DNA from: Blastococcus saxobsidens
GTDB taxonomy: Bacteria > Actinomycetota > Actinomycetes > Mycobacteriales > Geodermatophilaceae
Length of the DNA: 64,000 nucleotides
NCBI RefSeq assembly: GCF_002938435.1
Contig: NZ_POQT01000001.1
Location: 1 to 64,000 of the forward strand
Reading direction: 5' to 3'
The number at the start of each line of letters is the position of its first letter. Position 1 is the stretch's first letter. Below, one piece after another: positions 1 to 64,000 of this stretch. A program made the translations under genes and the position numbers. The notes below the pieces were generated by a model. The model made no database searches, was not told where the DNA came from, and saw only the letters and a list, made by a program, of their open reading frames with translations.

Positions 1-705
1 CGCCATCCCCGCGAGGCCGTGGCGGAGCCCGACATCCCGCTCCCGCCGGAGCCCACGGACGACGAGGACTGGCCGCACGCGGCCCGGCCGGCCGCCGTCC
101 GGGCCGCGGAGTCCCGGCTCGAGCAGCCGCGACCGCCGGCGTCCCCGCCGCGCGCGGCCGCCGAGTCCGCGCCCGCCCCGCGCGGTGGCGAACCGACGCC
201 GGTCGTCTCGGCGAACCCGCCCGACGCCGCGGACGACGGCGAGCTCACCACCGCCGACGTCCGCCGGGTGTGGCCCGAGCTGCTCTCCGTCGTCAAGAAG
301 CACAAGCGCACGACCGAGGCGCTGCTCAAGAACGCCCAGGTGCACCAGCTGGCCAACGGCGTCCTGACGCTGTCGACCTCCTCGCCGGCCCTGGCCCGGC
401 GGCTCGGTGACGACCTGAACAAGGACGTCCTGCGAGAGGCGCTCAACGAGCTGCTCGGCGTCCGCTGGCGGGTGGACGCCGTCGTCGAGGGCTCCGGCCC
501 CGCCGCGGGTCCGACCGTCACCCCCGACGTGGCGCGGGAGGCGGCGCGGCAGGCGGAGGCCGCCGAGGCCCGGGAGCTGATGGCCGAGCGCGCCGCCGAG
601 GTCGGCGCGGGTGGGGACCGCGAGCCCGAGCCCGCCGTCGACCAGGAACAGGCGGCGCTGCAGCTCCTGCGCGCTCAGCTGGGCGCCCGGCCCGTCGAGA
701 GCTGA
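1..705 (+). CDS. dnaX: DNA polymerase III subunit gamma/tau, C-terminal part (5' end outside window)
   Basis: The reading frame is already open at base 1, so the gene begins upstream and only the C-terminal third is present. After a Pro/Ala-rich acidic linker, the segment from VRRVWPELL to WRVDAVVE resembles the conserved C-terminal domain of actinobacterial tau subunits, which contacts the polymerase core. An acidic Ala/Glu tail follows. The order dnaX, ybaB, recR is conserved across bacteria and strongly supports the call. The AAA+ ATPase domain cannot be assessed here. The start codon lies outside the window. Confidence 0.88.
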   Translation, partial: RHPREAVAEPDIPLPPEPTDDEDWPHAARPAAVRAAESRLEQPRPPASPPRAAAESAPAPRGGEPTPVVSANPPDAADDGELTTADVRRVWPELLSVVKKHKRTTEALLKNAQVHQLANGVLTLSTSSPALARRLGDDLNKDVLREALNELLGVRWRVDAVVEGSGPAAGPTVTPDVAREAARQAEAAEARELMAERAAEVGAGGDREPEPAVDQEQAALQLLRAQLGARPVES

Positions 706-747
706 TCACCGCGCGCCGTGTCGGCGTCACCTGTCGCACCCGCGGCC

Positions 748-753
748 TACTCT
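748..753 (+). promoter_or_regulatory. -10 box (TACTCT) for ybaB, probably leaderless
   Basis: TACTCT fits TANNNT and lies 6 bases before the ATG at 760. No Shine-Dalgarno sequence precedes that ATG. Inference from spacing only. Confidence 0.4.
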
Positions 754-759
754 CGTGGC

Positions 760-1098
760 ATGTTCCCCGGAGGCCAGCCCGACCTGTCCCAGCTCATGCA
801 GCAGGCGCAGCAGATGCAGCAGCAGCTCGTCGCCGCCCAGCAGGAGCTGGCCGCCAGCGAGGTCACCGGTTCGGCCGGTGGCGGTCTGGTGTCCGCGACC
901 ATGACCGGCGACGGTGAGCTCACCGCGGTGACCATCGCGCCCGCGGCCGTCGACACCGACGACCTGGAGACGCTGCAGGACCTGGTCGTCGCCGCCGTCC
1001 GCGATGCCAAGCGCGCGGCCGACGAGCTCGCCGCCAACGCCATGGGTCCGCTCGCCGGGGGTCTCGGTGGCGGGGGGCTGGGCCTGCCGGGCCTCTGA
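760..1098 (+). CDS. ybaB: YbaB/EbfC family nucleoid-associated protein
   Basis: A small DNA-binding protein of the YbaB/EbfC family (112 aa). These form dimers with protruding alpha-helical tweezers and are almost always encoded between dnaX and recR, as here. The N-terminal Gln/Met-rich helix ([15 protein letters not shown]) and the middle stretch [18 protein letters not shown] are typical. The C-terminus is Gly-rich. An in-frame GTG at 718 would add 14 residues that do not look like the family; the ATG at 760 gives the usual MFPGG start and sits 6 bases after a -10-like box, which suggests a leaderless transcript. Confidence 0.92.
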
Positions 1099-1141
1099 TC
1101 GAGCGGCTCCGCCCGATCCACTTCGCAACCCGAGGAGCACC

Positions 1142-1741
1142 GTGTACGAGGGTGCCGTCCAGGACCTGATCGACGAGCTCGGTCGCCTGCCCGGCGTGGG
1201 GCCCAAGAGCGCCCAGCGCATCGCCTTCCACCTGCTGTCGTCGGAGTCCGCCGACGTCAGCCGGCTGGTGGCCGCGCTGACCCGCGTCCAGGAGTCCGTC
1301 CGCTTCTGCGTGACCTGCTACAACGTCGCCGAGGCCGAGCAGTGCCGGATCTGCCGTGACCCGCGCCGCTCCGACGACGTGCTGTGCGTGGTCGAGGAGC
1401 CCAAGGACGTCGTCGCGATCGAGCGCACCCGCGAGTTCCGCGGGCGCTATCACGTGCTGGGGGGCGCCATCAGCCCCATCGACGGCGTCGGCCCCGACGA
1501 CCTGCGGGTCAAGGAGCTGATGACCAGGCTGATGGACGGCTCCGTCAAGGAGATGATCATCGCCACCGACCCGAACCTCGAGGGCGAGGCGACCGCCGCC
1601 TACCTCGCGCGGCTCGTCGGTCCCATGGGGCTCGCGGTGTCCCGGCTGGCCAGCGGCCTGCCCGTCGGTGGCGATCTGGAGTACGCCGACGAGGTCACGC
1701 TGGGCCGCGCCTTCGAGGGCCGCCGCCGCATCGACGCCTGA
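1142..1741 (+). CDS. recR: Recombination mediator protein RecR
   Basis: RecR works with RecO/RecF to load RecA at single-stranded gaps. The 199-residue length is normal. Visible features are a helix-hairpin-helix ([16 protein letters not shown], about residues 11-26), a four-cysteine zinc site (CVTC and CRIC, about residues 58-72) and a Toprim domain following it ([10 protein letters not shown] onward). The GTG start at 1142 is set by GAGGAG at 1132-1137 and by the family start [12 protein letters not shown]; longer in-frame starts upstream read through the ybaB tail. It probably shares a transcript with ybaB. Confidence 0.95.
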
Positions 1742-1922
1742 GCGAGGGTCGGGAGGGCCAGGGGTGCCCGTCGACAGGCGTTCAGACGGGATGCTGCCGG
1801 CTCCCGGGACGGACGCTGGGGCCACGGCCTGCTCCCGGTCGGCCGCACGGGCGGTTGAGCGTTCCCTCACATTCGAGGCCGCGGATTGGCAGTCGACCGG
1901 GCGCCCCGGGCATGATCGACCG

Positions 1923-1991
1923 GTGCTGAAGGGGTGTGCGCTGACTCGTCGTCGCGCCATCGATCTCATGCGCACGGCCAGCCGGCTCTAG
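1923..1991 (+). CDS. Putative short leader peptide upstream of the methionine transporter
   Basis: A 22-codon frame (GTG start, TAG stop) ends 36 bases before the first possible metN start. Its C-terminal part, LTRRRAIDLMRTASRL, closely resembles the actinobacterial putative leader peptides found before sulfur-assimilation genes, which carry a motif like RRHVDLLRVASALC. Those usually end in Cys; here the hydrophobic position after ASP-Leu is Met and the end is Leu. No clear Shine-Dalgarno is seen. The rest of the 337-base gap 1742-2078 shows no other gene and no riboswitch I recognise. Function (sulfur amino acid-dependent control of metNIQ) is inferred from position and motif. Confidence 0.5.
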   Translation: MLKGCALTRRRAIDLMRTASRL

Positions 1992-2078
1992 CCCGGCCCC
2001 CGCCGGGTACGCCGGGGGAGACCCCGCGTGCCGGCCCCGCCGTCCGCACTGCACCGCCCAGCCCTGCCGAGGCCCCCT

Positions 2079-3166
<1,088 letters not shown>

Positions 3167-3170
<4 letters not shown>

Positions 3171-3826
3171 ACGACTGGGACCGCATCGCCCCGCAGCTGG
3201 CCGAGGCCACCTGGGACACGCTCTACATGGTGGGCGTCAGCACGCTGCTCACCGTGCTGATCGGCGTCCCGCTCGGCGTGCTGCTCACCATCACCGCGCC
3301 CGGCGCGCTCTCGCCGAGCCCGCTCGTGCACCGCGTCCTCGGCCTGGTGGTGAACCTCGGACGGTCGCTGCCCTTCATCATCCTGCTGGTCCTCGTCGCC
3401 CCGGTCACCCGCGGCATCGTCGGCACGACCATCGGCTCCACCGCCACGATCGTCCCGCTGACGATCGGCGCCGTCCCGTTCCTGGCCCGGCTGGTCGAGA
3501 CCAGCCTGCGCGAGGTCGGGCACGGCAAGGTCGAGGCGACGCTGGCCATGGGTGCCCGCCGGCGCGACGTCGTCCGCACCGTGCTGCTGCCCGAGGCGCT
3601 GCCGTCGCTGGTCGCCGGGATCACCGTCACCGTCGTCGCCCTCATCAGCTACTCGGCCATGGCCGGCGCCATCGGCGGTGGCGGCCTCGGCGACTTCGCC
3701 ATCCGCTACGGCTACCAGCAGTTCCGCACCGACATCACCGTGGCCACCGTGGTGCTGCTGCTGGTGGTCGTCCAGGCCCTGCAGTGGGCCGGCGACCGCT
3801 GGGCCCGCCGCCTCGCCCACGCCTGA
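3167..3826 (+). CDS. metI: Methionine ABC transporter permease
   Basis: The membrane subunit of the methionine importer (219 aa, close to E. coli MetI at 217). It has about five hydrophobic segments and the permease EAA-type loop in the region GKVEATLAMGARRRDVVRTVLLPEALPSL (read as separate parts EATLAMGA and LLPEALPSL). The GTG start sits inside the metN stop (GTGA at 3167-3170), so translation is probably coupled. It is followed 52 bases later by the binding protein metQ. Confidence 0.94.
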
Positions 3827-3878
3827 GCGACCCCTCCGAACGTCCCGCACCACCCCACCCCGCAAGGAGAAACCCCGC

Positions 3879-4703
3879 ATGACCCGCCCCACCAGGTCCG
3901 CCCTCGCCGCCCTCGCCACCGCCGCGCTGCTCGGCCTCACCGCGTGCGGGGGTGGGGAGGCGGAGCTCTCGGGTGCCGAGGAGCCGCTGCGCGTCGGCGC
4001 CAGCCCGGTGCCGCACGCCGAGATCCTGCGGTTCATCGACGAGGAGCTCGCCGCGGACGCCGGCCTGGAGCTCGAGGTGGTCGAGTTCACCGACTACGTG
4101 CAGCCCAACGTGGCCCTCGACGACGGGTCGCTGGACGCCAACTACTTCCAGACGGTGCCCTACCTGGAGGAGCAGGAGGCCAACGCCGGCTACGACTTCG
4201 CCGCGCTCGAGCCGGTGCACATCGAGCCGCTGGGCCTCTACTCCGCGTCGCTGACCGACGTCGCCGACCTGCCCGACGGCGCCACGGTCGCGATCCCGAA
4301 CGACCCGACCAACGCCGCCCGCGCGCTGCGGCTGCTCGCGGCCAACGACCTGCTCACGCTTGCCGACACGGGGGACGCGGCGCCCACCTCCCTCGACATC
4401 GAGGAGAACCCGAAGAACCTGGAGATCACCGAGGTCGAGGCCGCCCAGCTGCCGCGCTCGCTGGCCGACGTCGACGCCGCGGTCATCAACGGCAACTACG
4501 CGATCGACGCCGACCTCTCGCCGGCCGAGGACGCGCTGGTGCTCGAGGAGGCCGAGGGCAACCCCAACGCGAACCTGGTGGTCGTCCGCAGCGGCGACGA
4601 GGACGACGAGCGCATCCAGCAGCTGGAGGAGCTGCTGCACTCCGACGAGGTCCGGCAGTTCATCGAGGAGACCTACTCCGGAGCGGTCCTGCCCGCCTTC
4701 TGA
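3879..4703 (+). CDS. metQ: Methionine ABC transporter substrate-binding lipoprotein
   Basis: NlpA/MetQ-family binding protein (274 aa) that delivers methionine to MetNI at the outer face of the membrane. A short signal peptide ends in the lipobox LTAC with lipidated Cys23. Family features include the early segment VGASPVPHAEIL and the region LDANYFQTVPYL. The ATG at 3879 has AAGGAGA at 3864-3870. Acidic composition is high, as is common for exported proteins of high-GC actinobacteria. The operon ends at a strong hairpin just after the stop. Confidence 0.94.
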   Translation: MTRPTRSALAALATAALLGLTACGGGEAELSGAEEPLRVGASPVPHAEILRFIDEELAADAGLELEVVEFTDYVQPNVALDDGSLDANYFQTVPYLEEQEANAGYDFAALEPVHIEPLGLYSASLTDVADLPDGATVAIPNDPTNAARALRLLAANDLLTLADTGDAAPTSLDIEENPKNLEITEVEAAQLPRSLADVDAAVINGNYAIDADLSPAEDALVLEEAEGNPNANLVVVRSGDEDDERIQQLEELLHSDEVRQFIEETYSGAVLPAF

Positions 4704-4715
4704 ACGGAGTGCGCC

Positions 4716-4744
4716 GTGGCGCCGTCCGGCCCGGACGGCGCCAC
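4716..4744 (+). terminator. Hairpin terminator after metNIQ
   Basis: A perfect 12-bp stem (GTGGCGCCGTCC pairing with GGACGGCGCCAC) around a GGCCC loop begins 13 bases after the metQ stop. There is no U-tract, as usual for actinobacteria. Confidence 0.75.
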
Positions 4745-4937
4745 GACGTGCACCGCCGGGCGCGGCGGACCCCGACACGCCGAAGGTCACGGCTTGGTGT
4801 CGATGGACGGCGGGGCCTCACGCGGAGCGGTGACGGCCGCCTAGGGTCCGAAAACGCACGTGGACCCCTTCCGGTCCGCGGCGCCCCCGTCCGGAACACG
4901 TCCGGCTCGCACGAGCCGGGAAGGCAGGTCTTCCGCG

Positions 4938-6644
4938 ATGACACGTCGTCGTACCACCCGAGCGCTCGCTGCCTCCGCGGCCGCGCTCACCGCAGTGACC
5001 TTGTCTGCCTGCGCCTCCAGCGACCGGGACTCCGGCGGCGAGGGCAGCGGCAGCGAGGAGTCCGGGGGCACGCTGGTCTTCGGCGCCGCCGGCGACCCGG
5101 CGATGCTGGACCCCGCGTTCGGCAGCGACGGTGAGACCTTCCGCGTCTCCCGCCAGATCTTCGAGGGTCTCCTGGGCAACGAGCTCGGCGGCACCGACCC
5201 CGTGCCCGAGCTCGCCACCGACTGGGAGGTCAGCGAGGACGGCCTCGAGTACACCTTCGAGCTGCAGGAGGGCGTGCAGTTCCACGACGGCACGGACTTC
5301 AACGCCGAGGCCGTCTGCTTCAACTTCGACCGCTGGTACAACTTCGACGGCCTGGCCACCAGCCCGAGCGCCTCGTACTACTACCAGGCGGTCTTCGGCG
5401 GCTTCGCCAGCACGCCGGACACCCCCAGCATCTACGAGAGCTGCGAGGCGACCGACGAGAACACCGCGGTCATCCGGCTCACCCAGGTGACCTCGAAGTT
5501 CCCCTCCGCCCTGGCGCTGCCGGCCTTCTCCATCCAGAGCCCCACGGCCCTGGAGGAGTACGACGCGGACGACCTGAGCGGCAGCGAGGACGCGCTGACC
5601 TACTCCGAGTACGCCATGGAGCACCCGGTCGGCACCGGGCCCTTCAAGTTCGACAGCTGGGACCGGAGCAACGGCGAGGTCACCATCGTCCGCAACGACG
5701 ACTACTGGGGCGAGAAGGCGAAGCTCGACAAGGTCATCTTCCGCACGATCTCCGACGGGAACACCCGCCGCCAGGAGCTGCAGGCCGGCTCGATCGACGG
5801 CTACGACTTCGTCGCGCCGGCCGACTACGCCACCCTCGAGGACACCGGCGCCCAGGTGCTGGTCCGCGACCCGTTCAACATCCTCTACCTGGGGATCAAC
5901 GGCGGGAACGTGCCCGACTCGGGTGCCAACCCGGCACTGCAGGACGAGCGGGTCCGCCAGGCGATCGCCCACGCGATCGACCGCGAGACGATCGTGAACT
6001 CGCTCCTGCCCGAGGGCGCGGAGGTGGCCACCCAGTTCATGCCGCCGACGGTCGACGGCTGGGCCGAGGACGTCACCACCTACGAGTACGACGTCGAGAA
6101 GGCCAAGTCGCTGCTCGCCGAGGCCGGCGCCACCGGCACGACGCTGCGCTTCTTCTACCCGACCGATGTGAGCCGGCCGTACCTGCCGGACCCGGCCGCC
6201 ATGTTCCAGGTCATCAGCCAGAACCTGACCGACGCCGGCTTCACCGTCCAGCCCACGGCGCTGCCGTGGAACCCGGACTACCTGAACGCCGTGCAGGCGG
6301 GCCAGGCGGACATCCACCTGCTCGGGTGGACCGGTGACTACAACGACGCCTACAACTTCATCGGGACGTTCTTCGCCGAGGCGTCGAACAACCAGGCGTC
6401 GGCCGAGTTCGGGGCGTTCAGCGCCCCGGAGATCTTCGCCGCGCTGGCCGAGGCCGACAGCGAACCCGACCCGGCCAACCGGACGGAGATGTACCAGGAG
6501 GCCAACCGGCTGATCATGGACTACCTGCCGGCTGTCCCGGTCTCGCACTCGCCGCCGGCCCTGGTCGTCTCCGAGCGGGTCCAGGGCCTGGAGCCCAGCC
6601 CGCTCACCGCCGAGGTCTTCTCGACGGTCTCGCTCAACGACTGA
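4938..6644 (+). CDS. ABC transporter substrate-binding lipoprotein, peptide/nickel type (SBP family 5)
   Basis: An extracytoplasmic binding protein of the DppA/OppA class (568 aa). The signal peptide ends in LSAC, lipidated Cys25, followed by a Ser/Gly/Glu linker. SBP_bac_5 features are visible: the start of the mature fold (GGTLVFGAAGDPAMLDP), VPELATDWEVSEDG, and the C-terminal ligand region. Two extra cysteines near residues 130-170 (AVCFNF, YESCEA) may form a disulfide. It heads the importer genes to 10934. A TAGGGT box at 4842-4847 is a weak promoter candidate. The substrate (di/oligopeptide is most likely) cannot be read from the sequence. Confidence 0.9.
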   Translation: MTRRRTTRALAASAAALTAVTLSACASSDRDSGGEGSGSEESGGTLVFGAAGDPAMLDPAFGSDGETFRVSRQIFEGLLGNELGGTDPVPELATDWEVSEDGLEYTFELQEGVQFHDGTDFNAEAVCFNFDRWYNFDGLATSPSASYYYQAVFGGFASTPDTPSIYESCEATDENTAVIRLTQVTSKFPSALALPAFSIQSPTALEEYDADDLSGSEDALTYSEYAMEHPVGTGPFKFDSWDRSNGEVTIVRNDDYWGEKAKLDKVIFRTISDGNTRRQELQAGSIDGYDFVAPADYATLEDTGAQVLVRDPFNILYLGINGGNVPDSGANPALQDERVRQAIAHAIDRETIVNSLLPEGAEVATQFMPPTVDGWAEDVTTYEYDVEKAKSLLAEAGATGTTLRFFYPTDVSRPYLPDPAAMFQVISQNLTDAGFTVQPTALPWNPDYLNAVQAGQADIHLLGWTGDYNDAYNFIGTFFAEASNNQASAEFGAFSAPEIFAALAEADSEPDPANRTEMYQEANRLIMDYLPAVPVSHSPPALVVSERVQGLEPSPLTAEVFSTVSLND

Positions 6645-6645
6645 G

Positions 6646-6715
6646 GAAGGACCCCCTCGCCCCCCACCGCTCGCAGGCTCGCGGCGGGCCCCTGCAAGGG
6701 GGCCGCCGCGAGCCT
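6646..6715 (+). repeat. Dispersed GAAGGACC repeat, copy A; forms an intercistronic hairpin
   Basis: Copy A starts two bases after the stop of the binding-protein gene. It shares 40 identical bases (6659-6698) with copy D at 55719-55758. Bases 6675-6715 fold into a stem of 13 bp, one mismatch and 4 more bp around TGCAA. It sits between the binding-protein gene and the permease gene, so it could act as an attenuator or an RNA-stability barrier that lets the binding protein be made in excess. Confidence 0.75.
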
Positions 6716-6744
6716 GTTGGTCCGGTCCGTTCCGTGAGAGGGGA

Positions 6745-7758
6745 ATGGAGCACGTGCTCCGTTTCATCGTCCGGCGGCTCCTGCAGCTGATCCCCATCCT
6801 GCTGGGCCTGTCGGTGCTGCTCTTCGCCTGGCTGCGCGCCCTCCCCGGCGGTCCGGCCCAGGCCGCGCTGGGGGAGCGCGCCACCCCTGAGGCGATCGCC
6901 CGCTACAACGAGCTCTTCGGCCTGGACGAGCCGCTGATCGTCCAGTACCTGCGCTTCCTCGGTCGCGCGATCCGGCTGGACTTCGGCACCTCCGCGCGCA
7001 CCGGCCGCGCGGTCACCACCGAGTTCCTCGAGCGCATGCCGGGCACGATCGAGCTGACGATCTTCGCGATGATCTTCGCGATCGGCGTGGGCATCCCGCT
7101 GGGCTACCTCGCCGCCCGCAGGCACGGCAGCTGGTTGGACTCGACGTCGGTCATCGGCTCGCTGCTCGGCGTCGCGATCCCGGTGTTCTTCCTGGCCTAC
7201 CTGCTGCGCCTGGGCTTCGCCGTCGAGCTCGGCTGGCTGCCCGGCTCCGGGCGGCAGGACGTGCGGATGGATGCCACCCGCATCACCAACTTCTACGTGC
7301 TCGACGGGCTGCTGACCCGCGAGTGGGACGCCGCGTGGGACGCCGTGCTGCACCTGGTCCTGCCGGCGATCGCGCTCGGCACCATCCCGCTGGCCATCAT
7401 CGTCCGGATCACCCGGGCCTCGGTCCTCGACGTGGTCAACGAGGACTACGTGCGGACGGCGAACGCCAAGGGGCTGGCGACGTCGACGGTGCGGCGGCGG
7501 CACATCATCAAGAACGCGCTGCTGCCGGTGTCGACGACGATCGGCCTGCAGACCGGTCTGCTGCTGTCCGGGGCGGTGCTGACCGAGAGCGTCTTCGCCT
7601 TCGGCGGGGTCGGCTCGGCGCTCTACGACGCCCTGTTCGCGCGGGACTTCGCCGTCCTGCAGGGGTTCATCCTCATGCTGGCGATCGTCTACGTGCTGGT
7701 GAACCTCCTCGTCGACATCTCCTACGGTCTGCTCGACCCGAGAGTGAGAGTTCGATGA
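6745..7758 (+). CDS. ABC transporter permease, peptide/nickel type (DppB-like)
   Basis: First membrane subunit of the importer (337 aa). The N-terminus RFIVRRLLQLIPILLGLSVLLF and the sequence LPGGPAQAALGERATPEAI are typical of DppB. Six transmembrane segments are expected; the BPD-type coupling loop lies near ANAKGLATSTVRRRHIIKNALLP (parts: NAKGLATS, IIKNALLP). A purine-rich GAGAGGGG at 6736-6743 abuts the ATG at 6745, so the GTG at 6754, at a better distance and matching the family start, is a real alternative. The gene follows repeat copy A. Confidence 0.92.
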   Translation: MEHVLRFIVRRLLQLIPILLGLSVLLFAWLRALPGGPAQAALGERATPEAIARYNELFGLDEPLIVQYLRFLGRAIRLDFGTSARTGRAVTTEFLERMPGTIELTIFAMIFAIGVGIPLGYLAARRHGSWLDSTSVIGSLLGVAIPVFFLAYLLRLGFAVELGWLPGSGRQDVRMDATRITNFYVLDGLLTREWDAAWDAVLHLVLPAIALGTIPLAIIVRITRASVLDVVNEDYVRTANAKGLATSTVRRRHIIKNALLPVSTTIGLQTGLLLSGAVLTESVFAFGGVGSALYDALFARDFAVLQGFILMLAIVYVLVNLLVDISYGLLDPRVRVR

Positions 7759-7789
7759 AGCGTGCGGAATCGGACCGGGGGGCACAGCG

Positions 7790-8731
7790 GTGACCGCGAT
7801 GGGTGACGTCAAGCGGCGTCGGATCGACGAGCTGGCGGCGCGGGCCGGCCAGGTGCCCGAGGGCGAGGGCGGGGTCTCCCTGACCCGGAGCGCCTTCCGC
7901 CGGCTGCGGCGCGACCCGGTCGCGATCATCGGTGCGGTCATCGTCGTCACGTTCCTGCTCGTGGCCCTCTTCGCGCCGTGGCTGGCCCCGCGCGACCCGC
8001 TGGCGCAGACGCTGCTGTCGCAGATCCGGCCGGGGCTCATCCCCGGCAGCCAGGAGGGCTTCCCGCTCGGGGTGGACAACCTCGGCCGCGACCTGCTCTC
8101 CCGGTTGATCTACGGATCGCGGCAGTCGCTGATGATCGGGGTCGTCTCCACCGTGCTCGGCGTCGCCGCCGGCATGGCGCTGGGAATCATCGCCGGCGCG
8201 TTCGGCGGCTGGGTCGACACCGTGGTCATGCGGTTCGTCGACATCCTGCTGTCCATCCCGGGCCTGCTGATGGCCATCAGCATCTCGGTGCTGCTGGGCC
8301 AGAACCAGTACGCGCTGATGATCGCCATCGCGGTCACCCAGGTGCCGATCTTCGCTCGGTTGCTGCGCGGCTCGATGCTGGTGCAGCGCGGCAGCGACTA
8401 CGCCCTGGCCGCGCGGGCGCTGGGCATCCGCAAGCGGCGGATCGTGTTCGGCCACGTGCTGCCCAACTCGCTCAGCCCGGTGATCGTGCAGGCCACGCTG
8501 TCGCTGGCCACCGCGATCATCGAGGCGGCGGCCCTGTCCTTCCTCGGCCTGGGCGACCCCGACCTGGCTCGGCCGGAGTGGGGCGCGATGCTGGCCAACG
8601 CGCAGGCCTTCCTGTCCGTCCGACCGGAGCTGGCCGTCTACCCGGCGCTGTGCATCATCGTGGTCGCGCTCGGCTTCACGCTGCTGGGCGAGTCGCTGCG
8701 CGAGGCCCTCGACCCGAAGTTCCGGAGGTGA
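7790..8731 (+). CDS. ABC transporter permease, peptide/nickel type (DppC-like)
   Basis: Second membrane subunit (313 aa). It has the DppC-type cytoplasmic N-terminus followed by the first transmembrane helix ([20 protein letters not shown] in part), the [19 protein letters not shown] segment diagnostic of OppC/DppC, and the coupling loop [18 protein letters not shown]. The GTG at 7790 is used here; an ATG three codons later (7799) is possible. Its stop overlaps an upstream in-frame GTG of the next gene. Confidence 0.93.
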
Positions 8732-8739
8732 GCACCCCG

Positions 8740-9786
8740 ATGAGCTCGCTGCAGGGCGGCGCCCCCGTGCTCGAGGTCGAGGACCTCTCGGTCACCTTCC
8801 AGCGCAAGGGGGAGAAGCCCACCCGCGCCGTCGACGGCGTCAGCTTCTCCGTCGCGCCGGGCGAGACCGTCGGCCTGGTCGGGGAGTCCGGCTGCGGCAA
8901 GTCCGTGACGTCGCTGGCGATCATGGGCCTGCTGCCCAGCCGCGGGGTGAAGGTCGGCGGATCTGTGCGCCTCGAGGGGGAGGAGCTGATCGGGGCCGGC
9001 AGCCGGAAGCTGCGCTCGCTGCGCGGGGCGCACATGGCGATGGTCTTCCAGGACCCGCTGTCCTCGCTGAACCCCACGGTGCAGATCGGCACGCAGGTCA
9101 CCGAGGTGCTGCTCGAGCACCGCGACATGTCCAAGGCGGAGGCGGCGGCGGAGGCCGTGACCCTGCTGGACCGCGTCGGCATTCCCGACCCGCGGCGCCG
9201 GCTCAAGGAGTACCCGCACCAGCTGTCCGGCGGCATGCGCCAGCGCGCGCTGATCGCCATGGCGCTGGCCTGCTCCCCGCGGCTGCTGATCGCCGACGAG
9301 CCGACCACCGCCCTCGACGTCACCATCCAGGCCCAGATCCTGGAGCTCCTCAAGGAGCTCGTCGTCGACACCGGGACGGCGCTGGTGATGATCACCCACG
9401 ACCTGGGCGTCGTCGCGGGGCTGTGCGACCGCGTGCACGTCATGTACTCGGGCAAGATCATCGAGACCGCCGACCGGCACGAGCTGTTCGCCAGGCCCCG
9501 TCAGCCCTACACCGGGGGCCTGCTCGCGTCGGTGCCCCGGCTGGACGCCGGCCGCGGCACGCCGCTCACGCCCATCCGCGGGTCGGCGCGCGACGCCATC
9601 CCGTGGGCCGAGGGGTGCGCGTTCGCCCCGCGCTGCGACAACGCGCAGGACGACTGCCTGACCGAGGTGTCCGGCAGCGTCGTGCCGCTGGCGTACGACG
9701 GGCCCGGCAGGGAACTGCGCTGCCGCCATCCGCTGGAGCACCCGACGGCGCCGTCCGGCGCCACCGCCCTGGGAGCCCCCCGATGA
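8740..9786 (+). CDS. ABC transporter ATP-binding protein (DppD/OppD-like)
   Basis: First ATPase of the importer (348 aa). Walker A GESGCGKS, signature LSGGMRQR and Walker [14 protein letters not shown] are present. The C-terminal oligopeptide-type extension carries the cysteine cluster CAFAPRC and CLTE typical of OppD/DppD, which can bind an iron-sulfur cluster in some members. The ATG at 8740 is preferred because GGAGGTG at 8724-8730 is well placed; a GTG at 8728 would overlap the permease stop. The stop overlaps the next ATPase gene by four bases. Confidence 0.93.
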
Positions 9787-10934
9787 CCGCCGCCGCTGCG
9801 CACGCCTGGGGGGAGGAGCCGCTGCTGCGGGTCCGGGGACTCAAGGTGCACTTCCCGATCAAGCGGGGGGTCGTCTTCGACCGGACCGTCGGGCACGTCC
9901 AGGCCGTCGACGGCGTCGACCTCTCCATCGCCCGCGGCTCGACCTACGGGCTGGTCGGGGAGTCCGGCTGCGGCAAGTCGACGCTGGGCCGGGCCATCCT
10001 GCGGCTGGAGGAGCCGACCGCCGGCGAGGTGCTCTTCGACGGCACCGACGTCGCCTCGCTGAAGGGCGAGGCGTTGCGCACGATGCGCCGCCGGATGCAG
10101 ATGGTCTTCCAGGATCCGCTGGGCAGCCTCGACCCCCGGCAGAACGTGGAGTCGCTGCTGTCCGAGCCGCTGCGCGCGCACGGCCTGGGCGGAGGGACCG
10201 CGGGGATCGCGGAGAAGATCCGTGGACTGCTGGACGCCGTGGGTCTGCCCTCGGCCGCGCTGCGCCGGTACCCGCACGAGTTCTCCGGCGGGCAGCGGCA
10301 GCGCATCGGCATCGCGCGGGCCATCGCCCTGGAGCCGGACCTGCTGATCGCCGACGAGCCGGTCTCCGCCCTCGACGTCAGCGTGCAGGCCCAGGTGCTC
10401 AACCTGCTCGAGGAGCTGCAGGAACGGCTCGGCCTCACCTACCTGGTCATCGCGCACGACCTCGCGGTGGTCCGCCACATCAGCGACGTCGTCGGCGTCA
10501 TGTACCTGGGCTCGCTGGTCGAGCAGGCCCCCGCCGACGACCTGTACGAGCAGCCGCTGCACCCCTACACGCGGGCCCTGATGAGCGCCGTCCCCGTGCC
10601 GGACCCGGTCGTGGAGGAGACGCGGGAGCGGATCCTGCTGGCCGGCGACCTGCCGTCGCCGGCGAACCCGCCCAGCGGCTGCCGGTTCCACACCCGCTGC
10701 CCGTGGCGCCAGGAGACCCGGTGCGACGACGAGGTCCCGGTGCTGCGCGAGCTGGCACCGGGGCGGCTGGTCAGCTGCCACTGGGCCGAGGAGATCCGCG
10801 ACGGCGTCCTGCAGCCGAAGTCGGCGGACGAGGTGGCGGCCCTCATGGGCGTCTCCGTCCGGGCGACCGGGGCGGGGCCGATCGAGACCGACGCCCTGGT
10901 GCAGGGCGTCGACGAACCCATCGAGCGCCGCTGA
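9783..10934 (+). CDS. ABC transporter ATP-binding protein (DppF/OppF-like)
   Basis: Second ATPase of the importer (383 aa), starting inside the stop of the previous gene (ATGA). It shows the OppF-type start [26 protein letters not shown] in pieces, Walker [10 protein letters not shown], signature FSGGQRQR, Walker [14 protein letters not shown], and a C-terminal cysteine motif ([10 protein letters not shown]). The C-terminus is about 60 residues longer than the conserved core. Having two distinct ATPases plus two permeases completes a canonical five-gene importer. Confidence 0.93.
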
Positions 10935-11028
10935 CCCGACGCGGAGTCGGATCAGCGGCACAGGCGATCAGGGCGGGAAGCGGGGGGTCGCACTCGCGTG
11001 AGCACACGGAGCGGTCGACCGCCCTGCT

Positions 11029-11448
11029 TCAGCCGTCGGCCCCCATCACATCCGCCAGCTGGCGAGTGTCGACGTACTGGTGGAAGCGCACGAGCTTGTC
11101 GTTCCGCAGGTCCCACACGTGGACGACCTCGGCGTCCAGCGGCTTACCGGTCGCCGCGTGGCTCCGGGCGCGGTAACGACCCTCCATGATGACCGTGTCG
11201 CCGTCCCGCAGGAAACGGGTCGGATGGATCTCGAACCCCTCGAACTCGGTGGCTATCCGCTGGAAGACCCCGTCGACGACCTCCTGCGGCCCGACGAAGG
11301 GGCGGCCGAGGAACCACGGGCCTCCTTCGGCCTCATACCACTCGATTCCCTCGTCCATCGCCGCGAGAACCGTGGGGATGTCGCCGCGGCCGAACGCGTC
11401 GTACAGCCCCTTCATCCGGGTGACGGGGTCGCTCACTGTTCCTGTCAT
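11029..11448 (-). CDS. SnoaL-like / nuclear transport factor 2 family protein
   Basis: A 139-residue alpha+beta cone-fold protein. The start SDPVTRMKGLYDAFGRGDIPTVLAAMDEGIEW is typical of SnoaL/ketosteroid-isomerase-like families, and the end carries HVWDLRNDKLVRFHQYVDT. I chose the ATG at 11448 because GGGAGG lies just upstream on this strand; an upstream ATG at 11580 would add 44 unrelated residues. Function is unknown; related proteins are isomerases, cyclases or ligand-binding proteins. It is transcribed towards the importer operon. Confidence 0.8.
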   Translation of the reverse strand: MTGTVSDPVTRMKGLYDAFGRGDIPTVLAAMDEGIEWYEAEGGPWFLGRPFVGPQEVVDGVFQRIATEFEGFEIHPTRFLRDGDTVIMEGRYRARSHAATGKPLDAEVVHVWDLRNDKLVRFHQYVDTRQLADVMGADG

Positions 11449-11595
11449 GGCAGCCTCCCTGCCGAAGGTGGGGCGGCAGATTAGCGCCGTCGTGGCAGTG
11501 CCAGGGCCGGTGAGCGTCCGGGTGGCGCACCAGCGGGGCGAGCCGGGACCTGCCGTCACCGGGGGCTTCGCGCACGTCACCGTCTGCGGACGGCG

Positions 11596-11970
11596 CTACT
11601 CCAGGACGACCTCGTCGCCCTCGCGGGTCGCCCGGCGCACGCGGAGCCGGGCCACCGACCCGAGCAGGCGGACCAGCCGGCTGTAGACCGGCGTCGGGCC
11701 GTGGTAGCCGAGGAAGCCGCGCGGGCCCTCGACCATCTCCCCGGTGCGCACGTCGTAACGGCTCTGGTGCCACGGGCAGACCAGGCAGCCGTCGGCGTCG
11801 ACGGTGCCGTCGGACAGGTCGGCGAGCTGGTGGCGGCAGCGCCGGGACACCGCGAAGTGCCGTTCCCGGCCGTCGGGGCCGGGGCCGCGGTTGCCGACGG
11901 CCCAGTCACCGACGCGGCGCACGGCGCCCGGCGGCAGGTCGGCGGCGGGCACGGATTCGCGGTCGGGCAC
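11596..11970 (-). CDS. Rieske [2Fe-2S] domain protein
   Basis: A small single-domain Rieske protein (124 aa). The ligand boxes are CRHQLADL (Cys-x-His) and CPWHQSRYD (Cys-x-x-His), separated by about 16 residues, the standard pattern for binding a [2Fe-2S] cluster through two Cys and two His. It has no signal peptide or membrane anchor, so it is probably a soluble ferredoxin-like electron carrier. The GTG at 11970 has GAGGAGG at a good distance; upstream codons lack coding character. No oxygenase partner is adjacent. Confidence 0.87.
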   Translation of the reverse strand: MPDRESVPAADLPPGAVRRVGDWAVGNRGPGPDGRERHFAVSRRCRHQLADLSDGTVDADGCLVCPWHQSRYDVRTGEMVEGPRGFLGYHGPTPVYSRLVRLLGSVARLRVRRATREGDEVVLE

Positions 11971-12048
11971 GGGTTGTCCTCCTCGGACGGCAGCGGGTCG
12001 CCGTGGCGCCCTACCCACTGCGGCCGGGCCGGACCCCTCCCGCGTCGG

Positions 12049-12054
12049 TAGTGT
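12049..12054 (+). promoter_or_regulatory. Candidate -10 box (TAGTGT) for the TPM-domain gene
   Basis: TAGTGT fits TANNNT and would start RNA near 12061, leaving a 31-base leader that holds GGAGG before the GTG at 12092. Confidence 0.3.
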
Positions 12055-12091
12055 CGCGGGGGTTCTGCTCCCACCGTCCTGGAGGTCCTCC

Positions 12092-14152
12092 GTGCGCCGG
12101 CTGTGCGTCGCCCTGGGGGTGCTCGCCGTCCTCGTGCTGACCGCCGGCCCGGCGCTCGCCGTCCCCCCGTTCCGGCTGGCCGAGCAGGTCGTGGACGAGG
12201 TGGGCGCGCTGGACGGTGAACGGGCGGGCGTCGAGGCGACGCTGGAGGACCTGCGGGCCGAGGAGGGCACCCAGCTGTTCGTGGTGTTCGTCGCCAGCTT
12301 CGACGGGGCCGACGGTCCCGAGTGGGCGGCGGCGACGGCGGAGCTGAGCCAGCTCGCCCGCAACGACGCCCTCCTCGCCGTCGCGGTCGAGGACCGGCTC
12401 TACGGGTTCGTCCCGCCGCCGGGCTTCCCGCTGTCCCGCGCCGAGATCGAGGACCTCGCCGCCACCACCGTCGACCCTGCCTTCGGCGAGGGCGACTGGG
12501 CCGGCGGCGTGGCCGAGTTCACCGACATCCTGCGCACCGATTCCGCCGCCACCGCCGGGTCCGACGGGAACGGGTCCGGTGGCGGCGCCGGCCCGCTGCT
12601 CGTGCTCGGCGGGATCGCGGTCGTCGGCGGCGGGGCCTACCTGGTCAGCCGGTCGCGGCGGAACCGCAGCGGCACGGCCGTGCCGCCCGGCCGGCAGCGC
12701 CGGGAGCCCGACCCCCACGAGGGCACGCCCACTCCCGAGCTGCAGGGCCGCGCCAGCGAGGCGCTGCTGGAGGTGGACGAGGCGGTCAAGACCTCCCAGC
12801 TGGACCTGGACTTCGCCCGCTCGCAGTACGGGGAGGAGGCGGTCGCCGGCTTCGGTGCCGCGCTCGAGCAGTCCAAGGCCGAGCTGTCGCGGGCCTTCGC
12901 GCTGCGCCAGGAGCTGGACGACGACTCGGGCGGGCGGGGGACCGGCAGGGACGAGCCGACCACCCGGCGCATGCTGGCCGAGATCCTCTCCCTGACCGGG
13001 GCCGCCGACGCGCGCCTGGACGAGCAGAGCGCGGCCTTCCAGCAGCTGCGGGACCTGGAGCACCGCGCTCCGGAGGTGCTGGCGGCGCTGGAGCCACGGA
13101 TCGCCGAGCTGCGCGGCCGGCTGCCGCAGGAGGAGCAGCGGCTGGCCGGGCTCCGGCAGCGGTTCGCCGGCTCGGCGGTCGCCGCGGTCGCGGAGAACGT
13201 GACCGAGGCCGGCGCGCGGCTGGACGCTGCGGAGCAGGAGATCCGGGAGGCCCGGGAGGCGATCGCCGCCGGCCGGACCGGGGAGGCCGTCGGTGACGTC
13301 CGCGCCGCGGAGGACGCCGTCGCGCAGACGGGGACCCTGCTCGACGCCGTGGGGCGGCTGGCCGCCGACCTCGACGCCGCCGCGGGCCAGGTCGCCGCCG
13401 CCCGCGCGGAGACCGAGAAGGACCTGGCGGAGGCCCGGGCGCTGCTCGGCGCCGGGGACCGCAGCGGGCTGGAGCCGCAGATCGCCCGCGCCGAGGCGGC
13501 GCTGGCCGCGGCGGACGCGGCGCTGCGCCCCTCCGACGCCTCGCCGGGGGACCCGCTGGCCGCGCTCCGCCAGCTGGAGGACGCCGACGCCGCGCTGGAG
13601 CAGACCCTCGCGGTGGCCCGGGACGCCCAGACCCAGGCCCGCCGGGCCGCGGCCGCGCTCGACCAGGCGCTGCTCACGGCCCGGTCCACGGTGGCCGCCG
13701 CGCAGGACTTCATCGACACCCGCCGTGGCGCGATCGGCCCGGAGGCCCGCACCCGGCTCGCCGAGGCACGGCGCTACCTGGAGGCGGCCGTCGACCGGGG
13801 CCGCACCGATCCGGTCGCGGCGCTGCGATCGGCGCACCAGGCGGGACTGCTGGCCCAGCACGCGCTCGACCTGGCGCAGGACGACGTCGACCGGTGGAAC
13901 TCCGGCGGCGGCTACGGCTCCGGCATGGGCGGCGGATTCGGGGGCGGCTACCGGCGGGGTGGCGTCGACCTGGGCAGCCTGGTGCTCGGCGGCATCCTGC
14001 TGGGCGGCGGCCGGCGCGGTGGCCACGGCGGTGGCTTCGGTGGCGGGTTCGGCGGTGGCTTCGGCGGTGGCGGCGGCTTCGGCGGCCGCAGCGCGGGGGG
14101 CGGCTCCTTCGGCGGCGGTGGCGGCGGCGGTGCCGGGGGCGGCCGCTTCTGA
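12092..14152 (+). CDS. TPM-domain membrane protein with coiled-coil and Gly-rich tail
   Basis: A 686-residue protein. Signal peptide (VRRLCVALGVLAVLVLTAGPALA), then an extracytoplasmic TPM domain at about residues 25-145 (VDEVGALDGERAGVEATLEDL; TQLFVVFV). A transmembrane helix at about 168-188 (LLVLGGIAVVGGGAYLVS) is followed by a long Ala/Glu/Arg-rich cytoplasmic helical region that should form coiled coils, and a C-terminal tail almost only of Gly and Phe with a few Arg. The GTG at 12092 is preceded by GGAGG. TPM domains occur in photosystem repair phosphatase-like and membrane-quality proteins; the role here is unknown. Confidence 0.82.
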   Translation: MRRLCVALGVLAVLVLTAGPALAVPPFRLAEQVVDEVGALDGERAGVEATLEDLRAEEGTQLFVVFVASFDGADGPEWAAATAELSQLARNDALLAVAVEDRLYGFVPPPGFPLSRAEIEDLAATTVDPAFGEGDWAGGVAEFTDILRTDSAATAGSDGNGSGGGAGPLLVLGGIAVVGGGAYLVSRSRRNRSGTAVPPGRQRREPDPHEGTPTPELQGRASEALLEVDEAVKTSQLDLDFARSQYGEEAVAGFGAALEQSKAELSRAFALRQELDDDSGGRGTGRDEPTTRRMLAEILSLTGAADARLDEQSAAFQQLRDLEHRAPEVLAALEPRIAELRGRLPQEEQRLAGLRQRFAGSAVAAVAENVTEAGARLDAAEQEIREAREAIAAGRTGEAVGDVRAAEDAVAQTGTLLDAVGRLAADLDAAAGQVAAARAETEKDLAEARALLGAGDRSGLEPQIARAEAALAAADAALRPSDASPGDPLAALRQLEDADAALEQTLAVARDAQTQARRAAAALDQALLTARSTVAAAQDFIDTRRGAIGPEARTRLAEARRYLEAAVDRGRTDPVAALRSAHQAGLLAQHALDLAQDDVDRWNSGGGYGSGMGGGFGGGYRRGGVDLGSLVLGGILLGGGRRGGHGGGFGGGFGGGFGGGGGFGGRSAGGGSFGGGGGGGAGGGRF

Positions 14153-14230
14153 CCCCGGCGCGCGCGAGCCCCTGGGAACTGTCGGTGCCCGGTGCCACGG
14201 TGGCCTCCCCCACATCAGGAGGAGGCAACG

Positions 14231-14977
14231 ATGCCCACCCGAGACACCGCCTGGCCGGCGGGAACCCCGTGCTGGATCGACTACGGCGCCAGTGACCTGG
14301 ACGCGGCGAAGGAGTTCTACGCCGAGCTGCTGGCCTGGCGGTACACCGGCGGGGAGGCCGAGTTCGGCGGCTACCTGAACGCCGAGAAGGACGGCCGCCA
14401 GGTCGCCGGCCTGGGTCCCCGGATGGACGAGGCGGGGCAGCCCGGCTGGACCACCTACTTCGCCACCGACGACGCCGACGCGTCGGTGGCCCGCATCCGC
14501 AAGGCCGGTGGCACGGTCCTGGTCGAGCCGATGGAGATCGGGCCGATGGGCCGGATGGTGGTGGCCCTCGACCCGCAGGGCAGCCTCTTCGGGCTCTGGC
14601 AGGCCGGCCAGCACACCGGCGTGCAGCGGTTCAACGAGCCGGGCTCGCTGGTCTGGAACGAGGCGGCGGTCGGGGACACCGACGCGGCGCAGACCTTCTA
14701 CAGCGCCGTCTTCGGATTCGAGTGGGACCCCATGGAGGGCATGGCGCCCTACGCCACGTTCCGCACCGGTGACCGCCCCCTCGGCGGCCTCGGTGCGGTC
14801 CAGCCGGGCCTGCCCACCGGGTGGACGGTGTGCTTCGCGGTGGAGTCCACCGACGGCGCCGTCGCCACCGTCGAGAGCCGGGGCGGCAAGGTGCTGCACC
14901 CGGCGGAGGACACCGAGTTCGGCCGGTTCGCCGTGGTCGAGGACCCCTGGGGCGGGTCCTTCTCGGTCATGGAGTAG
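14231..14977 (+). CDS. VOC family protein with two glyoxalase-like domains
   Basis: Two vicinal-oxygen-chelate domains in tandem (248 aa): the first at about residues 10-125 (WIDYGASDLDAAKEFYAELL) and the second at about 135-248 (LVWNEAAVGDTDAAQTFYSAVF). Each shows the beta-alpha-beta pattern and the ending PQGSLFGLWQ or PWGGSFSVME. The layout matches actinobacterial hydroxylase-like or bleomycin-resistance-like proteins of unknown substrate. The ATG at 14231 follows AGGAGGAGG at about 14218-14226. The final base of its TAG stop is the first base of repeat copy B. Confidence 0.88.
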   Translation: MPTRDTAWPAGTPCWIDYGASDLDAAKEFYAELLAWRYTGGEAEFGGYLNAEKDGRQVAGLGPRMDEAGQPGWTTYFATDDADASVARIRKAGGTVLVEPMEIGPMGRMVVALDPQGSLFGLWQAGQHTGVQRFNEPGSLVWNEAAVGDTDAAQTFYSAVFGFEWDPMEGMAPYATFRTGDRPLGGLGAVQPGLPTGWTVCFAVESTDGAVATVESRGGKVLHPAEDTEFGRFAVVEDPWGGSFSVME

Positions 14978-15036
14978 AAGGACCCCGTCCTCCCCACCCT
15001 TCGCACGCTCAGGGCGGGCCCCTGGACGGGGCCGCC
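14977..15036 (+). repeat. Dispersed GAAGGACC repeat, copy B
   Basis: Copy B begins at the last base of the VOC stop codon and ends 5 bases before the convergent stop at 15042. An outer stem (CCCCGTCC with GGACGGGG) encloses an inner one (CCCACCCT with AGGGCGGG, one A.C mismatch). It probably works as a bidirectional terminator. Confidence 0.7.
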
Positions 15037-15041
15037 AGGGG

Positions 15042-15482
15042 TCAGCCGACCTGGCCGTAGGCGTGCTCGGGGTGGAACCGGACGACCAGCCTGCCGTCGG
15101 CGACCATCGCCGCGCGGTAGGCGTCCCAGTCCTCGTGCTCGCCGTTGATGCCGCGGTAGTAGGTGATCAGCTCCTCGACCGTGGCGTCGTGCGGGTCGGC
15201 GGCGACCGGGGTCAGCTCGGCGGTGCCCTCGACCGCCACCCACGACCAGAAGTCCTGCGACGCGACGTGCAGCGTCACCCGCGGGTCGCGGCGCAGGTTC
15301 CGCGTCTTCGCCCGGTCGGCGGTCACCGACACGCGGATCACCCCGTCGTGCCAGGAGTAGCCGACGTTGGACAGCTGGGGCCGGCCGTCGCGCTTGAGCG
15401 TCGTGAGCACGCCCCAGCGCCGGTCGGCGACGAAGTCGAGCAGCCGCGGGTCGAGGGGCCGGTCCCCGTGGTCGCCCGTCAC
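15042..15482 (-). CDS. Pyridoxamine-5'-phosphate-oxidase-like, probably F420-dependent protein
   Basis: A 146-residue split-barrel flavin/F420-binding protein. LLDFVADRRWGVLTTLKRDGRPQLSNVGYSW (in parts: GVLTTLKRDGRPQLSNVGY) matches the TIGR03618-type actinobacterial PPOX family that uses coenzyme F420. A central TRNLRRDPRVTLHV segment is also typical. The GTG start at 15482 overlaps the stop of the pirin gene (GTGA on this strand), so the two are probably translated together. The substrate is unknown; F420 use is an inference from family resemblance. Confidence 0.83.
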   Translation of the reverse strand: MTGDHGDRPLDPRLLDFVADRRWGVLTTLKRDGRPQLSNVGYSWHDGVIRVSVTADRAKTRNLRRDPRVTLHVASQDFWSWVAVEGTAELTPVAADPHDATVEELITYYRGINGEHEDWDAYRAAMVADGRLVVRFHPEHAYGQVG

Positions 15483-16447
15483 CGCACGCGTCCGCGGGAC
15501 ATGAGCGGCACCGGGGGAAGCGGCGGGGCGGCGAGCCGCTCGCCCTCGTAGCCCACCACCGCGCCGAACCGCTCGTCCCCGGCGTTCCACCGCTCGGCGT
15601 ACTCGGCGATCTCCTCGCCGGACCGGCCCACGAAGTTCCACCACATGACCAGCCGCTCCTCGAACGGCTCCCCGCCCAGGAGCAGCAGGCGCGAGGCGTC
15701 GGCAGCACGCAGCCGCAGCGAGCGCCGGCCGGTGCCCAGGTAGAGCATCGCCCCGCGCTCCAGGGACGCCTCCTCGACCGAGACCGACCCCGACGACGCC
15801 AGCAGCGCGTACTCGAAGCCCGGTTCCAGCGGCACCTCCACGTCGGCTCCCGCCGTCAGGTCGAGGTCCGCACCGACCAGCGGCGTGTAGGCCCGCCCCG
15901 GCGAGGTCGCGCCGGCGAACGTGCCCATGAGGACGGTGGTGCGCAGCCCGTCGGAGCTGAAGCTGGGAAGGGTGTCGTGGTGCTCGAAGTGCGGTGCAAC
16001 GTCGCGGTCGGCGTCCGGCAGGGCCACCCACAGCTGGGCGCCGTGCAGGAACCGCGGGTGGCTCACCGGCGACTGCTCCGAGTGGGCGATGCCGTGCCCG
16101 GCGGTCATGAGCGCCAGTTCGCCCGGGTGGAACGTCACGTCGCTGCCGAGCGAGTCGCGGTGGTGCACCGCGCCGTCGAGCAGCCAGGACACCGTCTGCA
16201 GCCCGGTGTGCGGGTGCGGGGCCACCTGCATGCCGGAGGAGGCGGCGATGTCGTCGGGCCCGTAGTGGTCGACGAACGCCCACGCGCCCACCATGCGCCG
16301 GCCGAGCGTGGGCAGCAGCCGGCGCACGCGGGTGGACTCGCCGAGCAGCACCTCCTTGGCCGGGAGCAGGTCGAGCGCCGGCCCGGCCGAGGTCTGCTGC
16401 AGGCCGCCGAGGTCGCGGGCGGCGGGGCGGCGGTCAAGGTTGCTCAT
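15479..16447 (-). CDS. Pirin family protein (first of two)
   Basis: A double-cupin pirin (322 aa). The metal ligands of pirins can be seen: PHPHTGLQTV (two His) and GIAHSEQ (His and Glu). The C-terminal pirin domain lies at about residues 190-300. Some pirins are quercetin 2,3-dioxygenases, others act in transcription or metabolism, so the reaction cannot be assigned. It follows the second pirin gene on the same strand after a 100-base gap with strong inverted repeats, and it is coupled to the downstream F420/PPOX-like gene. Confidence 0.88.
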   Translation of the reverse strand: MSNLDRRPAARDLGGLQQTSAGPALDLLPAKEVLLGESTRVRRLLPTLGRRMVGAWAFVDHYGPDDIAASSGMQVAPHPHTGLQTVSWLLDGAVHHRDSLGSDVTFHPGELALMTAGHGIAHSEQSPVSHPRFLHGAQLWVALPDADRDVAPHFEHHDTLPSFSSDGLRTTVLMGTFAGATSPGRAYTPLVGADLDLTAGADVEVPLEPGFEYALLASSGSVSVEEASLERGAMLYLGTGRRSLRLRAADASRLLLLGGEPFEERLVMWWNFVGRSGEEIAEYAERWNAGDERFGAVVGYEGERLAAPPLPPVPLMSRGRVR

Positions 16448-16463
16448 GGCGCGCTCACTCCTT

Positions 16464-16528
16464 CGCCGAGATCACGGGATCTCGACGGTTCCAGGGGCAT
16501 GGTGCGCCGAGAGCCCGTGATCTCGGCG
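16464..16528. repeat. Long inverted repeat with alternative hairpins between the pirin genes
   Basis: CGCCGAGATCACGGG (16464-16478) and CCCGTGATCTCGGCG (16514-16528) are a perfect 15-bp inverted repeat with a 35-base spacer. Each half can also fold alone: CGAGATC/GATCTCG at 16467-16484, and a 9-bp GCGCCGAGA/TCTCGGCGC stem ending at 16529. It may be a terminator after the upstream pirin gene, or a protein-binding or switchable RNA element. Confidence 0.65.
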
Positions 16529-16550
16529 CGGGGGACGCGGGATGCTGCCG

Positions 16551-17549
16551 TCAGTCAGTCTGGCCCCGCAGGTCGCCGTGCGGAACCGGGCCGGAGACCC
16601 GCTGGGCGGGGATCGTGCCGAGCCGGCCGGCCGCGAAGTCGTCGAACGCGCCCCTGACCTCGTCCGCGGTGTTCATGACGAACGGGCCGTACATGGCGAT
16701 CGGCTCGTTGATCGGCCGGCCGCCCAGGACGACGACGTCCAGGGCCGGGGTGCGCGACTCCTGGTGGACGGCGCCCCGAACGGTCACCGTGTCGCCGGGG
16801 CCGAGCACCGCGAGCTGACCGGTTCGCACCGGGGCACCGTCGATGCCGACCGAACCGGCGCCGGAGAGCACGTAGACCAGGGCGTTGAAGTCCGGCCGCC
16901 ACGGCAGGTCCAGCGTGGCGCCGGGGGAGACGGTGGCGTGCACCATGGCCATCGGCGTGTAGGTGGAGCCCGGCCCGGTGTGCCCCGCGACGTCGCCGGC
17001 GATCACCCGGAGCAGCGCCCCGGCGTCGGGGCTGGCGAGCAGGACGGAGGCGTCGGCGCGCAGGTCCTGGTAGCGCGGCTCCACCCACTTCTGCGCGCGG
17101 GGCAGGTTCACCCACAGCTGCAGCCCGTGGAACAGCCCCCCGCTGACGACGAGCTCCTCCGGCGGCCGCTCGATGTGCAGGACGCCGCCGCCGGCGGTCA
17201 TCCACTGCGTGTCGCCGTTGCTGATCGTGCCCCCGCCACCGTGGGAGTCGGCGTGCTCGAAGGTGCCGTCGAGGAGGTAGGTGACGGTCTCGAAGCCCCG
17301 GTGCGGGTGCCAGCTGGTGCCCTTGGGCTCGCCGGGGGCGTACTCGACCTCGCCCATCTGGTCCATGTGCAGGAAGGGGTCCAGCGCCCGCAGGTCGACC
17401 CCGGCGAAGGCCCGGCGGACCGGGAAGCCCTCGCCCTCGAAGGCCGAGGGTGCGGTGGTCACCGACCGGGTGCGGCGGCGCACCGTCCGGGGCGCCGGCA
17501 GCGGGACCCGCGGCAGGGTGGTGGTGTCCTCGACGGTCACGGCAGGCAT
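16551..17549 (-). CDS. Pirin family protein (second of two)
   Basis: Second pirin-type double cupin (332 aa). Metal-ligand motifs are WHPHRGFETVTYLLDG (two His) and GGVLHIERP (His, Glu). It is clearly diverged from the neighbouring pirin, so the pair is not a recent duplication. The ATG at 17549 has GAGGAGG 5 bases upstream; a longer start at 17570 lies inside a palindrome and is unlikely. The divergent neighbour is a winged-helix regulator. Confidence 0.88.
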   Translation of the reverse strand: MPAVTVEDTTTLPRVPLPAPRTVRRRTRSVTTAPSAFEGEGFPVRRAFAGVDLRALDPFLHMDQMGEVEYAPGEPKGTSWHPHRGFETVTYLLDGTFEHADSHGGGGTISNGDTQWMTAGGGVLHIERPPEELVVSGGLFHGLQLWVNLPRAQKWVEPRYQDLRADASVLLASPDAGALLRVIAGDVAGHTGPGSTYTPMAMVHATVSPGATLDLPWRPDFNALVYVLSGAGSVGIDGAPVRTGQLAVLGPGDTVTVRGAVHQESRTPALDVVVLGGRPINEPIAMYGPFVMNTADEVRGAFDDFAAGRLGTIPAQRVSGPVPHGDLRGQTD

Positions 17550-17561
17550 CCGGTCCTCCTC

Positions 17562-17575
17562 GTTGAACATTCAAC
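17562..17575. promoter_or_regulatory. Palindrome GTTGAA-CA-TTCAAC upstream of the pirin gene
   Basis: A perfect 6-bp inverted repeat with a 2-base spacer, just upstream of the pirin ribosome-binding site. TTGAA/TTCAA half-sites are typical of MarR-type operators, and pirin genes are often controlled by such regulators. Binding is inferred. Confidence 0.45.
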
Positions 17576-17641
17576 TAGTGCTGACCGTAACCCGCGCAGG
17601 GGTCGTTGTCTTCCCCCGTGCGGCCCACGCCGGCCGATCAA

Positions 17642-17683
17642 TGCAAAGAACTCGTTGCAAAGACACCTTTGCAGTCCTACGCT
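17642..17683 (+). promoter_or_regulatory. Promoter with TGCAAAG operator repeats before the ArsR-like regulator
   Basis: TTGCAA (17655-17660) and TACGCT (17678-17683) with a 17-base spacer form a good promoter, and the ATG is 7 bases further, so the mRNA is probably leaderless. TGCAAAG occurs at 17642-17648 and 17656-17662, with an inverted copy CTTTGCA at 17667-17673. The repeats cover the -35 and spacer, which is the expected place for repression, most simply by the adjacent regulator. Confidence 0.6.
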
Positions 17684-17690
17684 CGCCGGC

Positions 17691-18290
17691 ATGGCCACGC
17701 GGGACGACGCCCTGGAACCCCAGGTCCAGGTGAGCGACGTGCGGGCGCTGCGCGCGCTGGCGCACCCGCTGCGCAACCGCCTCCTCGGGCTGCTCCGCCT
17801 GCACGGCCCGGCCACCGCCAGCGGGCTCGGCCGCCGCGTCGGCGAGAGCAGCGGGTCGACCAGCTACCACCTCCGCCAGCTGGCCGCGTACGGCTTCGTG
17901 GAGGAGGTCGAGGACCAGGGGACCGCCCGTGAGCGGTGGTGGCGCGCCCGCCACCGGATGACCAGCTGGGAGGCCGCCGACGTCCTGTCGCAGGAGGGTG
18001 GCGCCGAGGTCGAGGACGAGCTGCGCCGGCAGCAGCTGGCCGGCCATGCCCGCGTGCTCACCGCGTGGCAGGCGCAGGAGGCGGAGCTCGGCCCCGCGTG
18101 GGCGGAGGCCGCCTCGCTGAGCGACTACGCGCTGCGGCTGCGTCCGGACCAGGCCAAGGCGCTGACCCGCGAGCTGAGCACCGTGCTGATGCGCTGGCTC
18201 GCCGAGCACCCCGCCGACCGCCCCGCGGAGGGGTCCGACCTCGTCAGCGTCCTCGTCGACGTGGTCCCGCTGAAGGAGTGGCCGGCGTGA
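17691..18290 (+). CDS. ArsR-like winged-helix transcriptional regulator
   Basis: A 199-residue regulator with an N-terminal winged helix at about residues 12-90: VRALRALAHPLRNRLLGLLRLHGPATASGLGRRVGESSGSTSYHLRQL contains the usual recognition-helix segment SGSTSYHLRQLAAYGFVEEV. The C-terminal half is helical and may bind a ligand or form dimers. The ATG at 17691 follows a -10 box by 7 bases. The gene overlaps the MFS transporter by four bases, a common regulator-exporter arrangement, so it probably senses the transported compound. The ligand is unknown. Confidence 0.86.
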   Translation: MATRDDALEPQVQVSDVRALRALAHPLRNRLLGLLRLHGPATASGLGRRVGESSGSTSYHLRQLAAYGFVEEVEDQGTARERWWRARHRMTSWEAADVLSQEGGAEVEDELRRQQLAGHARVLTAWQAQEAELGPAWAEAASLSDYALRLRPDQAKALTRELSTVLMRWLAEHPADRPAEGSDLVSVLVDVVPLKEWPA

Positions 18291-19579
18291 CCCCACCGCA
18301 GACCGTCCGCTCGGCCACCCGGCGGCTGGTCGGCCTCACCGCCCTGCGCTGGCTGCCGGTCGGGCTGACCACCCCGGTCACCGTCCTGCTCGCCCAGGCC
18401 CGCGGGCTGTCGCTGGCCGAGATCGGCCTGCTGTTCACGCTGCACGGTGTCGTCGTCGTCGCCCTGGAGCTGCCCACCGGCGGGCTGGCCGACGTCCTGG
18501 GCCGGCGCCCGGTGCTGCTCGCCGGGGCGGCGCTGCACCTCGCCTCCTGCGTGCTGTTCGCCGTGGCGACGAGCCTGCCCGGGTTCGTGCTGGCGGTCCT
18601 CGCGCTGGGGCTGGGCCGCACCCTCGACTCCGGACCGCTGGAGGCCTGGTACGTCGACAGCGTCCACCGCATCGACCCGGGCGCCGACGTCGCCCCCGGG
18701 CTCGCCCGCCACTCCGCGGCCGACGGTGGCGGGCTCGCGATCGGTGCCGTCGCGGGCGGCCTGCTCCCCGGCCTGCTCGGCGGGTCCACCGGCGCCGCGC
18801 TCGCCCTGCCGTTCGCCGTCGCCGCCGTCCTCGACCTGCTCTACGTGGGCTTCGTGCTCCGCCTGCTCACCGAGGACCGGCCGCCCCGCGAGGGCAGCGT
18901 CCGGACGGCGCTGGCCGCCGGCGCCGGGACGGTGCCGGGGACGGTCGCCGGGGCGTTGCGGCTGTCGGTCACCGACGGGCCGCTGCGGCTGGTCCTGCTG
19001 ATCACCGCCGCCGGCGGTGTGGGGCTGGTCGGCTGCGAGCTGCTGGGACCGCTGCGCTTCGCCGAGCTCGCCGGCGGCCGGGACGACGGCGCCGCGGTCT
19101 ACGGGACGGTGCTGGCGATCTCGTTCGCGGCGGCCGCGGTCGGCGCGATGGCCACCCCGGCGATGCGCCGGGTGTTCGGCGGCTCGACCCGCGTCACCTG
19201 TGCCGTGCTGGCGCTGCTCGGCGCCGCGGCGCTCGCGCTGTTCTCCGGCCCCGACCTGCTCGTCGTGGCCGCGGTCGGGTTCGCGCTGTACTACGTGTCG
19301 CACGGCGCCACCTGGCCGCTGACCAGCGCGGTCCTGCACGACCGGGTCACCGCGGCACACCGGGCCACGGCGGTCTCCGCGATGTCGCTGTCGATGGCCC
19401 TCGGCGGGATCCTCGGCAACCTCGCCGTCCCGGTCGTGGTGCGCCTGATCGGGCAGGACGGCGCCTTCCTCGCCATCGCCGGGGTGGTCCTGCTCAGCGG
19501 GCTCGCCTGCCTCCGACTGCCCCGCACCGTCCGGGCGGAACCGGTGACAACCGACGGCACCGAGCTGAACGTGGTCTGA
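18287..19579 (+). CDS. MFS transporter
   Basis: A major facilitator superfamily protein (430 aa) with about 12 hydrophobic segments. The A-loop is GGLADVLGRRPVLLAG after helix 2. The repeated half is less marked. It starts with GTG inside the regulator stop (GTGA at 18287-18290). The arrangement with an ArsR-like regulator suggests an efflux pump for a small toxic compound or drug. The substrate cannot be read from the sequence. Confidence 0.87.
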   Translation: MTPPQTVRSATRRLVGLTALRWLPVGLTTPVTVLLAQARGLSLAEIGLLFTLHGVVVVALELPTGGLADVLGRRPVLLAGAALHLASCVLFAVATSLPGFVLAVLALGLGRTLDSGPLEAWYVDSVHRIDPGADVAPGLARHSAADGGGLAIGAVAGGLLPGLLGGSTGAALALPFAVAAVLDLLYVGFVLRLLTEDRPPREGSVRTALAAGAGTVPGTVAGALRLSVTDGPLRLVLLITAAGGVGLVGCELLGPLRFAELAGGRDDGAAVYGTVLAISFAAAAVGAMATPAMRRVFGGSTRVTCAVLALLGAAALALFSGPDLLVVAAVGFALYYVSHGATWPLTSAVLHDRVTAAHRATAVSAMSLSMALGGILGNLAVPVVVRLIGQDGAFLAIAGVVLLSGLACLRLPRTVRAEPVTTDGTELNVV

Positions 19580-19620
19580 CCTCGGAAGCTCCCCGCGGGT
19601 GGCCGCCGCCGGGCGGCGCG

Positions 19621-19626
19621 GATACT
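19621..19626 (+). promoter_or_regulatory. Candidate -10 box (GATACT) for the ABC-F gene, probably leaderless
   Basis: GATACT lies 7 bases before the ATG at 19634 and no Shine-Dalgarno sequence is present. Confidence 0.3.
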
Positions 19627-19633
19627 GGTGGTG

Positions 19634-21454
<1,821 letters not shown>

Positions 21455-21485
21455 GCCGCCCGCTCGTCCTCCCTCACCGTGCGGG

Positions 21486-21517
21486 GTCCTCCCTCACCGT
21501 CGACCGCGAGGGAGGAC
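21486..21517 (+). terminator. Hairpin terminator after the ABC-F gene
   Basis: GTCCTCCCTC and GAGGGAGGAC form a perfect 10-bp stem with a 12-base loop, 31 bases after the stop. The 5' arm is also present as a direct repeat at 21466-21480. A second small inverted repeat, GATCAGG/CCTGATC, follows at 21525-21541. Confidence 0.65.
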
Positions 21518-21652
21518 GCCTGACGATCAGGTCCCCTGATCATCGGCGAGGGGGCCGGTCGGTGGTGTCCCAGGTAATCTGCAGGAAGCGCCCGCCGCTC
21601 GTCCCCGGACGTCTGTGGTCGTCCCCGAGCCCATCGAGACTCCCGGAGACCT

Positions 21653-24534
21653 GTGCTCGCACTCCTGCTCCTCCACCTGGTGGCCGCCGTCCTGGCGCCG
21701 GTCCTCGTGCGGTGGTGGGGTCGGGACGCCTTCCTCGCGCTGGCGCTCGTGCCGGCGGCCTCGTTCGTCTGGGTCCTGACCCGGCTGACGGGCGTGACCG
21801 GGGGCGGTGAGGTCACCGAGACGGTGCCGTGGGTGCCGGCGCTGGACCTCGCCCTCACCCTGCGGCTGGATTCCCTGGCGCTCGTCTTCGCGCTGCTGGT
21901 CACCGGGGTCGGCGCGCTCGTCCTGCTGTACTGCGCGCGCTACTTCGAGCCCGACGACGAGGGGACCGGCCGGTTCGCCGGCTCCCTGACCGCGTTCGCC
22001 GGCTCCATGCTCGGCCTCGTCCTCGCCGACGACCTGCTGCTCCTCTACGTCTTCTGGGAGCTCACGACCGTCTTCTCGTTCCTGCTCATCGGCGGGGCGG
22101 GGACCAAGCTGACGGCCCGTCGCGCGGCCAGCCAGGCGCTGATCCTCACCACGGCCGGCGGGCTGGCGATGCTGATCGGGCTGATCATGCTGGGGGAGAC
22201 CAGCGGCAGCTACCTGCTGTCGGAGGTCGTCGCCGATCCGGGCAGCGGCCCGCTGCTCGTCGCCGGCACGATGCTCGTCCTGGCCGGAGCGGTCACCAAG
22301 TCGGCGATGGTCCCGTTCCACTTCTGGCTCCCGGCCGCGATGGAGGCCCCCACCCCGGTCAGCGCCTACCTGCACGCCGCGGCCATGGTCAAGGCCGGCA
22401 TCTACCTGGTGGCCCGGCTGGCCCCCGGGTTCGCCGAGGTGCCGGGCTGGCGCCCGGTGGTGCTGGGGCTGGGGCTGGCCACGATGCTGGCCGGCGGCTA
22501 CCGGGCGCTGCGCCAGAACGACCTGAAGCTGCTCCTGGCGTTCGGCACGGTGAGCCAGCTGGGCTTCCTGATGGTCCTGGTCGGGGGCGGCACCCGGGAG
22601 CTGGCCGCCGCCGGGCTGGCGATGACGCTCGCGCACGGGCTGTTCAAGTCCACGCTGTTCCTCACCGTCGGCGTCGTCGACCACGCCACCGGCGTCCGCG
22701 ACCTGCGCCGGCTCTCGGGGCTCGGTCGGCGGCTGCCGGTGCTGGCGGGGATCGGCACGCTCGCCGCGGCCTCCATGGCCGGCCTGCCCCCGCTGCTGGG
22801 TTTCGTGGGCAAGGAGGCGGCGTTCACCGCGCTGTGGGACGGCGGCCTGCCCGACCGCACCGCCGCCGTCGTCGTCCTCGTCGGGCTGGTGCTGGGCTCG
22901 GTGCTCACCGCCGGCTACACCGCGCGGTTCGTCTGGGGCGCCTTCGCGCGCAAGCCCGACCTGCCGGCGGACGAGCCCACCGAGCTCATCCACCCGCCCT
23001 CGGCCCTGTTCTTGGCCGCGCCGGGCGTGCTGGCGCTCACCGGCCTCCTCGCCGGGCCGTTCAGCCCGCTGCTGGAGCCGCTGGTCGCGGAGTACGCCGA
23101 CACGATGCCCCTGGTGGCGGACGAGGCGGAGAAGCTGGCGCTCTGGCACGGCCTCCAGCCGGCCCTGCTGCTCTCGGCGGTCACCGTCGTCGGGGGTGCG
23201 CTGCTGTTCCTCGCGCGGGCCCCGGTCTTCGGGCTGCAGCGCCGGTTCGCCGTCGGCGCCTCGGCCGACGAGGGCTACTGGAACACCCTGCAGGCGCTGG
23301 ACCGGCTCGCCGTGCTCGTCACGGGGACGACGCAGCGCGGCTCGCTGCCGGCCTACCTGGGCACGATCCTCGTCGTCGTGCTGGCCCTGCCCGGGGCGGT
23401 GCTGCTGTTCCGTGCGCCGTGGCCGGGGGAGTGGCGCGCCTGGGACACACCCGTGCAGGCCCTGGTCGGGGTCGTTGTGGTCGGCGCCGCGCTCCTCGCG
23501 CTGCGGATCCGGCAGCGGCTGTCCGCCGTCCTCGTCGTCGGCGTCACCGGGTACGGGCTCGCCGTGCTGTTCGCGCTCCAGGGCGCGCCCGACCTGGCGC
23601 TCACGCAGTTCCTGGTCGAGACGCTGACCCTGGTCGTCTTCGTGCTGGTGCTGCGCAAGCTGCCCAAGGACATCACCGAGCGGCACCGCCCGCGGGAGCG
23701 CGTCGGCCGCGGGGTCATCGCCGTCGCCGTCGGGGCGCTGATGGCCGGCGCCGGTGCCGTGGCGTTGACCGCCCGCACCGCGACGCCGGTGTCCGTGGCC
23801 CACCCGGACGCGGCCTACGACTTCGGCGGCGGGCAGAACGTGGTCAACGTGACCCTGGTCGACATCCGGGCCTGGGACACCCTCGGCGAGGTGGCGCTGC
23901 TCGTCGTCGCCGCCACCGGCGTCGCGAGCCTGGTGTTCCTCCGGCGGCGGACCGGCGCCGTCGACCGGCTGGACCCCGTGCAGCTGGCCCGGCAGGAGCG
24001 CAGTTCCCGGCGGGCCCCCCGCGGGAAGTGGCTGGCGGCCACGGCGGCCCTCGCGCCCGAGCGGCGCTCGGTGATCCTCGAGGTCATCACCAGGATCCTG
24101 TTCCACACGATCCTGGTGTTCGCGGTCTTCCTGCTCTTCAGCGGGCACAACGAGCCCGGGGGCGGGTTCGCCGGTGGCCTCGTCGCGGGCTTGGCGCTCG
24201 TGCTGCGCTACCTCGCCGGCGGACGCTACGAGCTCGGCGAGGCCGCGCCGGTCGACCCCGGCCTCCTGCTCGGGCTCGGCCTGCTGTTCGCCGGCGCGAC
24301 CGGTGTCGTCGGGCTGACGCTCGGTGCGCAGGTGCTGCAGACGGCGATCCTGGAGACCACGCTGCCGGTGCTCGGCGACGTCAAGCTCGTCACCTCGCTG
24401 TTCTTCGACATCGGCGTCTTCCTGATCGTCGTCGGGCTGGTGCTGGACATCCTGCGCAGCCTCGGCGCTGAGCTGGACCGCGAGGCCGACGAGGACGACC
24501 CGATCGACGTCCAGCCCGGAGAGGTGATCCTCCG

Positions 24535-24538
<4 letters not shown>
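21653..24538 (+). CDS. mrpA: Na+/H+ antiporter subunit A with fused subunit B domain
   Basis: The large Mrp (MnhA) subunit, 961 aa, related to NuoL of complex I. About 20 membrane segments are expected, including the antiporter core with the conserved Lys-containing helices (TKSAMVPFHFWLP). From about residue 820 (VILEVITRILFHTILVFAVF, then GHNEPGGGFAGGLV) the protein contains the MnhB domain, so A and B are fused as in many actinobacteria. The GTG at 21653 has GGAG just upstream. It heads a tightly overlapping operon to 28151. The complex exports Na+ and maintains pH and salt tolerance. Confidence 0.93.
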
Positions 24539-25058
<520 letters not shown>

Positions 25059-25062
<4 letters not shown>

Positions 25063-26798
25063 TCCGGGTGCTCACCCCGCTGCCGGTGCTGCTGCCGCTG
25101 CTCGGGGCGGCGGCGGCGCTGCTGGTCGGCGGCCGGCACCCGCGCATCCAGCGCACGCTGAGCGTCCTCGTGCTGAGCGCGGTGCTCACCGTGTCGGTCG
25201 TGCTGCTGGTGCTCGCCGACGCCGACGGCGCCGACGCGATCTCCGTCGGCGGGTGGCCGGTGCCGCTGGGCGTCGTCCTGGTGGTCGACCGGCTGTCGGC
25301 GCTGATGCTGGTGGTCGCCGCGACGGTGGCGCTGGGGGTCCTCGTCTTCGCGGTCGGCCAGGGTGCCGCCGACGGTGACGAGGAGACGCCGATCTCGATC
25401 TTCCACCCGACGTTCCTGGTACTGATCGCCGGCGTGGCCAACGCCTTCCTGGCCGGTGACCTGTTCAACCTCTACGTCGGCTTCGAGATCCTGCTGACCG
25501 CCAGCTACGTGCTCCTGACGCTGGGGGGCTCGGCAGCGCGCATCCGCGCCGGCATCACCTACATCATCGTGAGCCTGCTCAGCTCCATCCTCTTCCTCGC
25601 CGCGATCGGCCTGGTCTACGCGGCCACGGGCACGGTGAACATGGCCCAGCTGGCCGGGCGGCTCGCGGAGCTGCCCGAGGGGACGCAGCTGCTCCTGCAG
25701 TCGATGCTGCTGATCGCCTTCTCGATCAAGGCGGCGGTCTTCCCGCTGTCGGCCTGGCTGCCGGACAGCTATCCCACCGCCCCGGCGCCGGTCACCGCCG
25801 TGTTCGCCGGCCTGCTGACCAAGGTCGGCGTCTACGCGATCATCCGCACGCAGACGCTGCTGTTCCCCGGTGGCGCGCTGGACCAGGTCCTCATGTGGGC
25901 CGCGCTGGCCACGATGGTCGTGGGCATCCTGGGGGCGGTGGCGCAGACCGACATCCGCCGGATCCTGTCGTTCACGCTGGTCAGCCACATCGGCTACATG
26001 GTCTTCGGCATCTCGCTGGCGTCCACGGCGGGCCTGGCCGGGGCGATCTTCTACGTCGTCCACCACATCGCGATCCAGACGACGCTGTTCCTCGTCGCGG
26101 GGCTGGTCGAGCGCCAGGGCGGCTCCACGGGCGTGGACCGGCTCGGCGGCCTCGCGACGGCCTCCCCGCTGCTCGCGATCCTCTACTTCGTCCCGGCGAT
26201 GAACCTGGCCGGCATCCCGCCGTTCTCCGGCTTCATCGGCAAGCTCGGCCTGCTGGAGGCGGGGATCGCCGACGGCGGCTGGCTGCCGCTGGTCCTCGTC
26301 GCCGGAGGTGCGGTGACGAGCCTCCTGACGCTGCTGGCGATCTCGCGGGTGTGGAGCCGTGCCTTCTGGCGCCCTCCGGCGCAGGCCCCGGAGGCCGACA
26401 CGTTCGACGCCGCCGCGGCCGACGCCGGCCCCGACCTGGCCCCCGGTCCGTTGCCGGACCCGGCGGACGAGGAGCAGCCCGCGGACGAGAAGGAAGCTGC
26501 CGGTCGGGGTGCCGGTACCCGCGCCGAGGCGCGCCGCGCGGCCTGGGAACGGCACACCGCGGTGGCGACGGCGACCACGCCGGTCACCGACGGCCTCGGT
26601 GAGGACGACGGCCGCGAGCGGCCGCTGCGCCCGCTGCCGCGGGTGATGGTCGCCTCGACCGCCGCGATGGTGGTCGTGACCGTCGGTCTCACCCTGGTGG
26701 CCGGCCCCCTGTACGGCATCGCCGAGCGGGCCGCCGCGGACCTCCGGGACCGCACCCCCTACGTCTCGGCCGTCTTCGGCGGGGAGGAGGTGCCGTGA
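25059..26798 (+). CDS. mrpD: Na+/H+ antiporter subunit D
   Basis: A second NuoL/M/N-like antiporter subunit (579 aa). The core from residue 1 to about 440 has about 14 helices and the proton-path segment FSIKAAVFPLSAWLPDSYPTAPAPV. A hydrophilic, acidic stretch of about 80 residues (about 450-530, rich in Asp, Glu, Ala and Arg) is inserted before the last membrane helix (VMVASTAAMVVVTVGLTLVAG), making it longer than typical MrpD at about 490-500 aa. It overlaps both neighbours by four bases. Confidence 0.93.
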
Positions 26799-27373
26799 GC
26801 GACGAGTCCACCCCCGAGTCCGGTCACCGGGTCCGCCACCAGATCCCGCTGCTGGTCTGGCTGGTGCTGGTCTGGAACCTGCTGTGGGGCACGTGGTCGT
26901 GGGCGAACCTGCTCGGCGGCGTCGCCGTGGCGCTCGCGGTGACCTGGCTGCTCCCGCTGCCGCCGGTGGTCGGGGGCTCCCGGGTGCGCCCCCTGCCGAC
27001 GTTGTTCTTCCTCGGCTACTTCCTGGTCGACCTGATCCGATCCGGTGCCCTGGTGGCCTGGCAGACGATCCGCCCGCGCGGCATCGACCGGAGCGCGATC
27101 ATCACCGTGCAGCTGCGCACCGACTCCGATCTGCTGCTCACCGTCCTGACCGAGTCGCTGACGCTCGTGCCCGGGTCGATGGTGATCGACCTCGACCGCG
27201 AGCGGCGCACGCTCGCGCTGCACGTCCTGCACGTGCGCGACGACGCCGACGTCGAGGCGCAGCGGACCGCGGTGCTGGCCCAGGAGGAGCGGGTGGTGCG
27301 CGCGTTCGGCTCCCCGGAGGCGGTCGCGGCGCTCGGCGGGGCCGAGGCGGGGACGGGAAGGGATGCGCGGTGA
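26795..27373 (+). CDS. mrpE: Na+/H+ antiporter subunit E
   Basis: MnhE family (192 aa), a small membrane protein needed for Mrp complex activity. The N-terminal membrane segments include LVWLVLVWNLLWGTWSWANLLGG, and the family motif region SLTLVPGSMVIDLD is present in the cytoplasmic part. GTG start in the mrpD stop; stop overlaps mrpF. Confidence 0.92.
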   Translation: MSDESTPESGHRVRHQIPLLVWLVLVWNLLWGTWSWANLLGGVAVALAVTWLLPLPPVVGGSRVRPLPTLFFLGYFLVDLIRSGALVAWQTIRPRGIDRSAIITVQLRTDSDLLLTVLTESLTLVPGSMVIDLDRERRTLALHVLHVRDDADVEAQRTAVLAQEERVVRAFGSPEAVAALGGAEAGTGRDAR

Positions 27374-27711
27374 CCGTCGTCTACTGGATCGCCTACGGCC
27401 TGCTCGGGATCGGGGCGCTGCTGGCCCTCATCCGGCTGGGCATGGGTCCTTCGCTGCTGGACCGGGTCGTGGCGACCGACACGCTCCTGGTCATCATCGC
27501 CGCGGGGCTCGCCGTCCACGCAGGGCTGGAGCGGGACCCGACCGTCGTCCCGGTCCTGGTCGTGGTCTCGCTGCTCGCCTTCGTCGGATCGGTGTCGGTG
27601 GCCCGCTACGTCGGCGGCATGCTCATCTCGTCCGCCGACGACGGGTCGGACGTCGGACTGCCGGTGGCGGCCGAGGAGCAGTCGGCCCGGGCCACGGAGG
27701 AAAGCCGGTGA
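27370..27711 (+). CDS. mrpF: Na+/H+ antiporter subunit F
   Basis: MnhF family (113 aa), three membrane helices with the conserved segment GMGPSLLDRVVATDTLLVIIA in its two parts (GPSLLDRVVATDTL). The GTG start at 27370 lies in the mrpE stop. A short acidic tail follows the last helix. It overlaps mrpG by four bases. Confidence 0.92.
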   Translation: MTVVYWIAYGLLGIGALLALIRLGMGPSLLDRVVATDTLLVIIAAGLAVHAGLERDPTVVPVLVVVSLLAFVGSVSVARYVGGMLISSADDGSDVGLPVAAEEQSARATEESR

Positions 27712-28151
27712 ACGAGCTGGAGATGGCACGGGACGTCGTGGCCGTGGTCCTGCTGCTCCTGGGCGCGTTCCTGTGCCTCACCGCGGGGCTCGGGCTGCTG
27801 CGCTTCCCCGACGTGCTCACCCGGATGCACGCCGGGACCAAGCCGCAGGTGCTCGGCGTGCTGCTGGTCATGGTGGGCGCGGCCATCCGGCTGCAGGGGT
27901 GGTCGGCCACCTGGATGCTGCTGCTGGTCGCCGCGTTCCAGCTGCTCACCGCGCCGGTGAGCGCGCACATGATCAGCCGGGTGGCCTACCGCCGTCGGCA
28001 CGTGCGTCGCGACCGGATGCTGGTCGACGAGCTGACCACCGGCGGCGCCGTGCGCGACCGCGTCTACCAGGGCGACGAGCCGGCGGACGCGCCTCCGGAG
28101 CAGCCCGGCACGGCCCTGGAGGAGAGCCGGCGGCGGGACGGGGCGCGCTGA
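27708..28151 (+). CDS. mrpG: Na+/H+ antiporter subunit G
   Basis: MnhG family (147 aa), three membrane helices and the diagnostic segment GLGLLRFPDVLTRMHAGTKPQ. The C-terminal cytoplasmic part (about residues 95-147) is longer than in Bacillus. GTG start in the mrpF stop. It is the last gene of the Mrp operon; its 3' end forms half of a strong terminator hairpin shared with convergent leuA. Confidence 0.92.
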   Translation: MNELEMARDVVAVVLLLLGAFLCLTAGLGLLRFPDVLTRMHAGTKPQVLGVLLVMVGAAIRLQGWSATWMLLLVAAFQLLTAPVSAHMISRVAYRRRHVRRDRMLVDELTTGGAVRDRVYQGDEPADAPPEQPGTALEESRRRDGAR

Positions 28152-28170
28152 GCTCGCGCGCCCCGTCCCG
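28134..28170. terminator. Bidirectional hairpin terminator between mrpG and leuA
   Basis: A perfect 14-bp GC-only-plus-AT stem (CGGGACGGGGCGCG with CGCGCCCCGTCCCG) and a 9-base loop, overlapping the last codons of mrpG and ending 8 bases before the leuA stop. Confidence 0.8.
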
Positions 28171-28178
28171 CCTGCGGA

Positions 28179-30014
<1,836 letters not shown>

Positions 30015-30071
30015 CTAGGAGAGGGCCTCGCCGCGGCGGGTAAGCAGGAGGCTGCCGCGCACGTCGTCCAC
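30015..30071 (-). CDS. Candidate leader peptide for leuA attenuation
   Basis: A short frame of 18 codons (GTG at 30071, or 15 codons from GTG at 30062) reads ...GSLLLTRRGEALS and stops 102 bases before leuA. It holds three consecutive Leu codons, one of them CTT, which is rare in this genome. A TACCGT box at 30075-30070 would start RNA about at the second GTG. A hairpin (29957-29935 on this strand, 9 bp with one G.U) lies just before the leuA ribosome-binding site. The remaining gap up to 30295 shows no other gene. Leucine-dependent attenuation is an inference. Confidence 0.35.
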   Translation of the reverse strand: MDDVRGSLLLTRRGEALS

Positions 30072-30295
30072 GGTAGCAGCGGCTCGGCCCACGTCGCAGC
30101 GACACGGGCGGTCGGCGGTGTGGAACGGCGGCGTGCCGCCGCAGTCCTCCGTGCATCCCCGCGGGCGCCTGCAGACGACATCCCGATGGCGCGCCCCCGG
30201 CAGCCGGCGGCTCTCTCGCGTTGCGCGCGAGGGGACGGCGCGCCAGAGTGTGACGCGCACCATACATGCGGGATGAGCGTCCAGAGGGGGGCGTC

Positions 30296-31066
30296 ATGTC
30301 GGGCTCGCTGGGGCGGCGTTGTGCCGCGGAACTGGTCGGTACGGCACTGCTCGTGGTGTTCGGTCCGGGGTCGGTCGTGGCGGCTCTGACCGTCGGCGGC
30401 GGAGAGCTCGACTACGCGGGCCTCGGGATGATCGCGCTCTCCTTCGGGCTGGTGGTCGCGTTGGTCATCTACGCCTTCGGCAGCACGTCCGGGGCCCACA
30501 TCAACCCGGCGGTGACCGTCGTCCTCGCCGTGACCCGTCGCTTCCCCTGGACCGACGTGGGCCCCTACGTGGTGGCCCAGCTCCTGGGCGCGCTGGTGGG
30601 CGCGCTCCTGCTCGTGGGTGCCTTCGGCACCGGAGCGGTCGACCTCGGGAACATCGGCGGCGTCGCGTTCGGTGACGGCGTGGGGTACGGGCAGGCGATC
30701 CTCGCCGAGGCGCTGGCCACCTTCCTCCTCATGCTCACGATCATGGCGCTGGCCGTCGACCGCCGGGCGCCGGGTGGGTGGGCCGGCTGGCTCATCGGCC
30801 TCTCCGTCACCGGCCTCGTCCTGGTCTTCGCGCCCCTCACCGGCGCCGCCGTCAACCCGGCCCGGGCCCTGGGTCCCAACGCCGTGGCCGCGATCTTCGG
30901 CGGCGACGTCGCCTGGACCCAGTTCCCCGCCTATGTCGTCGGCTCCCTGCTGGGGGCGCTGGCCGCCGCGGTGCTCTACGAGGTCCTGGCCCGCCCGGGC
31001 GCGGCCGAGCCCGAGGAGCCCGAGGTCCAGGGGACCCAGGGGGAGGTCACCGGCTCCCGCGGTTGA
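30296..31066 (+). CDS. MIP family channel (aquaporin/glycerol facilitator type)
   Basis: A six-helix channel protein (256 aa) with both NPA boxes: HINPAVT at about residue 67 and VNPARAL at about residue 186. These half-helices form the selectivity pore. ATG at 30296 with a GAGGGGGG stretch upstream; an earlier ATG at 30266 adds 10 residues. Whether water or small solutes such as glycerol pass cannot be decided without the full filter residues. It is divergent from leuA and precedes a formaldehyde dehydrogenase gene on the same strand, 151 bases away. Confidence 0.88.
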   Translation: MSGSLGRRCAAELVGTALLVVFGPGSVVAALTVGGGELDYAGLGMIALSFGLVVALVIYAFGSTSGAHINPAVTVVLAVTRRFPWTDVGPYVVAQLLGALVGALLLVGAFGTGAVDLGNIGGVAFGDGVGYGQAILAEALATFLLMLTIMALAVDRRAPGGWAGWLIGLSVTGLVLVFAPLTGAAVNPARALGPNAVAAIFGGDVAWTQFPAYVVGSLLGALAAAVLYEVLARPGAAEPEEPEVQGTQGEVTGSRG

Positions 31067-31217
31067 CCCACAAGCAGACCAGCCGCACGACCTGGGACGG
31101 CCCGGCCGGAGGAGGTGAGTCGGACACCGCACCCGGCGGTGTGGTCAGAAGCGTTGCACGGCGCGGATCGGGCCCCGGGCCCGTCGCGCACCCAGTCTCA
31201 TGGAGGGAAACGGACAC

Positions 31218-32432
31218 ATGGCAGGCAACAGAGGCGTCGCCTACATCGGGCCCGGCAAGGTCGAGGTGCAGGACATCCCCTATCCGAAGCTCGAGCTCCA
31301 GGACGGCCCCGGGGTGAACCCCGCGAACGTCGGGCGCAAGACCGAGCACGGGGTCATCCTCAAGGTGGTCACCAGCAACATCTGCGGTAGCGACCAGCAC
31401 ATGGTCCGCGGTCGGACGACGGCTCCGGAGAACCTCGTCCTCGGGCACGAGATCACCGGCGAGGTCATCGAGTGCGGTCGCGACGTGGAGTTCATCAAGG
31501 AGGGCGACCTCGTCTCGGTGCCGTTCAACATCGCCTGCGGGCGCTGCCGCAACTGCAAGGAGGGCAAGACCGGCATCTGCCTCAACGTGAACCCGGCGAG
31601 GCCGGGGGCCGCCTACGGGTACGTGGACATGGGCGGCTGGGTCGGCGGCCAGGCGGACTACGTGATGGTCCCGTACGCCGACTGGAACCTGCTCAGGTTC
31701 CCCGACCGGGACCAGGCGATGGAGAAGATCCGCGACCTCACCATGCTGTCGGACATCTTCCCGACCGGGTTCCACGGTTGTGTCACGGCCGGGGTGAAGC
31801 CCGGCTCCACGGTGTACATCGCCGGTGCCGGACCTGTCGGCATCGCCGCCGCCGTCGGCGCCCAGCTGCTCGGCGCCGCCGTCGTCATCGTCGCGGACCT
31901 GGTCGAGTCCCGGCTGGCGCAGGCCCGGAGCATCGGGTGCGAGACCGTCGACGTCTCCCGAGGTGATCCCAAGGACCAGATCGAGCAGATCCTCGGTGTC
32001 CCCGAGGTGGACTGCGCGGTCGACGCGGTCGGCTTCGAGGCGCGTGGGCACGGGGAAGGGTCGGCGACGGAGGCGCCGGCGACCGTGCTCAACTCGCTGA
32101 TGGAGGTCACCGCGGCCGGCGGTGCGATCGGCATCCCGGGCCTGTACGTCACCGGGGACCCGGGTGGCATCGACGAGGCGGCGAAGATCGGGGCACTGTC
32201 ACTGAGCCTGGGCACCGGCTGGGCCAAGTCGCTGTCCTTCACCACCGGCCAGTGCCCGGTGATGAGGTACAACCGCGGCCTGATGATGGCGATCCTGCAC
32301 GACAGGGTGCAGATCGCGAAGGCGGTCAACGCGACGGTCGTCCCGTTGGACAAGGCTCCTGAGGGTTACGCGGACTTCGACAGCGGTGCAGCGAAGAAGT
32401 ACGTCCTCGACCCGCACGGCATGGTCGCCTGA
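31218..32432 (+). CDS. fdhA: Formaldehyde dehydrogenase, glutathione-independent
   Basis: A zinc-dependent medium-chain dehydrogenase (404 aa) that oxidises formaldehyde with NAD+ and tightly bound cofactor. NICGSDQHMVRG holds the catalytic zinc Cys and GHEITGEV the His; structural zinc cysteines are CGRCRNCKEGKTGIC. The Rossmann glycine motif is GAGPVG. The sequence start GNRGVAYIGPGKVEVQDIPYP is diagnostic of the Pseudomonas putida-type enzyme (about 398 aa). The ATG at 31218 is preferred over 31200 since GGAGG lies between them. Detoxification of formaldehyde from C1 or osmolyte breakdown is likely. Confidence 0.93.
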   Translation: MAGNRGVAYIGPGKVEVQDIPYPKLELQDGPGVNPANVGRKTEHGVILKVVTSNICGSDQHMVRGRTTAPENLVLGHEITGEVIECGRDVEFIKEGDLVSVPFNIACGRCRNCKEGKTGICLNVNPARPGAAYGYVDMGGWVGGQADYVMVPYADWNLLRFPDRDQAMEKIRDLTMLSDIFPTGFHGCVTAGVKPGSTVYIAGAGPVGIAAAVGAQLLGAAVVIVADLVESRLAQARSIGCETVDVSRGDPKDQIEQILGVPEVDCAVDAVGFEARGHGEGSATEAPATVLNSLMEVTAAGGAIGIPGLYVTGDPGGIDEAAKIGALSLSLGTGWAKSLSFTTGQCPVMRYNRGLMMAILHDRVQIAKAVNATVVPLDKAPEGYADFDSGAAKKYVLDPHGMVA

Positions 32433-32439
32433 GCGCGGT

Positions 32440-32467
32440 GGGGCGGCGGGCCTAGGCCCGTCGCCCC
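32440..32467. terminator. Bidirectional hairpin terminator after fdhA
   Basis: GGGGCGGCGGGC and GCCCGTCGCCCC pair over 12 positions (one G.U) around a CTAG loop, 8 bases after the fdhA stop and 10 before the convergent stop at 32477. Confidence 0.75.
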
Positions 32468-32476
32468 GTCAGCGGG

Positions 32477-34072
32477 TCAGAACTGCCTTCTGAACCGCAT
32501 CCCCAGCGGGCGCCCGTCGGGGTCCACCAGCAGCCGGTACACCGGCGTCGCCCAGAGGCGGGTCAGCCAGGACAGCTTCTCGGGGCGGTGCGGTCGCAGC
32601 CGGCCCGGTGGACGGGGGCCGCGCCGGCCGGCCTCGTGCCATTCGTCCAGTGCGGCCGCACGTGCCTCGAGGGATGCGACGAAGTGCTCGGGATCGAGCA
32701 GCAGGTCGTCCGCGCTCCCGTCCTGCGGCAGGTCCAGGTGCTCGCGGGCCAGCTCCAGGCGCAGGTCGCGGGCGAACGTGCGCGCGCAGTCGCCGGTGCC
32801 GGCCGGGTCCCGCGGCTCGCGGGGGTCACGGGTGGTGTCGACGACAGCGGTGGACAGCTCGCTGTCGTGCGTCCAGGAGCGGCGGTTGAAGTTGTCGCTG
32901 CCGATGCTGGCCCAGACGTCGTCGACCACGCAGACCTTGGAGTGCACGTAGACCGGCGTCCCCGCGCGGTTCTCCACGTCGAAGACGTGCACCCGGTCCT
33001 CGCCGCCGGCCCGGACGCAGAGATCGATGGCCTGGCGGCGGCCGACGTACTGGGGTGTCGCGTTGAAGGCCCCCTCCTGGTCGGGGATGCGCGGCACCAC
33101 GACGACCAGGTGCAGCTCCGGGTTGGCGGTCAGCGCGTCGGCGAACAATTGGGCGACCTCGGCGGACCACAGGTACTGGTCCTCGAGGTAGATCAGCCGG
33201 CGGGCCTTCTTGACCGCCTTGCTGTACCCCCGGGCGATGGAGCGCTCGCCCTCCGGGGCGAAGTCGTAGCGCGGCCGGATCCTGGGGTAGGTCCGCAGCG
33301 TCTGCACCAGGTGCGGCCCGCAGGGTGGGGGTGGGGGGAGCTCCGGCGGCAACGGCGACGGATCGAGGCGGGCGCGGCGGAACCGGTCGACGACGTAGGC
33401 CACCGGATTGCCCTGGACCGGGCTCGTCGGGTCGTCCCACCGTTCCCGGAACGCGGTGTCGAGGACGGCGACGGCCGGCCCGCGGATCTCGGCCTGGACG
33501 TCGTGCCACGGAGGCGTCGGCCCGTAGGCCGACGCCATGTCCACCGCCTGCGGGTCACCGCGGTGGTCGGCGTCGTCGCGCCGGCTGTGGCACAGGTCGA
33601 TGCCGCCGGCGAACGCGACGTCGCGTGAGGGGTCGGCGGGGCAGCGGATGAGGACGATCTTCTGGTGGTGGCTGCCCACGCGGCGCACGCGCTGGTCGAG
33701 GACCACCCGGCCCCCGTCCTCCTCGATCTCCCGGTCGAGGGCCCGGTTCTCCTCCTTGCTGTAGGACAGCGCGTCGGTGTGCGATCGCCACACCAGGCCG
33801 CGGATGTCCACGCCGCGGTGCGCCGCCGCGCTGAAGAGCTGGTCGACCGTGGGGCCGTCGGGACGCAACCGCTCGTCGGGATCACCGCGCCAGTCGGTGA
33901 ACCAGACGCGGTCGCCCGGACCCAGCCGCTCCACCTCCTCGACCAGCCGCTCGAAGTAGGCGACCCCGTGGACCAGCGGCCGGACCAGGTTGCCTCCGGT
34001 CCAGGAGGGGATGGGGGTGCCGGGGTTGCCGCGCTCCTCCTCGGTCAGCAGCCAGTCGCTCTGGTCGTCCAC
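32477..34072 (-). CDS. Phospholipase D-like protein
   Basis: A 531-residue PLD-superfamily protein with two HKD regions. The second, VHSKVCVVDD...GSDNFNRRSW, is canonical (His-x-Lys-x4-Asp). The first, SHHQKIVLIRCPAD...GGIDLCHSRR, has Arg where the motif Asp is expected. The spacing and the HHQK form resemble eukaryote-type PLD. No signal peptide is seen, so it is probably cytosolic or membrane-associated. GTG start at 34072. It may hydrolyse phosphatidylcholine-like lipids or act as a phosphatidyltransferase; the reaction is not assigned. Confidence 0.87.
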   Translation of the reverse strand: MDDQSDWLLTEEERGNPGTPIPSWTGGNLVRPLVHGVAYFERLVEEVERLGPGDRVWFTDWRGDPDERLRPDGPTVDQLFSAAAHRGVDIRGLVWRSHTDALSYSKEENRALDREIEEDGGRVVLDQRVRRVGSHHQKIVLIRCPADPSRDVAFAGGIDLCHSRRDDADHRGDPQAVDMASAYGPTPPWHDVQAEIRGPAVAVLDTAFRERWDDPTSPVQGNPVAYVVDRFRRARLDPSPLPPELPPPPPCGPHLVQTLRTYPRIRPRYDFAPEGERSIARGYSKAVKKARRLIYLEDQYLWSAEVAQLFADALTANPELHLVVVVPRIPDQEGAFNATPQYVGRRQAIDLCVRAGGEDRVHVFDVENRAGTPVYVHSKVCVVDDVWASIGSDNFNRRSWTHDSELSTAVVDTTRDPREPRDPAGTGDCARTFARDLRLELAREHLDLPQDGSADDLLLDPEHFVASLEARAAALDEWHEAGRRGPRPPGRLRPHRPEKLSWLTRLWATPVYRLLVDPDGRPLGMRFRRQF

Positions 34073-34133
34073 CGGGTGATCTCATCCTGCGGGAACCGGA
34101 GGACGCAACCGCCGGTACCGCGCGCCACCTCGG

Positions 34134-34139
34134 TAGCCT
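34134..34139 (+). promoter_or_regulatory. -10 box (TAGCCT) for lysC, probably leaderless
   Basis: TAGCCT fits TANNNT and lies 8 bases before the GTG at 34148; there is no Shine-Dalgarno sequence in the gap. Confidence 0.4.
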
Positions 34140-34147
34140 CATGAGCC

Positions 34148-36486
<2,339 letters not shown>

Positions 36487-36491
<5 letters not shown>

Positions 36492-37263
36492 TCCCGGCTG
36501 ATGCCTGGTCGGACTCGCGCTGCTGAGCGGCGGCCTCCTCGTCGGAGGTGCGCTGCTGCGCGGCGGCCTCCTCGTCGGAGGTGCGCTGCTGCGCGGCGGC
36601 CTCCTCGTCCGAGGTGCGCTGCTGCGCGGCGGCCTCCTCGTCGGAGCTGCGCTGCTGCGCGGCGGCCTCCTCGTCGGAGCTGCGCTGCTGCTCGGCGGCC
36701 TCGGCAGAACGCTGACCCTCGCGCTGCGAACGCTCCGGCACCGACGAGTCGTCGGCGTCGTGCTCGGGCTCGGTGTCGCGCGGGGCCCCGGTCGTCCGGG
36801 TCGCCGGGCCGCCGCCGCTCTGCGTGGCTGATGGCGACGGAGGGGCCGACGAGCCGGCCTTCTCTGACGGCGAGGCCTCATCGGCCGTCTCCCGCTCGTC
36901 CTTCCGCGGAGCCACGTCGGGTGTGGGCCGCGGCAGCTCGAACGGCGTCAGTGCGCTGACCAGGTCGGCGACCACGGCCTGCACCGGCGCCGGGAGTGCC
37001 GCCGCCGTCCCGGCCACGACGACGGAGGCCGCGGCCGCGACCAGGCCGGCGCCGGTGCGTGCCGCCCAGCGCCGTCGCTGCCCGGCCGGACGCCGGAACG
37101 GCACCACGGTCGGCTCGAAGCCCCGGGCGAGCAGATCAGCGAGGGCCGCGCTCGGCGGTGGAGCCGGTCCGTCGGCCAGCGTCGCGATGAGGGCGACGGC
37201 CCGGTGCAGGTCCGGGTCGGCGGCCGCGCCGTCGAGGACGGTGCGTGCATTTCGGCCGGTCAC
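36487..37263 (-). CDS. Membrane protein with C-terminal SDEEAAAQQRT repeats, coupled to an ECF sigma factor
   Basis: No family recognised. 258 aa: a cytoplasmic N-terminal domain of about 65 residues (DPDLHRAVALIATLADG), a likely transmembrane helix at about 71-95 (TGAGLVAAAASVVVAGTAAAL), a Pro/Ser-rich linker, then five perfect 11-residue units SDEEAAAQQRx at about 195-250 (bases 36514-36678) and a degenerate one before them. It starts inside the stop of the sigma gene (GTGA), where anti-sigma factors usually lie, but the HxxxCxxC zinc motif of common anti-sigmas is absent. An anti-sigma or sensor role is an inference from position. Confidence 0.7.
36514..36678 (-). repeat. 33-bp tandem repeats (five units) in the sigma-linked membrane protein gene
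   Basis: Five in-frame 33-base units, each encoding SDEEAAAQQR plus S, T or E, with near-identical DNA. An 11-residue period is a hendecad, expected to give a right-handed coiled coil. The same units occur in the neighbouring gene at 37914-38078. Confidence 0.85.
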
Positions 37264-37838
37264 GGGGTCACCGGTGCCAGGCCGAAGGAGAAGCCGTCGT
37301 GGATCTGCGCGCGCAGCGCCAGCAGGGCACGGCGCTGGAGCTGCTTGACGGCGCCTGCGCTGCGGCCCACGGCCGCGGCGGTCTGCTCGACGCTCAGGTC
37401 GGCGACCACCCGCAGGAGCAGGACGTCCCGCTGGTCCGCCGGCAGCTCGTCGAGCAGGGCGCGGATCTCGGCGGTGCGGATCCGGTCGACGGCCTCGTCC
37501 TCGGGAGAGGGCGCCGTCCGGTCGTCCTGCCAGTCCTCGTAGGAGACGGCGTTCCCTCGGCGGGACTGCCGGCGGAGGTCGTCGACGAGGCGCGCATGGG
37601 CCACGGAGAAGACGAGGGTGCGCAGACCTGCGGCGCCGCCGGTCACGGTGGCCAGCTTGGAGAACACGGTCAGGAACACCTCGCTCGTCAGGTCATCGGG
37701 CTCGCTCGCGCCCCGGGCACTCAGGTAGCCGTGCACTCGAGGGGCCAGCTGCTCGTACACCTCTCGCAGGGCTTCCGGCCGGCCGGCCTGGGCCGCCGCG
37801 AGGGCATCGTCGAGCCCCGCGGGATCGGTCGGTGGCAT
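37260..37838 (-). CDS. ECF-type RNA polymerase sigma factor
   Basis: A 192-residue sigma-70 family protein with only regions 2 and 4. Region 2 at about residues 20-90 (LYEQLAPRVHGYLSARG-type start, then DDLTSEVFLTVFSKL and LVFSVAHARLVDDLRRQ); region 4 at about 128-180 (LPADQRDVLLLRVVADLSVEQTAAAVG, then SAGAVKQLQRRALLALR). The usual RAWLFxIARN is replaced by LRTLVFSVAHA. ATG at 37838. Its stop overlaps the following membrane protein gene, and the upstream gene encodes a second protein with the same repeats, so the three probably form one system. Confidence 0.9.
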   Translation of the reverse strand: MPPTDPAGLDDALAAAQAGRPEALREVYEQLAPRVHGYLSARGASEPDDLTSEVFLTVFSKLATVTGGAAGLRTLVFSVAHARLVDDLRRQSRRGNAVSYEDWQDDRTAPSPEDEAVDRIRTAEIRALLDELPADQRDVLLLRVVADLSVEQTAAAVGRSAGAVKQLQRRALLALRAQIHDGFSFGLAPVTP

Positions 37839-37898
37839 GCGAGTCCTATCGGCACGAGGGCGGGCGGACTGGAGGCCAGTCCGCCCGCCCTGTGGTGG

Positions 37899-38513
37899 TC
37901 AGCCGTTGTCGGAGATGCGCTGGGCCTCGGCGGACTCCTCGTCGGAGGTGCGCTGCTGCGCGGCGGCCTCCTCGTCGGAGGTGCGCTGCTGCTCGACGGC
38001 CTCCTCGTCGGAGGTGCGCTGGGCCTCGGCGGACTCCTCGTCGGAGGTGCGCTGCTGCGCGGCGGCCTCCTCGTCGGACTCGCGCTGAGCCTCGGCGGCC
38101 TCCTCGGCGGCCTCGCGGGCACCCTCCTCGGCCTCCTCGGCGGCCTCACGGGCCTCCTCCGCGGCCTCCTCCGCGGCTTCCTCCGCAGCCTCGAGCGCCT
38201 CCTGGGCCTCGTCCGCGGCCTTCTCCCGGGCCTCGTAGAGCCCGTCCGCGGCGCCGTCCGCGTCCGGTCCGGTGCTGTCGTCCTCGGTGACGTCGTCCGC
38301 GGAGAGCTCGGAGTCCAGCAGCGAGTCGACCTGGCTGTCGTCCTCGACCACCACGGCGGGCTCGTCGCCCGGCAGGATCTCGTCGAGGGGCACCACCCCG
38401 GTGGCGCCGGCGGTGCCGATTGCCGCGGCCGAGACGACCCCCGCGACGGCGACCTTGGCGGTCACGGTGGCGGCGCCGGCCTTGGCCAGCAGGAGGGGGA
38501 GGAGGTTCAGCAT
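37899..38513 (-). CDS. Exported or anchored Glu/Ala-rich coiled-coil protein with SDEEAAAQQRT repeats
   Basis: No family recognised. 204 aa: a hydrophobic N-terminus (about residues 1-40, LLPLLLAKAGAATVTAKVAVAGVVSA in parts) acting as signal or anchor, an acidic Asp/Ser-rich spacer (about 41-88), an uncharged-poor Glu/Ala/Arg helix (about 90-140), and five 11-residue units (SDEEAAAQQRT, SDEESAEAQRT and variants) at about 145-200. ATG at 38513 with GGAAGG 7 bases upstream. It lies 60 bases before the sigma gene on the same strand. The shared repeats suggest it pairs with the membrane protein at 36487-37263 by coiled coil. Confidence 0.7.
   Translation of the reverse strand: MLNLLPLLLAKAGAATVTAKVAVAGVVSAAAIGTAGATGVVPLDEILPGDEPAVVVEDDSQVDSLLDSELSADDVTEDDSTGPDADGAADGLYEAREKAADEAQEALEAAEEAAEEAAEEAREAAEEAEEGAREAAEEAAEAQRESDEEAAAQQRTSDEESAEAQRTSDEEAVEQQRTSDEEAAAQQRTSDEESAEAQRISDNG
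37914..38078 (-). repeat. 33-bp tandem repeats (five units) in the coiled-coil protein gene
   Basis: Five 33-base units encoding SDEEAAAQQRT, SDEESAEAQRT, SDEEAVEQQRT, SDEEAAAQQRT and SDEESAEAQRI. The protein sequence alternates between two unit types, unlike the uniform set at 36514-36678, and the DNA is highly similar to those units. Confidence 0.85.
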
Positions 38514-38693
38514 GGTGGTGCCTTCCGTTCGGTAGCCCCGATGCCCCTGAGGGGCCGGTTGCTTTGCTGACTGCCGTTGCCGGCAGGTCGCCCTTGTCGT
38601 GGGTTGACGTTGCTGTGATCGATCGGAGCCGCCGCAGGGTTACGCGCTACCGCCGGCCTCCCTCGATGGGGGGAGAGGCGAAAGCGCCCGGGG

Positions 38694-40514
38694 TCAGGGC
38701 CGCACGTGGCGCAGGGCGAAGTCCAGCGCGACCTCGACCTGCCGGATGGTCTCCTCGATGACCAGCGACCCGTGGCCGGCGTCGAACCGGTAGACCTCGT
38801 GCTCCTTGCCCAGCTCCTCGAGCCGGCCGAGGTAGTTGTCGATCTGCCGGATGGGGCAGCGCGGGTCGTTCGCGCCGGCCACCACGAGCACCGGCGCGGC
38901 GACGGCGTCGGCGTAGGTGATCGGGGAGGACCGCACGTACACGTCCCGCACCTCCGCCGGTGAGCCGCCGAACAGCGCCCGGTCGTAGGCCCGCAGCCCC
39001 TCCATCTCGTCCTCGTAGGCGGCCAGGTAGTCGGCCACCGGCACCTCGGCGATGCCGGCCGTCCAGCGCTCCGGCTGGGTGCCCAGTCCGAGCAGCGTGA
39101 GGAACCCGCCCCACGAACCGCCGGTCAGCAGCGTGCGCCGCGGGTCGACGACGCCCTCGGCGACCAGCGCATCGTGGACCGCGCCGATGTCCTCGAGCTC
39201 GGTGAGCCCCGGCCGGCCGGTGAGCGCGTCCCGCCAGGCCGACCCGTAGCCGGTCGAGCCGCGGTAGTTCACGTGCACCACCGCGTACCCGGCGTCCACG
39301 TAGGCCGCGCGGCGGGCGCGGTAGGAGTCGTCGTCGGCCGCCTCCGGGCCGCCGTGCACGAGGAACGCCGTGGCGAACGGTCCGGCCGGCCCACCCCGGC
39401 CGGCGGGCCGGACGAGCAGCGCGTGGATGTCCCCACCGGGGCCGGGCACCCAGCGGTCCTCCACCGGGTAGGCCGCCGGCGGGTCCTCGTCGGCGACGGA
39501 CAGGACCACCGGCCCGTCCGCGCGGCGGATCACCGGCGGCAGCTCGGAGTTCGACCAGGCCAGCTCGACGGTGCCGTCGGGGCGCGCGGTGGCGCCCCGG
39601 ACGACGCCCGGCGGCGTGTCCAGCTTCTCCAGCACACCGGTCGCGAGGTCGTAGCGGTACAGCTCCGTGCGGGCGGCGTGGTCGTGCCCGACCAGCAGCG
39701 CCGTGCCGTCGGGGTACCAGCCGGCCGTCACGTCACCGGGCAGGTCGAGGACGAGCTCGGTCTCGGTGCCGGCCTCGACGTCCCAGATCAGCAGCTCCTC
39801 CCGGCCGCGCCGCTCGTGGCCGACGAGGAGCCGGCGGTCACCGGGGAGCGGGGCGAACTCCAGCGCGTGCAGGCCGAGCCCCTCGCCGTCCCACTTCTCC
39901 GTGACGACCGCGGGGGAGTCCTCGGTGGTGCCGGCCGTGCGCAGCACGCGCAACGCGGGGTAGCGCGGATCGCCGTGCTCGGAGTGCGAGACGACCAGCA
40001 GCTCGTCGTCCCGGGTGAGGGCGTCGACGGACGCCGGGTCGGCGTGCCGGTAGATCACCCGGGGCGTCCCGCCGTGCGGCGCCAGCCACAGCTCGCTGCC
40101 GTCGTCGGTGCTCCGCCCGATCGCGACGAGCGAGCGGCCGACCTCCAGCCCCGCCGGGTAGGCCGCTCCCACCTCGGGGACGGCCACGGTGTCCTCGCCG
40201 CCGGGGAACGGCTGGGTCATCCAGACGCCGAACTCGTCGCCGTCGGTGTCGGCGAACCACCAGATGGTCCCGCCGTCCGGGCTGAGGGTGCTGATCAGCG
40301 TGCCGTTGGGTCGGTCGGTCACCGGCCGGTGCTCGTCGGTCGAGCGGTCCCAGGCGTACTGCTCGACGACGCCGCTGACGTCGGAGGAGTAGACGTTCCG
40401 GTGCGGCGCCTCCTCGGCCCAGTCCGGCAGCGACACCCGGGGTGCGCGGAACCGCGCCTGCCAGCGGGCGGTGACCGCGAGGGGGAGTGCGGGGACGGTG
40501 CTCGGGTCGCTCAC
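38694..40514 (-). CDS. S9 family prolyl oligopeptidase-like peptidase
   Basis: A 606-residue serine peptidase. The N-terminal about 330 residues form a beta-propeller-like region with repeated short blades, and the C-terminal alpha/beta-hydrolase domain follows. Catalytic residues: Ser in LLTGGSWGGFLTLLG, Asp in VVAGANDPRCP and His in RFDAGHGSLV. No signal peptide, so probably cytosolic, cutting short peptides or acylated amino acids. GTG start at 40514 with a GGGGGAAG stretch upstream. It ends a run of minus-strand genes from 42971. Confidence 0.9.
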   Translation of the reverse strand: MSDPSTVPALPLAVTARWQARFRAPRVSLPDWAEEAPHRNVYSSDVSGVVEQYAWDRSTDEHRPVTDRPNGTLISTLSPDGGTIWWFADTDGDEFGVWMTQPFPGGEDTVAVPEVGAAYPAGLEVGRSLVAIGRSTDDGSELWLAPHGGTPRVIYRHADPASVDALTRDDELLVVSHSEHGDPRYPALRVLRTAGTTEDSPAVVTEKWDGEGLGLHALEFAPLPGDRRLLVGHERRGREELLIWDVEAGTETELVLDLPGDVTAGWYPDGTALLVGHDHAARTELYRYDLATGVLEKLDTPPGVVRGATARPDGTVELAWSNSELPPVIRRADGPVVLSVADEDPPAAYPVEDRWVPGPGGDIHALLVRPAGRGGPAGPFATAFLVHGGPEAADDDSYRARRAAYVDAGYAVVHVNYRGSTGYGSAWRDALTGRPGLTELEDIGAVHDALVAEGVVDPRRTLLTGGSWGGFLTLLGLGTQPERWTAGIAEVPVADYLAAYEDEMEGLRAYDRALFGGSPAEVRDVYVRSSPITYADAVAAPVLVVAGANDPRCPIRQIDNYLGRLEELGKEHEVYRFDAGHGSLVIEETIRQVEVALDFALRHVRP

Positions 40515-40518
40515 CCGG

Positions 40519-41622
40519 TCATCTTCCCCCGCCCCCCGCGCCGGTCGCGGCGGCGCCCTCGACGCGGGGCCGGCGCTCGTCGACCCGGCGTCGTTCGGCG
40601 GCGGCGTCCCGCACGTCACCGATCAGCTGCTCGAGCACGTCCTCCAGCGCCACGATGCCGCGGATGCCGTCGCCGTCCCGGACCAGGCCGAGGTGGGCGC
40701 CGGCCTTGCGCATGGTGGCCAGCACCTCCGGCAGCGGGTCGCCGGCGCGCAGCTCCACGAACGGCAGGACGTCCCGGTCCGGCATGGGCTGGTCCCGGCG
40801 GTCGACCGGGACGTCGAGCACGTCCTTCACGTGCACGTAGCCGGCCGGCTCGTCGCCCTCGTCGCAGACCGGGTAACGGCTGAAGCCGTGCTCGGCCACG
40901 ACGCCCTCCAGCTCCCGCGGGGTCGTGCGGCGGGGGACGGTGACCAGCCGGTCGAGCGGCAGGAGGACCGAGGAGAGGTCGGTGTGCTCGAAGGCGAGCG
41001 CGCCGGCGGCCAGCTCACCCATCCCGGCGCCGAGGTGCCCCTCCTGCTGCGACTGGGTGACCATCGAGCGGATCTCGCCGGCGTCGAAGCTGGCGGCCAC
41101 CTCGTCGGTGGGCTGCACGCCGAACAGCCGCACGAACCCGTTGGCGATGGTGTTGAAGAACCAGATGAACGGCTTGAGCAGCCGAACCATCACCGCCAGC
41201 GGCGGGCCCAGCGCCAGCGCGGCCCTGTCGGGGCCGGCGATGGTGATGTTCTTGGGCACCATCTCGCCCAGGACGATGTGCAGCACGGTCACCAGGGAGA
41301 GCGCGATGACCAGCGAGATGGGGTGCAGCAGCGCGTCGGGCACCCCGGCGGCGTGCAGCGGCACCTCGATCAGGTGTGCCACCGCCGGTTCACCGACCAT
41401 GCCCAGGCCCAGGGAGCACAGCGTGATGCCGAGCTGGGCCCCGGCCATCATCTGCGACACGTTGCGCATCGCCGCCAGGGTCTTCACCGCGCGCGGCTGC
41501 CCGGCCTCGGCCCGTGGCTCGATCTGGTCGACGCGTGCGGAGACCAGCGCGAACTCCGCGGCCACGAAGAAGGCGTTGCCCAGCAGCAGCGCCACCAGGA
41601 CCAGCAGGCTGACCGCGGTCAT
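40519..41622 (-). CDS. CNNM/CorC-type membrane protein with CBS domains (hemolysin family), first
   Basis: A 367-residue protein with an N-terminal CNNM transmembrane domain of about four helices (LVLVALLLGNAFFVAAEFALVSARVDQ; HIVLGEMVPKNITI) and a pair of CBS domains at about residues 205-340. Family members are implicated in Mg2+/Co2+ or Na+ transport. The C-terminal CorC_HlyC domain is missing, unlike its partner. ATG at 41622 overlaps the stop of the next gene upstream (ATGA), so the two probably form a heteromer. Confidence 0.9.
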   Translation of the reverse strand: MTAVSLLVLVALLLGNAFFVAAEFALVSARVDQIEPRAEAGQPRAVKTLAAMRNVSQMMAGAQLGITLCSLGLGMVGEPAVAHLIEVPLHAAGVPDALLHPISLVIALSLVTVLHIVLGEMVPKNITIAGPDRAALALGPPLAVMVRLLKPFIWFFNTIANGFVRLFGVQPTDEVAASFDAGEIRSMVTQSQQEGHLGAGMGELAAGALAFEHTDLSSVLLPLDRLVTVPRRTTPRELEGVVAEHGFSRYPVCDEGDEPAGYVHVKDVLDVPVDRRDQPMPDRDVLPFVELRAGDPLPEVLATMRKAGAHLGLVRDGDGIRGIVALEDVLEQLIGDVRDAAAERRRVDERRPRVEGAAATGAGGGGR

Positions 41623-42971
41623 GCGGGGACCTGCTCGCGGTCGGCCGTCACCGGCTCGACCGCGTCGTCGCCCACCGGGGCGGGCAGGCGGCGCGCCACG
41701 ACACGAGCGACCCGTCGTCCCTGCACGGTCTCGACGGCGAGCTCGAACCCGTCGACGCGGACGACATCGCCCTCCTCGGGCAGTCGCTGCAGCTCGTCGG
41801 TGAGGAAGCCGGCGAGCGTCTCGTACCGCCCCTCGGGGACGGCGATGCCGGCGCGCTCCTGGACCTCGTCGGGGCGCAGCAGGCCGGAGAGCACCCACGT
41901 GTCGGCGTCCACCCGGCGCAGCGCGCGCAGCGGCTGGTCGGTCTCGTCGGCGATCTCGCCGACCAGCTCCTCCACGATGTCCTCCAGGGTCACCACACCG
42001 TGCGTCGCCCCCCACTCGTCGACGACGAGCGCCAGTTGCAGCCCCTGGTCCCGCAGCAGGTCCAGCAGCCGCTCGAGGTGCATCGAGGAGGGGACCGCCA
42101 GCACCGGGACCGCCAGCTCCCCGGCGGTCCGCGTGGCCCGCTCGGCCTCCGGGACGGCGACGGCGTGCTTGACGTGCACCACACCGGTCACCTCGTCCAG
42201 GTCGGAGCCGTAGACGGGGAAGCGGGAGTTGCCGGACTCGACCGCGGCGGCGATGACGTCGGCGGCGGTGGCGCTGGCCCGCAGGGTCCAGAGCTGGGTG
42301 CGGGGCGTCATGACGTCGGTGGCGTACTTCCCGCCGAGCTTCAGCGAGCGCTCCAGCAGCCGTGCGGCGACGGGCGAGAGGTCGCCGTCGGCCGCCGACC
42401 GGCGGGCGACGGCGGCCAGCCCCTCGGCGTCGCGGGCGGTGTCGAGCTCTTCCCGGGGCTCGAAACCCAGCCGCCGCACGATGGCGTTCGACACCCGTTG
42501 CAGGCTCCCGACCAGCGGGCCGGCGACGCGGGTGAAGCCGCGCATGCCCGGGGCGATGAAGCCCGCGACGGCCAGCGGGTTGGCGATGGCCAGGTTCTTC
42601 GGCCCGAGCTCGCCCAGCAGCATCTGCAGCGTCGTCGCCAGCGCGATGGCCGACGCGACCGACACCGCCGTCACCGACCCGCCGCTCAGGCCGACGGCCT
42701 CGAGCGGACCGCGCAGCAGCTGGCCGATCGCGGGCTCGGCGAGGTAGCCGACCAGCAGCGTGGTGATCGTGATGCCCAGCTGGGCGGCGGAGAGCTGGGT
42801 GGACAGCGTCTGCAGCGCACGGACGACGCTGCGCCCGCGCCGGTTCCCGCTGTCCGCCGCCTCCTCGGCCCGGCCGCGGTCGACGGTGGTCAGCGAGAAC
42901 TCGGCGGCGACGAAGAACCCGGTGAAGGCCGTCAGCACGACGGCGGCGAGGAGGAGCACCCATTCGGTCAT
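41619..42971 (-). CDS. CNNM/CorC-type membrane protein with CBS and CorC_HlyC domains (hemolysin family), second
   Basis: A 450-residue paralog of the downstream gene. CNNM domain (VVLTAFTGFFVAAEFSLTTVDRGR; LLGELGPKNLAIANP), two CBS domains at about 215-340 (GVVTLEDIVEELVGEI) and a C-terminal CorC_HlyC domain at about 355-430 (GLLRPDEVQERAGI; TLAGFLTDELQRLPEEGD). ATG at 42971. Two coupled paralogs of this type are common in actinobacteria. Divergent from the MFS gene at 43221. Confidence 0.91.
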   Translation of the reverse strand: MTEWVLLLAAVVLTAFTGFFVAAEFSLTTVDRGRAEEAADSGNRRGRSVVRALQTLSTQLSAAQLGITITTLLVGYLAEPAIGQLLRGPLEAVGLSGGSVTAVSVASAIALATTLQMLLGELGPKNLAIANPLAVAGFIAPGMRGFTRVAGPLVGSLQRVSNAIVRRLGFEPREELDTARDAEGLAAVARRSAADGDLSPVAARLLERSLKLGGKYATDVMTPRTQLWTLRASATAADVIAAAVESGNSRFPVYGSDLDEVTGVVHVKHAVAVPEAERATRTAGELAVPVLAVPSSMHLERLLDLLRDQGLQLALVVDEWGATHGVVTLEDIVEELVGEIADETDQPLRALRRVDADTWVLSGLLRPDEVQERAGIAVPEGRYETLAGFLTDELQRLPEEGDVVRVDGFELAVETVQGRRVARVVARRLPAPVGDDAVEPVTADREQVPA

Positions 42972-43059
42972 CGCGGGGGACGGTGCCCCCCTGGGGGCCG
43001 GTCCAACCGGTGGCGGTCGCGCGTGGCCGGCCGCCGGCCGGGGCCGCGCCACCGAGGAC

Positions 43060-43077
43060 AGCGGACAAATGTCCGCT
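43060..43077. promoter_or_regulatory. Palindromic operator candidate AGCGGACA-AA-TGTCCGCT
   Basis: A perfect 8-bp inverted repeat with a 2-base spacer in the 249-base gap between divergent genes. It shares GCGGAC/GTCCGC with the site at 43169-43186, 109 bases away centre to centre. Confidence 0.55.
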
Positions 43078-43147
43078 ACGCGTGCGTCATCTGTCTCGTG
43101 CTCGCGCATACGCGGGATCACGTCGGGCGGCGGGGGCTTGACGGGGG

Positions 43148-43157
43148 TCACATGTGA
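43148..43157. promoter_or_regulatory. Palindrome TCACATGTGA in the MFS promoter region
   Basis: A perfect 10-base palindrome directly after TTGACG (43138-43143), which may be a -35 box. Possible regulator site; the factor is unknown. Confidence 0.35.
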
Positions 43158-43168
43158 TCTGCACCCTA

Positions 43169-43186
43169 TGCGGACCGTCGTCCGCA
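43169..43186. promoter_or_regulatory. Palindromic operator candidate TGCGGAC-CGTC-GTCCGCA
   Basis: A perfect 7-bp inverted repeat, 35 bases before the MFS start codon. With the related site at 43060-43077 it may allow looping or cooperative binding by one regulator. Confidence 0.55.
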
Positions 43187-43220
43187 CTACGGACATCTGA
43201 CCACGAGTCCAGGAGCCCCC

Positions 43221-44501
43221 ATGACCCAGTCCCGCACCCGGGCGCCCGAGCCGGAATCCGCACCGGCCGCCGGGCCGAGCACGACGGCGTCGACGACCGC
43301 CGTGATCATCGGCTTCACCGTGCTGTGCCTGTCGTACATGCTCAACGCCATGGACCGGCAGGTCTTCTACCCGCTCCTGCCGCAGATCCGGGAGGACTTC
43401 GGGTTCTCCCTGGACCAGACCGGCCTGCTCGCCACCGGGTTCACCCTGGGCATCGCGCTCACCGGCGTGCCCGCCGGCTACCTGCTGGACCGGCTGTCCC
43501 GGAAGTGGATCATCGTCGTCAGCGTGGTCGTCTACTCGCTGGGCACGGTCGCCATCCCGCTGTCCGCCGGGTTCGGCGACATGTCCGTCTACCGCCTCGT
43601 CTCGGGTATCGGCGAGGGCGTCCAGGCGACGGCGATCTACGCCGTCATCGGCGCCTTCTTCTTCCACCGTCGTGCGCTGGCGGCAGGCTTCATCGGCGTC
43701 GCGTTCGGTCTCGGGGTCTTCCTCGGGCCGATCGTCGGTCAGTCCCTGGCCACCGCCTCCGACACCTGGCGCACGCCGTTCTACGTGTTCGGCGCCGCCG
43801 GGCTGGTCATGGCGCTGATCCTCGCGGTGGCCGTCCCCCGCGCGATGAGCGAGGCCGTCGCCGGCCGCTCCGGCACCGCCGACACCGCCTCCTACGCGCA
43901 CGTGCCCGCCAGCCCCTACAACCGCGGCACGCTGGGCCTGGGCATCGCCTCGGCCATTTCCGGCCTGGTCTTCTACGGCTTCCTGGGCCTCTACCCGACC
44001 TTCCTCCAGGAGCAGCTGGGCTTCCAGCCCCCGCAGGCCGCGCTCGCCGCGTCGCTCATCGGCTTCGGTGCCATGACGGCGCTGCCGGTCGGCTGGCTGG
44101 CCGACCGCTACGACCAGCGGATGCTGCTCGCGATCGGCTTCGTCGGGTCCTCCCTGACGGCGCTGCTGGCCTACCGGTTCGCCGAGGGCGCGGGTGCCCA
44201 GTACGTGCTGGCGTTCCTCATGGGCGCCTTCGCCAGCGGCTTCCTGTTCACCAACTGCACGACGGCGATGCAGCGGGCGGTGCGCCCCGAGCACGTGGGC
44301 CGCGGGGCCGGCCTGTTCATGCTCACCTACTACGTGGCCGCGGCCTTCTCCGGGCTGCTGTTCGCCCGCCTGGTCGGGAGCATGGGCTGGGACGGCGCCG
44401 GCCTGGTCCAGCTCACGCTGCTGCCCATCGTGGGCATCGCCGCGCTGTTCCTGGTCGACGCACGGCGGATGAACGTGCCGCCGCGGCTCGCCCGCACCTG
44501 A
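43221..44501 (+). CDS. MFS transporter
   Basis: A major facilitator protein (426 aa) with 12 expected helices. The A-loop is GYLLDRLSRKWIIVVS and the second-half loop is GWLADRYDQRMLLAIG. The start NAMDRQVFYPLLPQIREDFGFSLDQTGLL resembles MFS carriers of organic acids and sugars (ACS/AAHS-like groups). ATG at 43221 with AGGAG. No regulator gene is adjacent; operator palindromes lie upstream. The substrate is unknown. Confidence 0.88.
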   Translation: MTQSRTRAPEPESAPAAGPSTTASTTAVIIGFTVLCLSYMLNAMDRQVFYPLLPQIREDFGFSLDQTGLLATGFTLGIALTGVPAGYLLDRLSRKWIIVVSVVVYSLGTVAIPLSAGFGDMSVYRLVSGIGEGVQATAIYAVIGAFFFHRRALAAGFIGVAFGLGVFLGPIVGQSLATASDTWRTPFYVFGAAGLVMALILAVAVPRAMSEAVAGRSGTADTASYAHVPASPYNRGTLGLGIASAISGLVFYGFLGLYPTFLQEQLGFQPPQAALAASLIGFGAMTALPVGWLADRYDQRMLLAIGFVGSSLTALLAYRFAEGAGAQYVLAFLMGAFASGFLFTNCTTAMQRAVRPEHVGRGAGLFMLTYYVAAAFSGLLFARLVGSMGWDGAGLVQLTLLPIVGIAALFLVDARRMNVPPRLART

Positions 44502-44510
44502 TCCACCACC

Positions 44511-44547
44511 ACCGGCACGGCGTCCCCCGGGCGCCGTGCCGGTGGGC
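44511..44547 (+). terminator. Hairpin terminator after the MFS gene
   Basis: CCACCGGCACGGCG and CGCCGTGCCGGTGG form a perfect 14-bp stem with a 9-base loop, 10 bases after the stop. Confidence 0.75.
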
Positions 44548-44565
44548 GTTCCGGGGCCGGAACGA

Positions 44566-44596
44566 CTCAGGGGCCGCCGAATCGGCGGCCCCTGAG
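44566..44596 (-). terminator. Hairpin terminator after tRNA-Pro
   Basis: CTCAGGGGCCGCCG and CGGCGGCCCCTGAG form a perfect 14-bp stem with a 3-base loop, 6 bases downstream of the tRNA on the minus strand. Confidence 0.75.
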
Positions 44597-44602
44597 CTGT
44601 TG

Positions 44603-44676
44603 TCGGGGTGACAGGATTTGAACCTGCGGCCTCGTCGTCCCGAACGACGCGCGCTACCAAGCTGCGCCACACCCCG
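44603..44676 (-). tRNA. tRNA-Pro (CGG anticodon)
   Basis: A 74-base cloverleaf on the minus strand. Acceptor arms CGGGGTG and CACCCCG, D stem GCGC/GCGC, anticodon stem CGTCG/CGACG with loop TTCGGGA (anticodon CGG, reading CCG), T arm GCAGG-TTCAAAT-CCTGT with one G.U. Discriminator base A. CCA is not encoded. CCG is expected to be a frequent codon in this GC-rich genome. Confidence 0.95.
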
Positions 44677-44756
44677 AGGTGCGCAGGAGGAGTCTAGCGC
44701 TCCCCTTCCACCGGGTCGGCGCCGGGTCGGGGCTCCTTCCCCTGGGCCGCCCTTCC

Positions 44757-45668
44757 TCAGGCCGGGCGCGCCGTGAGGGTCAGCAGCGTCGCCTCCGGCG
44801 GGCAGGCGAAGCGCACCGGCGCGTACGGGCTGGTGCCCAGGCCGGCCGAGATGTGCAGCCACGTGCCGGCCGGGCGCGCCGGCCCCGGCGGGGCCCAGCG
44901 GTGCAGCCAGCGCACCCGGGCGCGGTCGATGCCGCAGTTGGTGACCAGCGCGCCGTAGAAGGGCACCCGCAGCTGCCCGCCGTGGGTGTGCCCGCACAGC
45001 AGCAGGTCGTGGCCGTCGGCGGCGAAGTGGTCGAGCACCCGCGGCTCGGGGGAGTGGGCCAGGCCGATGCGCAGGTCGGCGGAGCGGTCGGCCACGCCTG
45101 CCACCAGGTCGTACCGGTCCCGTTCGAGGTGCGAGTCGTCGACGCCGGCGAAGGAGATCCGCCGGCCGCCCACCTCCAGCTCGCCGCGGGCGTTGGTCAG
45201 GTCCAGCCAGCCGCGCTCGCGCATGCCGTCGCGCAGGTCGCGCCAGGGCAGCTCGTCGCCGTGCACCCGCTTGTGGTCGCGCTTGAAGTACTTGAGCGGG
45301 TTCTTCGGCCGCGGGGCGTAGTAGTCGTTGCTGGCCAGCACGAAGGCGCCGGGACGGTCCATCAGCGGGTCGAGGGCGCGCAGGGTCCCCGGCACGGCGT
45401 CGTGCCCGGCCAGGTTGTCGCCGGTGTTGATCACCAGGTCCGGCTCGAGCGCCGCGAGCCCGGCCACCCACTCCTGCTTCGAGCGCTGACCGGCGGTCAT
45501 GTGCAGGTCGGAGATGTGCAGGACGGTCAGCGGCGCGGAGCCCGGGTCCAGCACCGGCAGCTCGAAGCGGCGCAGCGTCCAGCGCGTGCGCTCGTACAGG
45601 CTCGCGTAGGCGGTCACCGCCGCGCCCGAGGCGACGGCGGCGGTGGGGACGGCGGTGTACCAGCGCAC
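44757..45668 (-). CDS. Metallophosphoesterase
   Basis: A calcineurin-like phosphoesterase of 303 aa with an N-terminal hydrophobic segment (residues about 1-22) that may anchor it. Metal motifs: ISDLHMTAG (D-x-H), INTGDNLAG (GD), SNDYY in place of GNHD, and CGHTHGGQ. Arrangement near ponA2 and the ArsA-like genes is the same as M. tuberculosis Rv3683. The GTG at 45668 is 6 bases after a TAGGCT box on this strand. Substrate unknown. Confidence 0.89.
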   Translation of the reverse strand: MRWYTAVPTAAVASGAAVTAYASLYERTRWTLRRFELPVLDPGSAPLTVLHISDLHMTAGQRSKQEWVAGLAALEPDLVINTGDNLAGHDAVPGTLRALDPLMDRPGAFVLASNDYYAPRPKNPLKYFKRDHKRVHGDELPWRDLRDGMRERGWLDLTNARGELEVGGRRISFAGVDDSHLERDRYDLVAGVADRSADLRIGLAHSPEPRVLDHFAADGHDLLLCGHTHGGQLRVPFYGALVTNCGIDRARVRWLHRWAPPGPARPAGTWLHISAGLGTSPYAPVRFACPPEATLLTLTARPA

Positions 45669-45674
45669 CCGGAG

Positions 45675-45680
45675 AGCCTA
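45675..45680 (-). promoter_or_regulatory. -10 box (TAGGCT) for the metallophosphoesterase gene, probably leaderless
   Basis: TAGGCT on the minus strand, 6 bases before the GTG at 45668. Confidence 0.4.
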
Positions 45681-45707
45681 CGGGCGCGTGCCGGAAAGGT
45701 GTCGTGT

Positions 45708-45713
45708 CACGCT
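45708..45713 (+). promoter_or_regulatory. Candidate -10 box (CACGCT) for the GatB/YqeY gene
   Basis: CACGCT lies 7 bases before the GTG at 45721, with no Shine-Dalgarno. First T of TANNNT is replaced by C, so the call is weaker than others here. Confidence 0.28.
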
Positions 45714-45720
45714 GGACCTC

Positions 45721-46173
45721 GTGTCCGACCTCAAGGAACAGCTGCGCGCCGACCTGACCACCGCCATGAAGGCCCGCGACGAGCTGCGCACCGCCACGCT
45801 GCGCATGGTGCTCGCCGCGGTCAGCGCCGAGGAGGTGTCGGGCAAGGAGGCCCGGGAGCTCTCCGACGACGAGGTGCAGGCCGTGCTCCGTCGGGAGGCG
45901 AAGAAGCGGCGCGAGGCCGCCGACGCGTTCGGCTCCGCGGGCAGGGCCGAGCAGGCCGCCCGCGAGCAGGCCGAGGGCGAGGTGCTGGCCGCCTATCTGC
46001 CGGCCCAGCTCGAGGACGCCGACCTGGCGGCCATCGTCGCCGACGTCATCACGCGGACCGGCGCCTCGGGCATGAAGGACATGGGCAAGGTCATGGGCGC
46101 GGCCAACGGCGTCGTCGCCGGGCGGGCCGAGGGCTCGCGGGTGGCCGCCGAGGTGCGTCGCCAGCTCGGCTGA
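45721..46173 (+). CDS. GatB/YqeY domain protein
   Basis: A small helical protein (150 aa) of the YqeY family, related to the tail domain of GatB in the tRNA amidotransferase. Visible family features: KARDELRTATLRMVLAA near the start and the C-terminal GASGMKDMGKVMG, close to the conserved GxxxxxDMGKVM segment. Divergent from the metallophosphoesterase gene; convergent with the PBP gene. Its role is not established; a link to tRNA-dependent processes has been suggested for the family. Confidence 0.92.
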   Translation: MSDLKEQLRADLTTAMKARDELRTATLRMVLAAVSAEEVSGKEARELSDDEVQAVLRREAKKRREAADAFGSAGRAEQAAREQAEGEVLAAYLPAQLEDADLAAIVADVITRTGASGMKDMGKVMGAANGVVAGRAEGSRVAAEVRRQLG

Positions 46174-46181
46174 GCTGCACC

Positions 46182-46213
46182 GGACCGGCGTCGCCGGCCG
46201 GCGACGCCGGTCC
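46182..46213. terminator. Bidirectional hairpin terminator between the YqeY and PBP genes
   Basis: GGACCGGCGTCGCC and GGCGACGCCGGTCC form a perfect 14-bp stem with loop GGCC, followed by TT on the plus strand. Confidence 0.8.
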
Positions 46214-46214
46214 T

Positions 46215-48473
46215 TCAGGCCCCGGCCGGCCCAGCGGCCCCGGTGTCGGTCCCGTCCGGCCCTGTGGCGGTGGGCGGCTCGCCGCCCTCTTCACCCGCGG
46301 GCGGGACGATCGGTGTCTGGTCTGGCACCGGCTCAGGTGCCGGAGCCGGAGCCGGAGCCGGGGCGGGTGCGGGTGCCGGGGCAGGGGAGGGTGTCGGCCG
46401 CGGAGCGGGGCGGCCGCCGTTCAGCAGTTTCTGGTCGGCCGGCGGGAACGGGGAGGTCTCCTTGTCGGCCAGGAACGGCGCCATCGCGTTGCGCCAGATC
46501 GTCGCGGGCATGTTGCCGCCGAACCCGCCGACGTCTTGCTTCTCCTTGGGGTTGAACACCATCACGCTGGCCGCGTACTCGGGCATGTAGCCCACGAAGG
46601 CGACCGAGTCCCGGCCCTGCGACGTCCCGGTCTTGCCGGCGATCTCGCGACCGGGGATGGCGGCCCGGGTGCCGGTGCCCGCCGGGGTGGAGACGTCCCC
46701 CACCAGGATCTGGCTGAGCGTGTTGGCGATGGCCGGGGAGACGGCCTCCGTGCAGTTGTCCTCGATCACCAGGGGCTGCCCGTCCGCGCCGGTGGCCGGC
46801 GCCCCCGTCCGGTCGAGCACCTCGAGCACCGGGAGGGGGGTGCAGCGGGTGCCCTCGGCGCCGAGCGTGGCGTAGGCGTTCGCCAGGTCCAGCGGGCTGG
46901 TGGCCTCGGCGCCGAGCGTGAAGGAGCCGAAATTGCCCTCGACGATCTCGTCCGCCGAGTTCTGGGTGGGCTGGTCGTAGGTCATGCCCAGGCGCTCGGA
47001 CATGCGGACCGGGCCCTCCACGCTGCCCAGCCGGTCCTCCAGCGCCAGGAAGTAGGTGTTCGACGAGCGGATGAGCGCGCCGACCATGTCCAGCGTGTCG
47101 GGGTAGTTGCCGACGTTCTCGACGCAGTACATGCCGCGCTCGTTGGTGCCGTTGCGGTCCTCGGCGCCGCAGGCGGGACCCCGGTACACCCGCGAGGTGT
47201 ACCGGTTGCCGGGGGTGGTGATCGTGGTCCCGGCGCCGATGTCCGCCTCGAGCGCGGCCGCCGCGGTGAAGACCTTGTAGGTCGAGCCCGCGCCCTTGCT
47301 GGCCACGGTGTTGAGGACGACGGACTCGCAGTCGGGGTCGGAGCACCCGTACCGGCGGTTCACGCTCATCGCCAGCACGTGCCCGGTGCCCGGCTCGATG
47401 GCGGTGAACATACCGGCGAGGCGGTCGCCCATCGCGAGGGTGTCGAGGACCGCCTGGTCGCCGTGCGCCTGCAGGTCGGGGCGCAGCGTCGTCCGGATGG
47501 TGTAGCCGCCGCGCTCGAGCTCGGCCTGGGAGACCCCCAGCGTGCCGGTGACGTGCTGCAGCGCGAAGGCGCAGAAGAAGCCGCCGATCGTGGCGTCGAT
47601 GCAGCCGTTCGGCGGGTTCAGCCCCGGCGCCACCTGCACCGGCTGGGCGGAGATCTCGGTGAACTCCTGCTCGGAGATGTGCTCGAGGTCGAACATCCGC
47701 TGCAGCACCTGGTTGCGGCGGATCTGCGCGTTCTCCGGGTTGTTGATCGGCTCGTCGTAGAACGGGCTCTGGACCAGCCCGGCGAGCATCGCGGCCTGCG
47801 GCAGCGTGAGGTCGGCCGCGTTCACGCTGAAATAGCGCTGGGCCGCGGCCTGGATGCCGTACGCGCCCTGGCCGAAGTAGACGAGGTTCAGATAGCGGGT
47901 GAGGATCTCGTCCTTCTCGTACCTCTCCTCCAGCGCCATCGCCAGGCGGGCCTCGCGCAGCTTGCGGGCCACGCCCGCGACGCCGTCCTGCTCGACCGCG
48001 GCGTCGCGCTCGGCCTGGGTGTCGGCCGTCTCCAGCAGCGTCTGCTTCACCAGCTGCTGGGTGATCGTGGAGCCGCCCTCGCGGACCTGGCCCGCCGCGA
48101 GGTTCGTCAGCAGCGCCCGCATCGTGCCCTGCACGTCCAGGCCGTTGTGGTCGTAGAAGCGGGAGTCCTCGATGTCGACGAGAGCCTGCTTCATGACGTC
48201 GGCGATCTGGTCGGAGGGGACCGGCGTCCGGTTCTGCTCGTAGATGTTGGTGATCAGCGAGCCGTCGGCCGCCAGCACCCGGGTGGCGCCGGCCGGCGAC
48301 TCGTCGGTGAGCTCCACCGGAAGGGCGTCCAGCAGGGTCGCGGAGTTCCTGGCGATCAGCCCCGTGCCGCCGATCCAGGGCAGCATGAGGCCGGCCACGA
48401 GCGCGCCTGCGACGACGATGGTCGCGGCGAGCTTGGCGAGCAGACGGGTCCGGATGCGCGCGTTCTCCGACAT
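46215..48473 (-). CDS. Class A penicillin-binding protein (PonA2-like)
   Basis: A bifunctional peptidoglycan synthase of 752 aa. One N-terminal membrane helix (about residues 14-36), a glycosyltransferase domain at about 70-260 (EDSRFYDHNGLDVQGTMRA, EGGSTITQQLVKQ, NLVYFGQGAYGIQ) and a transpeptidase domain with the active-site STYK, SSN and KTGTS motifs. The C-terminus is a Pro/Ala-rich tail with repeated PAPA units. Gene order matches M. tuberculosis ponA2 (Rv3682), though no PASTA domain is seen. The ATG at 48473 follows TACGCT by 7 bases. Confidence 0.93.
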   Translation of the reverse strand: MSENARIRTRLLAKLAATIVVAGALVAGLMLPWIGGTGLIARNSATLLDALPVELTDESPAGATRVLAADGSLITNIYEQNRTPVPSDQIADVMKQALVDIEDSRFYDHNGLDVQGTMRALLTNLAAGQVREGGSTITQQLVKQTLLETADTQAERDAAVEQDGVAGVARKLREARLAMALEERYEKDEILTRYLNLVYFGQGAYGIQAAAQRYFSVNAADLTLPQAAMLAGLVQSPFYDEPINNPENAQIRRNQVLQRMFDLEHISEQEFTEISAQPVQVAPGLNPPNGCIDATIGGFFCAFALQHVTGTLGVSQAELERGGYTIRTTLRPDLQAHGDQAVLDTLAMGDRLAGMFTAIEPGTGHVLAMSVNRRYGCSDPDCESVVLNTVASKGAGSTYKVFTAAAALEADIGAGTTITTPGNRYTSRVYRGPACGAEDRNGTNERGMYCVENVGNYPDTLDMVGALIRSSNTYFLALEDRLGSVEGPVRMSERLGMTYDQPTQNSADEIVEGNFGSFTLGAEATSPLDLANAYATLGAEGTRCTPLPVLEVLDRTGAPATGADGQPLVIEDNCTEAVSPAIANTLSQILVGDVSTPAGTGTRAAIPGREIAGKTGTSQGRDSVAFVGYMPEYAASVMVFNPKEKQDVGGFGGNMPATIWRNAMAPFLADKETSPFPPADQKLLNGGRPAPRPTPSPAPAPAPAPAPAPAPAPEPVPDQTPIVPPAGEEGGEPPTATGPDGTDTGAAGPAGA

Positions 48474-48480
48474 CGCGGTC

Positions 48481-48486
48481 AGCGTA
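48481..48486 (-). promoter_or_regulatory. -10 box (TACGCT) for the PBP gene, probably leaderless
   Basis: TACGCT on the minus strand, 7 bases before the ATG at 48473. Confidence 0.42.
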
Positions 48487-48513
48487 CGACGTCCGGAGCG
48501 CCGGACGGCCGGG

Positions 48514-49728
48514 TCAGCCGCGGCGCGCGGGCAGGACGCGCGTGCGCGGGGTCCCGGTCGGCGTGTCGGCGTCCGGCCCGGTCAGCGCCTCGGCCATCAC
48601 CCGCAGTCCGTCGAGGTCGTGGACGTCGCCCGCGGCGGCGGGGACGGTGCGGACGGCGACGTCGGGATGGGCGCTGGTGAACCGGTCGGCCAGGTGCTGC
48701 TCGCGGGCGGCGAGCTGCATCCGCCCGGCGTGCACGCGCAGCGCCGCGGCGGCGAGTGCGGCGGACGGCCCGCCGCCGTCGGCGACGCCCTCCGCCGCGC
48801 CCTCGGCCCGGGTGGCCGACAGCGCCGTCGTCGCAGGGGGGTGGGTGCGGTTGACGACCAGCCCGGCCAGCGGCATGCCCTCCGCCGACAGCCGGTCGAC
48901 GAAGTAGGAGGCCTCCCGCAGCGCGTCCGGCTCGGGGGCGGCGACCACCACGAACCAGGTGCCCGGACGGCGGAGGAGTTCGTAGGTGGCGGTCGCCCGC
49001 TCACGGAAGCCGCCGAACATCGTGTCCAGGGCGGCCACGAAGGCGGAGATGTCGCGCAGCAGCTGGCCGCCGAGGATCTTGCTCACGATCCGGCTGAACA
49101 GCAGGAAACCGGCGCTGGCGAACTTGAAGCCCGCCCGGCTCGGCGCCATGAGAAGCCGGATCATCGTGCCGTCGAGGAAGCGGCTCATCCGGTTCGGGGC
49201 GTCCAGGAAGTCCAGCGCCGACCGGGACGGAGGCGTGTCCACGATGATCAGGTCCCAGTTGTCGCTGGCCCGCAGCTGCCCCAGCTTCTCCATCGCCATG
49301 TACTCCTGCGTCCCGGAGAACGACGAGGAGAGCGCCTGGTAGAAGGGGTTCTCCAGGATCGCCTGCGCCCGCTCGGGCGTGGAGTGCGCGGACACGATGT
49401 CGTCGAACGTCCGCTTCATGTCCAGCATCATCGCGTGCAGTTCGCCCGGTGCCCCCGGGACGTCCACCCGCCGTGGCTCGTTGTCCAGCTCCACCAGACC
49501 GAGGCTCTGCGCCAGCCGACGGGCGGGGTCGATGGTGAGGACGACGACGGTGCGCCCGGCCTCGGCGGCGGCCAGCGCCAGCGCCGCGGAGCTGGTCGTC
49601 TTGCCGACGCCGCCGGCGCCGCAGCACACCACGATCCGGGTGGCAGGGTCGGCGATCAGCGCGCCCAGGTCCATGGGGGGCGCCTGCCGCCGGCTCGCCG
49701 CGGGTGCCTCCTCCTGCCGAGCGCTCAC
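48514..49728 (-). CDS. ArsA/Get3-like ATPase (second of pair)
   Basis: A P-loop ATPase of the anion-transporting/Get3 class (404 aa). The Walker A-type deviant P-loop is [16 protein letters not shown], switch parts are [14 protein letters not shown] and [18 protein letters not shown]. It matches M. tuberculosis Rv3680, which with Rv3679 is involved in glycerol and nitric-oxide resistance. GTG at 49728 lies in the stop of its partner (GTGA). The two probably form a heterodimer. Unlike arsenic pumps, no ArsB-like partner is nearby. Confidence 0.9.
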
Positions 49729-50720
49729 GCGGCGACCTCGGCGGCGTCCAGGTGCTCCTCGAGCCGCCCGGCCAGCTCGAACAGGCAGCCCAGGTCCACC
49801 GGTCCCGGGAGCAGCGGCAGCTCGACGGTCGGCCGGCCCAGCGCGTCCACCTCCGCGCGCAGCGCGTCCTGCGCCGCCCAGCGGCGGGCGTGCTCCACCA
49901 CCTCGGCGGCCAGCGCGTCGGCGAGCTCGGCGCCGCCGGGGAGCTGCGCCCCGGCCAGCGCCGGCGTGAGGTCGGCGCCGGTCAGCTCGCCGGCGGCGGC
50001 ACGGGCGAGGTCCTCGTCCGGCAGCACCGGCTCGGCGGCCATGTTGACGACGACGGAACCGATGGGCAGCCCGGCCGCGGTCAGCTCGGCGATCGCGTCG
50101 GCGGTCTCCTGCACCGGCATGTCCTCCAGGATCGTCACCAGGTGCACCGCCGTCTGCGGCGACCGGAGCACGGCCATGACGCCGTCGCTCTGCGTCTTGA
50201 TGGGCCCGGAGCGCGCCAGCTGCGACATCTCGCCGGTGACGCCCAGGAAGCGGGTGATCCGCCCGGTGGGCGGGGCGTCGACGACGACCGCGTCGTACAC
50301 CTGGCGGCCGTCGTGCCGGCGGGTGACGGCCTCCTTGATCTTGCCGGTGATCAGCACGTCGCGCAGCCCTGGCGCGATGGCCGTGGCGAAGTCGATCGCG
50401 CCCATCTTCCGCAGCGCCCGACCGGCCCGCCGGAGGTTGTAGAACATGTCGAGGTAGTCCAGCAGGGCCTCCTCGACGTCGATGGCCAGCGCCTTCACCT
50501 CGCCGCCCCCGCGGGCGACGGCGACCCGGCGCTCCTCGTAGGGCAGCGGCGGGGTGTCGAAGAGCTGGGCGATGCCCTGGCGGCCCTCGGTCTCCACCAG
50601 CAGGACCGAGCGGCCGTCGGCGGCCAGGGCGAGCGCCAGCGCGGCCGCGACGGTGGTCTTGCCGGTCCCTCCCTTGCCGGTGACCACGTGCAGACGTGCG
50701 GAGGAGGGATCGGAGGTCAC
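49725..50720 (-). CDS. ArsA/Get3-like ATPase (first of pair)
   Basis: The partner ATPase (331 aa) with the P-loop [31 protein letters not shown] and [15 protein letters not shown]. It corresponds to M. tuberculosis Rv3679. The Asp of the switch-I DTD/DPA-like segment is replaced by Glu (VETEG), as in its orthologs. GTG at 50720 is preferred; longer starts run into repeat copy C. Confidence 0.9.
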
Positions 50721-50735
50721 CGCACCAGCGTAGAA

Positions 50736-50809
50736 GAAGGACCCCGTGCCCCCCACCGCTCGCAAGCTCGGTCCGGGTCCCTGAAGGGTGGCCGTTCCAG
50801 CACGTCACC
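50736..50809 (+). repeat. Dispersed GAAGGACC repeat, copy C
   Basis: Located in the gap between divergent genes, 15 bases upstream of the ArsA-like start. It shares with copy E the 3' flank GGCCGTTCCAGCACGTCACC. Its stems are weaker (GGACCC with GGGT plus CC). Confidence 0.7.
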
Positions 50810-50841
50810 ACGGGGCCGCCCGCTCAGGTCACCTGCTGCAG

Positions 50842-50847
50842 TAGCGT
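50842..50847 (+). promoter_or_regulatory. -10 box (TAGCGT) for the DUF4177 gene, probably leaderless
   Basis: TAGCGT fits TANNNT and lies 7 bases before the ATG at 50855. Confidence 0.42.
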
Positions 50848-50854
50848 CGCGTCC

Positions 50855-51025
50855 ATGAGCGACACGGCCCGCCAGAAGTGGGAATACGCGACCATCCCCC
50901 TGTTGGTGCACAACACCAAGGCGATCCTGGACTCCTGGGGTGTCGACGGGTGGGAGCTGGTGACCGTGCTCCCGGGCCCGGGCGGCGCCGACCAGCTGGT
51001 GGCCTACCTCAAGCGCCCGGCATGA
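50855..51025 (+). CDS. DUF4177 family small protein
   Basis: A 56-residue protein with the family pattern QKWEYATIPLLVHN...ILDSWGVDGWELVTVLPG...LVAYLKRP. The function is unknown. Orthologs sit at the same place in M. tuberculosis (Rv3678A). It overlaps the RidA-like gene by four bases. Confidence 0.85.
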   Translation: MSDTARQKWEYATIPLLVHNTKAILDSWGVDGWELVTVLPGPGGADQLVAYLKRPA

Positions 51026-51513
51026 CCGGCCCCGCGTCGCCGGCCGGCGCCCCCGCGCCGAGCTGGCACGCCCGGCTGGCCGAGCTCGGCATCCGGCTGC
51101 CGCCGGTCGCGGCCCCGGTGGCCTCCTACGTCCCGGCGATCCGCACCGGCTCGCTGGTGTTCACCTCCGGCCAGCTGCCCTTCGTCGACGGCGGTCTGCG
51201 CCGCACCGGCAAGGTCGGCGGCTCGGTCGACGTCGAGGCCGCCGCCGCCGACGCCAAGCTCTGCGCCCTGAACGCGCTGGCCGCGATCGACGACCTGGTC
51301 GGGCTCGACTCGGTCGCCCGGGTGGTCCGCGTCGTCGGCTACGTGGCCAGTGCCGAGGGGTTCACCGGGCAGCCGCGCGTGGTCAACGGCGCCAGCGAGC
51401 TGCTGGGCCGGATCTTCGGTGACGCCGGCACGCACGCCCGGAGCGCGGTCGGCGTCGCCGAGCTGCCGCTCGGTGCCCCGGTGGAGGTCGAGCTCACCGT
51501 CGAGCTGCGGTGA
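51022..51513 (+). CDS. RidA family protein (enamine/imine deaminase-like)
   Basis: A 163-residue RidA/YjgF-like protein. [13 protein letters not shown] and [25 protein letters not shown] are typical; [28 protein letters not shown] is the end motif with the conserved Arg in THARSAVGV. RidA members clear reactive enamines from PLP enzymes. It matches Rv3678c by position. ATG overlaps the previous stop (ATGA) and its stop overlaps the NUDIX gene (GTGA). Confidence 0.9.
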
Positions 51514-52328
51514 CCTCCGAGGGCACCTCCGGCCGCCCGGCCGCCGAGCCGAAGCAGGCCGCGACCGTCCTGCTGCTGCGCGACGGCGCGGCCGGGCTCG
51601 AGGTCTACCTCCTGCGGCGGACCAGGGGCATGCCGTTCGCCGGGGGGATGACCGCCTATCCCGGCGGTGGGGTCGACCCGCGGGACGGGGAGACCGACCT
51701 CGGCTGGGCCGGGCCGGCCCCGGCGCAGTGGGCGACCGCCTTCGGCTGCGACGAGCGCACGGCCCGCGAACTGGTGTGTGCCGCGGTGCGCGAGACGTTC
51801 GAGGAGGCCGGTGTCCTGCTGGCCGGGCTGCCGGACGGCGCGGTCGTGCCCGACGTGTCGGGTGCCGACTGGGAGGAGCAGCGGCAGGCGCTGCTGTCCC
51901 GGGAGCTGTCCCTGGCCGAGCTGCTGGCCGACCGCGGGCTGCTGCTGCGGTCGGACCTGCTCCGCCCGTTCGCGCACTGGATCACCCCCCGGGTGGAACC
52001 GCGCCGCTACGACACCAAGTTCTTCGCCGCGGCGCTCCCGGTGGGGCAGGAGGCGCGCGACGTCTCCGGGGAGGCCGACGAGGCGGCCTGGCTCGCGCCG
52101 GCCTCCGCGCTGGCCGAGCTGGCCGCCGGTACGCGGCCGATGCTGCCGCCGACCTCGCACACGCTCACCCAGCTGCAGGCCTTCCCCGACGTCGCCGCGG
52201 CCCTCGCCGGCTCGCCACCCCAGCCGATGGAGCCGATCAGCCCGGTCTTCGAGGAGGCCCCGGACGGGAAGTGGGCGGTCCTGCCCGACGGCACCCGCAT
52301 CCGGCTGGCGGTACCGCTCCCGTCCTGA
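51510..52328 (+). CDS. NUDIX hydrolase-like protein
   Basis: A 272-residue NUDIX-fold protein. The Nudix box region is split by an insertion of about 30 residues between [12 protein letters not shown] and [13 protein letters not shown], which has the RExxEExG core. It is of the long acyl-CoA/ADP-sugar type seen in actinobacteria. Substrate unknown. In M. tuberculosis a metallo-beta-lactamase-fold gene occurs at this site; no such gene is seen here. Confidence 0.87.
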
Positions 52329-52344
52329 CGGGGCCGTTGCGCGG

Positions 52345-52380
52345 AGAAGGACCCCTCCCGGTGCCGGGAAGGGTCCTTCT
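52345..52380 (+). terminator. Bidirectional hairpin terminator between NUDIX and crp genes
   Basis: AGAAGGACCC with GGGTCCTTCT (10 bp), one mismatch, then TCCCG with CGGGA, ending in TTC. The 5' arm is the same GAAGGACCC that opens the dispersed repeat family, so it may be a minimal relative. Confidence 0.8.
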
Positions 52381-52400
52381 TCGCGCAGTGGCCGGCGAGG

Positions 52401-53075
52401 TCAGCGCGCGCGGCGGCGCAGGCGCTCCTCGTCGAGGACGACGACCGACTTGCCCTGCAGCTGGATCCAGCCGCGGTGCACGAAGTCGGCCAGGGCCTTG
52501 TTCACCGTCTCGCGGGAGGCGCCGACCAGCTGGGCGAGCTCCTCCTGCGTGAGGTCGTGCTTGACGCGCAGGCCATCGGAGTCGCGGCTGCCGAAGCGGT
52601 CGGCCATCTGCAGCAGAGCCTTGGCGACGCGACCGGGGACGTCGGTGAAGATCAGGTCGGCGACGGAGTCGTTGGTGCGGCGCAGGCGGCGGGCCAGCAC
52701 GCGCAGCAGCTGCTCGCCGATCTCCGGGTGCGCCTCGATCCAGGGCAGCAGCACCGACTGCGGCATGCGGGCCAGCTTCACGTCGGTGACGGCGGTCGCG
52801 GTGGCGGTGCGCGGACCGGGGTCGAAGACCGACAGCTCACCGAACTGGTCGGACGGACCCATCACGGCGAGCACGTTCTCGCGGCCGTCCGGGGAGCGCC
52901 GGGAGAGCTTGATCTTGCCGGTCATGACGATGTAGAGGCTGTCGCCGGGCTCGCCCTCGTTGAACACCACGCGGCCGCGGGGCAGCGTGATCGTCTCGAG
53001 CCGGCTGATGACGGGGTCCACCGCATCCTCGGAGAGCCCCTGGAAGAGCCCCGACTGAGCCAGCACCTCGTCCAC
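52401..53075 (-). CDS. crp: Cyclic-AMP receptor protein family regulator (Crp/GlxR)
   Basis: A global regulator of 224 aa, the exact length of M. tuberculosis Crp (Rv3676) and closely similar: [38 protein letters not shown] (cNMP pocket), and the helix-turn-helix [23 protein letters not shown]. It binds cAMP in the N-terminal domain and DNA sites like TGTGA-N6-TCACA. GTG at 53075 with AGAGGA upstream. A near-consensus Crp site lies in its own promoter. Confidence 0.95.
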
Positions 53076-53095
53076 TGCACGTCCTCTCACACTGT

Positions 53096-53125
53096 CTGCG
53101 GACGCAGGGGTGCCCGCGTCCGCAG
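53096..53125 (-). other. 5'-UTR hairpin of crp mRNA
   Basis: CTGCGGACGC and GCGTCCGCAG are a perfect 10-bp inverted repeat with a 10-base loop, between the predicted RNA start (about 53121, from TAGACT at 53133-53128) and the ribosome-binding site. It may protect or regulate the mRNA. Confidence 0.5.
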
Positions 53126-53139
53126 CGAGTCTAGGTGGC

Positions 53140-53155
53140 TGTGCGGTCTGTCACC
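53140..53155. promoter_or_regulatory. Crp-like binding site upstream of crp
   Basis: TGTGC-GGTCTG-TCACC matches TGTGA-N6-TCACA at 8 of 10 positions, symmetrically. It covers the -35 region relative to the TAGACT -10 box, which suggests autoregulation. Confidence 0.5.
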
Positions 53156-53222
53156 CGTTCGGCGTCCCACGACGTACCCCGTTGGGGCGAGAGACGGCGG
53201 CCACACGGTCTCCTGGGTGGCC

Positions 53223-53465
53223 TCAGACCATCGGCGGGTTGCCGGTGCGCGCGTTGCGGCCGCGACGGCGACGACGCCACCGCGTCAGCGCCCTGCGGAT
53301 GCCCGACGACGCCAGCGTGTCGACCTCACCGGGGGTCGCACTGGCGAGGAACTCGTTCACCTCGCGCTGTGACGCCGGCCGGCGAAGGGGCTCCTCCACC
53401 CGCTCCATGACCAGCAGGAAGGCGATCAGCAGCGGCGGGAAGAGGATGACGCTGAAGGAGACCAC
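53223..53465 (-). CDS. Small membrane protein of unknown function
   Basis: An 80-residue protein: one N-terminal membrane helix ([18 protein letters not shown]) then a cytoplasmic tail that becomes strongly basic ([20 protein letters not shown]). GTG at 53465 with AGAGGAGG 7 bases upstream. It lies between crp and nth, on the crp strand, divergent from nth. No family recognised; the basic tail could contact RNA or phospholipid. Confidence 0.7.
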
Positions 53466-53552
53466 GGGGCGTCCTCCTCTGCTCGGGCGGCGGTCCGGGG
53501 GAGCGGACCGTCCTCGATCATGGCACGGGAGCGGAGCGTCGGCAGGGCCGCC

Positions 53553-53558
53553 TACGCT
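53553..53558 (+). promoter_or_regulatory. -10 box (TACGCT) for nth, probably leaderless
   Basis: TACGCT lies 7 bases before the GTG at 53566, the same arrangement as for the regulator at 17691. Confidence 0.42.
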
Positions 53559-53565
53559 CGACCGC

Positions 53566-54366
53566 GTGTCCGCACCCGCGTCCTCCCCGGACTACGCGCG
53601 CCCTGCCCGAGCCCGCCGACCCACGCGTGCGGCGCTGACCGGCGCCTCGCCGTACGACCCGGCGGAGACTTCCCTGAGCCGCACCCGGCGGGCCCGCCGG
53701 ATGGCGCGGGAACTGGCCTCGATCCACCCCGACGCGCACTGCGAGCTGGACTTCACCAACGCCTTCGAGCTGCTCGTCGCCACGGTGCTCTCGGCGCAGA
53801 CCACGGACAAGACCGTCAACAAGGTGACCCCGACGCTGTTCGCGCGCTACCCCGACGCCGCGGCGCTGGCCGGAGCCGACCGGGCCGAGCTGGAGGAGAT
53901 CCTCAAGCCGACCGGCTTCTTCCGCGCCAAGGCGAACTCCGCGCTGGGTCTGGCGCAGGCGCTCGTGGAGCGCTTCGACGGCGAGGTGCCCGGCCGGATG
54001 GCCGACCTGGTGACCCTGCCGGGGGTGGGCCGCAAGACCGCCAACGTCGTCCTGGGCAACGCGTTCGGCGTGCCCGGGCTGACCGTCGACACCCACTTCG
54101 GCCGCCTCGTCCGCCGGTTCGGCTGGACCGCGGAGGAGGACCCGGTCAAGGTCGAGGCGGAGATCGCGCAGCTGATCCCGAAGAAGGAGTGGACCGACTT
54201 CAGCCACCGGGTGATCTTCCACGGGCGGCGGGTGTGCCACGCCAAGCGCGCGGCCTGCGGTGCCTGCGGGCTGGCGCAGTGGTGCCCCTCGTTCGGCATC
54301 GGACCGGTCGACCCCGAGGTGGCGGGCGGCCTGGTGAAGACCCCGGCCGCGTCGGACACCGAGTGA
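53566..54366 (+). CDS. nth: Endonuclease III
   Basis: A DNA glycosylase/AP lyase removing oxidised pyrimidines (266 aa). The helix-hairpin-helix [12 protein letters not shown] holds the catalytic Lys, VDTHFGRL the catalytic Asp. The [4Fe-4S] loop is C-x6-C-x2-C-x5-C ([17 protein letters not shown]). An Arg/Pro-rich N-terminal extension of about 40 residues is typical of actinobacteria. The GTG at 53566 fits a leaderless start. It overlaps the next gene by one base and matches the place of Rv3674c. Confidence 0.95.
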
Positions 54367-54944
54367 TGCGCCGACTGGTCCCCGCCCTGCTCGCCGGGCT
54401 GTCGCTGCTGGCCGCCGGCTGCACCGCCTCGGACGGTGGCCCGCGCGCCGCCGCGCCGAGCGGCTCCGCGGCGCCCTCGCCGTTGACCCCGTGCCCGGAG
54501 CAGCCCGCGACCGGTGCCACCGGCGCCGAGCGACTGCCGGCGCTGGCCTTCGACTGCCCCGGCGGCGGGTCCCTGGACCTGGGCCGCGCCCCCGGCGTCC
54601 CCATGGTCGTGAACCTGTGGGGGAGCTGGTGCCCGCCGTGCCGGGAGGAGATGCCGATCCTGCAGCGGTTCGCCGAGACCGCCGGGGACGAGGTCCGCCT
54701 GGTGGGGGTCATCAGCAAGGACGGCCTCCCGCAGGCCACCTCCTTCGCCCAGGACGCCGGCGTCACCTTCCCCAGCGCGTACGACGCCGACGGCGAGCTG
54801 ATGGCCGAGCTGGGGATCAACGCGCTGCCCTTCACCTACTTCCTCGACGCCGACGGCGCCCTGGTGCACACCGAGGCGGGTCCCGTGGCCTCCGTCGACG
54901 AACTGCGGGCACTGGTCGGCGAGCACCTCGGGGTGCAGCTGTGA
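54366..54944 (+). CDS. TlpA-like thioredoxin-fold lipoprotein
   Basis: A 192-residue exported thiol-disulfide protein. The signal peptide ends in AAGC (lipidated Cys19). The active site is NLWGSWCPPCREEMP, Cys89 and Cys92. A cis-Pro segment, INALPFTYFLD, follows. Two further Cys (about 43 and 64) could form a structural disulfide. Same position as Rv3673c, so a role in the redox state of envelope proteins, such as MarP encoded nearby, is plausible. The start overlaps the nth stop (TGATG). Confidence 0.92.
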   Translation: MRRLVPALLAGLSLLAAGCTASDGGPRAAAPSGSAAPSPLTPCPEQPATGATGAERLPALAFDCPGGGSLDLGRAPGVPMVVNLWGSWCPPCREEMPILQRFAETAGDEVRLVGVISKDGLPQATSFAQDAGVTFPSAYDADGELMAELGINALPFTYFLDADGALVHTEAGPVASVDELRALVGEHLGVQL

Positions 54945-55702
54945 ACGCCGGGCCGGACGCGGACGGGCTCCCCGGGTACCTGCAGCGGCTGCTGGACGCC
55001 GCCGCGGACCTGCCGCTGCGGCACCGCATGCCGAAGGCCAGTGCCACCGCCCGGCGGTCCGCGGTGCTCATCCTGTTCGGCGAGAGCGCCCAGGGGCCCG
55101 ACGTCCTGCTCATCGAGAAGTCGGCGCACCTGCGCAGCCATGCCGGCCAGCCGGCCTTCCCGGGTGGCGGGGTGGATCCCGGGGACGACTTCCCCGTGGG
55201 AACGGCGCTGCGCGAGGCGCAGGAGGAGGCCGGGATCGACCCGGACGGGGTGCGCGTGCTCGCGACGCTCCAGGAGCTCTACCTGCCGCCGTCGGACCGC
55301 CTGGTCGTCCCGGTGGTGGGCTGGTGGGACGACCCGCGCGACGTGAGCGTCGGCGATCCGCACGAGGTGGCAAGGGTGGCGCGGGTGCCGCTCGCGGAGC
55401 TGGCGGACCCGGGCAACCGGTTCCGGCTGCGACACCCGTCGGGTTACGTCGGGCCGGCGTTCGCCGTGGCCGACATGCTGGTGTGGGGCTTCACGGCCGG
55501 GCTGCTGGAGGCGATCCTCGAGGCGGCCGGTCTGGCCCGGCCGTGGGACCAGCACGACGTCCGCCCGATCCCCGAGTCGATGCTGCGGCCCTACACCCTG
55601 CCGGGGTCCGGGGACGACGACGAGGCGGGCGACGGCGCCGCGCCGACGGTGGCCGATCCCGCGCCGGACGGCCCCGCGACGCGTACGGTTCGGCCCCGAT
55701 GA
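54941..55702 (+). CDS. NUDIX hydrolase, CoA pyrophosphatase type
   Basis: A 253-residue protein of the NudL class that cleaves CoA and its derivatives. The segment LLIEKSAHLRSHAGQPAFPGGGVDPGDD matches the CoA-Nudix signature (LRxHxGQxxFPGG, in shorter parts), and ALREAQEEAGI is the Nudix box. An acidic C-terminal tail extends past the domain. Position matches Rv3672c. GTG start in the TlpA stop; stop overlaps the cupredoxin gene (ATGA). Confidence 0.92.
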   Translation: MNAGPDADGLPGYLQRLLDAAADLPLRHRMPKASATARRSAVLILFGESAQGPDVLLIEKSAHLRSHAGQPAFPGGGVDPGDDFPVGTALREAQEEAGIDPDGVRVLATLQELYLPPSDRLVVPVVGWWDDPRDVSVGDPHEVARVARVPLAELADPGNRFRLRHPSGYVGPAFAVADMLVWGFTAGLLEAILEAAGLARPWDQHDVRPIPESMLRPYTLPGSGDDDEAGDGAAPTVADPAPDGPATRTVRPR

Positions 55703-56166
55703 CGGAAAGGACCTCCTTGCCCCCCACCGCTCGCAGGCTCGCGGCGGGCCCCTGCAAGAAGGCCGCGGTCGCCGCCGCGATGGTGCTCCTCGTCGGCTGC
55801 GGGGCGGAGGAGCCGCCCGCGCCGGCGCCGGTCCCCGAGGGCCTCGGCGAGGTGACCGTCGGCGCCGACGGCGTCCAGGAGGTCACGCTGCAGACGCAGG
55901 ACGACTACCTCTTCACCCCGGACACCTTCACCGTCGAGCCGGGCCGGGTCCGGCTCACGGTGGTCAACGTCGCCGAGGAGATGCCGCACAACCTCGAGTT
56001 CACCGACGACGAGCTGCCGGCGCCCGTGGAGGAGGGCATCAGCATGCTCGCCGCCGGGGAGGAGGAGACCATCGAGTTCGAGGTCACGACCCCGGGCGAC
56101 TACCCGTTCAGCTGCACCTTCCACGTGCAGCTGGGACAGGTGGGCACGATGACGGTCAGCGGGTAG
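55699..56166 (+). CDS. Cupredoxin-domain lipoprotein
   Basis: A 155-residue blue-copper-like lipoprotein. The signal peptide ends in LLVGC, lipidated Cys34. Candidate copper ligands are the His in EMPHNLEF and the Cys, His and Met of SCTFHVQLGQVGTM, the normal type-1 set. Residues about 3-23, the front of the signal peptide, are encoded by repeat copy D. The gene lies between the CoA pyrophosphatase and marP genes, an insertion relative to M. tuberculosis, and may carry electrons or copper in the envelope. ATG overlaps the previous stop. Confidence 0.87.
   Translation: MTERTSLPPTARRLAAGPCKKAAVAAAMVLLVGCGAEEPPAPAPVPEGLGEVTVGADGVQEVTLQTQDDYLFTPDTFTVEPGRVRLTVVNVAEEMPHNLEFTDDELPAPVEEGISMLAAGEEETIEFEVTTPGDYPFSCTFHVQLGQVGTMTVSG
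55705..55765 (+). repeat. Dispersed GAAGGACC repeat, copy D, inside a coding sequence
   Basis: GAAAGGACCTCC start, then 40 bases (55719-55758) identical to copy A. It lies in frame with the lipoprotein gene and encodes about residues 3-23. Confidence 0.75.
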
Positions 56167-56171
56167 CGGCC

Positions 56172-57353
56172 GTGTCCTTCGTCGACCTGCTGCTGATCGT
56201 CCTCGCGCTCGCCTTCGCCCTGTCCGGGTTCCGCCAGGGGCTGCTGGTGTCGGCCACCTCGATCCTCGGCTTCCTCGGCGGGGCCGTCCTGGGCGCCCAG
56301 CTTTCCGGCCCGGTCGCCGACCGGATCGACGGGTCGAGCGTCACCCGGGTGTTCGCGGCGCTGGTCGTCGTCCTCGCCGGTGCGCTGCTGGGCCAGATCC
56401 TGGCCGGGGCGATCGGCCGGGCGGTGCGGTCCAGGGTGACCTGGGAGCCGGCCAAGATGGTCGACTCCGTCGCCGGGGCGGTCGTGTCGGCGGCGGCGGT
56501 GCTGCTGGTGGCCTGGATGGTCGCCTCACCGCTGGCGAGCTCGCCGTTCCCGCAGGTGGCCAGCCAGGTGCGGCAGTCGGCGCTGGTGCAGGCGGTCGAC
56601 GCCGCGGTGCCCGACGGCGTGCGCCGGGTCTACGACAGCCTGCGGGAGGCGATCGACCGGCGCGGCCTGCCCGACGTGCTCGACCCGCTCACCCCGACCG
56701 AGGCGCGCGACGTGCCGGCCCCCGACCCTGCGCTGGAGAACAGCCAGGTCGTGGCGTCGGTCCAGGGCTCGGTCGTCAGGATCCGTGGCATCGCGCCGTC
56801 CTGCTCGCGGCAGATCGACGGCTCCGGCTTCGTCTACGCCCCGGAGCGGGTCATGACCAACGCGCACGTGCTGGCCGGCGTCACCGATCCGGTCGTGGTC
56901 GCCGAGGGTGAGGAGTACGACGCGGTGCCCGTGCTCGTCGACGAGGAGATCGACGTGGCGGTCCTGGCGGTGCCCGGGCTGCCGCAGGTGCCGCTGTCGT
57001 TCACGCCCGACGAGGCCGAGACCGGCGACGACGCGATCATCATGGGCTACCCGGGTGGCGGGCCGTTCTACGTCGGTTCCGCCCGCGTCCGGGACCGCGG
57101 TGAGATCAGCGGGCCGGACTTCCGGAACACCAGGACGGTGGTCCGCGACGTGTACGCGCTGTTCGGCCAGGTGCGGGCCGGCAACTCCGGTGGGCCGCTG
57201 TTCGCCCCCGACGGCAGCGTCCTGGGAGTGGTGTTCGCCTCGGCGATCGACGACCCGCAGACCGGCTACGCGCTCACCGGACCGCAGGTGGCCGCGGCAG
57301 CGACGACGGGCAGCCAGGCGCGCGCCGAGGTCGGCACCGGCCCCTGCGAATAG
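56172..57353 (+). CDS. marP: MarP-type membrane-anchored serine protease
   Basis: A 393-residue protein with four N-terminal membrane helices (CvpA-like) and an external trypsin-like protease domain. The triad is His232 (TNAHVLAG), Asp261 (EIDVAVLAV) and Ser339 (RAGNSGGPLF). Cys211 and Cys392 match the disulfide pair of M. tuberculosis MarP (Rv3671c), which is needed for acid and oxidative resistance. GTG at 56172. The adjacent TlpA and nth genes complete the conserved string. The stop overlaps repeat copy E. Confidence 0.94.
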   Translation: MSFVDLLLIVLALAFALSGFRQGLLVSATSILGFLGGAVLGAQLSGPVADRIDGSSVTRVFAALVVVLAGALLGQILAGAIGRAVRSRVTWEPAKMVDSVAGAVVSAAAVLLVAWMVASPLASSPFPQVASQVRQSALVQAVDAAVPDGVRRVYDSLREAIDRRGLPDVLDPLTPTEARDVPAPDPALENSQVVASVQGSVVRIRGIAPSCSRQIDGSGFVYAPERVMTNAHVLAGVTDPVVVAEGEEYDAVPVLVDEEIDVAVLAVPGLPQVPLSFTPDEAETGDDAIIMGYPGGGPFYVGSARVRDRGEISGPDFRNTRTVVRDVYALFGQVRAGNSGGPLFAPDGSVLGVVFASAIDDPQTGYALTGPQVAAAATTGSQARAEVGTGPCE

Positions 57354-57427
57354 AAGGACCCCTTCGCCCCCCGACCTTCGCTCCGCTCAGGTCGGGGCCC
57401 TGCGAAGGGGCCGTTCCAGCACGTCAC
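57353..57427 (+). repeat. Dispersed GAAGGACC repeat, copy E
   Basis: Starts at the last base of the marP stop and runs into the convergent stop at 57424. Outer stem CCCCTTCGC/GCGAAGGGG (9 bp) and inner stem CCCCGACCT/AGGTCGGGG (9 bp) are both perfect. Ends with the GGCCGTTCCAGCACGTCACC flank shared with copy C. Probably a bidirectional terminator. Confidence 0.75.
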
Positions 57428-58350
57428 CTGGCCCAGGCGACGATGGCGCGGGTGACCTCGTGGGGGGCCTCCTCGTGCGGGAAGTGGCCGATGCCCGGCA
57501 GCTCCCGCCACTCGTAGGCGCCGGCCACGTAGCGGCCCGAGCCGCGCGCGGTGGCCGGCAGGACACAGGGGTCCAGCGCGCCGTGCAGCTGCAGGGTCGG
57601 CGCGGTGACCGGGGCCGCCATCCGCCGGGCGTAGCGCAGCCCGTCGGGCCGCAGCTGCGAGCGACCGGCCCACCGGTAGTACTCCATCGCGCCGTAGGCG
57701 GCCTGGGGGATGCGGGCAGCGGCGCGGTAGCGCTCCACGGCGGTCGCGAAGTCCGCCGTCCGAGCCCAGTCCGGACCGGCCCAGCGCTGCATCAGGTCGG
57801 CGACGGGGTCGTCGTCCGGGCGGGTCAGCCGGCGCTCGGGCAGCCGGGGCATCTGGAAGCCGAGCGCGTGCCGGAACGCGCGCCGCTGATCCCCGGACGC
57901 CATCCCGGCCCGCAGCCGGCGCGGGTGTGCCATGGAGAGCACGACCAGCCGGCGCACCGTGCGCGGGTGGAGGGCGGCCATCGTCCAGCCGAGCAGGCCG
58001 CCCCAGTCGTGGCCGACCACGACGGCGTCCCGCTCGCCCAGGGCCCGCACGAGGGCGGCGACGTCGGCCGCCAGGGTGGGCAGGTCGTACCCGCGAGGCG
58101 GCTTGTCGCTGGCGCCGTACCCGCGCAGGTCCGGGGCGACGGCGCGGAAGCCGGCGTCGGCCAGCCCGGTCAGCTGCGCACGCCAGGTCCACCAGAACTG
58201 CGGGAACCCGTGCAGCAGCAGGACCAGCGGACCCTCACCGGCCTCCGCGGCGTGCAGCCGGATGCCGTTGGCCGAGATGTCGCGGTGGGTCCACGGCCCG
58301 GGGAGCAGGACGCTGGTGGCGTCGGGACGGCCGTCCGGGGGGACGGTCAC
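57424..58350 (-). CDS. Alpha/beta hydrolase, epoxide hydrolase-like
   Basis: A 308-residue alpha/beta hydrolase. The oxyanion HGFPQFWWTW and nucleophile Asp of VVGHDWGG (GHDWGG) place it with epoxide hydrolases and haloalkane dehalogenases. The catalytic His is in LPGIGHFPHEEAP. Position matches M. tuberculosis ephE (Rv3670). GTG at 58350, 5 bases after the stop of the gene upstream. Confidence 0.9.
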   Translation of the reverse strand: MTVPPDGRPDATSVLLPGPWTHRDISANGIRLHAAEAGEGPLVLLLHGFPQFWWTWRAQLTGLADAGFRAVAPDLRGYGASDKPPRGYDLPTLAADVAALVRALGERDAVVVGHDWGGLLGWTMAALHPRTVRRLVVLSMAHPRRLRAGMASGDQRRAFRHALGFQMPRLPERRLTRPDDDPVADLMQRWAGPDWARTADFATAVERYRAAARIPQAAYGAMEYYRWAGRSQLRPDGLRYARRMAAPVTAPTLQLHGALDPCVLPATARGSGRYVAGAYEWRELPGIGHFPHEEAPHEVTRAIVAWAR

Positions 58351-58355
58351 CGGGC

Positions 58356-58856
58356 TCAGACCGAGTAGCGCTCGTTGCCCGGCAGCTGGACCTTGCCGCC
58401 GCTGACGACGGGGACGTCGCGACGCCGGGCGCCCGGGGCCTCCCGGTGCATCACGTCGGGCAGCTCGCGCAGCGACTCGATGGTCCGCTCGGGCTTCTCG
58501 ATCTTCTTGATCATCTTCTTGCCGACCAGCGCGGCGACCACGGCGATGAGCACGAGGAAGAACCAGACGATCAGGTAGGACACCCAGCGCGGTAGCCCGA
58601 GCGCGGTGAGCGCCTCGGCGATCGCGATGAAGAGGAAGAACGAGGAGAAGCCGAGGACGACGGCGGCCGCGCCGAACGCGCCGCCACCGATGGCGGCCTT
58701 CTTCGCCGATCCGCCGATCTCGGCCTTCGCGAGCTCGATCTCGCTGCGCACCAGCGTCGAGACGTCGGCCATCGCGCTCTGCACGAGGGTGCCGATGGAG
58801 GGCTCGGCGGCTCCGGTGGACCGGTCGTCCCGCCCGGTCGAGACGCTGTGGGCCAC
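58356..58856 (-). CDS. Phage-holin-family membrane protein
   Basis: A 166-residue membrane protein (DUF1469 or phage_holin_3_6-like). Amphipathic N-terminal region (STLVRSEIELAKAEIGG), two membrane helices (about 75-97 and 104-126) and a basic cytoplasmic tail. Position matches Rv3669. GTG at 58856 with AAGGAG 8 bases upstream. The name is historical; no lysis role is implied. Confidence 0.86.
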   Translation of the reverse strand: MAHSVSTGRDDRSTGAAEPSIGTLVQSAMADVSTLVRSEIELAKAEIGGSAKKAAIGGGAFGAAAVVLGFSSFFLFIAIAEALTALGLPRWVSYLIVWFFLVLIAVVAALVGKKMIKKIEKPERTIESLRELPDVMHREAPGARRRDVPVVSGGKVQLPGNERYSV

Positions 58857-58920
58857 GGGGGCAACTCCTTCGTTCGGCACTGGCTGGACAGGAGAATGGT
58901 GCCCCACGACGGACACGCGC

Positions 58921-58956
58921 GCCCCCTCGGCACCTCGGAAGAGCTGCCGAGGGGGC
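58921..58956 (-). terminator. Hairpin terminator after acs
   Basis: GCCCCCTCGGCA and TGCCGAGGGGGC form a perfect 12-bp stem with a 12-base loop, 26 bases after the acs stop on the minus strand. Confidence 0.75.
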
Positions 58957-58982
58957 GTGCGGATCGTCCGCAGGACCGGGAC

Positions 58983-60932
58983 CTAGTCCTCCGCGGGGGC
59001 CGCGGGGAGCTTGTCCTTGATCATGTTCATCACCGAGGAGTCGGTGAGCGTGGTGACGTCGCCCAGCTCCCGGTTCTCGGCGATGTCGCGCAGCAGCCGC
59101 CGCATGATCTTCCCGGAGCGCGTCTTGGGGAGCTCCTGCACGACCATGATCTGGCGCGGCTTGGCGATGGGGCCGATGTCCTTGGCGACGTGCGTCTTGA
59201 GCTGCTGCACCAGCTCGTCCCCGGAGTCCTCGGCGTTCCCGCGCAGGATCACGAAGGCGACGATGCCCTGACCGGTGGTCGGGTCGCTGGCGCCCACCAC
59301 CGCGGCCTCGGCGACCGTCGGGTGGCCCACCAGGGACGACTCGACCTCGGTGGTGGAGATCCGGTGGCCGGACACGTTCATCACGTCGTCGACCCGGCCG
59401 AGCAGCCAGATGTTGCCGTCGGCGTCCTTCTTCGCCCCGTCGCCGGCGAAGTACATGTTGCCGAACCGCGACCAGTAGGTGTCGACGTAGCGGTCGTCGT
59501 CGCCCCAGATGGTGCGCAGCATCGACGGCCACGGCTCGGTGAGCACCAGCAGGCCGGTGGAGTCGTCGCTCAGCTCGTTGCCCTCGTCGTCGACGACCTT
59601 GGCGGAGATGCCCGGGAAGGGCACCTGCGCGGAGCCGGGGACCAGCGACGTGACGCCGGGCAGCGGGTTGATCATGTGACCGCCGGTCTCGGTCTGCCAC
59701 CAGGTGTCCACGATCGGGCAGCGGCCACCACCGACGTGCTGGTGGTACCAGCTCCAGGCCTCCGGGTTGATCGGCTCACCGACCGAGCCGAGCAGGCGCA
59801 GCGAGCTCAGGTCGAAGCCGGCCGGGATGTCCTCGCCCCACTTCATGAACGTGCGGATGACCGTCGGCGCGGTGTAGAGGATGGTCACGCCGTACTTCTG
59901 GATCAGCTCGAACCAGCGACCGCGGTGCGGGGTCTCCGGGGTGCCCTCGTACATCACCGACGTCGCCCGGTTGGCCAGCGGCCCGTAGACGATGTAGCTG
60001 TGGCCGGTGACCCAGCCGACGTCGGCCGCGGTCCAGTAGACGTCCCGGTCCGGCTTGAGGTCGAAGGTCGCCCAGTGCGTGTAGGCGACCTGGGTGAGGT
60101 AGCCGCCGGAGGTGTGCAGGATGCCCTTCGGCTTCGCCGTCGTGCCGGACGTGTACATGATGTAGAGCGGGTGCTCGGCGTCGAAGAACTCGCAGGTGTG
60201 CTCGGCCGACTGCTTGGTGACGACGTCGTGCCACCACAGGTCACGGCCTTCGGACCACTCGACGTCCTGCTCGGTGCGCTTGACCACCAGCACGTGGCGG
60301 ACGCCCTCGGTGCGGGAGACGGCGTCGTCGACCGCGGGCTTGAGCGCGCTCGGTGCGCCGCGGCGGTAGCCGCCGTCGGCGGTGATGACGACCTGGGCGC
60401 CGGCATCGGTGATCCGGCTGGCCAGGGCGTCGGCGGAGAAGCCGCCGAACACGACCATGTGGACGGCGCCGATGCGGGCGCAGGCCAGCATCGAGATGAC
60501 CGCCTCGGGGATCATCGGCAGGTAGATGGCCACCCGGTCGCCGGCCTGCACGCCGAGCTCCAGCAGTGCGTTCGCCGCCCGGCAGACCTCGTCCTTGAGG
60601 TCGGCGTAGGTGAGCGTCCGGGTGTCGCCGGGCTCGCCCTCCCAGTGGTAGGCGACCTGGTCACCGTGGCCGGCCTCGACGTGCCGGTCCAGGCAGTTGT
60701 AGGCGACGTTGAGCTTGCCGCCGACGAACCACTTGGCGAACGGCGGGTTCGTCCAGTCCAGCGCCGTGTCCCACTCCCGCTCCCAGGTGAGCCGGCGGGC
60801 GGCCGACTCCCAGAAGGCGAGGCGGTCGCGGGCGGCCTCCTCGTAGACCTCGGGGCCGACGTTCGCCTGGGCGGCCAGGTCCTCCGGCGGTGGGTAGCTC
60901 CGGCTCTCGGTCGCCTGGCTCGTCTCGCTCAT
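58983..60932 (-). CDS. acs: Acetyl-CoA synthetase
   Basis: Activates acetate to acetyl-CoA through acetyl-AMP (649 aa). Adenylate-forming motifs: [21 protein letters not shown], and the C-terminal [11 protein letters not shown] whose Lys is the catalytic and acetylation-controlled residue. ATG at 60932 with GGAGGT. It matches Rv3667. A weak Crp-like half-site pair (GTG-N8-CAC) lies at 60978-60993 upstream. Crp-linked control is an inference. Confidence 0.95.
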
Positions 60933-61056
60933 GCGCTACCTCCAAGGTCCGGCGTCGCTCGGAGCCCGGCGACGCGACGTGGCTTGGGCCACACCGTATG
61001 GGGTCCGGGGTCCGCCGTCTGCCCCTGGACGGCGGGCGGCCGGTTCCGTGCGGCGG

Positions 61057-61073
61057 CCGGTCAGACTGACCGG
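61057..61073. promoter_or_regulatory. Palindrome CCGGTCAG-A-CTGACCGG at the start of the FhuF-like gene
   Basis: A perfect 8-bp inverted repeat directly before the GTG at 61074. CAGACT (61062-61067) inside it could be the -10 box, so a bound protein or an RNA hairpin would block initiation. Confidence 0.45.
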
Positions 61074-61781
61074 GTGACCACGCCGGAGCAGACCGCCGTG
61101 GCCGGGCGCATCCCCGGCGCCGGGGCCCTCGGGCTGCTCGTCCCGGCGGGGACCAGGGTCGTGCCGGCGGCTGTGCTGGCGGACCCCGGCTGGACGGCGG
61201 AGCTCCTGGCCGCGCGGGCCCGGGTGCAGCGGACGACGGACCGCCGCGTCCTGGCCACCGTGTGGTGGTACTCGGTGTCGTCGGCGCTGCTCACCCCTGC
61301 GCTGGCCGGCCTGGTCGCCGGCATCCCGCTCTCGGCCCGGCTCGCCGACCTGTCCGTGTCCCTGCTGCCCGGGCTCCAGCCGATCGCGGCCGTGGCGGCC
61401 GGAGGTGGGTCCCGGGACCTGGCCGACGACCTGCGCGGCTCGATCGGCGCCGTGACGGCCGCCGTGGCCGAGGCGGGCCGCATGCGGGAGCGGCCGCTGT
61501 GGGCGATCGCCACCGACACCGTGGCCAACCGGCTGCTCGCGCTCGGGGAGGCGGTCGGTGACGTCGAGCGGGCCACGGGGCTCGCCGCACCGCTCGTCTC
61601 CGCCGTCGGGCCACCGCTGCCGGCGCCGCGGTACGAGGACGTGGCGGGGCGGCGGTTCGTCCGGCGGTCCTCGTGCTGCCTGGTCGACCGGACCGCGGGC
61701 ATGCCGACGTGCGCCTCCTGCCCGCAGCGCCCGCCCGAGGAGCGCAGAGCACTCCTCGAGGCCGCCGCCCGCTGGCGATGA
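61074..61781 (+). CDS. FhuF-like (2Fe-2S)-binding protein, possible ferric-siderophore reductase
   Basis: A 235-residue protein with the C-terminal cluster motif SSCCLVDRTAGMPTCASC, that is C-C-x10-C-x2-C, exactly the FhuF arrangement. FhuF-type proteins reduce iron in siderophores. The rest is helical without membrane segments. GTG at 61074 sits directly after a palindrome. No siderophore transport gene is next to it. Convergent with the broken HNH gene. Confidence 0.82.
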   Translation: MTTPEQTAVAGRIPGAGALGLLVPAGTRVVPAAVLADPGWTAELLAARARVQRTTDRRVLATVWWYSVSSALLTPALAGLVAGIPLSARLADLSVSLLPGLQPIAAVAAGGGSRDLADDLRGSIGAVTAAVAEAGRMRERPLWAIATDTVANRLLALGEAVGDVERATGLAAPLVSAVGPPLPAPRYEDVAGRRFVRRSSCCLVDRTAGMPTCASCPQRPPEERRALLEAAARWR

Positions 61782-61799
61782 GCGCACGCTCCGCGGCTG

Positions 61800-63046
61800 T
61801 CAGCCCGCACGGGCGTCGGCGGTCCGCCGGGTGAGGTGGGGCAGGAGCAGGATCTCGGTGCCGTCGGGGCGCCAGGTGCGCCACCGGCCGTCGGTGTCTC
61901 GTTCCACCCGGAAGCCGTGGTGGACCTTGGCGTGGTGCCGTTCGCACAGCAGCGCGAGGTTGCCCGGTTCGGTCTCGCCGCCGTGGGCCCAGTGCAGGAG
62001 GTGGTGGACGTCGCACCAGTGGGGGCGGGGGCGTCGAGCCGGCGCCCTGCACACTCAACTACGCCGCAGCCGCGGTCGCGGTGTTCGATCCCTCGGCGCA
62101 GGTGGGGTGGGGTCACGCGGTGCGTGCGTCCGAGGTCGGGGAGGTGGCCGTCGGGGCCGATGACGATGCGGCTGATGCCGCCGTCGCAGGCCAGCCAGCG
62201 GGCGCGGGCGGCGGAGATGGCCGCGCCGAAGCCGGTGCGCGCCGTGGCGGGGCCGGTGGCCGGGTCCATCAGGTCGGCCAGCGGGATGGTGACGACCACG
62301 TGCGGCTTGGCGGTGCGCAGGATCGGCAGGGTGCCGGCGGCCAGTTGGTTGTCGCACAGCTGGACGAGGGCGTCGGCGGACTGCTGGGCGCGGGTGCGGG
62401 TGTCCCCGGCCGGTCGGGAAGCCTGCACGATGGATTCCAGCGCGGCCTGGAACTTCTCCCCGCCGACGGCGTCGAGTTCGCCGCGGAAGGACAGGCTGCC
62501 GTCGGCGTGCTTGGCCATGGTCAGCGACCGCTGCTCGGTGGGGTCGGGTTCGGGGCCGTCGGGGTCCAGGCGGGTGAGGTAGTGGCCGACGACCTGCCGG
62601 AGTTCGGCGTGCGGGCGGGTGGCGGCCACCTCGGCCACGGTCTCGTCGACCCCGGCCAGGTCCACGCCCTGGGCCTCGGCGGCGGCGAGGTTGTCCGGCG
62701 CCACGACCGGGGCGATCACCGCCACCGCCTCCGGGCTCACCTCACCGCGGGCCGCCGCCGAGGCCACCGCGGGCAGCTGGGCGAGGGTGCGACCGTTGCG
62801 GACCAGCTGGTTGGCCGCTGTGGCAGACAGCCGGGCGTGGCCGCGCAGCCAGGAGGCCATCGTCGCCTTGCCGTCGTGCTCGGCGGCGCCGGCCAGCTCG
62901 CACTGCCGCACGGTGCGCGCGACCTCGGCGGCCAGCCGGTTCTGCATCGCCAGCAGCGGGGCCAGGTGGTCCAGCAGCGCGGGGCCGTACAGGCCGTCGA
63001 TCCGCTCGGCGGCGAGCGCGTCCAGCGCCTCGTCCAGCTGGTCCAC
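61800..63046 (-). pseudogene. DUF222/13E12-type HNH endonuclease gene with a frameshift
   Basis: An actinobacterial DUF222-HNH protein (about 415 aa when joined). The DUF222 part runs from about 63046 to 62040 in one frame (VDQLDEALDALAAERIDGLY onward), then the HNH part (HWCDVHHLLHWAHGG, GNLALLCERHHAKVHHG) continues in another frame to the stop at 61800. The break lies at the two G5 runs (62021-62031, + strand); one base is missing compared with an intact gene. It may be real, a sequencing error, or programmed. The GTG at 63046 is chosen because GGGAGG precedes it and an upstream GTG at 63070 lies in a LexA-like box. Confidence 0.8.
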
Positions 63047-63062
63047 GACACCTCCCAAACGT

Positions 63063-63078
63063 TCGACCACCTGTTCGA
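63063..63078. promoter_or_regulatory. LexA-like (SOS) box upstream of the DUF222/HNH gene
   Basis: On the minus strand TCGAAC-AGGT-GGTCGA matches the actinobacterial consensus TCGAAC-N4-GTTCGA at 11 of 12 positions. A TAGTAT -10 box at 63084-63079 directly precedes it, so bound LexA would cover the RNA start. Some 13E12 genes of M. tuberculosis are known to be LexA targets. Confidence 0.6.
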
Positions 63079-63084
63079 ATACTA

Positions 63085-63374
63085 CCGCCGCCCGGCCGGT
63101 CTCGCAGCACGAAACCGCAGGTCAACCACTTGTCCACAGATTCGGAGAACGGCTTGACGCCGACCCTCAGCAGCTCACCGCGGGGCGCGGCGATGGTGGT
63201 GTCGGACGGCACGAGGCCCGTCATGCCGCGGGGCATGGATGCCGTGCTGCGGGGAGGTGCTGGACGACTACCGGTAGATCGGTTCGAGCGGTCGGGAGGA
63301 ATGGGTCGAGCCGATGACCGCGCAGCCCGACGCGCCTGGGGCGATGATCGGCGTCGACGACGAGGAGGTCGGAC
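63085..63374. other. Intergenic stretch without a recognised gene
   Basis: About 290 bases between the HNH gene promoter and the dioxygenase gene. I see the palindrome CTACCGGTAG at 63268-63277 and a GAGGAGGT ribosome-binding site at 63362-63369, but no convincing coding sequence. Confidence 0.5.
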
Positions 63375-64000
63375 ATGTCGCTCATGCCTGCCGCGTTCTT
63401 CGGTCACGGCAACCCGATGAACGCGCTCGAGACCAACCGCTACACCGAGGCCTGGCGGGCCTTCGGCCAGGCGGTGCCCAGGCCGCGGGCGATCCTCGTC
63501 GTCTCCGCGCACTGGTACGTCCAGGCGACCGCCCTGACCGCGATGCCCCGCCCGCGCACCATCCACGACTTCTACGGGTTCCCCCGCGAGCTCTTCGACG
63601 TCCGCTACGAGCCGCCCGGTCTGCCCGAGCTCTACGACGAGGTGGCCGACATCGTGCACCCGACCTGGGTGGGTGCCGACGTCGACAGCTGGGGCATCGA
63701 CCACGGCACCTGGTCGGTGCTGATGCACGCCTTCCCCGACGCCGACATCCCGGTGGTGCAGCTGTCGATCAACGCGCTCAAGTCGTTCGACTACCACCTG
63801 CAGCTCGGGGCGGCCCTGGCTCCGCTGCGCGAGGACGGCGTGCTGGTGATCGGCAGCGGCAACGTCGTGCACAACCTCGGCGGGGTGAGCCGCGCCCTGC
63901 CCGATGCCGGCTTCGACTGGGCGCAGCGCTTCGACGAGGCGGCGAAGGAGTTCATGCTCACCGACCCCGGCAACGCCGGGCGGCTGGACGGGCACCGCGA
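63375..64000 (+). CDS. LigB-type extradiol dioxygenase (4,5-DOPA dioxygenase-like), 3' end outside window
   Basis: A reading frame without a stop to the window end, 208 codons seen. LigB family features: MPAAFFGHGNPMNAL (metal His), VVSAHWYVQ (second His), WGIDHGTWSVL, and SGNVVHNLGG with the third His. It is probably a zinc- or iron-dependent aromatic ring-opening dioxygenase of the DODA/YgiD group (about 260 aa). The ATG at 63375 has GAGGAGGT upstream; a second ATG at 63384 is possible. Confidence 0.9.
   Translation, partial: MSLMPAAFFGHGNPMNALETNRYTEAWRAFGQAVPRPRAILVVSAHWYVQATALTAMPRPRTIHDFYGFPRELFDVRYEPPGLPELYDEVADIVHPTWVGADVDSWGIDHGTWSVLMHAFPDADIPVVQLSINALKSFDYHLQLGAALAPLREDGVLVIGSGNVVHNLGGVSRALPDAGFDWAQRFDEAAKEFMLTDPGNAGRLDGHR

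Follow-up and report, generated by a model that had tools for sequence, protein, structure and literature searches.

An ECF sigma factor flanked by two membrane proteins

The window analysed here, a stretch of 64,000 nucleotides at positions 1 to 64,000 of contig NZ_POQT01000001.1 from the soil actinobacterium Blastococcus saxobsidens, carries on its minus strand three genes that ORF calls place in the order A, ECF sigma factor, B. Gene A (37899..38513) encodes a 204-residue protein with a short N-terminus, a membrane segment and a Glu/Ala-rich external tail, the sigma factor (37260..37838) comprises 192 residues, and B (36487..37263), a putative anti-sigma factor of 258 residues, starts with a GTG that overlaps the sigma stop codon by four bases. 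All features described below lie on the same strand. An earlier note on this DNA had described the three genes in this order, and the ORFs were found where it had located them; it did not cover the promoter and riboswitch ahead of A, the hairpin that separates A from the sigma gene, or the fact that the two membrane proteins have homologous membrane segments. Judged by its sequence, the cassette probably consists of a stress-type ECF sigma factor set between a putative inhibitor anchored in the membrane and another membrane protein, which resembles this inhibitor without its head.

The sigma factor is of the ECF type, as regions 2 and 4 exceed their curated Pfam cut-offs (Sigma70_r2, 26 bits, cut-off 24; Sigma70_r4_2, 46.5 bits, cut-off 25.7) and no other sigma-70 region was matched. 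The best NCBIfam model was ShbA/SigD (NF007230), whose score of 109.6 bits is below the cut-off of 209 bits and leaves the window's sigma outside that subfamily as NCBIfam delimits it, followed by BldN (TIGR02952) with 81.7 bits, below the cut-off of 206.45.

The cytoplasmic domain of B, its head (37114..37263), has three predicted helices (residues 3-10, 17-31 and 39-47), contains the motif PxPSAALAxLLxxG and precedes the membrane segment (37009..37065, residues 67-85). B contains no cysteine and therefore lacks a zinc anti-sigma motif, as the earlier note had correctly stated; no Cys/His motif of the class I form (Hx3Cx2C) is present. The head had no Pfam match to a known anti-sigma domain, comparison of B heads with solved structures by sequence returned no match, and neither did a fold search with the B model, a weak query (pLDDT 72, pTM 0.34). 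The NCBIfam 'anti-sigma factor' model NF052375 retrieved 5 of 24 B heads at E <= 0.1 (best 0.0019), far under its 100-bit cut-off; ten full-length Bs gave no match at E <= 0.05. Matches to tolA and phage-coat proteins were dismissed as low complexity or membrane. The absent zinc motif and the predicted three-helix head most likely fit B as an anti-sigma factor, and its position after the sigma gene, together with a sigma-type promoter before B in relatives, makes this function probable.

To place the cassette among relatives, 133 loci were chosen in three batches (30, 43 and 60), of which 117 are distinct; the batch of 43 was taken from 80 loci, leaving out L082-L118 (21-49% identity, mostly other phyla). 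A B-like membrane protein was called downstream of sigma in 109 of the 117 distinct loci, which agrees with the anti-sigma position that had been claimed for B, although the automated call errs both ways: L133 was counted yet has no B on reading, and L048, L155 and L157 were missed where B is present. Because A was identified by reading upstream ORFs, the 17 of 117 distinct loci in which it was recognised are a minimum count (the automated pick had overlooked one A, in P. yzui); the other 100 yielded no A. The expected co-occurrence of all three genes in homologs thus held in part, chiefly among near sigmas: of 11 loci with a sigma at least 60% identical and an inspectable upstream region, 10 contain A. 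The same cassette is present in Blastococcus sp. DSM 46786 (L039). In a Nocardioides MAG (L057), the A slot and its promoter are occupied by a different, probably exported, acidic repeat protein.

The kinship of A and B was assessed with a profile built from the membrane regions of 88 Bs, each taken from an A-less locus. Of the 474 targets, 17 were A N-termini, 85 were shuffled A sequences and 372 were membrane ORFs serving as decoys. The 17 A N-termini took ranks 1-15, 17 and 23. The window's A, with its membrane segment at 38391..38465 (approximate ends), was matched at E 1.1e-7; 12 of the 17 reached E <= 0.0023, three more lay at 0.02-0.05, and two (G256 and G246) fell within the decoys. 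Since a profile built from A-less loci finds the As, A appears to be a B without its head, that is, B's membrane segment and tail type minus the putative sigma-binding part, and the relation between A and B that had been noticed earlier extends to homologous membrane segments. A showed no recognised domain, save that one of seven members had a low-complexity match, and no Pfam family at E <= 1 for the window's A, LEA-type 11-mers included. A match to the ASdes sRNA (18.4 bits, gathering 40) was attributed to chance.

Promoter, riboswitch and hairpin around A

Upstream of A, motif search located a candidate promoter of the sigmaD-like ECF type, CGTAACC-N16-CGAT (38618..38644), which in this form has no second copy in the genome (4.5 Mb). 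The C. glutamicum sigmaD consensus, -35 GTAAC(A/G) and -10 GAT as quoted in the accessible part of PMC6338062, is similar. The form CGTAMCC-N16-CGAT lies up to 1.4 kb upstream in all 17 A loci, always with the N16 spacer, and in 8 of 100 A-less loci, compared to 0 of 117 for the reversed control. At the sigma/B junction, 58 of 116 loci carry the strict and 94 of 116 a relaxed form (control windows 0/232), and the junction in the window has no such promoter. Blastococcus has the motif ahead of A; Microbacteriaceae and Jiangella are among the groups with a copy at the sigma/B junction. Within the genome itself, CGTAMCC-N16-CGAT was found at four places, including the one before A, C2:173909, C4:54454 and a copy on C7. 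The C7 copy recurs identically in eight genus genomes without a sigma match and was therefore taken as coding.

The A leader contains a predicted c-di-GMP-I riboswitch aptamer (38528..38602), assigned by its covariance-model score (RF01051, 42.5 bits, gathering 35). The related class c-di-GMP-I-GGC (RF03167) scored 42.1 bits, under its gathering value of 59, and RF01051 was preferred. The aptamer ends one base ahead of A's Shine-Dalgarno-like GGAAGG (38521..38526), and no expression platform was recognised between aptamer and start codon. RF01051 occurs in 2 of 108 family genomes, both times before A; in G002 the A leader exceeds the gathering score, at 40.6. Scores in G005 and G238 were under the cut-off, the riboswitch was not found in G167 and G160, and G209, G120, G256, G479, G185a and G133 had none at E <= 1; the scan covered the window and the A loci named here. 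The genome encodes 38 GGDEF domains. Between A and the sigma gene lies a terminator- or attenuator-like hairpin (37857..37891; 16-bp stem, no T run; MFE -40.2, z -7.1), and a hairpin follows A at z <= -2 in 14 of the 17 A loci.

Repeats and tail matching

As had been reported for this DNA, A and B share 11-residue repeats: five SDxx units each, at 37914..38078 (residues 146-200) in A and 36514..36678 (residues 196-250) in B. They form tandem arrays of a 33-bp unit, at 37908-38110 in A (6.2 copies, 84% match) and 36517-36702 in B (5.6 copies, 96% match), with best A-B unit identities of 33, 28, 31, 33 and 27 of 33 nt. The longest exact DNA match between A and B is 58 bp in the window as compared to 8-16 bp in the 16 other A loci. 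Repeat sharing in the window therefore exceeds chance at the DNA level, ruling out a coincidental or convergent origin, and the identical units are put down to a recent DNA exchange at this locus, relatives carrying other tails. Only in the window do both partners show a strong 11-residue period; it is weak in G246, and the remaining loci have other periods or none. Right-handed 11-residue coiled coils, which the earlier note had put forward, can thus be ruled out as a conserved principle.

Tail comparisons covered the 14 of 17 A loci with a full B tail, excluding G238 and G160 (contig end) and G002 (short B). Within loci, A and B tails match in type more than between loci (permutation p 5e-5 for 14 pairs, the floor of 20,000 shuffles; likewise p 5e-5 for nine hand-picked representatives). 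In G005 (138 v 56) and G246 (124 v 74), the A tail scored higher with the cognate B than with a B paralog from that genome, and the two G185 A tails showed little or no such preference (81 v 65, 68 v 67). The matching fails in one clade, where G185a, G185b, G144 and G133 rank 31, 46, 60 and 72 of 105, and the cognate B is the best partner in just 6 of 14 rows. Composition alone gives a weaker match (median rank 28 of 105, sum-rank p 0.0015); against composition shuffles, z is 0.7-3.7 outside the window. Both window tails are acidic, their final 100 residues carrying net charges of -29 and -17.

A candidate feedback circuit and its relation to known systems

What the sequence shows directly is the order of the genes, the promoter motif, the aptamer, the homologous membrane segments and the matching tails. 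From these we infer an autoregulated sigma/anti-sigma circuit with a headless second anti-sigma copy in a feedback loop, a reading to which we assign a probability of roughly 0.45. B would hold the ECF sigma at the membrane through its three-helix cytoplasmic domain and use its long external tail to sense the state of the envelope or surface. Once B is lost, most likely through regulated proteolysis, sigma would be free to transcribe from CGTAMCC-N16-CGAT, which in the window stands before A alone, in many relatives before B and in some before both. Given that the aptamer ends directly before the ribosome site of A, production of A would require both active sigma and the right c-di-GMP state, and the hairpin past A, which we infer to terminate transcription, would keep the level of sigma-B transcripts lower than that of A. 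Because A displays the same anchor and tail as B to the outside, we propose that the two proteins compete for a common partner outside the membrane or for a site-1 protease, or else pair with each other; either would close the feedback loop, most likely as a negative one. As a tentative proposal, A may be a headless decoy: the sigma and c-di-GMP AND gate would yield abundant A that titrates B's protease or ligand, the second messenger would set the gain, and the lineage-specific tail matches would reflect co-evolution of decoy and sensor.

It is conceivable, if rather unlikely, that sensor and effector coincide, A being the regulon's working product, an abundant surface protein, and the B tail sensing A's substrate or the envelope state, with no competition involved. 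A is promoter-proximal and followed by the hairpin in 14 of 17 loci, and is thus probably the most expressed gene; moreover, the tails match by type, L057 holds a different, probably exported, acidic repeat protein in the same slot and behind the same promoter, and the RsgI/sigmaI pair of Clostridium thermocellum offers a precedent, as far as the accessible part of PMC4711584 describes it. However, A also shares B's membrane segment, which an effector would not need, and has no recognised domain apart from the one low-complexity match.

The earlier note had proposed that A and B bind each other via their external repeats, with the loss of contact under envelope stress freeing sigma; A would then be a positive co-receptor or clamp. 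Identical repeats, tail types matched across clades and a common membrane segment that could also dimerise would suit this model, yet we consider it improbable: the 11-residue period is not conserved, the G185a/b, G144 and G133 tails mismatch, 100 of the 117 distinct loci yielded no A, and the acidity of both window tails disfavours direct pairing. Quite improbable, too, is that tail likeness is a by-product of DNA exchange and GC-rich repeat slippage, A being hydrophilic and LEA-like, either neutral or protective, and playing no part in regulation. The 58-bp exact match, the 96% uniform array and the largely compositional nature of the tail match (z 0.7-3.7 outside the window) are in line with it, but tails match in type at other loci with exact matches of at most 16 bp, in two of four tests the cognate B was clearly preferred to a paralog from its own genome, A has no Pfam LEA match, and promoter and membrane-segment homology are left unexplained.

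Sigma/anti-sigma pairs are a main bacterial route for reading the envelope, and some anti-sigma factors bear long disordered tails. A headless tail-and-anchor protein that tracks the anti-sigma tail across lineages would be a ready tool for finding the tail's partner, and CGTAMCC-N16-CGAT makes targets predictable for a widespread sigma family that we matched to no known one. Should the riboswitch function as predicted, c-di-GMP would act on an ECF sigma circuit via the mRNA of an inhibitor twin, a wiring of which our literature search found no description.

The cassette is similar to SigD-RsdA of Mycobacteriales (C. glutamicum, M. tuberculosis) in combining an ShbA/SigD-kind ECF sigma with a membrane anti-sigma factor. 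RsdA is not known to carry a zinc motif, and its sigma-binding domain is represented in Pfam; this domain was absent from the 16 families listed at E <= 1 for 24 B heads, which sets B apart. The accessible part of PMC11175481 describes the external domain of RsdA as long (~160 aa) and disordered, and the protein as cleaved first by MarP and next by Rip1; the portions of the SigD-RsdA literature at hand mention no headless twin or riboswitch. Non-zinc class I anti-sigma domains exist (PMC7406223, in part); the lack of Pfam hits is what speaks against one in B. Streptomyces RsbN is described in the available sections of PMC7406223 and PMC8103513 as a membrane-anchored class III anti-sigma factor with three helices. 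BldN-RsbN thus resembles our pair in the second-best sigma model and the three predicted helices of the B head, and differs in that the head, with its weak structure model, has no sequence or fold match to RsbN. In SigI-RsgI of C. thermocellum, the external anti-sigma part resembles modules in sigma targets, RsgI6 bearing a GH10 domain and sigmaI6 acting on GH10 xylanases (PMC4711584, same portion); no relation to our system was seen, and RsgI has structured binding modules in contrast to the low-complexity tails here. Consequently, the earlier view that no such system had been described does not apply to a sigma factor with a non-zinc anti-sigma, known from RsdA and RsbN, and stands for a headless twin with a c-di-GMP switch, of which our literature search, based on partial texts, found no description. 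In WhiG-(c-di-GMP)-RsiG, c-di-GMP is likewise tied to an actinobacterial sigma/anti-sigma pair; there, as far as the accessible part of PMC8325347 goes, the ligand arms the anti-sigma protein, whereas here it would act on the mRNA of the headless twin. Compared to other c-di-GMP-I (GEMM) riboswitches, with which the A leader shares a score above the RF01051 gathering value, the gene concerned would be distinctive in encoding an anti-sigma-like protein behind an ECF-type promoter.

The A–sigma–B cassette and its occurrence in relatives

On the minus strand of the window, A (38513-37899, 204 residues) is followed by an ECF sigma factor gene (37838-37260, 192 residues) and by B (37263-36487, 258 residues), a candidate membrane anti-sigma factor whose GTG start shares four bases with the sigma stop. 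Towards their 3' ends, A and B both contain 33 bp arrays, each encoding five SDEEAAAQQRT-like units; two A units are identical to a B unit over all 33 bases, and the longest exact match between the two genes is 58 bp. The gene order, the overlap and the five units per protein described in an earlier note were all confirmed, and the window B sequence contains no cysteine. The cassette occupies a site that is variable in the genus. The convergent asd and S9 peptidase genes were observed to be adjacent in 19 genomes (L225-L246), separated by 23-151 bp in 12, by 466-586 bp in six and by 1281 bp in one, and the gap in the window measures 2.2 kb including the cassette (36462-38694).

Neighbourhoods were counted in 133 selected loci, of which 117 are distinct by sigma sequence. 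By an automated call with a few errors both ways, a B-like protein, composed of a cytoplasmic head, a membrane segment and a low-complexity tail, lies directly 3' of sigma in 109/117 distinct loci; A was found upstream in 17/117. A is present in ten of the 12 distinct loci whose sigma is at least 60% identical. Within this identity range, locus L044 begins at a contig end, and in L133 (genome G117; 63% identity, oriented 3047-3600) sigma stands alone with neither A nor B, its end abutting a tRNA-like sequence. On the 3.7-kb contig of G002 (L170), sigma's reading frame is broken into two and B is short, lacking a long tail, which may reflect decay or an assembly error. In G120 (L130), two long GC-rich palindromes (1878-1945 and 5718-5783) flank the cassette; they match microRNA families below cut-off and resemble REP-type elements.

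The window sigma passes the Pfam cut-offs for both sigma-70 regions 2 and 4. Against NCBIfam it stayed below threshold, with ShbA as the best model (109.6 bits; threshold 209), followed by the BldN family (81.7 bits; threshold 206). Its solved relatives include region 4 of a SigD and 6dxo, the BldN complex. Matches at E <= 1e-20 were found in 60/112 genomes of the family, the nearest named relative being Blastococcus sp. DSM 46786 (78%), and the group may already be numbered in the ECF classification.

Relationship between A and B

The B head carries a PxPSAALAxLLxxG-like motif and is predicted to form three helices ahead of the membrane helix (pLDDT 72), with no convincing match to Pfam, solved structures or folds. 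The NCBIfam 'anti-sigma factor' model NF052375 matched five of 24 B heads weakly and none of ten full-length B proteins at E <= 0.05. That B is probably an anti-sigma factor is argued from its place after sigma, the window's four-base overlap and the promoter. A profile built from 88 B membrane regions, all from A-less loci, was run against the N-termini of the 17 A proteins, 85 shuffled copies of A and 372 decoys, which were ORFs of the same loci that encode a hydrophobic stretch. The A proteins took ranks 1-15, 17 and 23; window A scored E 1.1e-7, 12/17 reached E 0.0023 or better, those of G689, G167 and G479 fell at E 0.02-0.05, and those of G256 and G246 were not separable from decoys. Searching 112 family genomes with the first 71 residues of A returned the three true A proteins and, at E 0.002-0.009, six weak hits; three of these hits (G108, G039:C39, G110) lie at the B position beside sigma. 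Judged by sequence, A is B without its head.

To compare the external tails, 14 A tails were aligned with 105 B tails by Smith-Waterman and the cognate B was ranked. Cognate ranks were 1 in the window, G120 and P. yzui, 2 in G209 and G256, 3 in G005, 5 in G479, 10 in G246, 19 in G167, 22 in G689, 31 and 46 in G185a and G185b, 60 in G144 and 72 in G133. By composition alone, the median cognate rank was 28/105 (sum-rank p 0.0015). Composition drives much of this match: z against composition shuffles was 15 in the window and 0.7-3.7 elsewhere. In partner permutations, which control relatedness only roughly, p was 5e-5, the floor of the test, for all 14 pairs, 5e-5 for nine hand-picked representatives, 4.5e-4 for sigma identity of at least 60% (n=7) and 0.007 for the rest (n=7); the cognate was the best partner in 6/14, 6/9, 3/7 and 4/7, respectively. 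In G005 and G246, A fits a paralogous B tail from its own genome more poorly than the cognate one, with little or no difference in G185. Examples of tail types common to A and B are Asp/Ser-rich (G120), EPGDDR (G256) and Glu/Ala-rich (G209); A of G185, G144 and G133 instead has an FGxxVxxxAxxGGVxGxxI-like module, also present in B of other genera. Among B proteins of Geodermatophilaceae and A of L144, L146, L147 and L148, a recurring external module resembling FGxxVSxxAxxGxVxGxxVSxxAR is carried by B in some genera and by A in others.

Promoter, riboswitch and hairpin

CGTA(A/C)CC-N16-CGAT was found upstream of A in 17/17 loci, a set fixed before the motif search. With N14-18 allowed, 8/100 A-less loci have the motif in the 1.4 kb ahead of sigma; two of these copies have N15, and the L057 copy precedes an exported-looking protein. 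The reversed pattern occurred in 0/117 loci. The sigma/B junction carries the motif in 58/116 loci under strict and 94/116 under relaxed settings, against 0/232 control windows inside sigma, and a looser scan gave 59/116 with one control hit. Among the 17 A loci, junction copies numbered nine (strict) or 12 (relaxed), with none in the window, G005, G002, G209 or G689. CGTAACC-N16-CGAT occurs once in the window's genome, before A, and spacings of 14, 17 or 18 add five sites. These data suggest that sigma recognises this motif, with A and B as its targets. An N14 copy at 34394-34418 lies inside an aspartokinase-like ORF and is probably coding. In a Nocardioides MAG (L057, 1477-2430), a different exported-looking acidic protein occupies A's slot behind the same promoter; another does so in L167 (1924-2895), where just a weaker CGTAGC-type site lies 212 bp before the sigma match, and both have calcium-repeat-like (D-x-D-x-D-G) sequences.

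Between promoter and A, a c-di-GMP-I riboswitch (RF01051; 38602-38528, minus strand; Rfam 42.5 bits, gathering score 35) begins 15 bases past CGAT and ends one base before GGAAGG, 14 before the A start; no expression platform was recognised in this leader. Under strict filters, which missed G005, RF01051 was found in 2/108 family genomes (the window's and G002), both times before A; an 11-locus scan at E <= 1 returned only G002, and 14 control genomes gave a single match, in C. glutamicum, below cut-off. These scans covered A loci other than G246, G689, G185b, G144 and P. yzui. Short stretches matched RF03167 in G005 (31.8, gathering 59, E 3.6e-6) and RF01051 in G238 (32.2, gathering 35, E 4.7e-5), and those of G167 and G160 have parts of the aptamer in common by alignment, with no Rfam match. 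Since the matches are confined to some A loci, only part of the A clade has the switch. The window's genome (4.5 Mb) encodes 38 GGDEF domains, and this is the single c-di-GMP-I riboswitch found. Behind A in the window lies a hairpin with a 16-bp stem (MFE -40.2 kcal/mol, z -7.1), and z <= -2 over 110 nt was seen in 14/17 A loci (not G209, G479 and P. yzui). Because most of these hairpins have no T run, termination is presumed, and would leave A as the predominant product.

Models of the circuit

We tentatively favour a feedback loop (probability roughly 0.45), in which free sigma would drive production of A, c-di-GMP would gate it, and A would compete with B for an external partner or protease, thereby feeding back on the sigma circuit. 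We infer both the sign of this loop and all protein contacts. An RsgI-like arrangement, with sensor and effector being one, would make A the working output of the regulon and is unlikely, though the strongest of the competing models. The contact between A and B through their repeats, as proposed in the earlier note, appears improbable. Slightly more doubtful still is that A has no regulatory role.

No account of an A–sigma–B cassette, a headless twin of an anti-sigma factor or an ECF operon carrying a c-di-GMP riboswitch was found in the open-licence PMC literature searched. The motif before A resembles the C. glutamicum sigmaD consensus, GTAAC(A/G) and GAT (PMC6338062).
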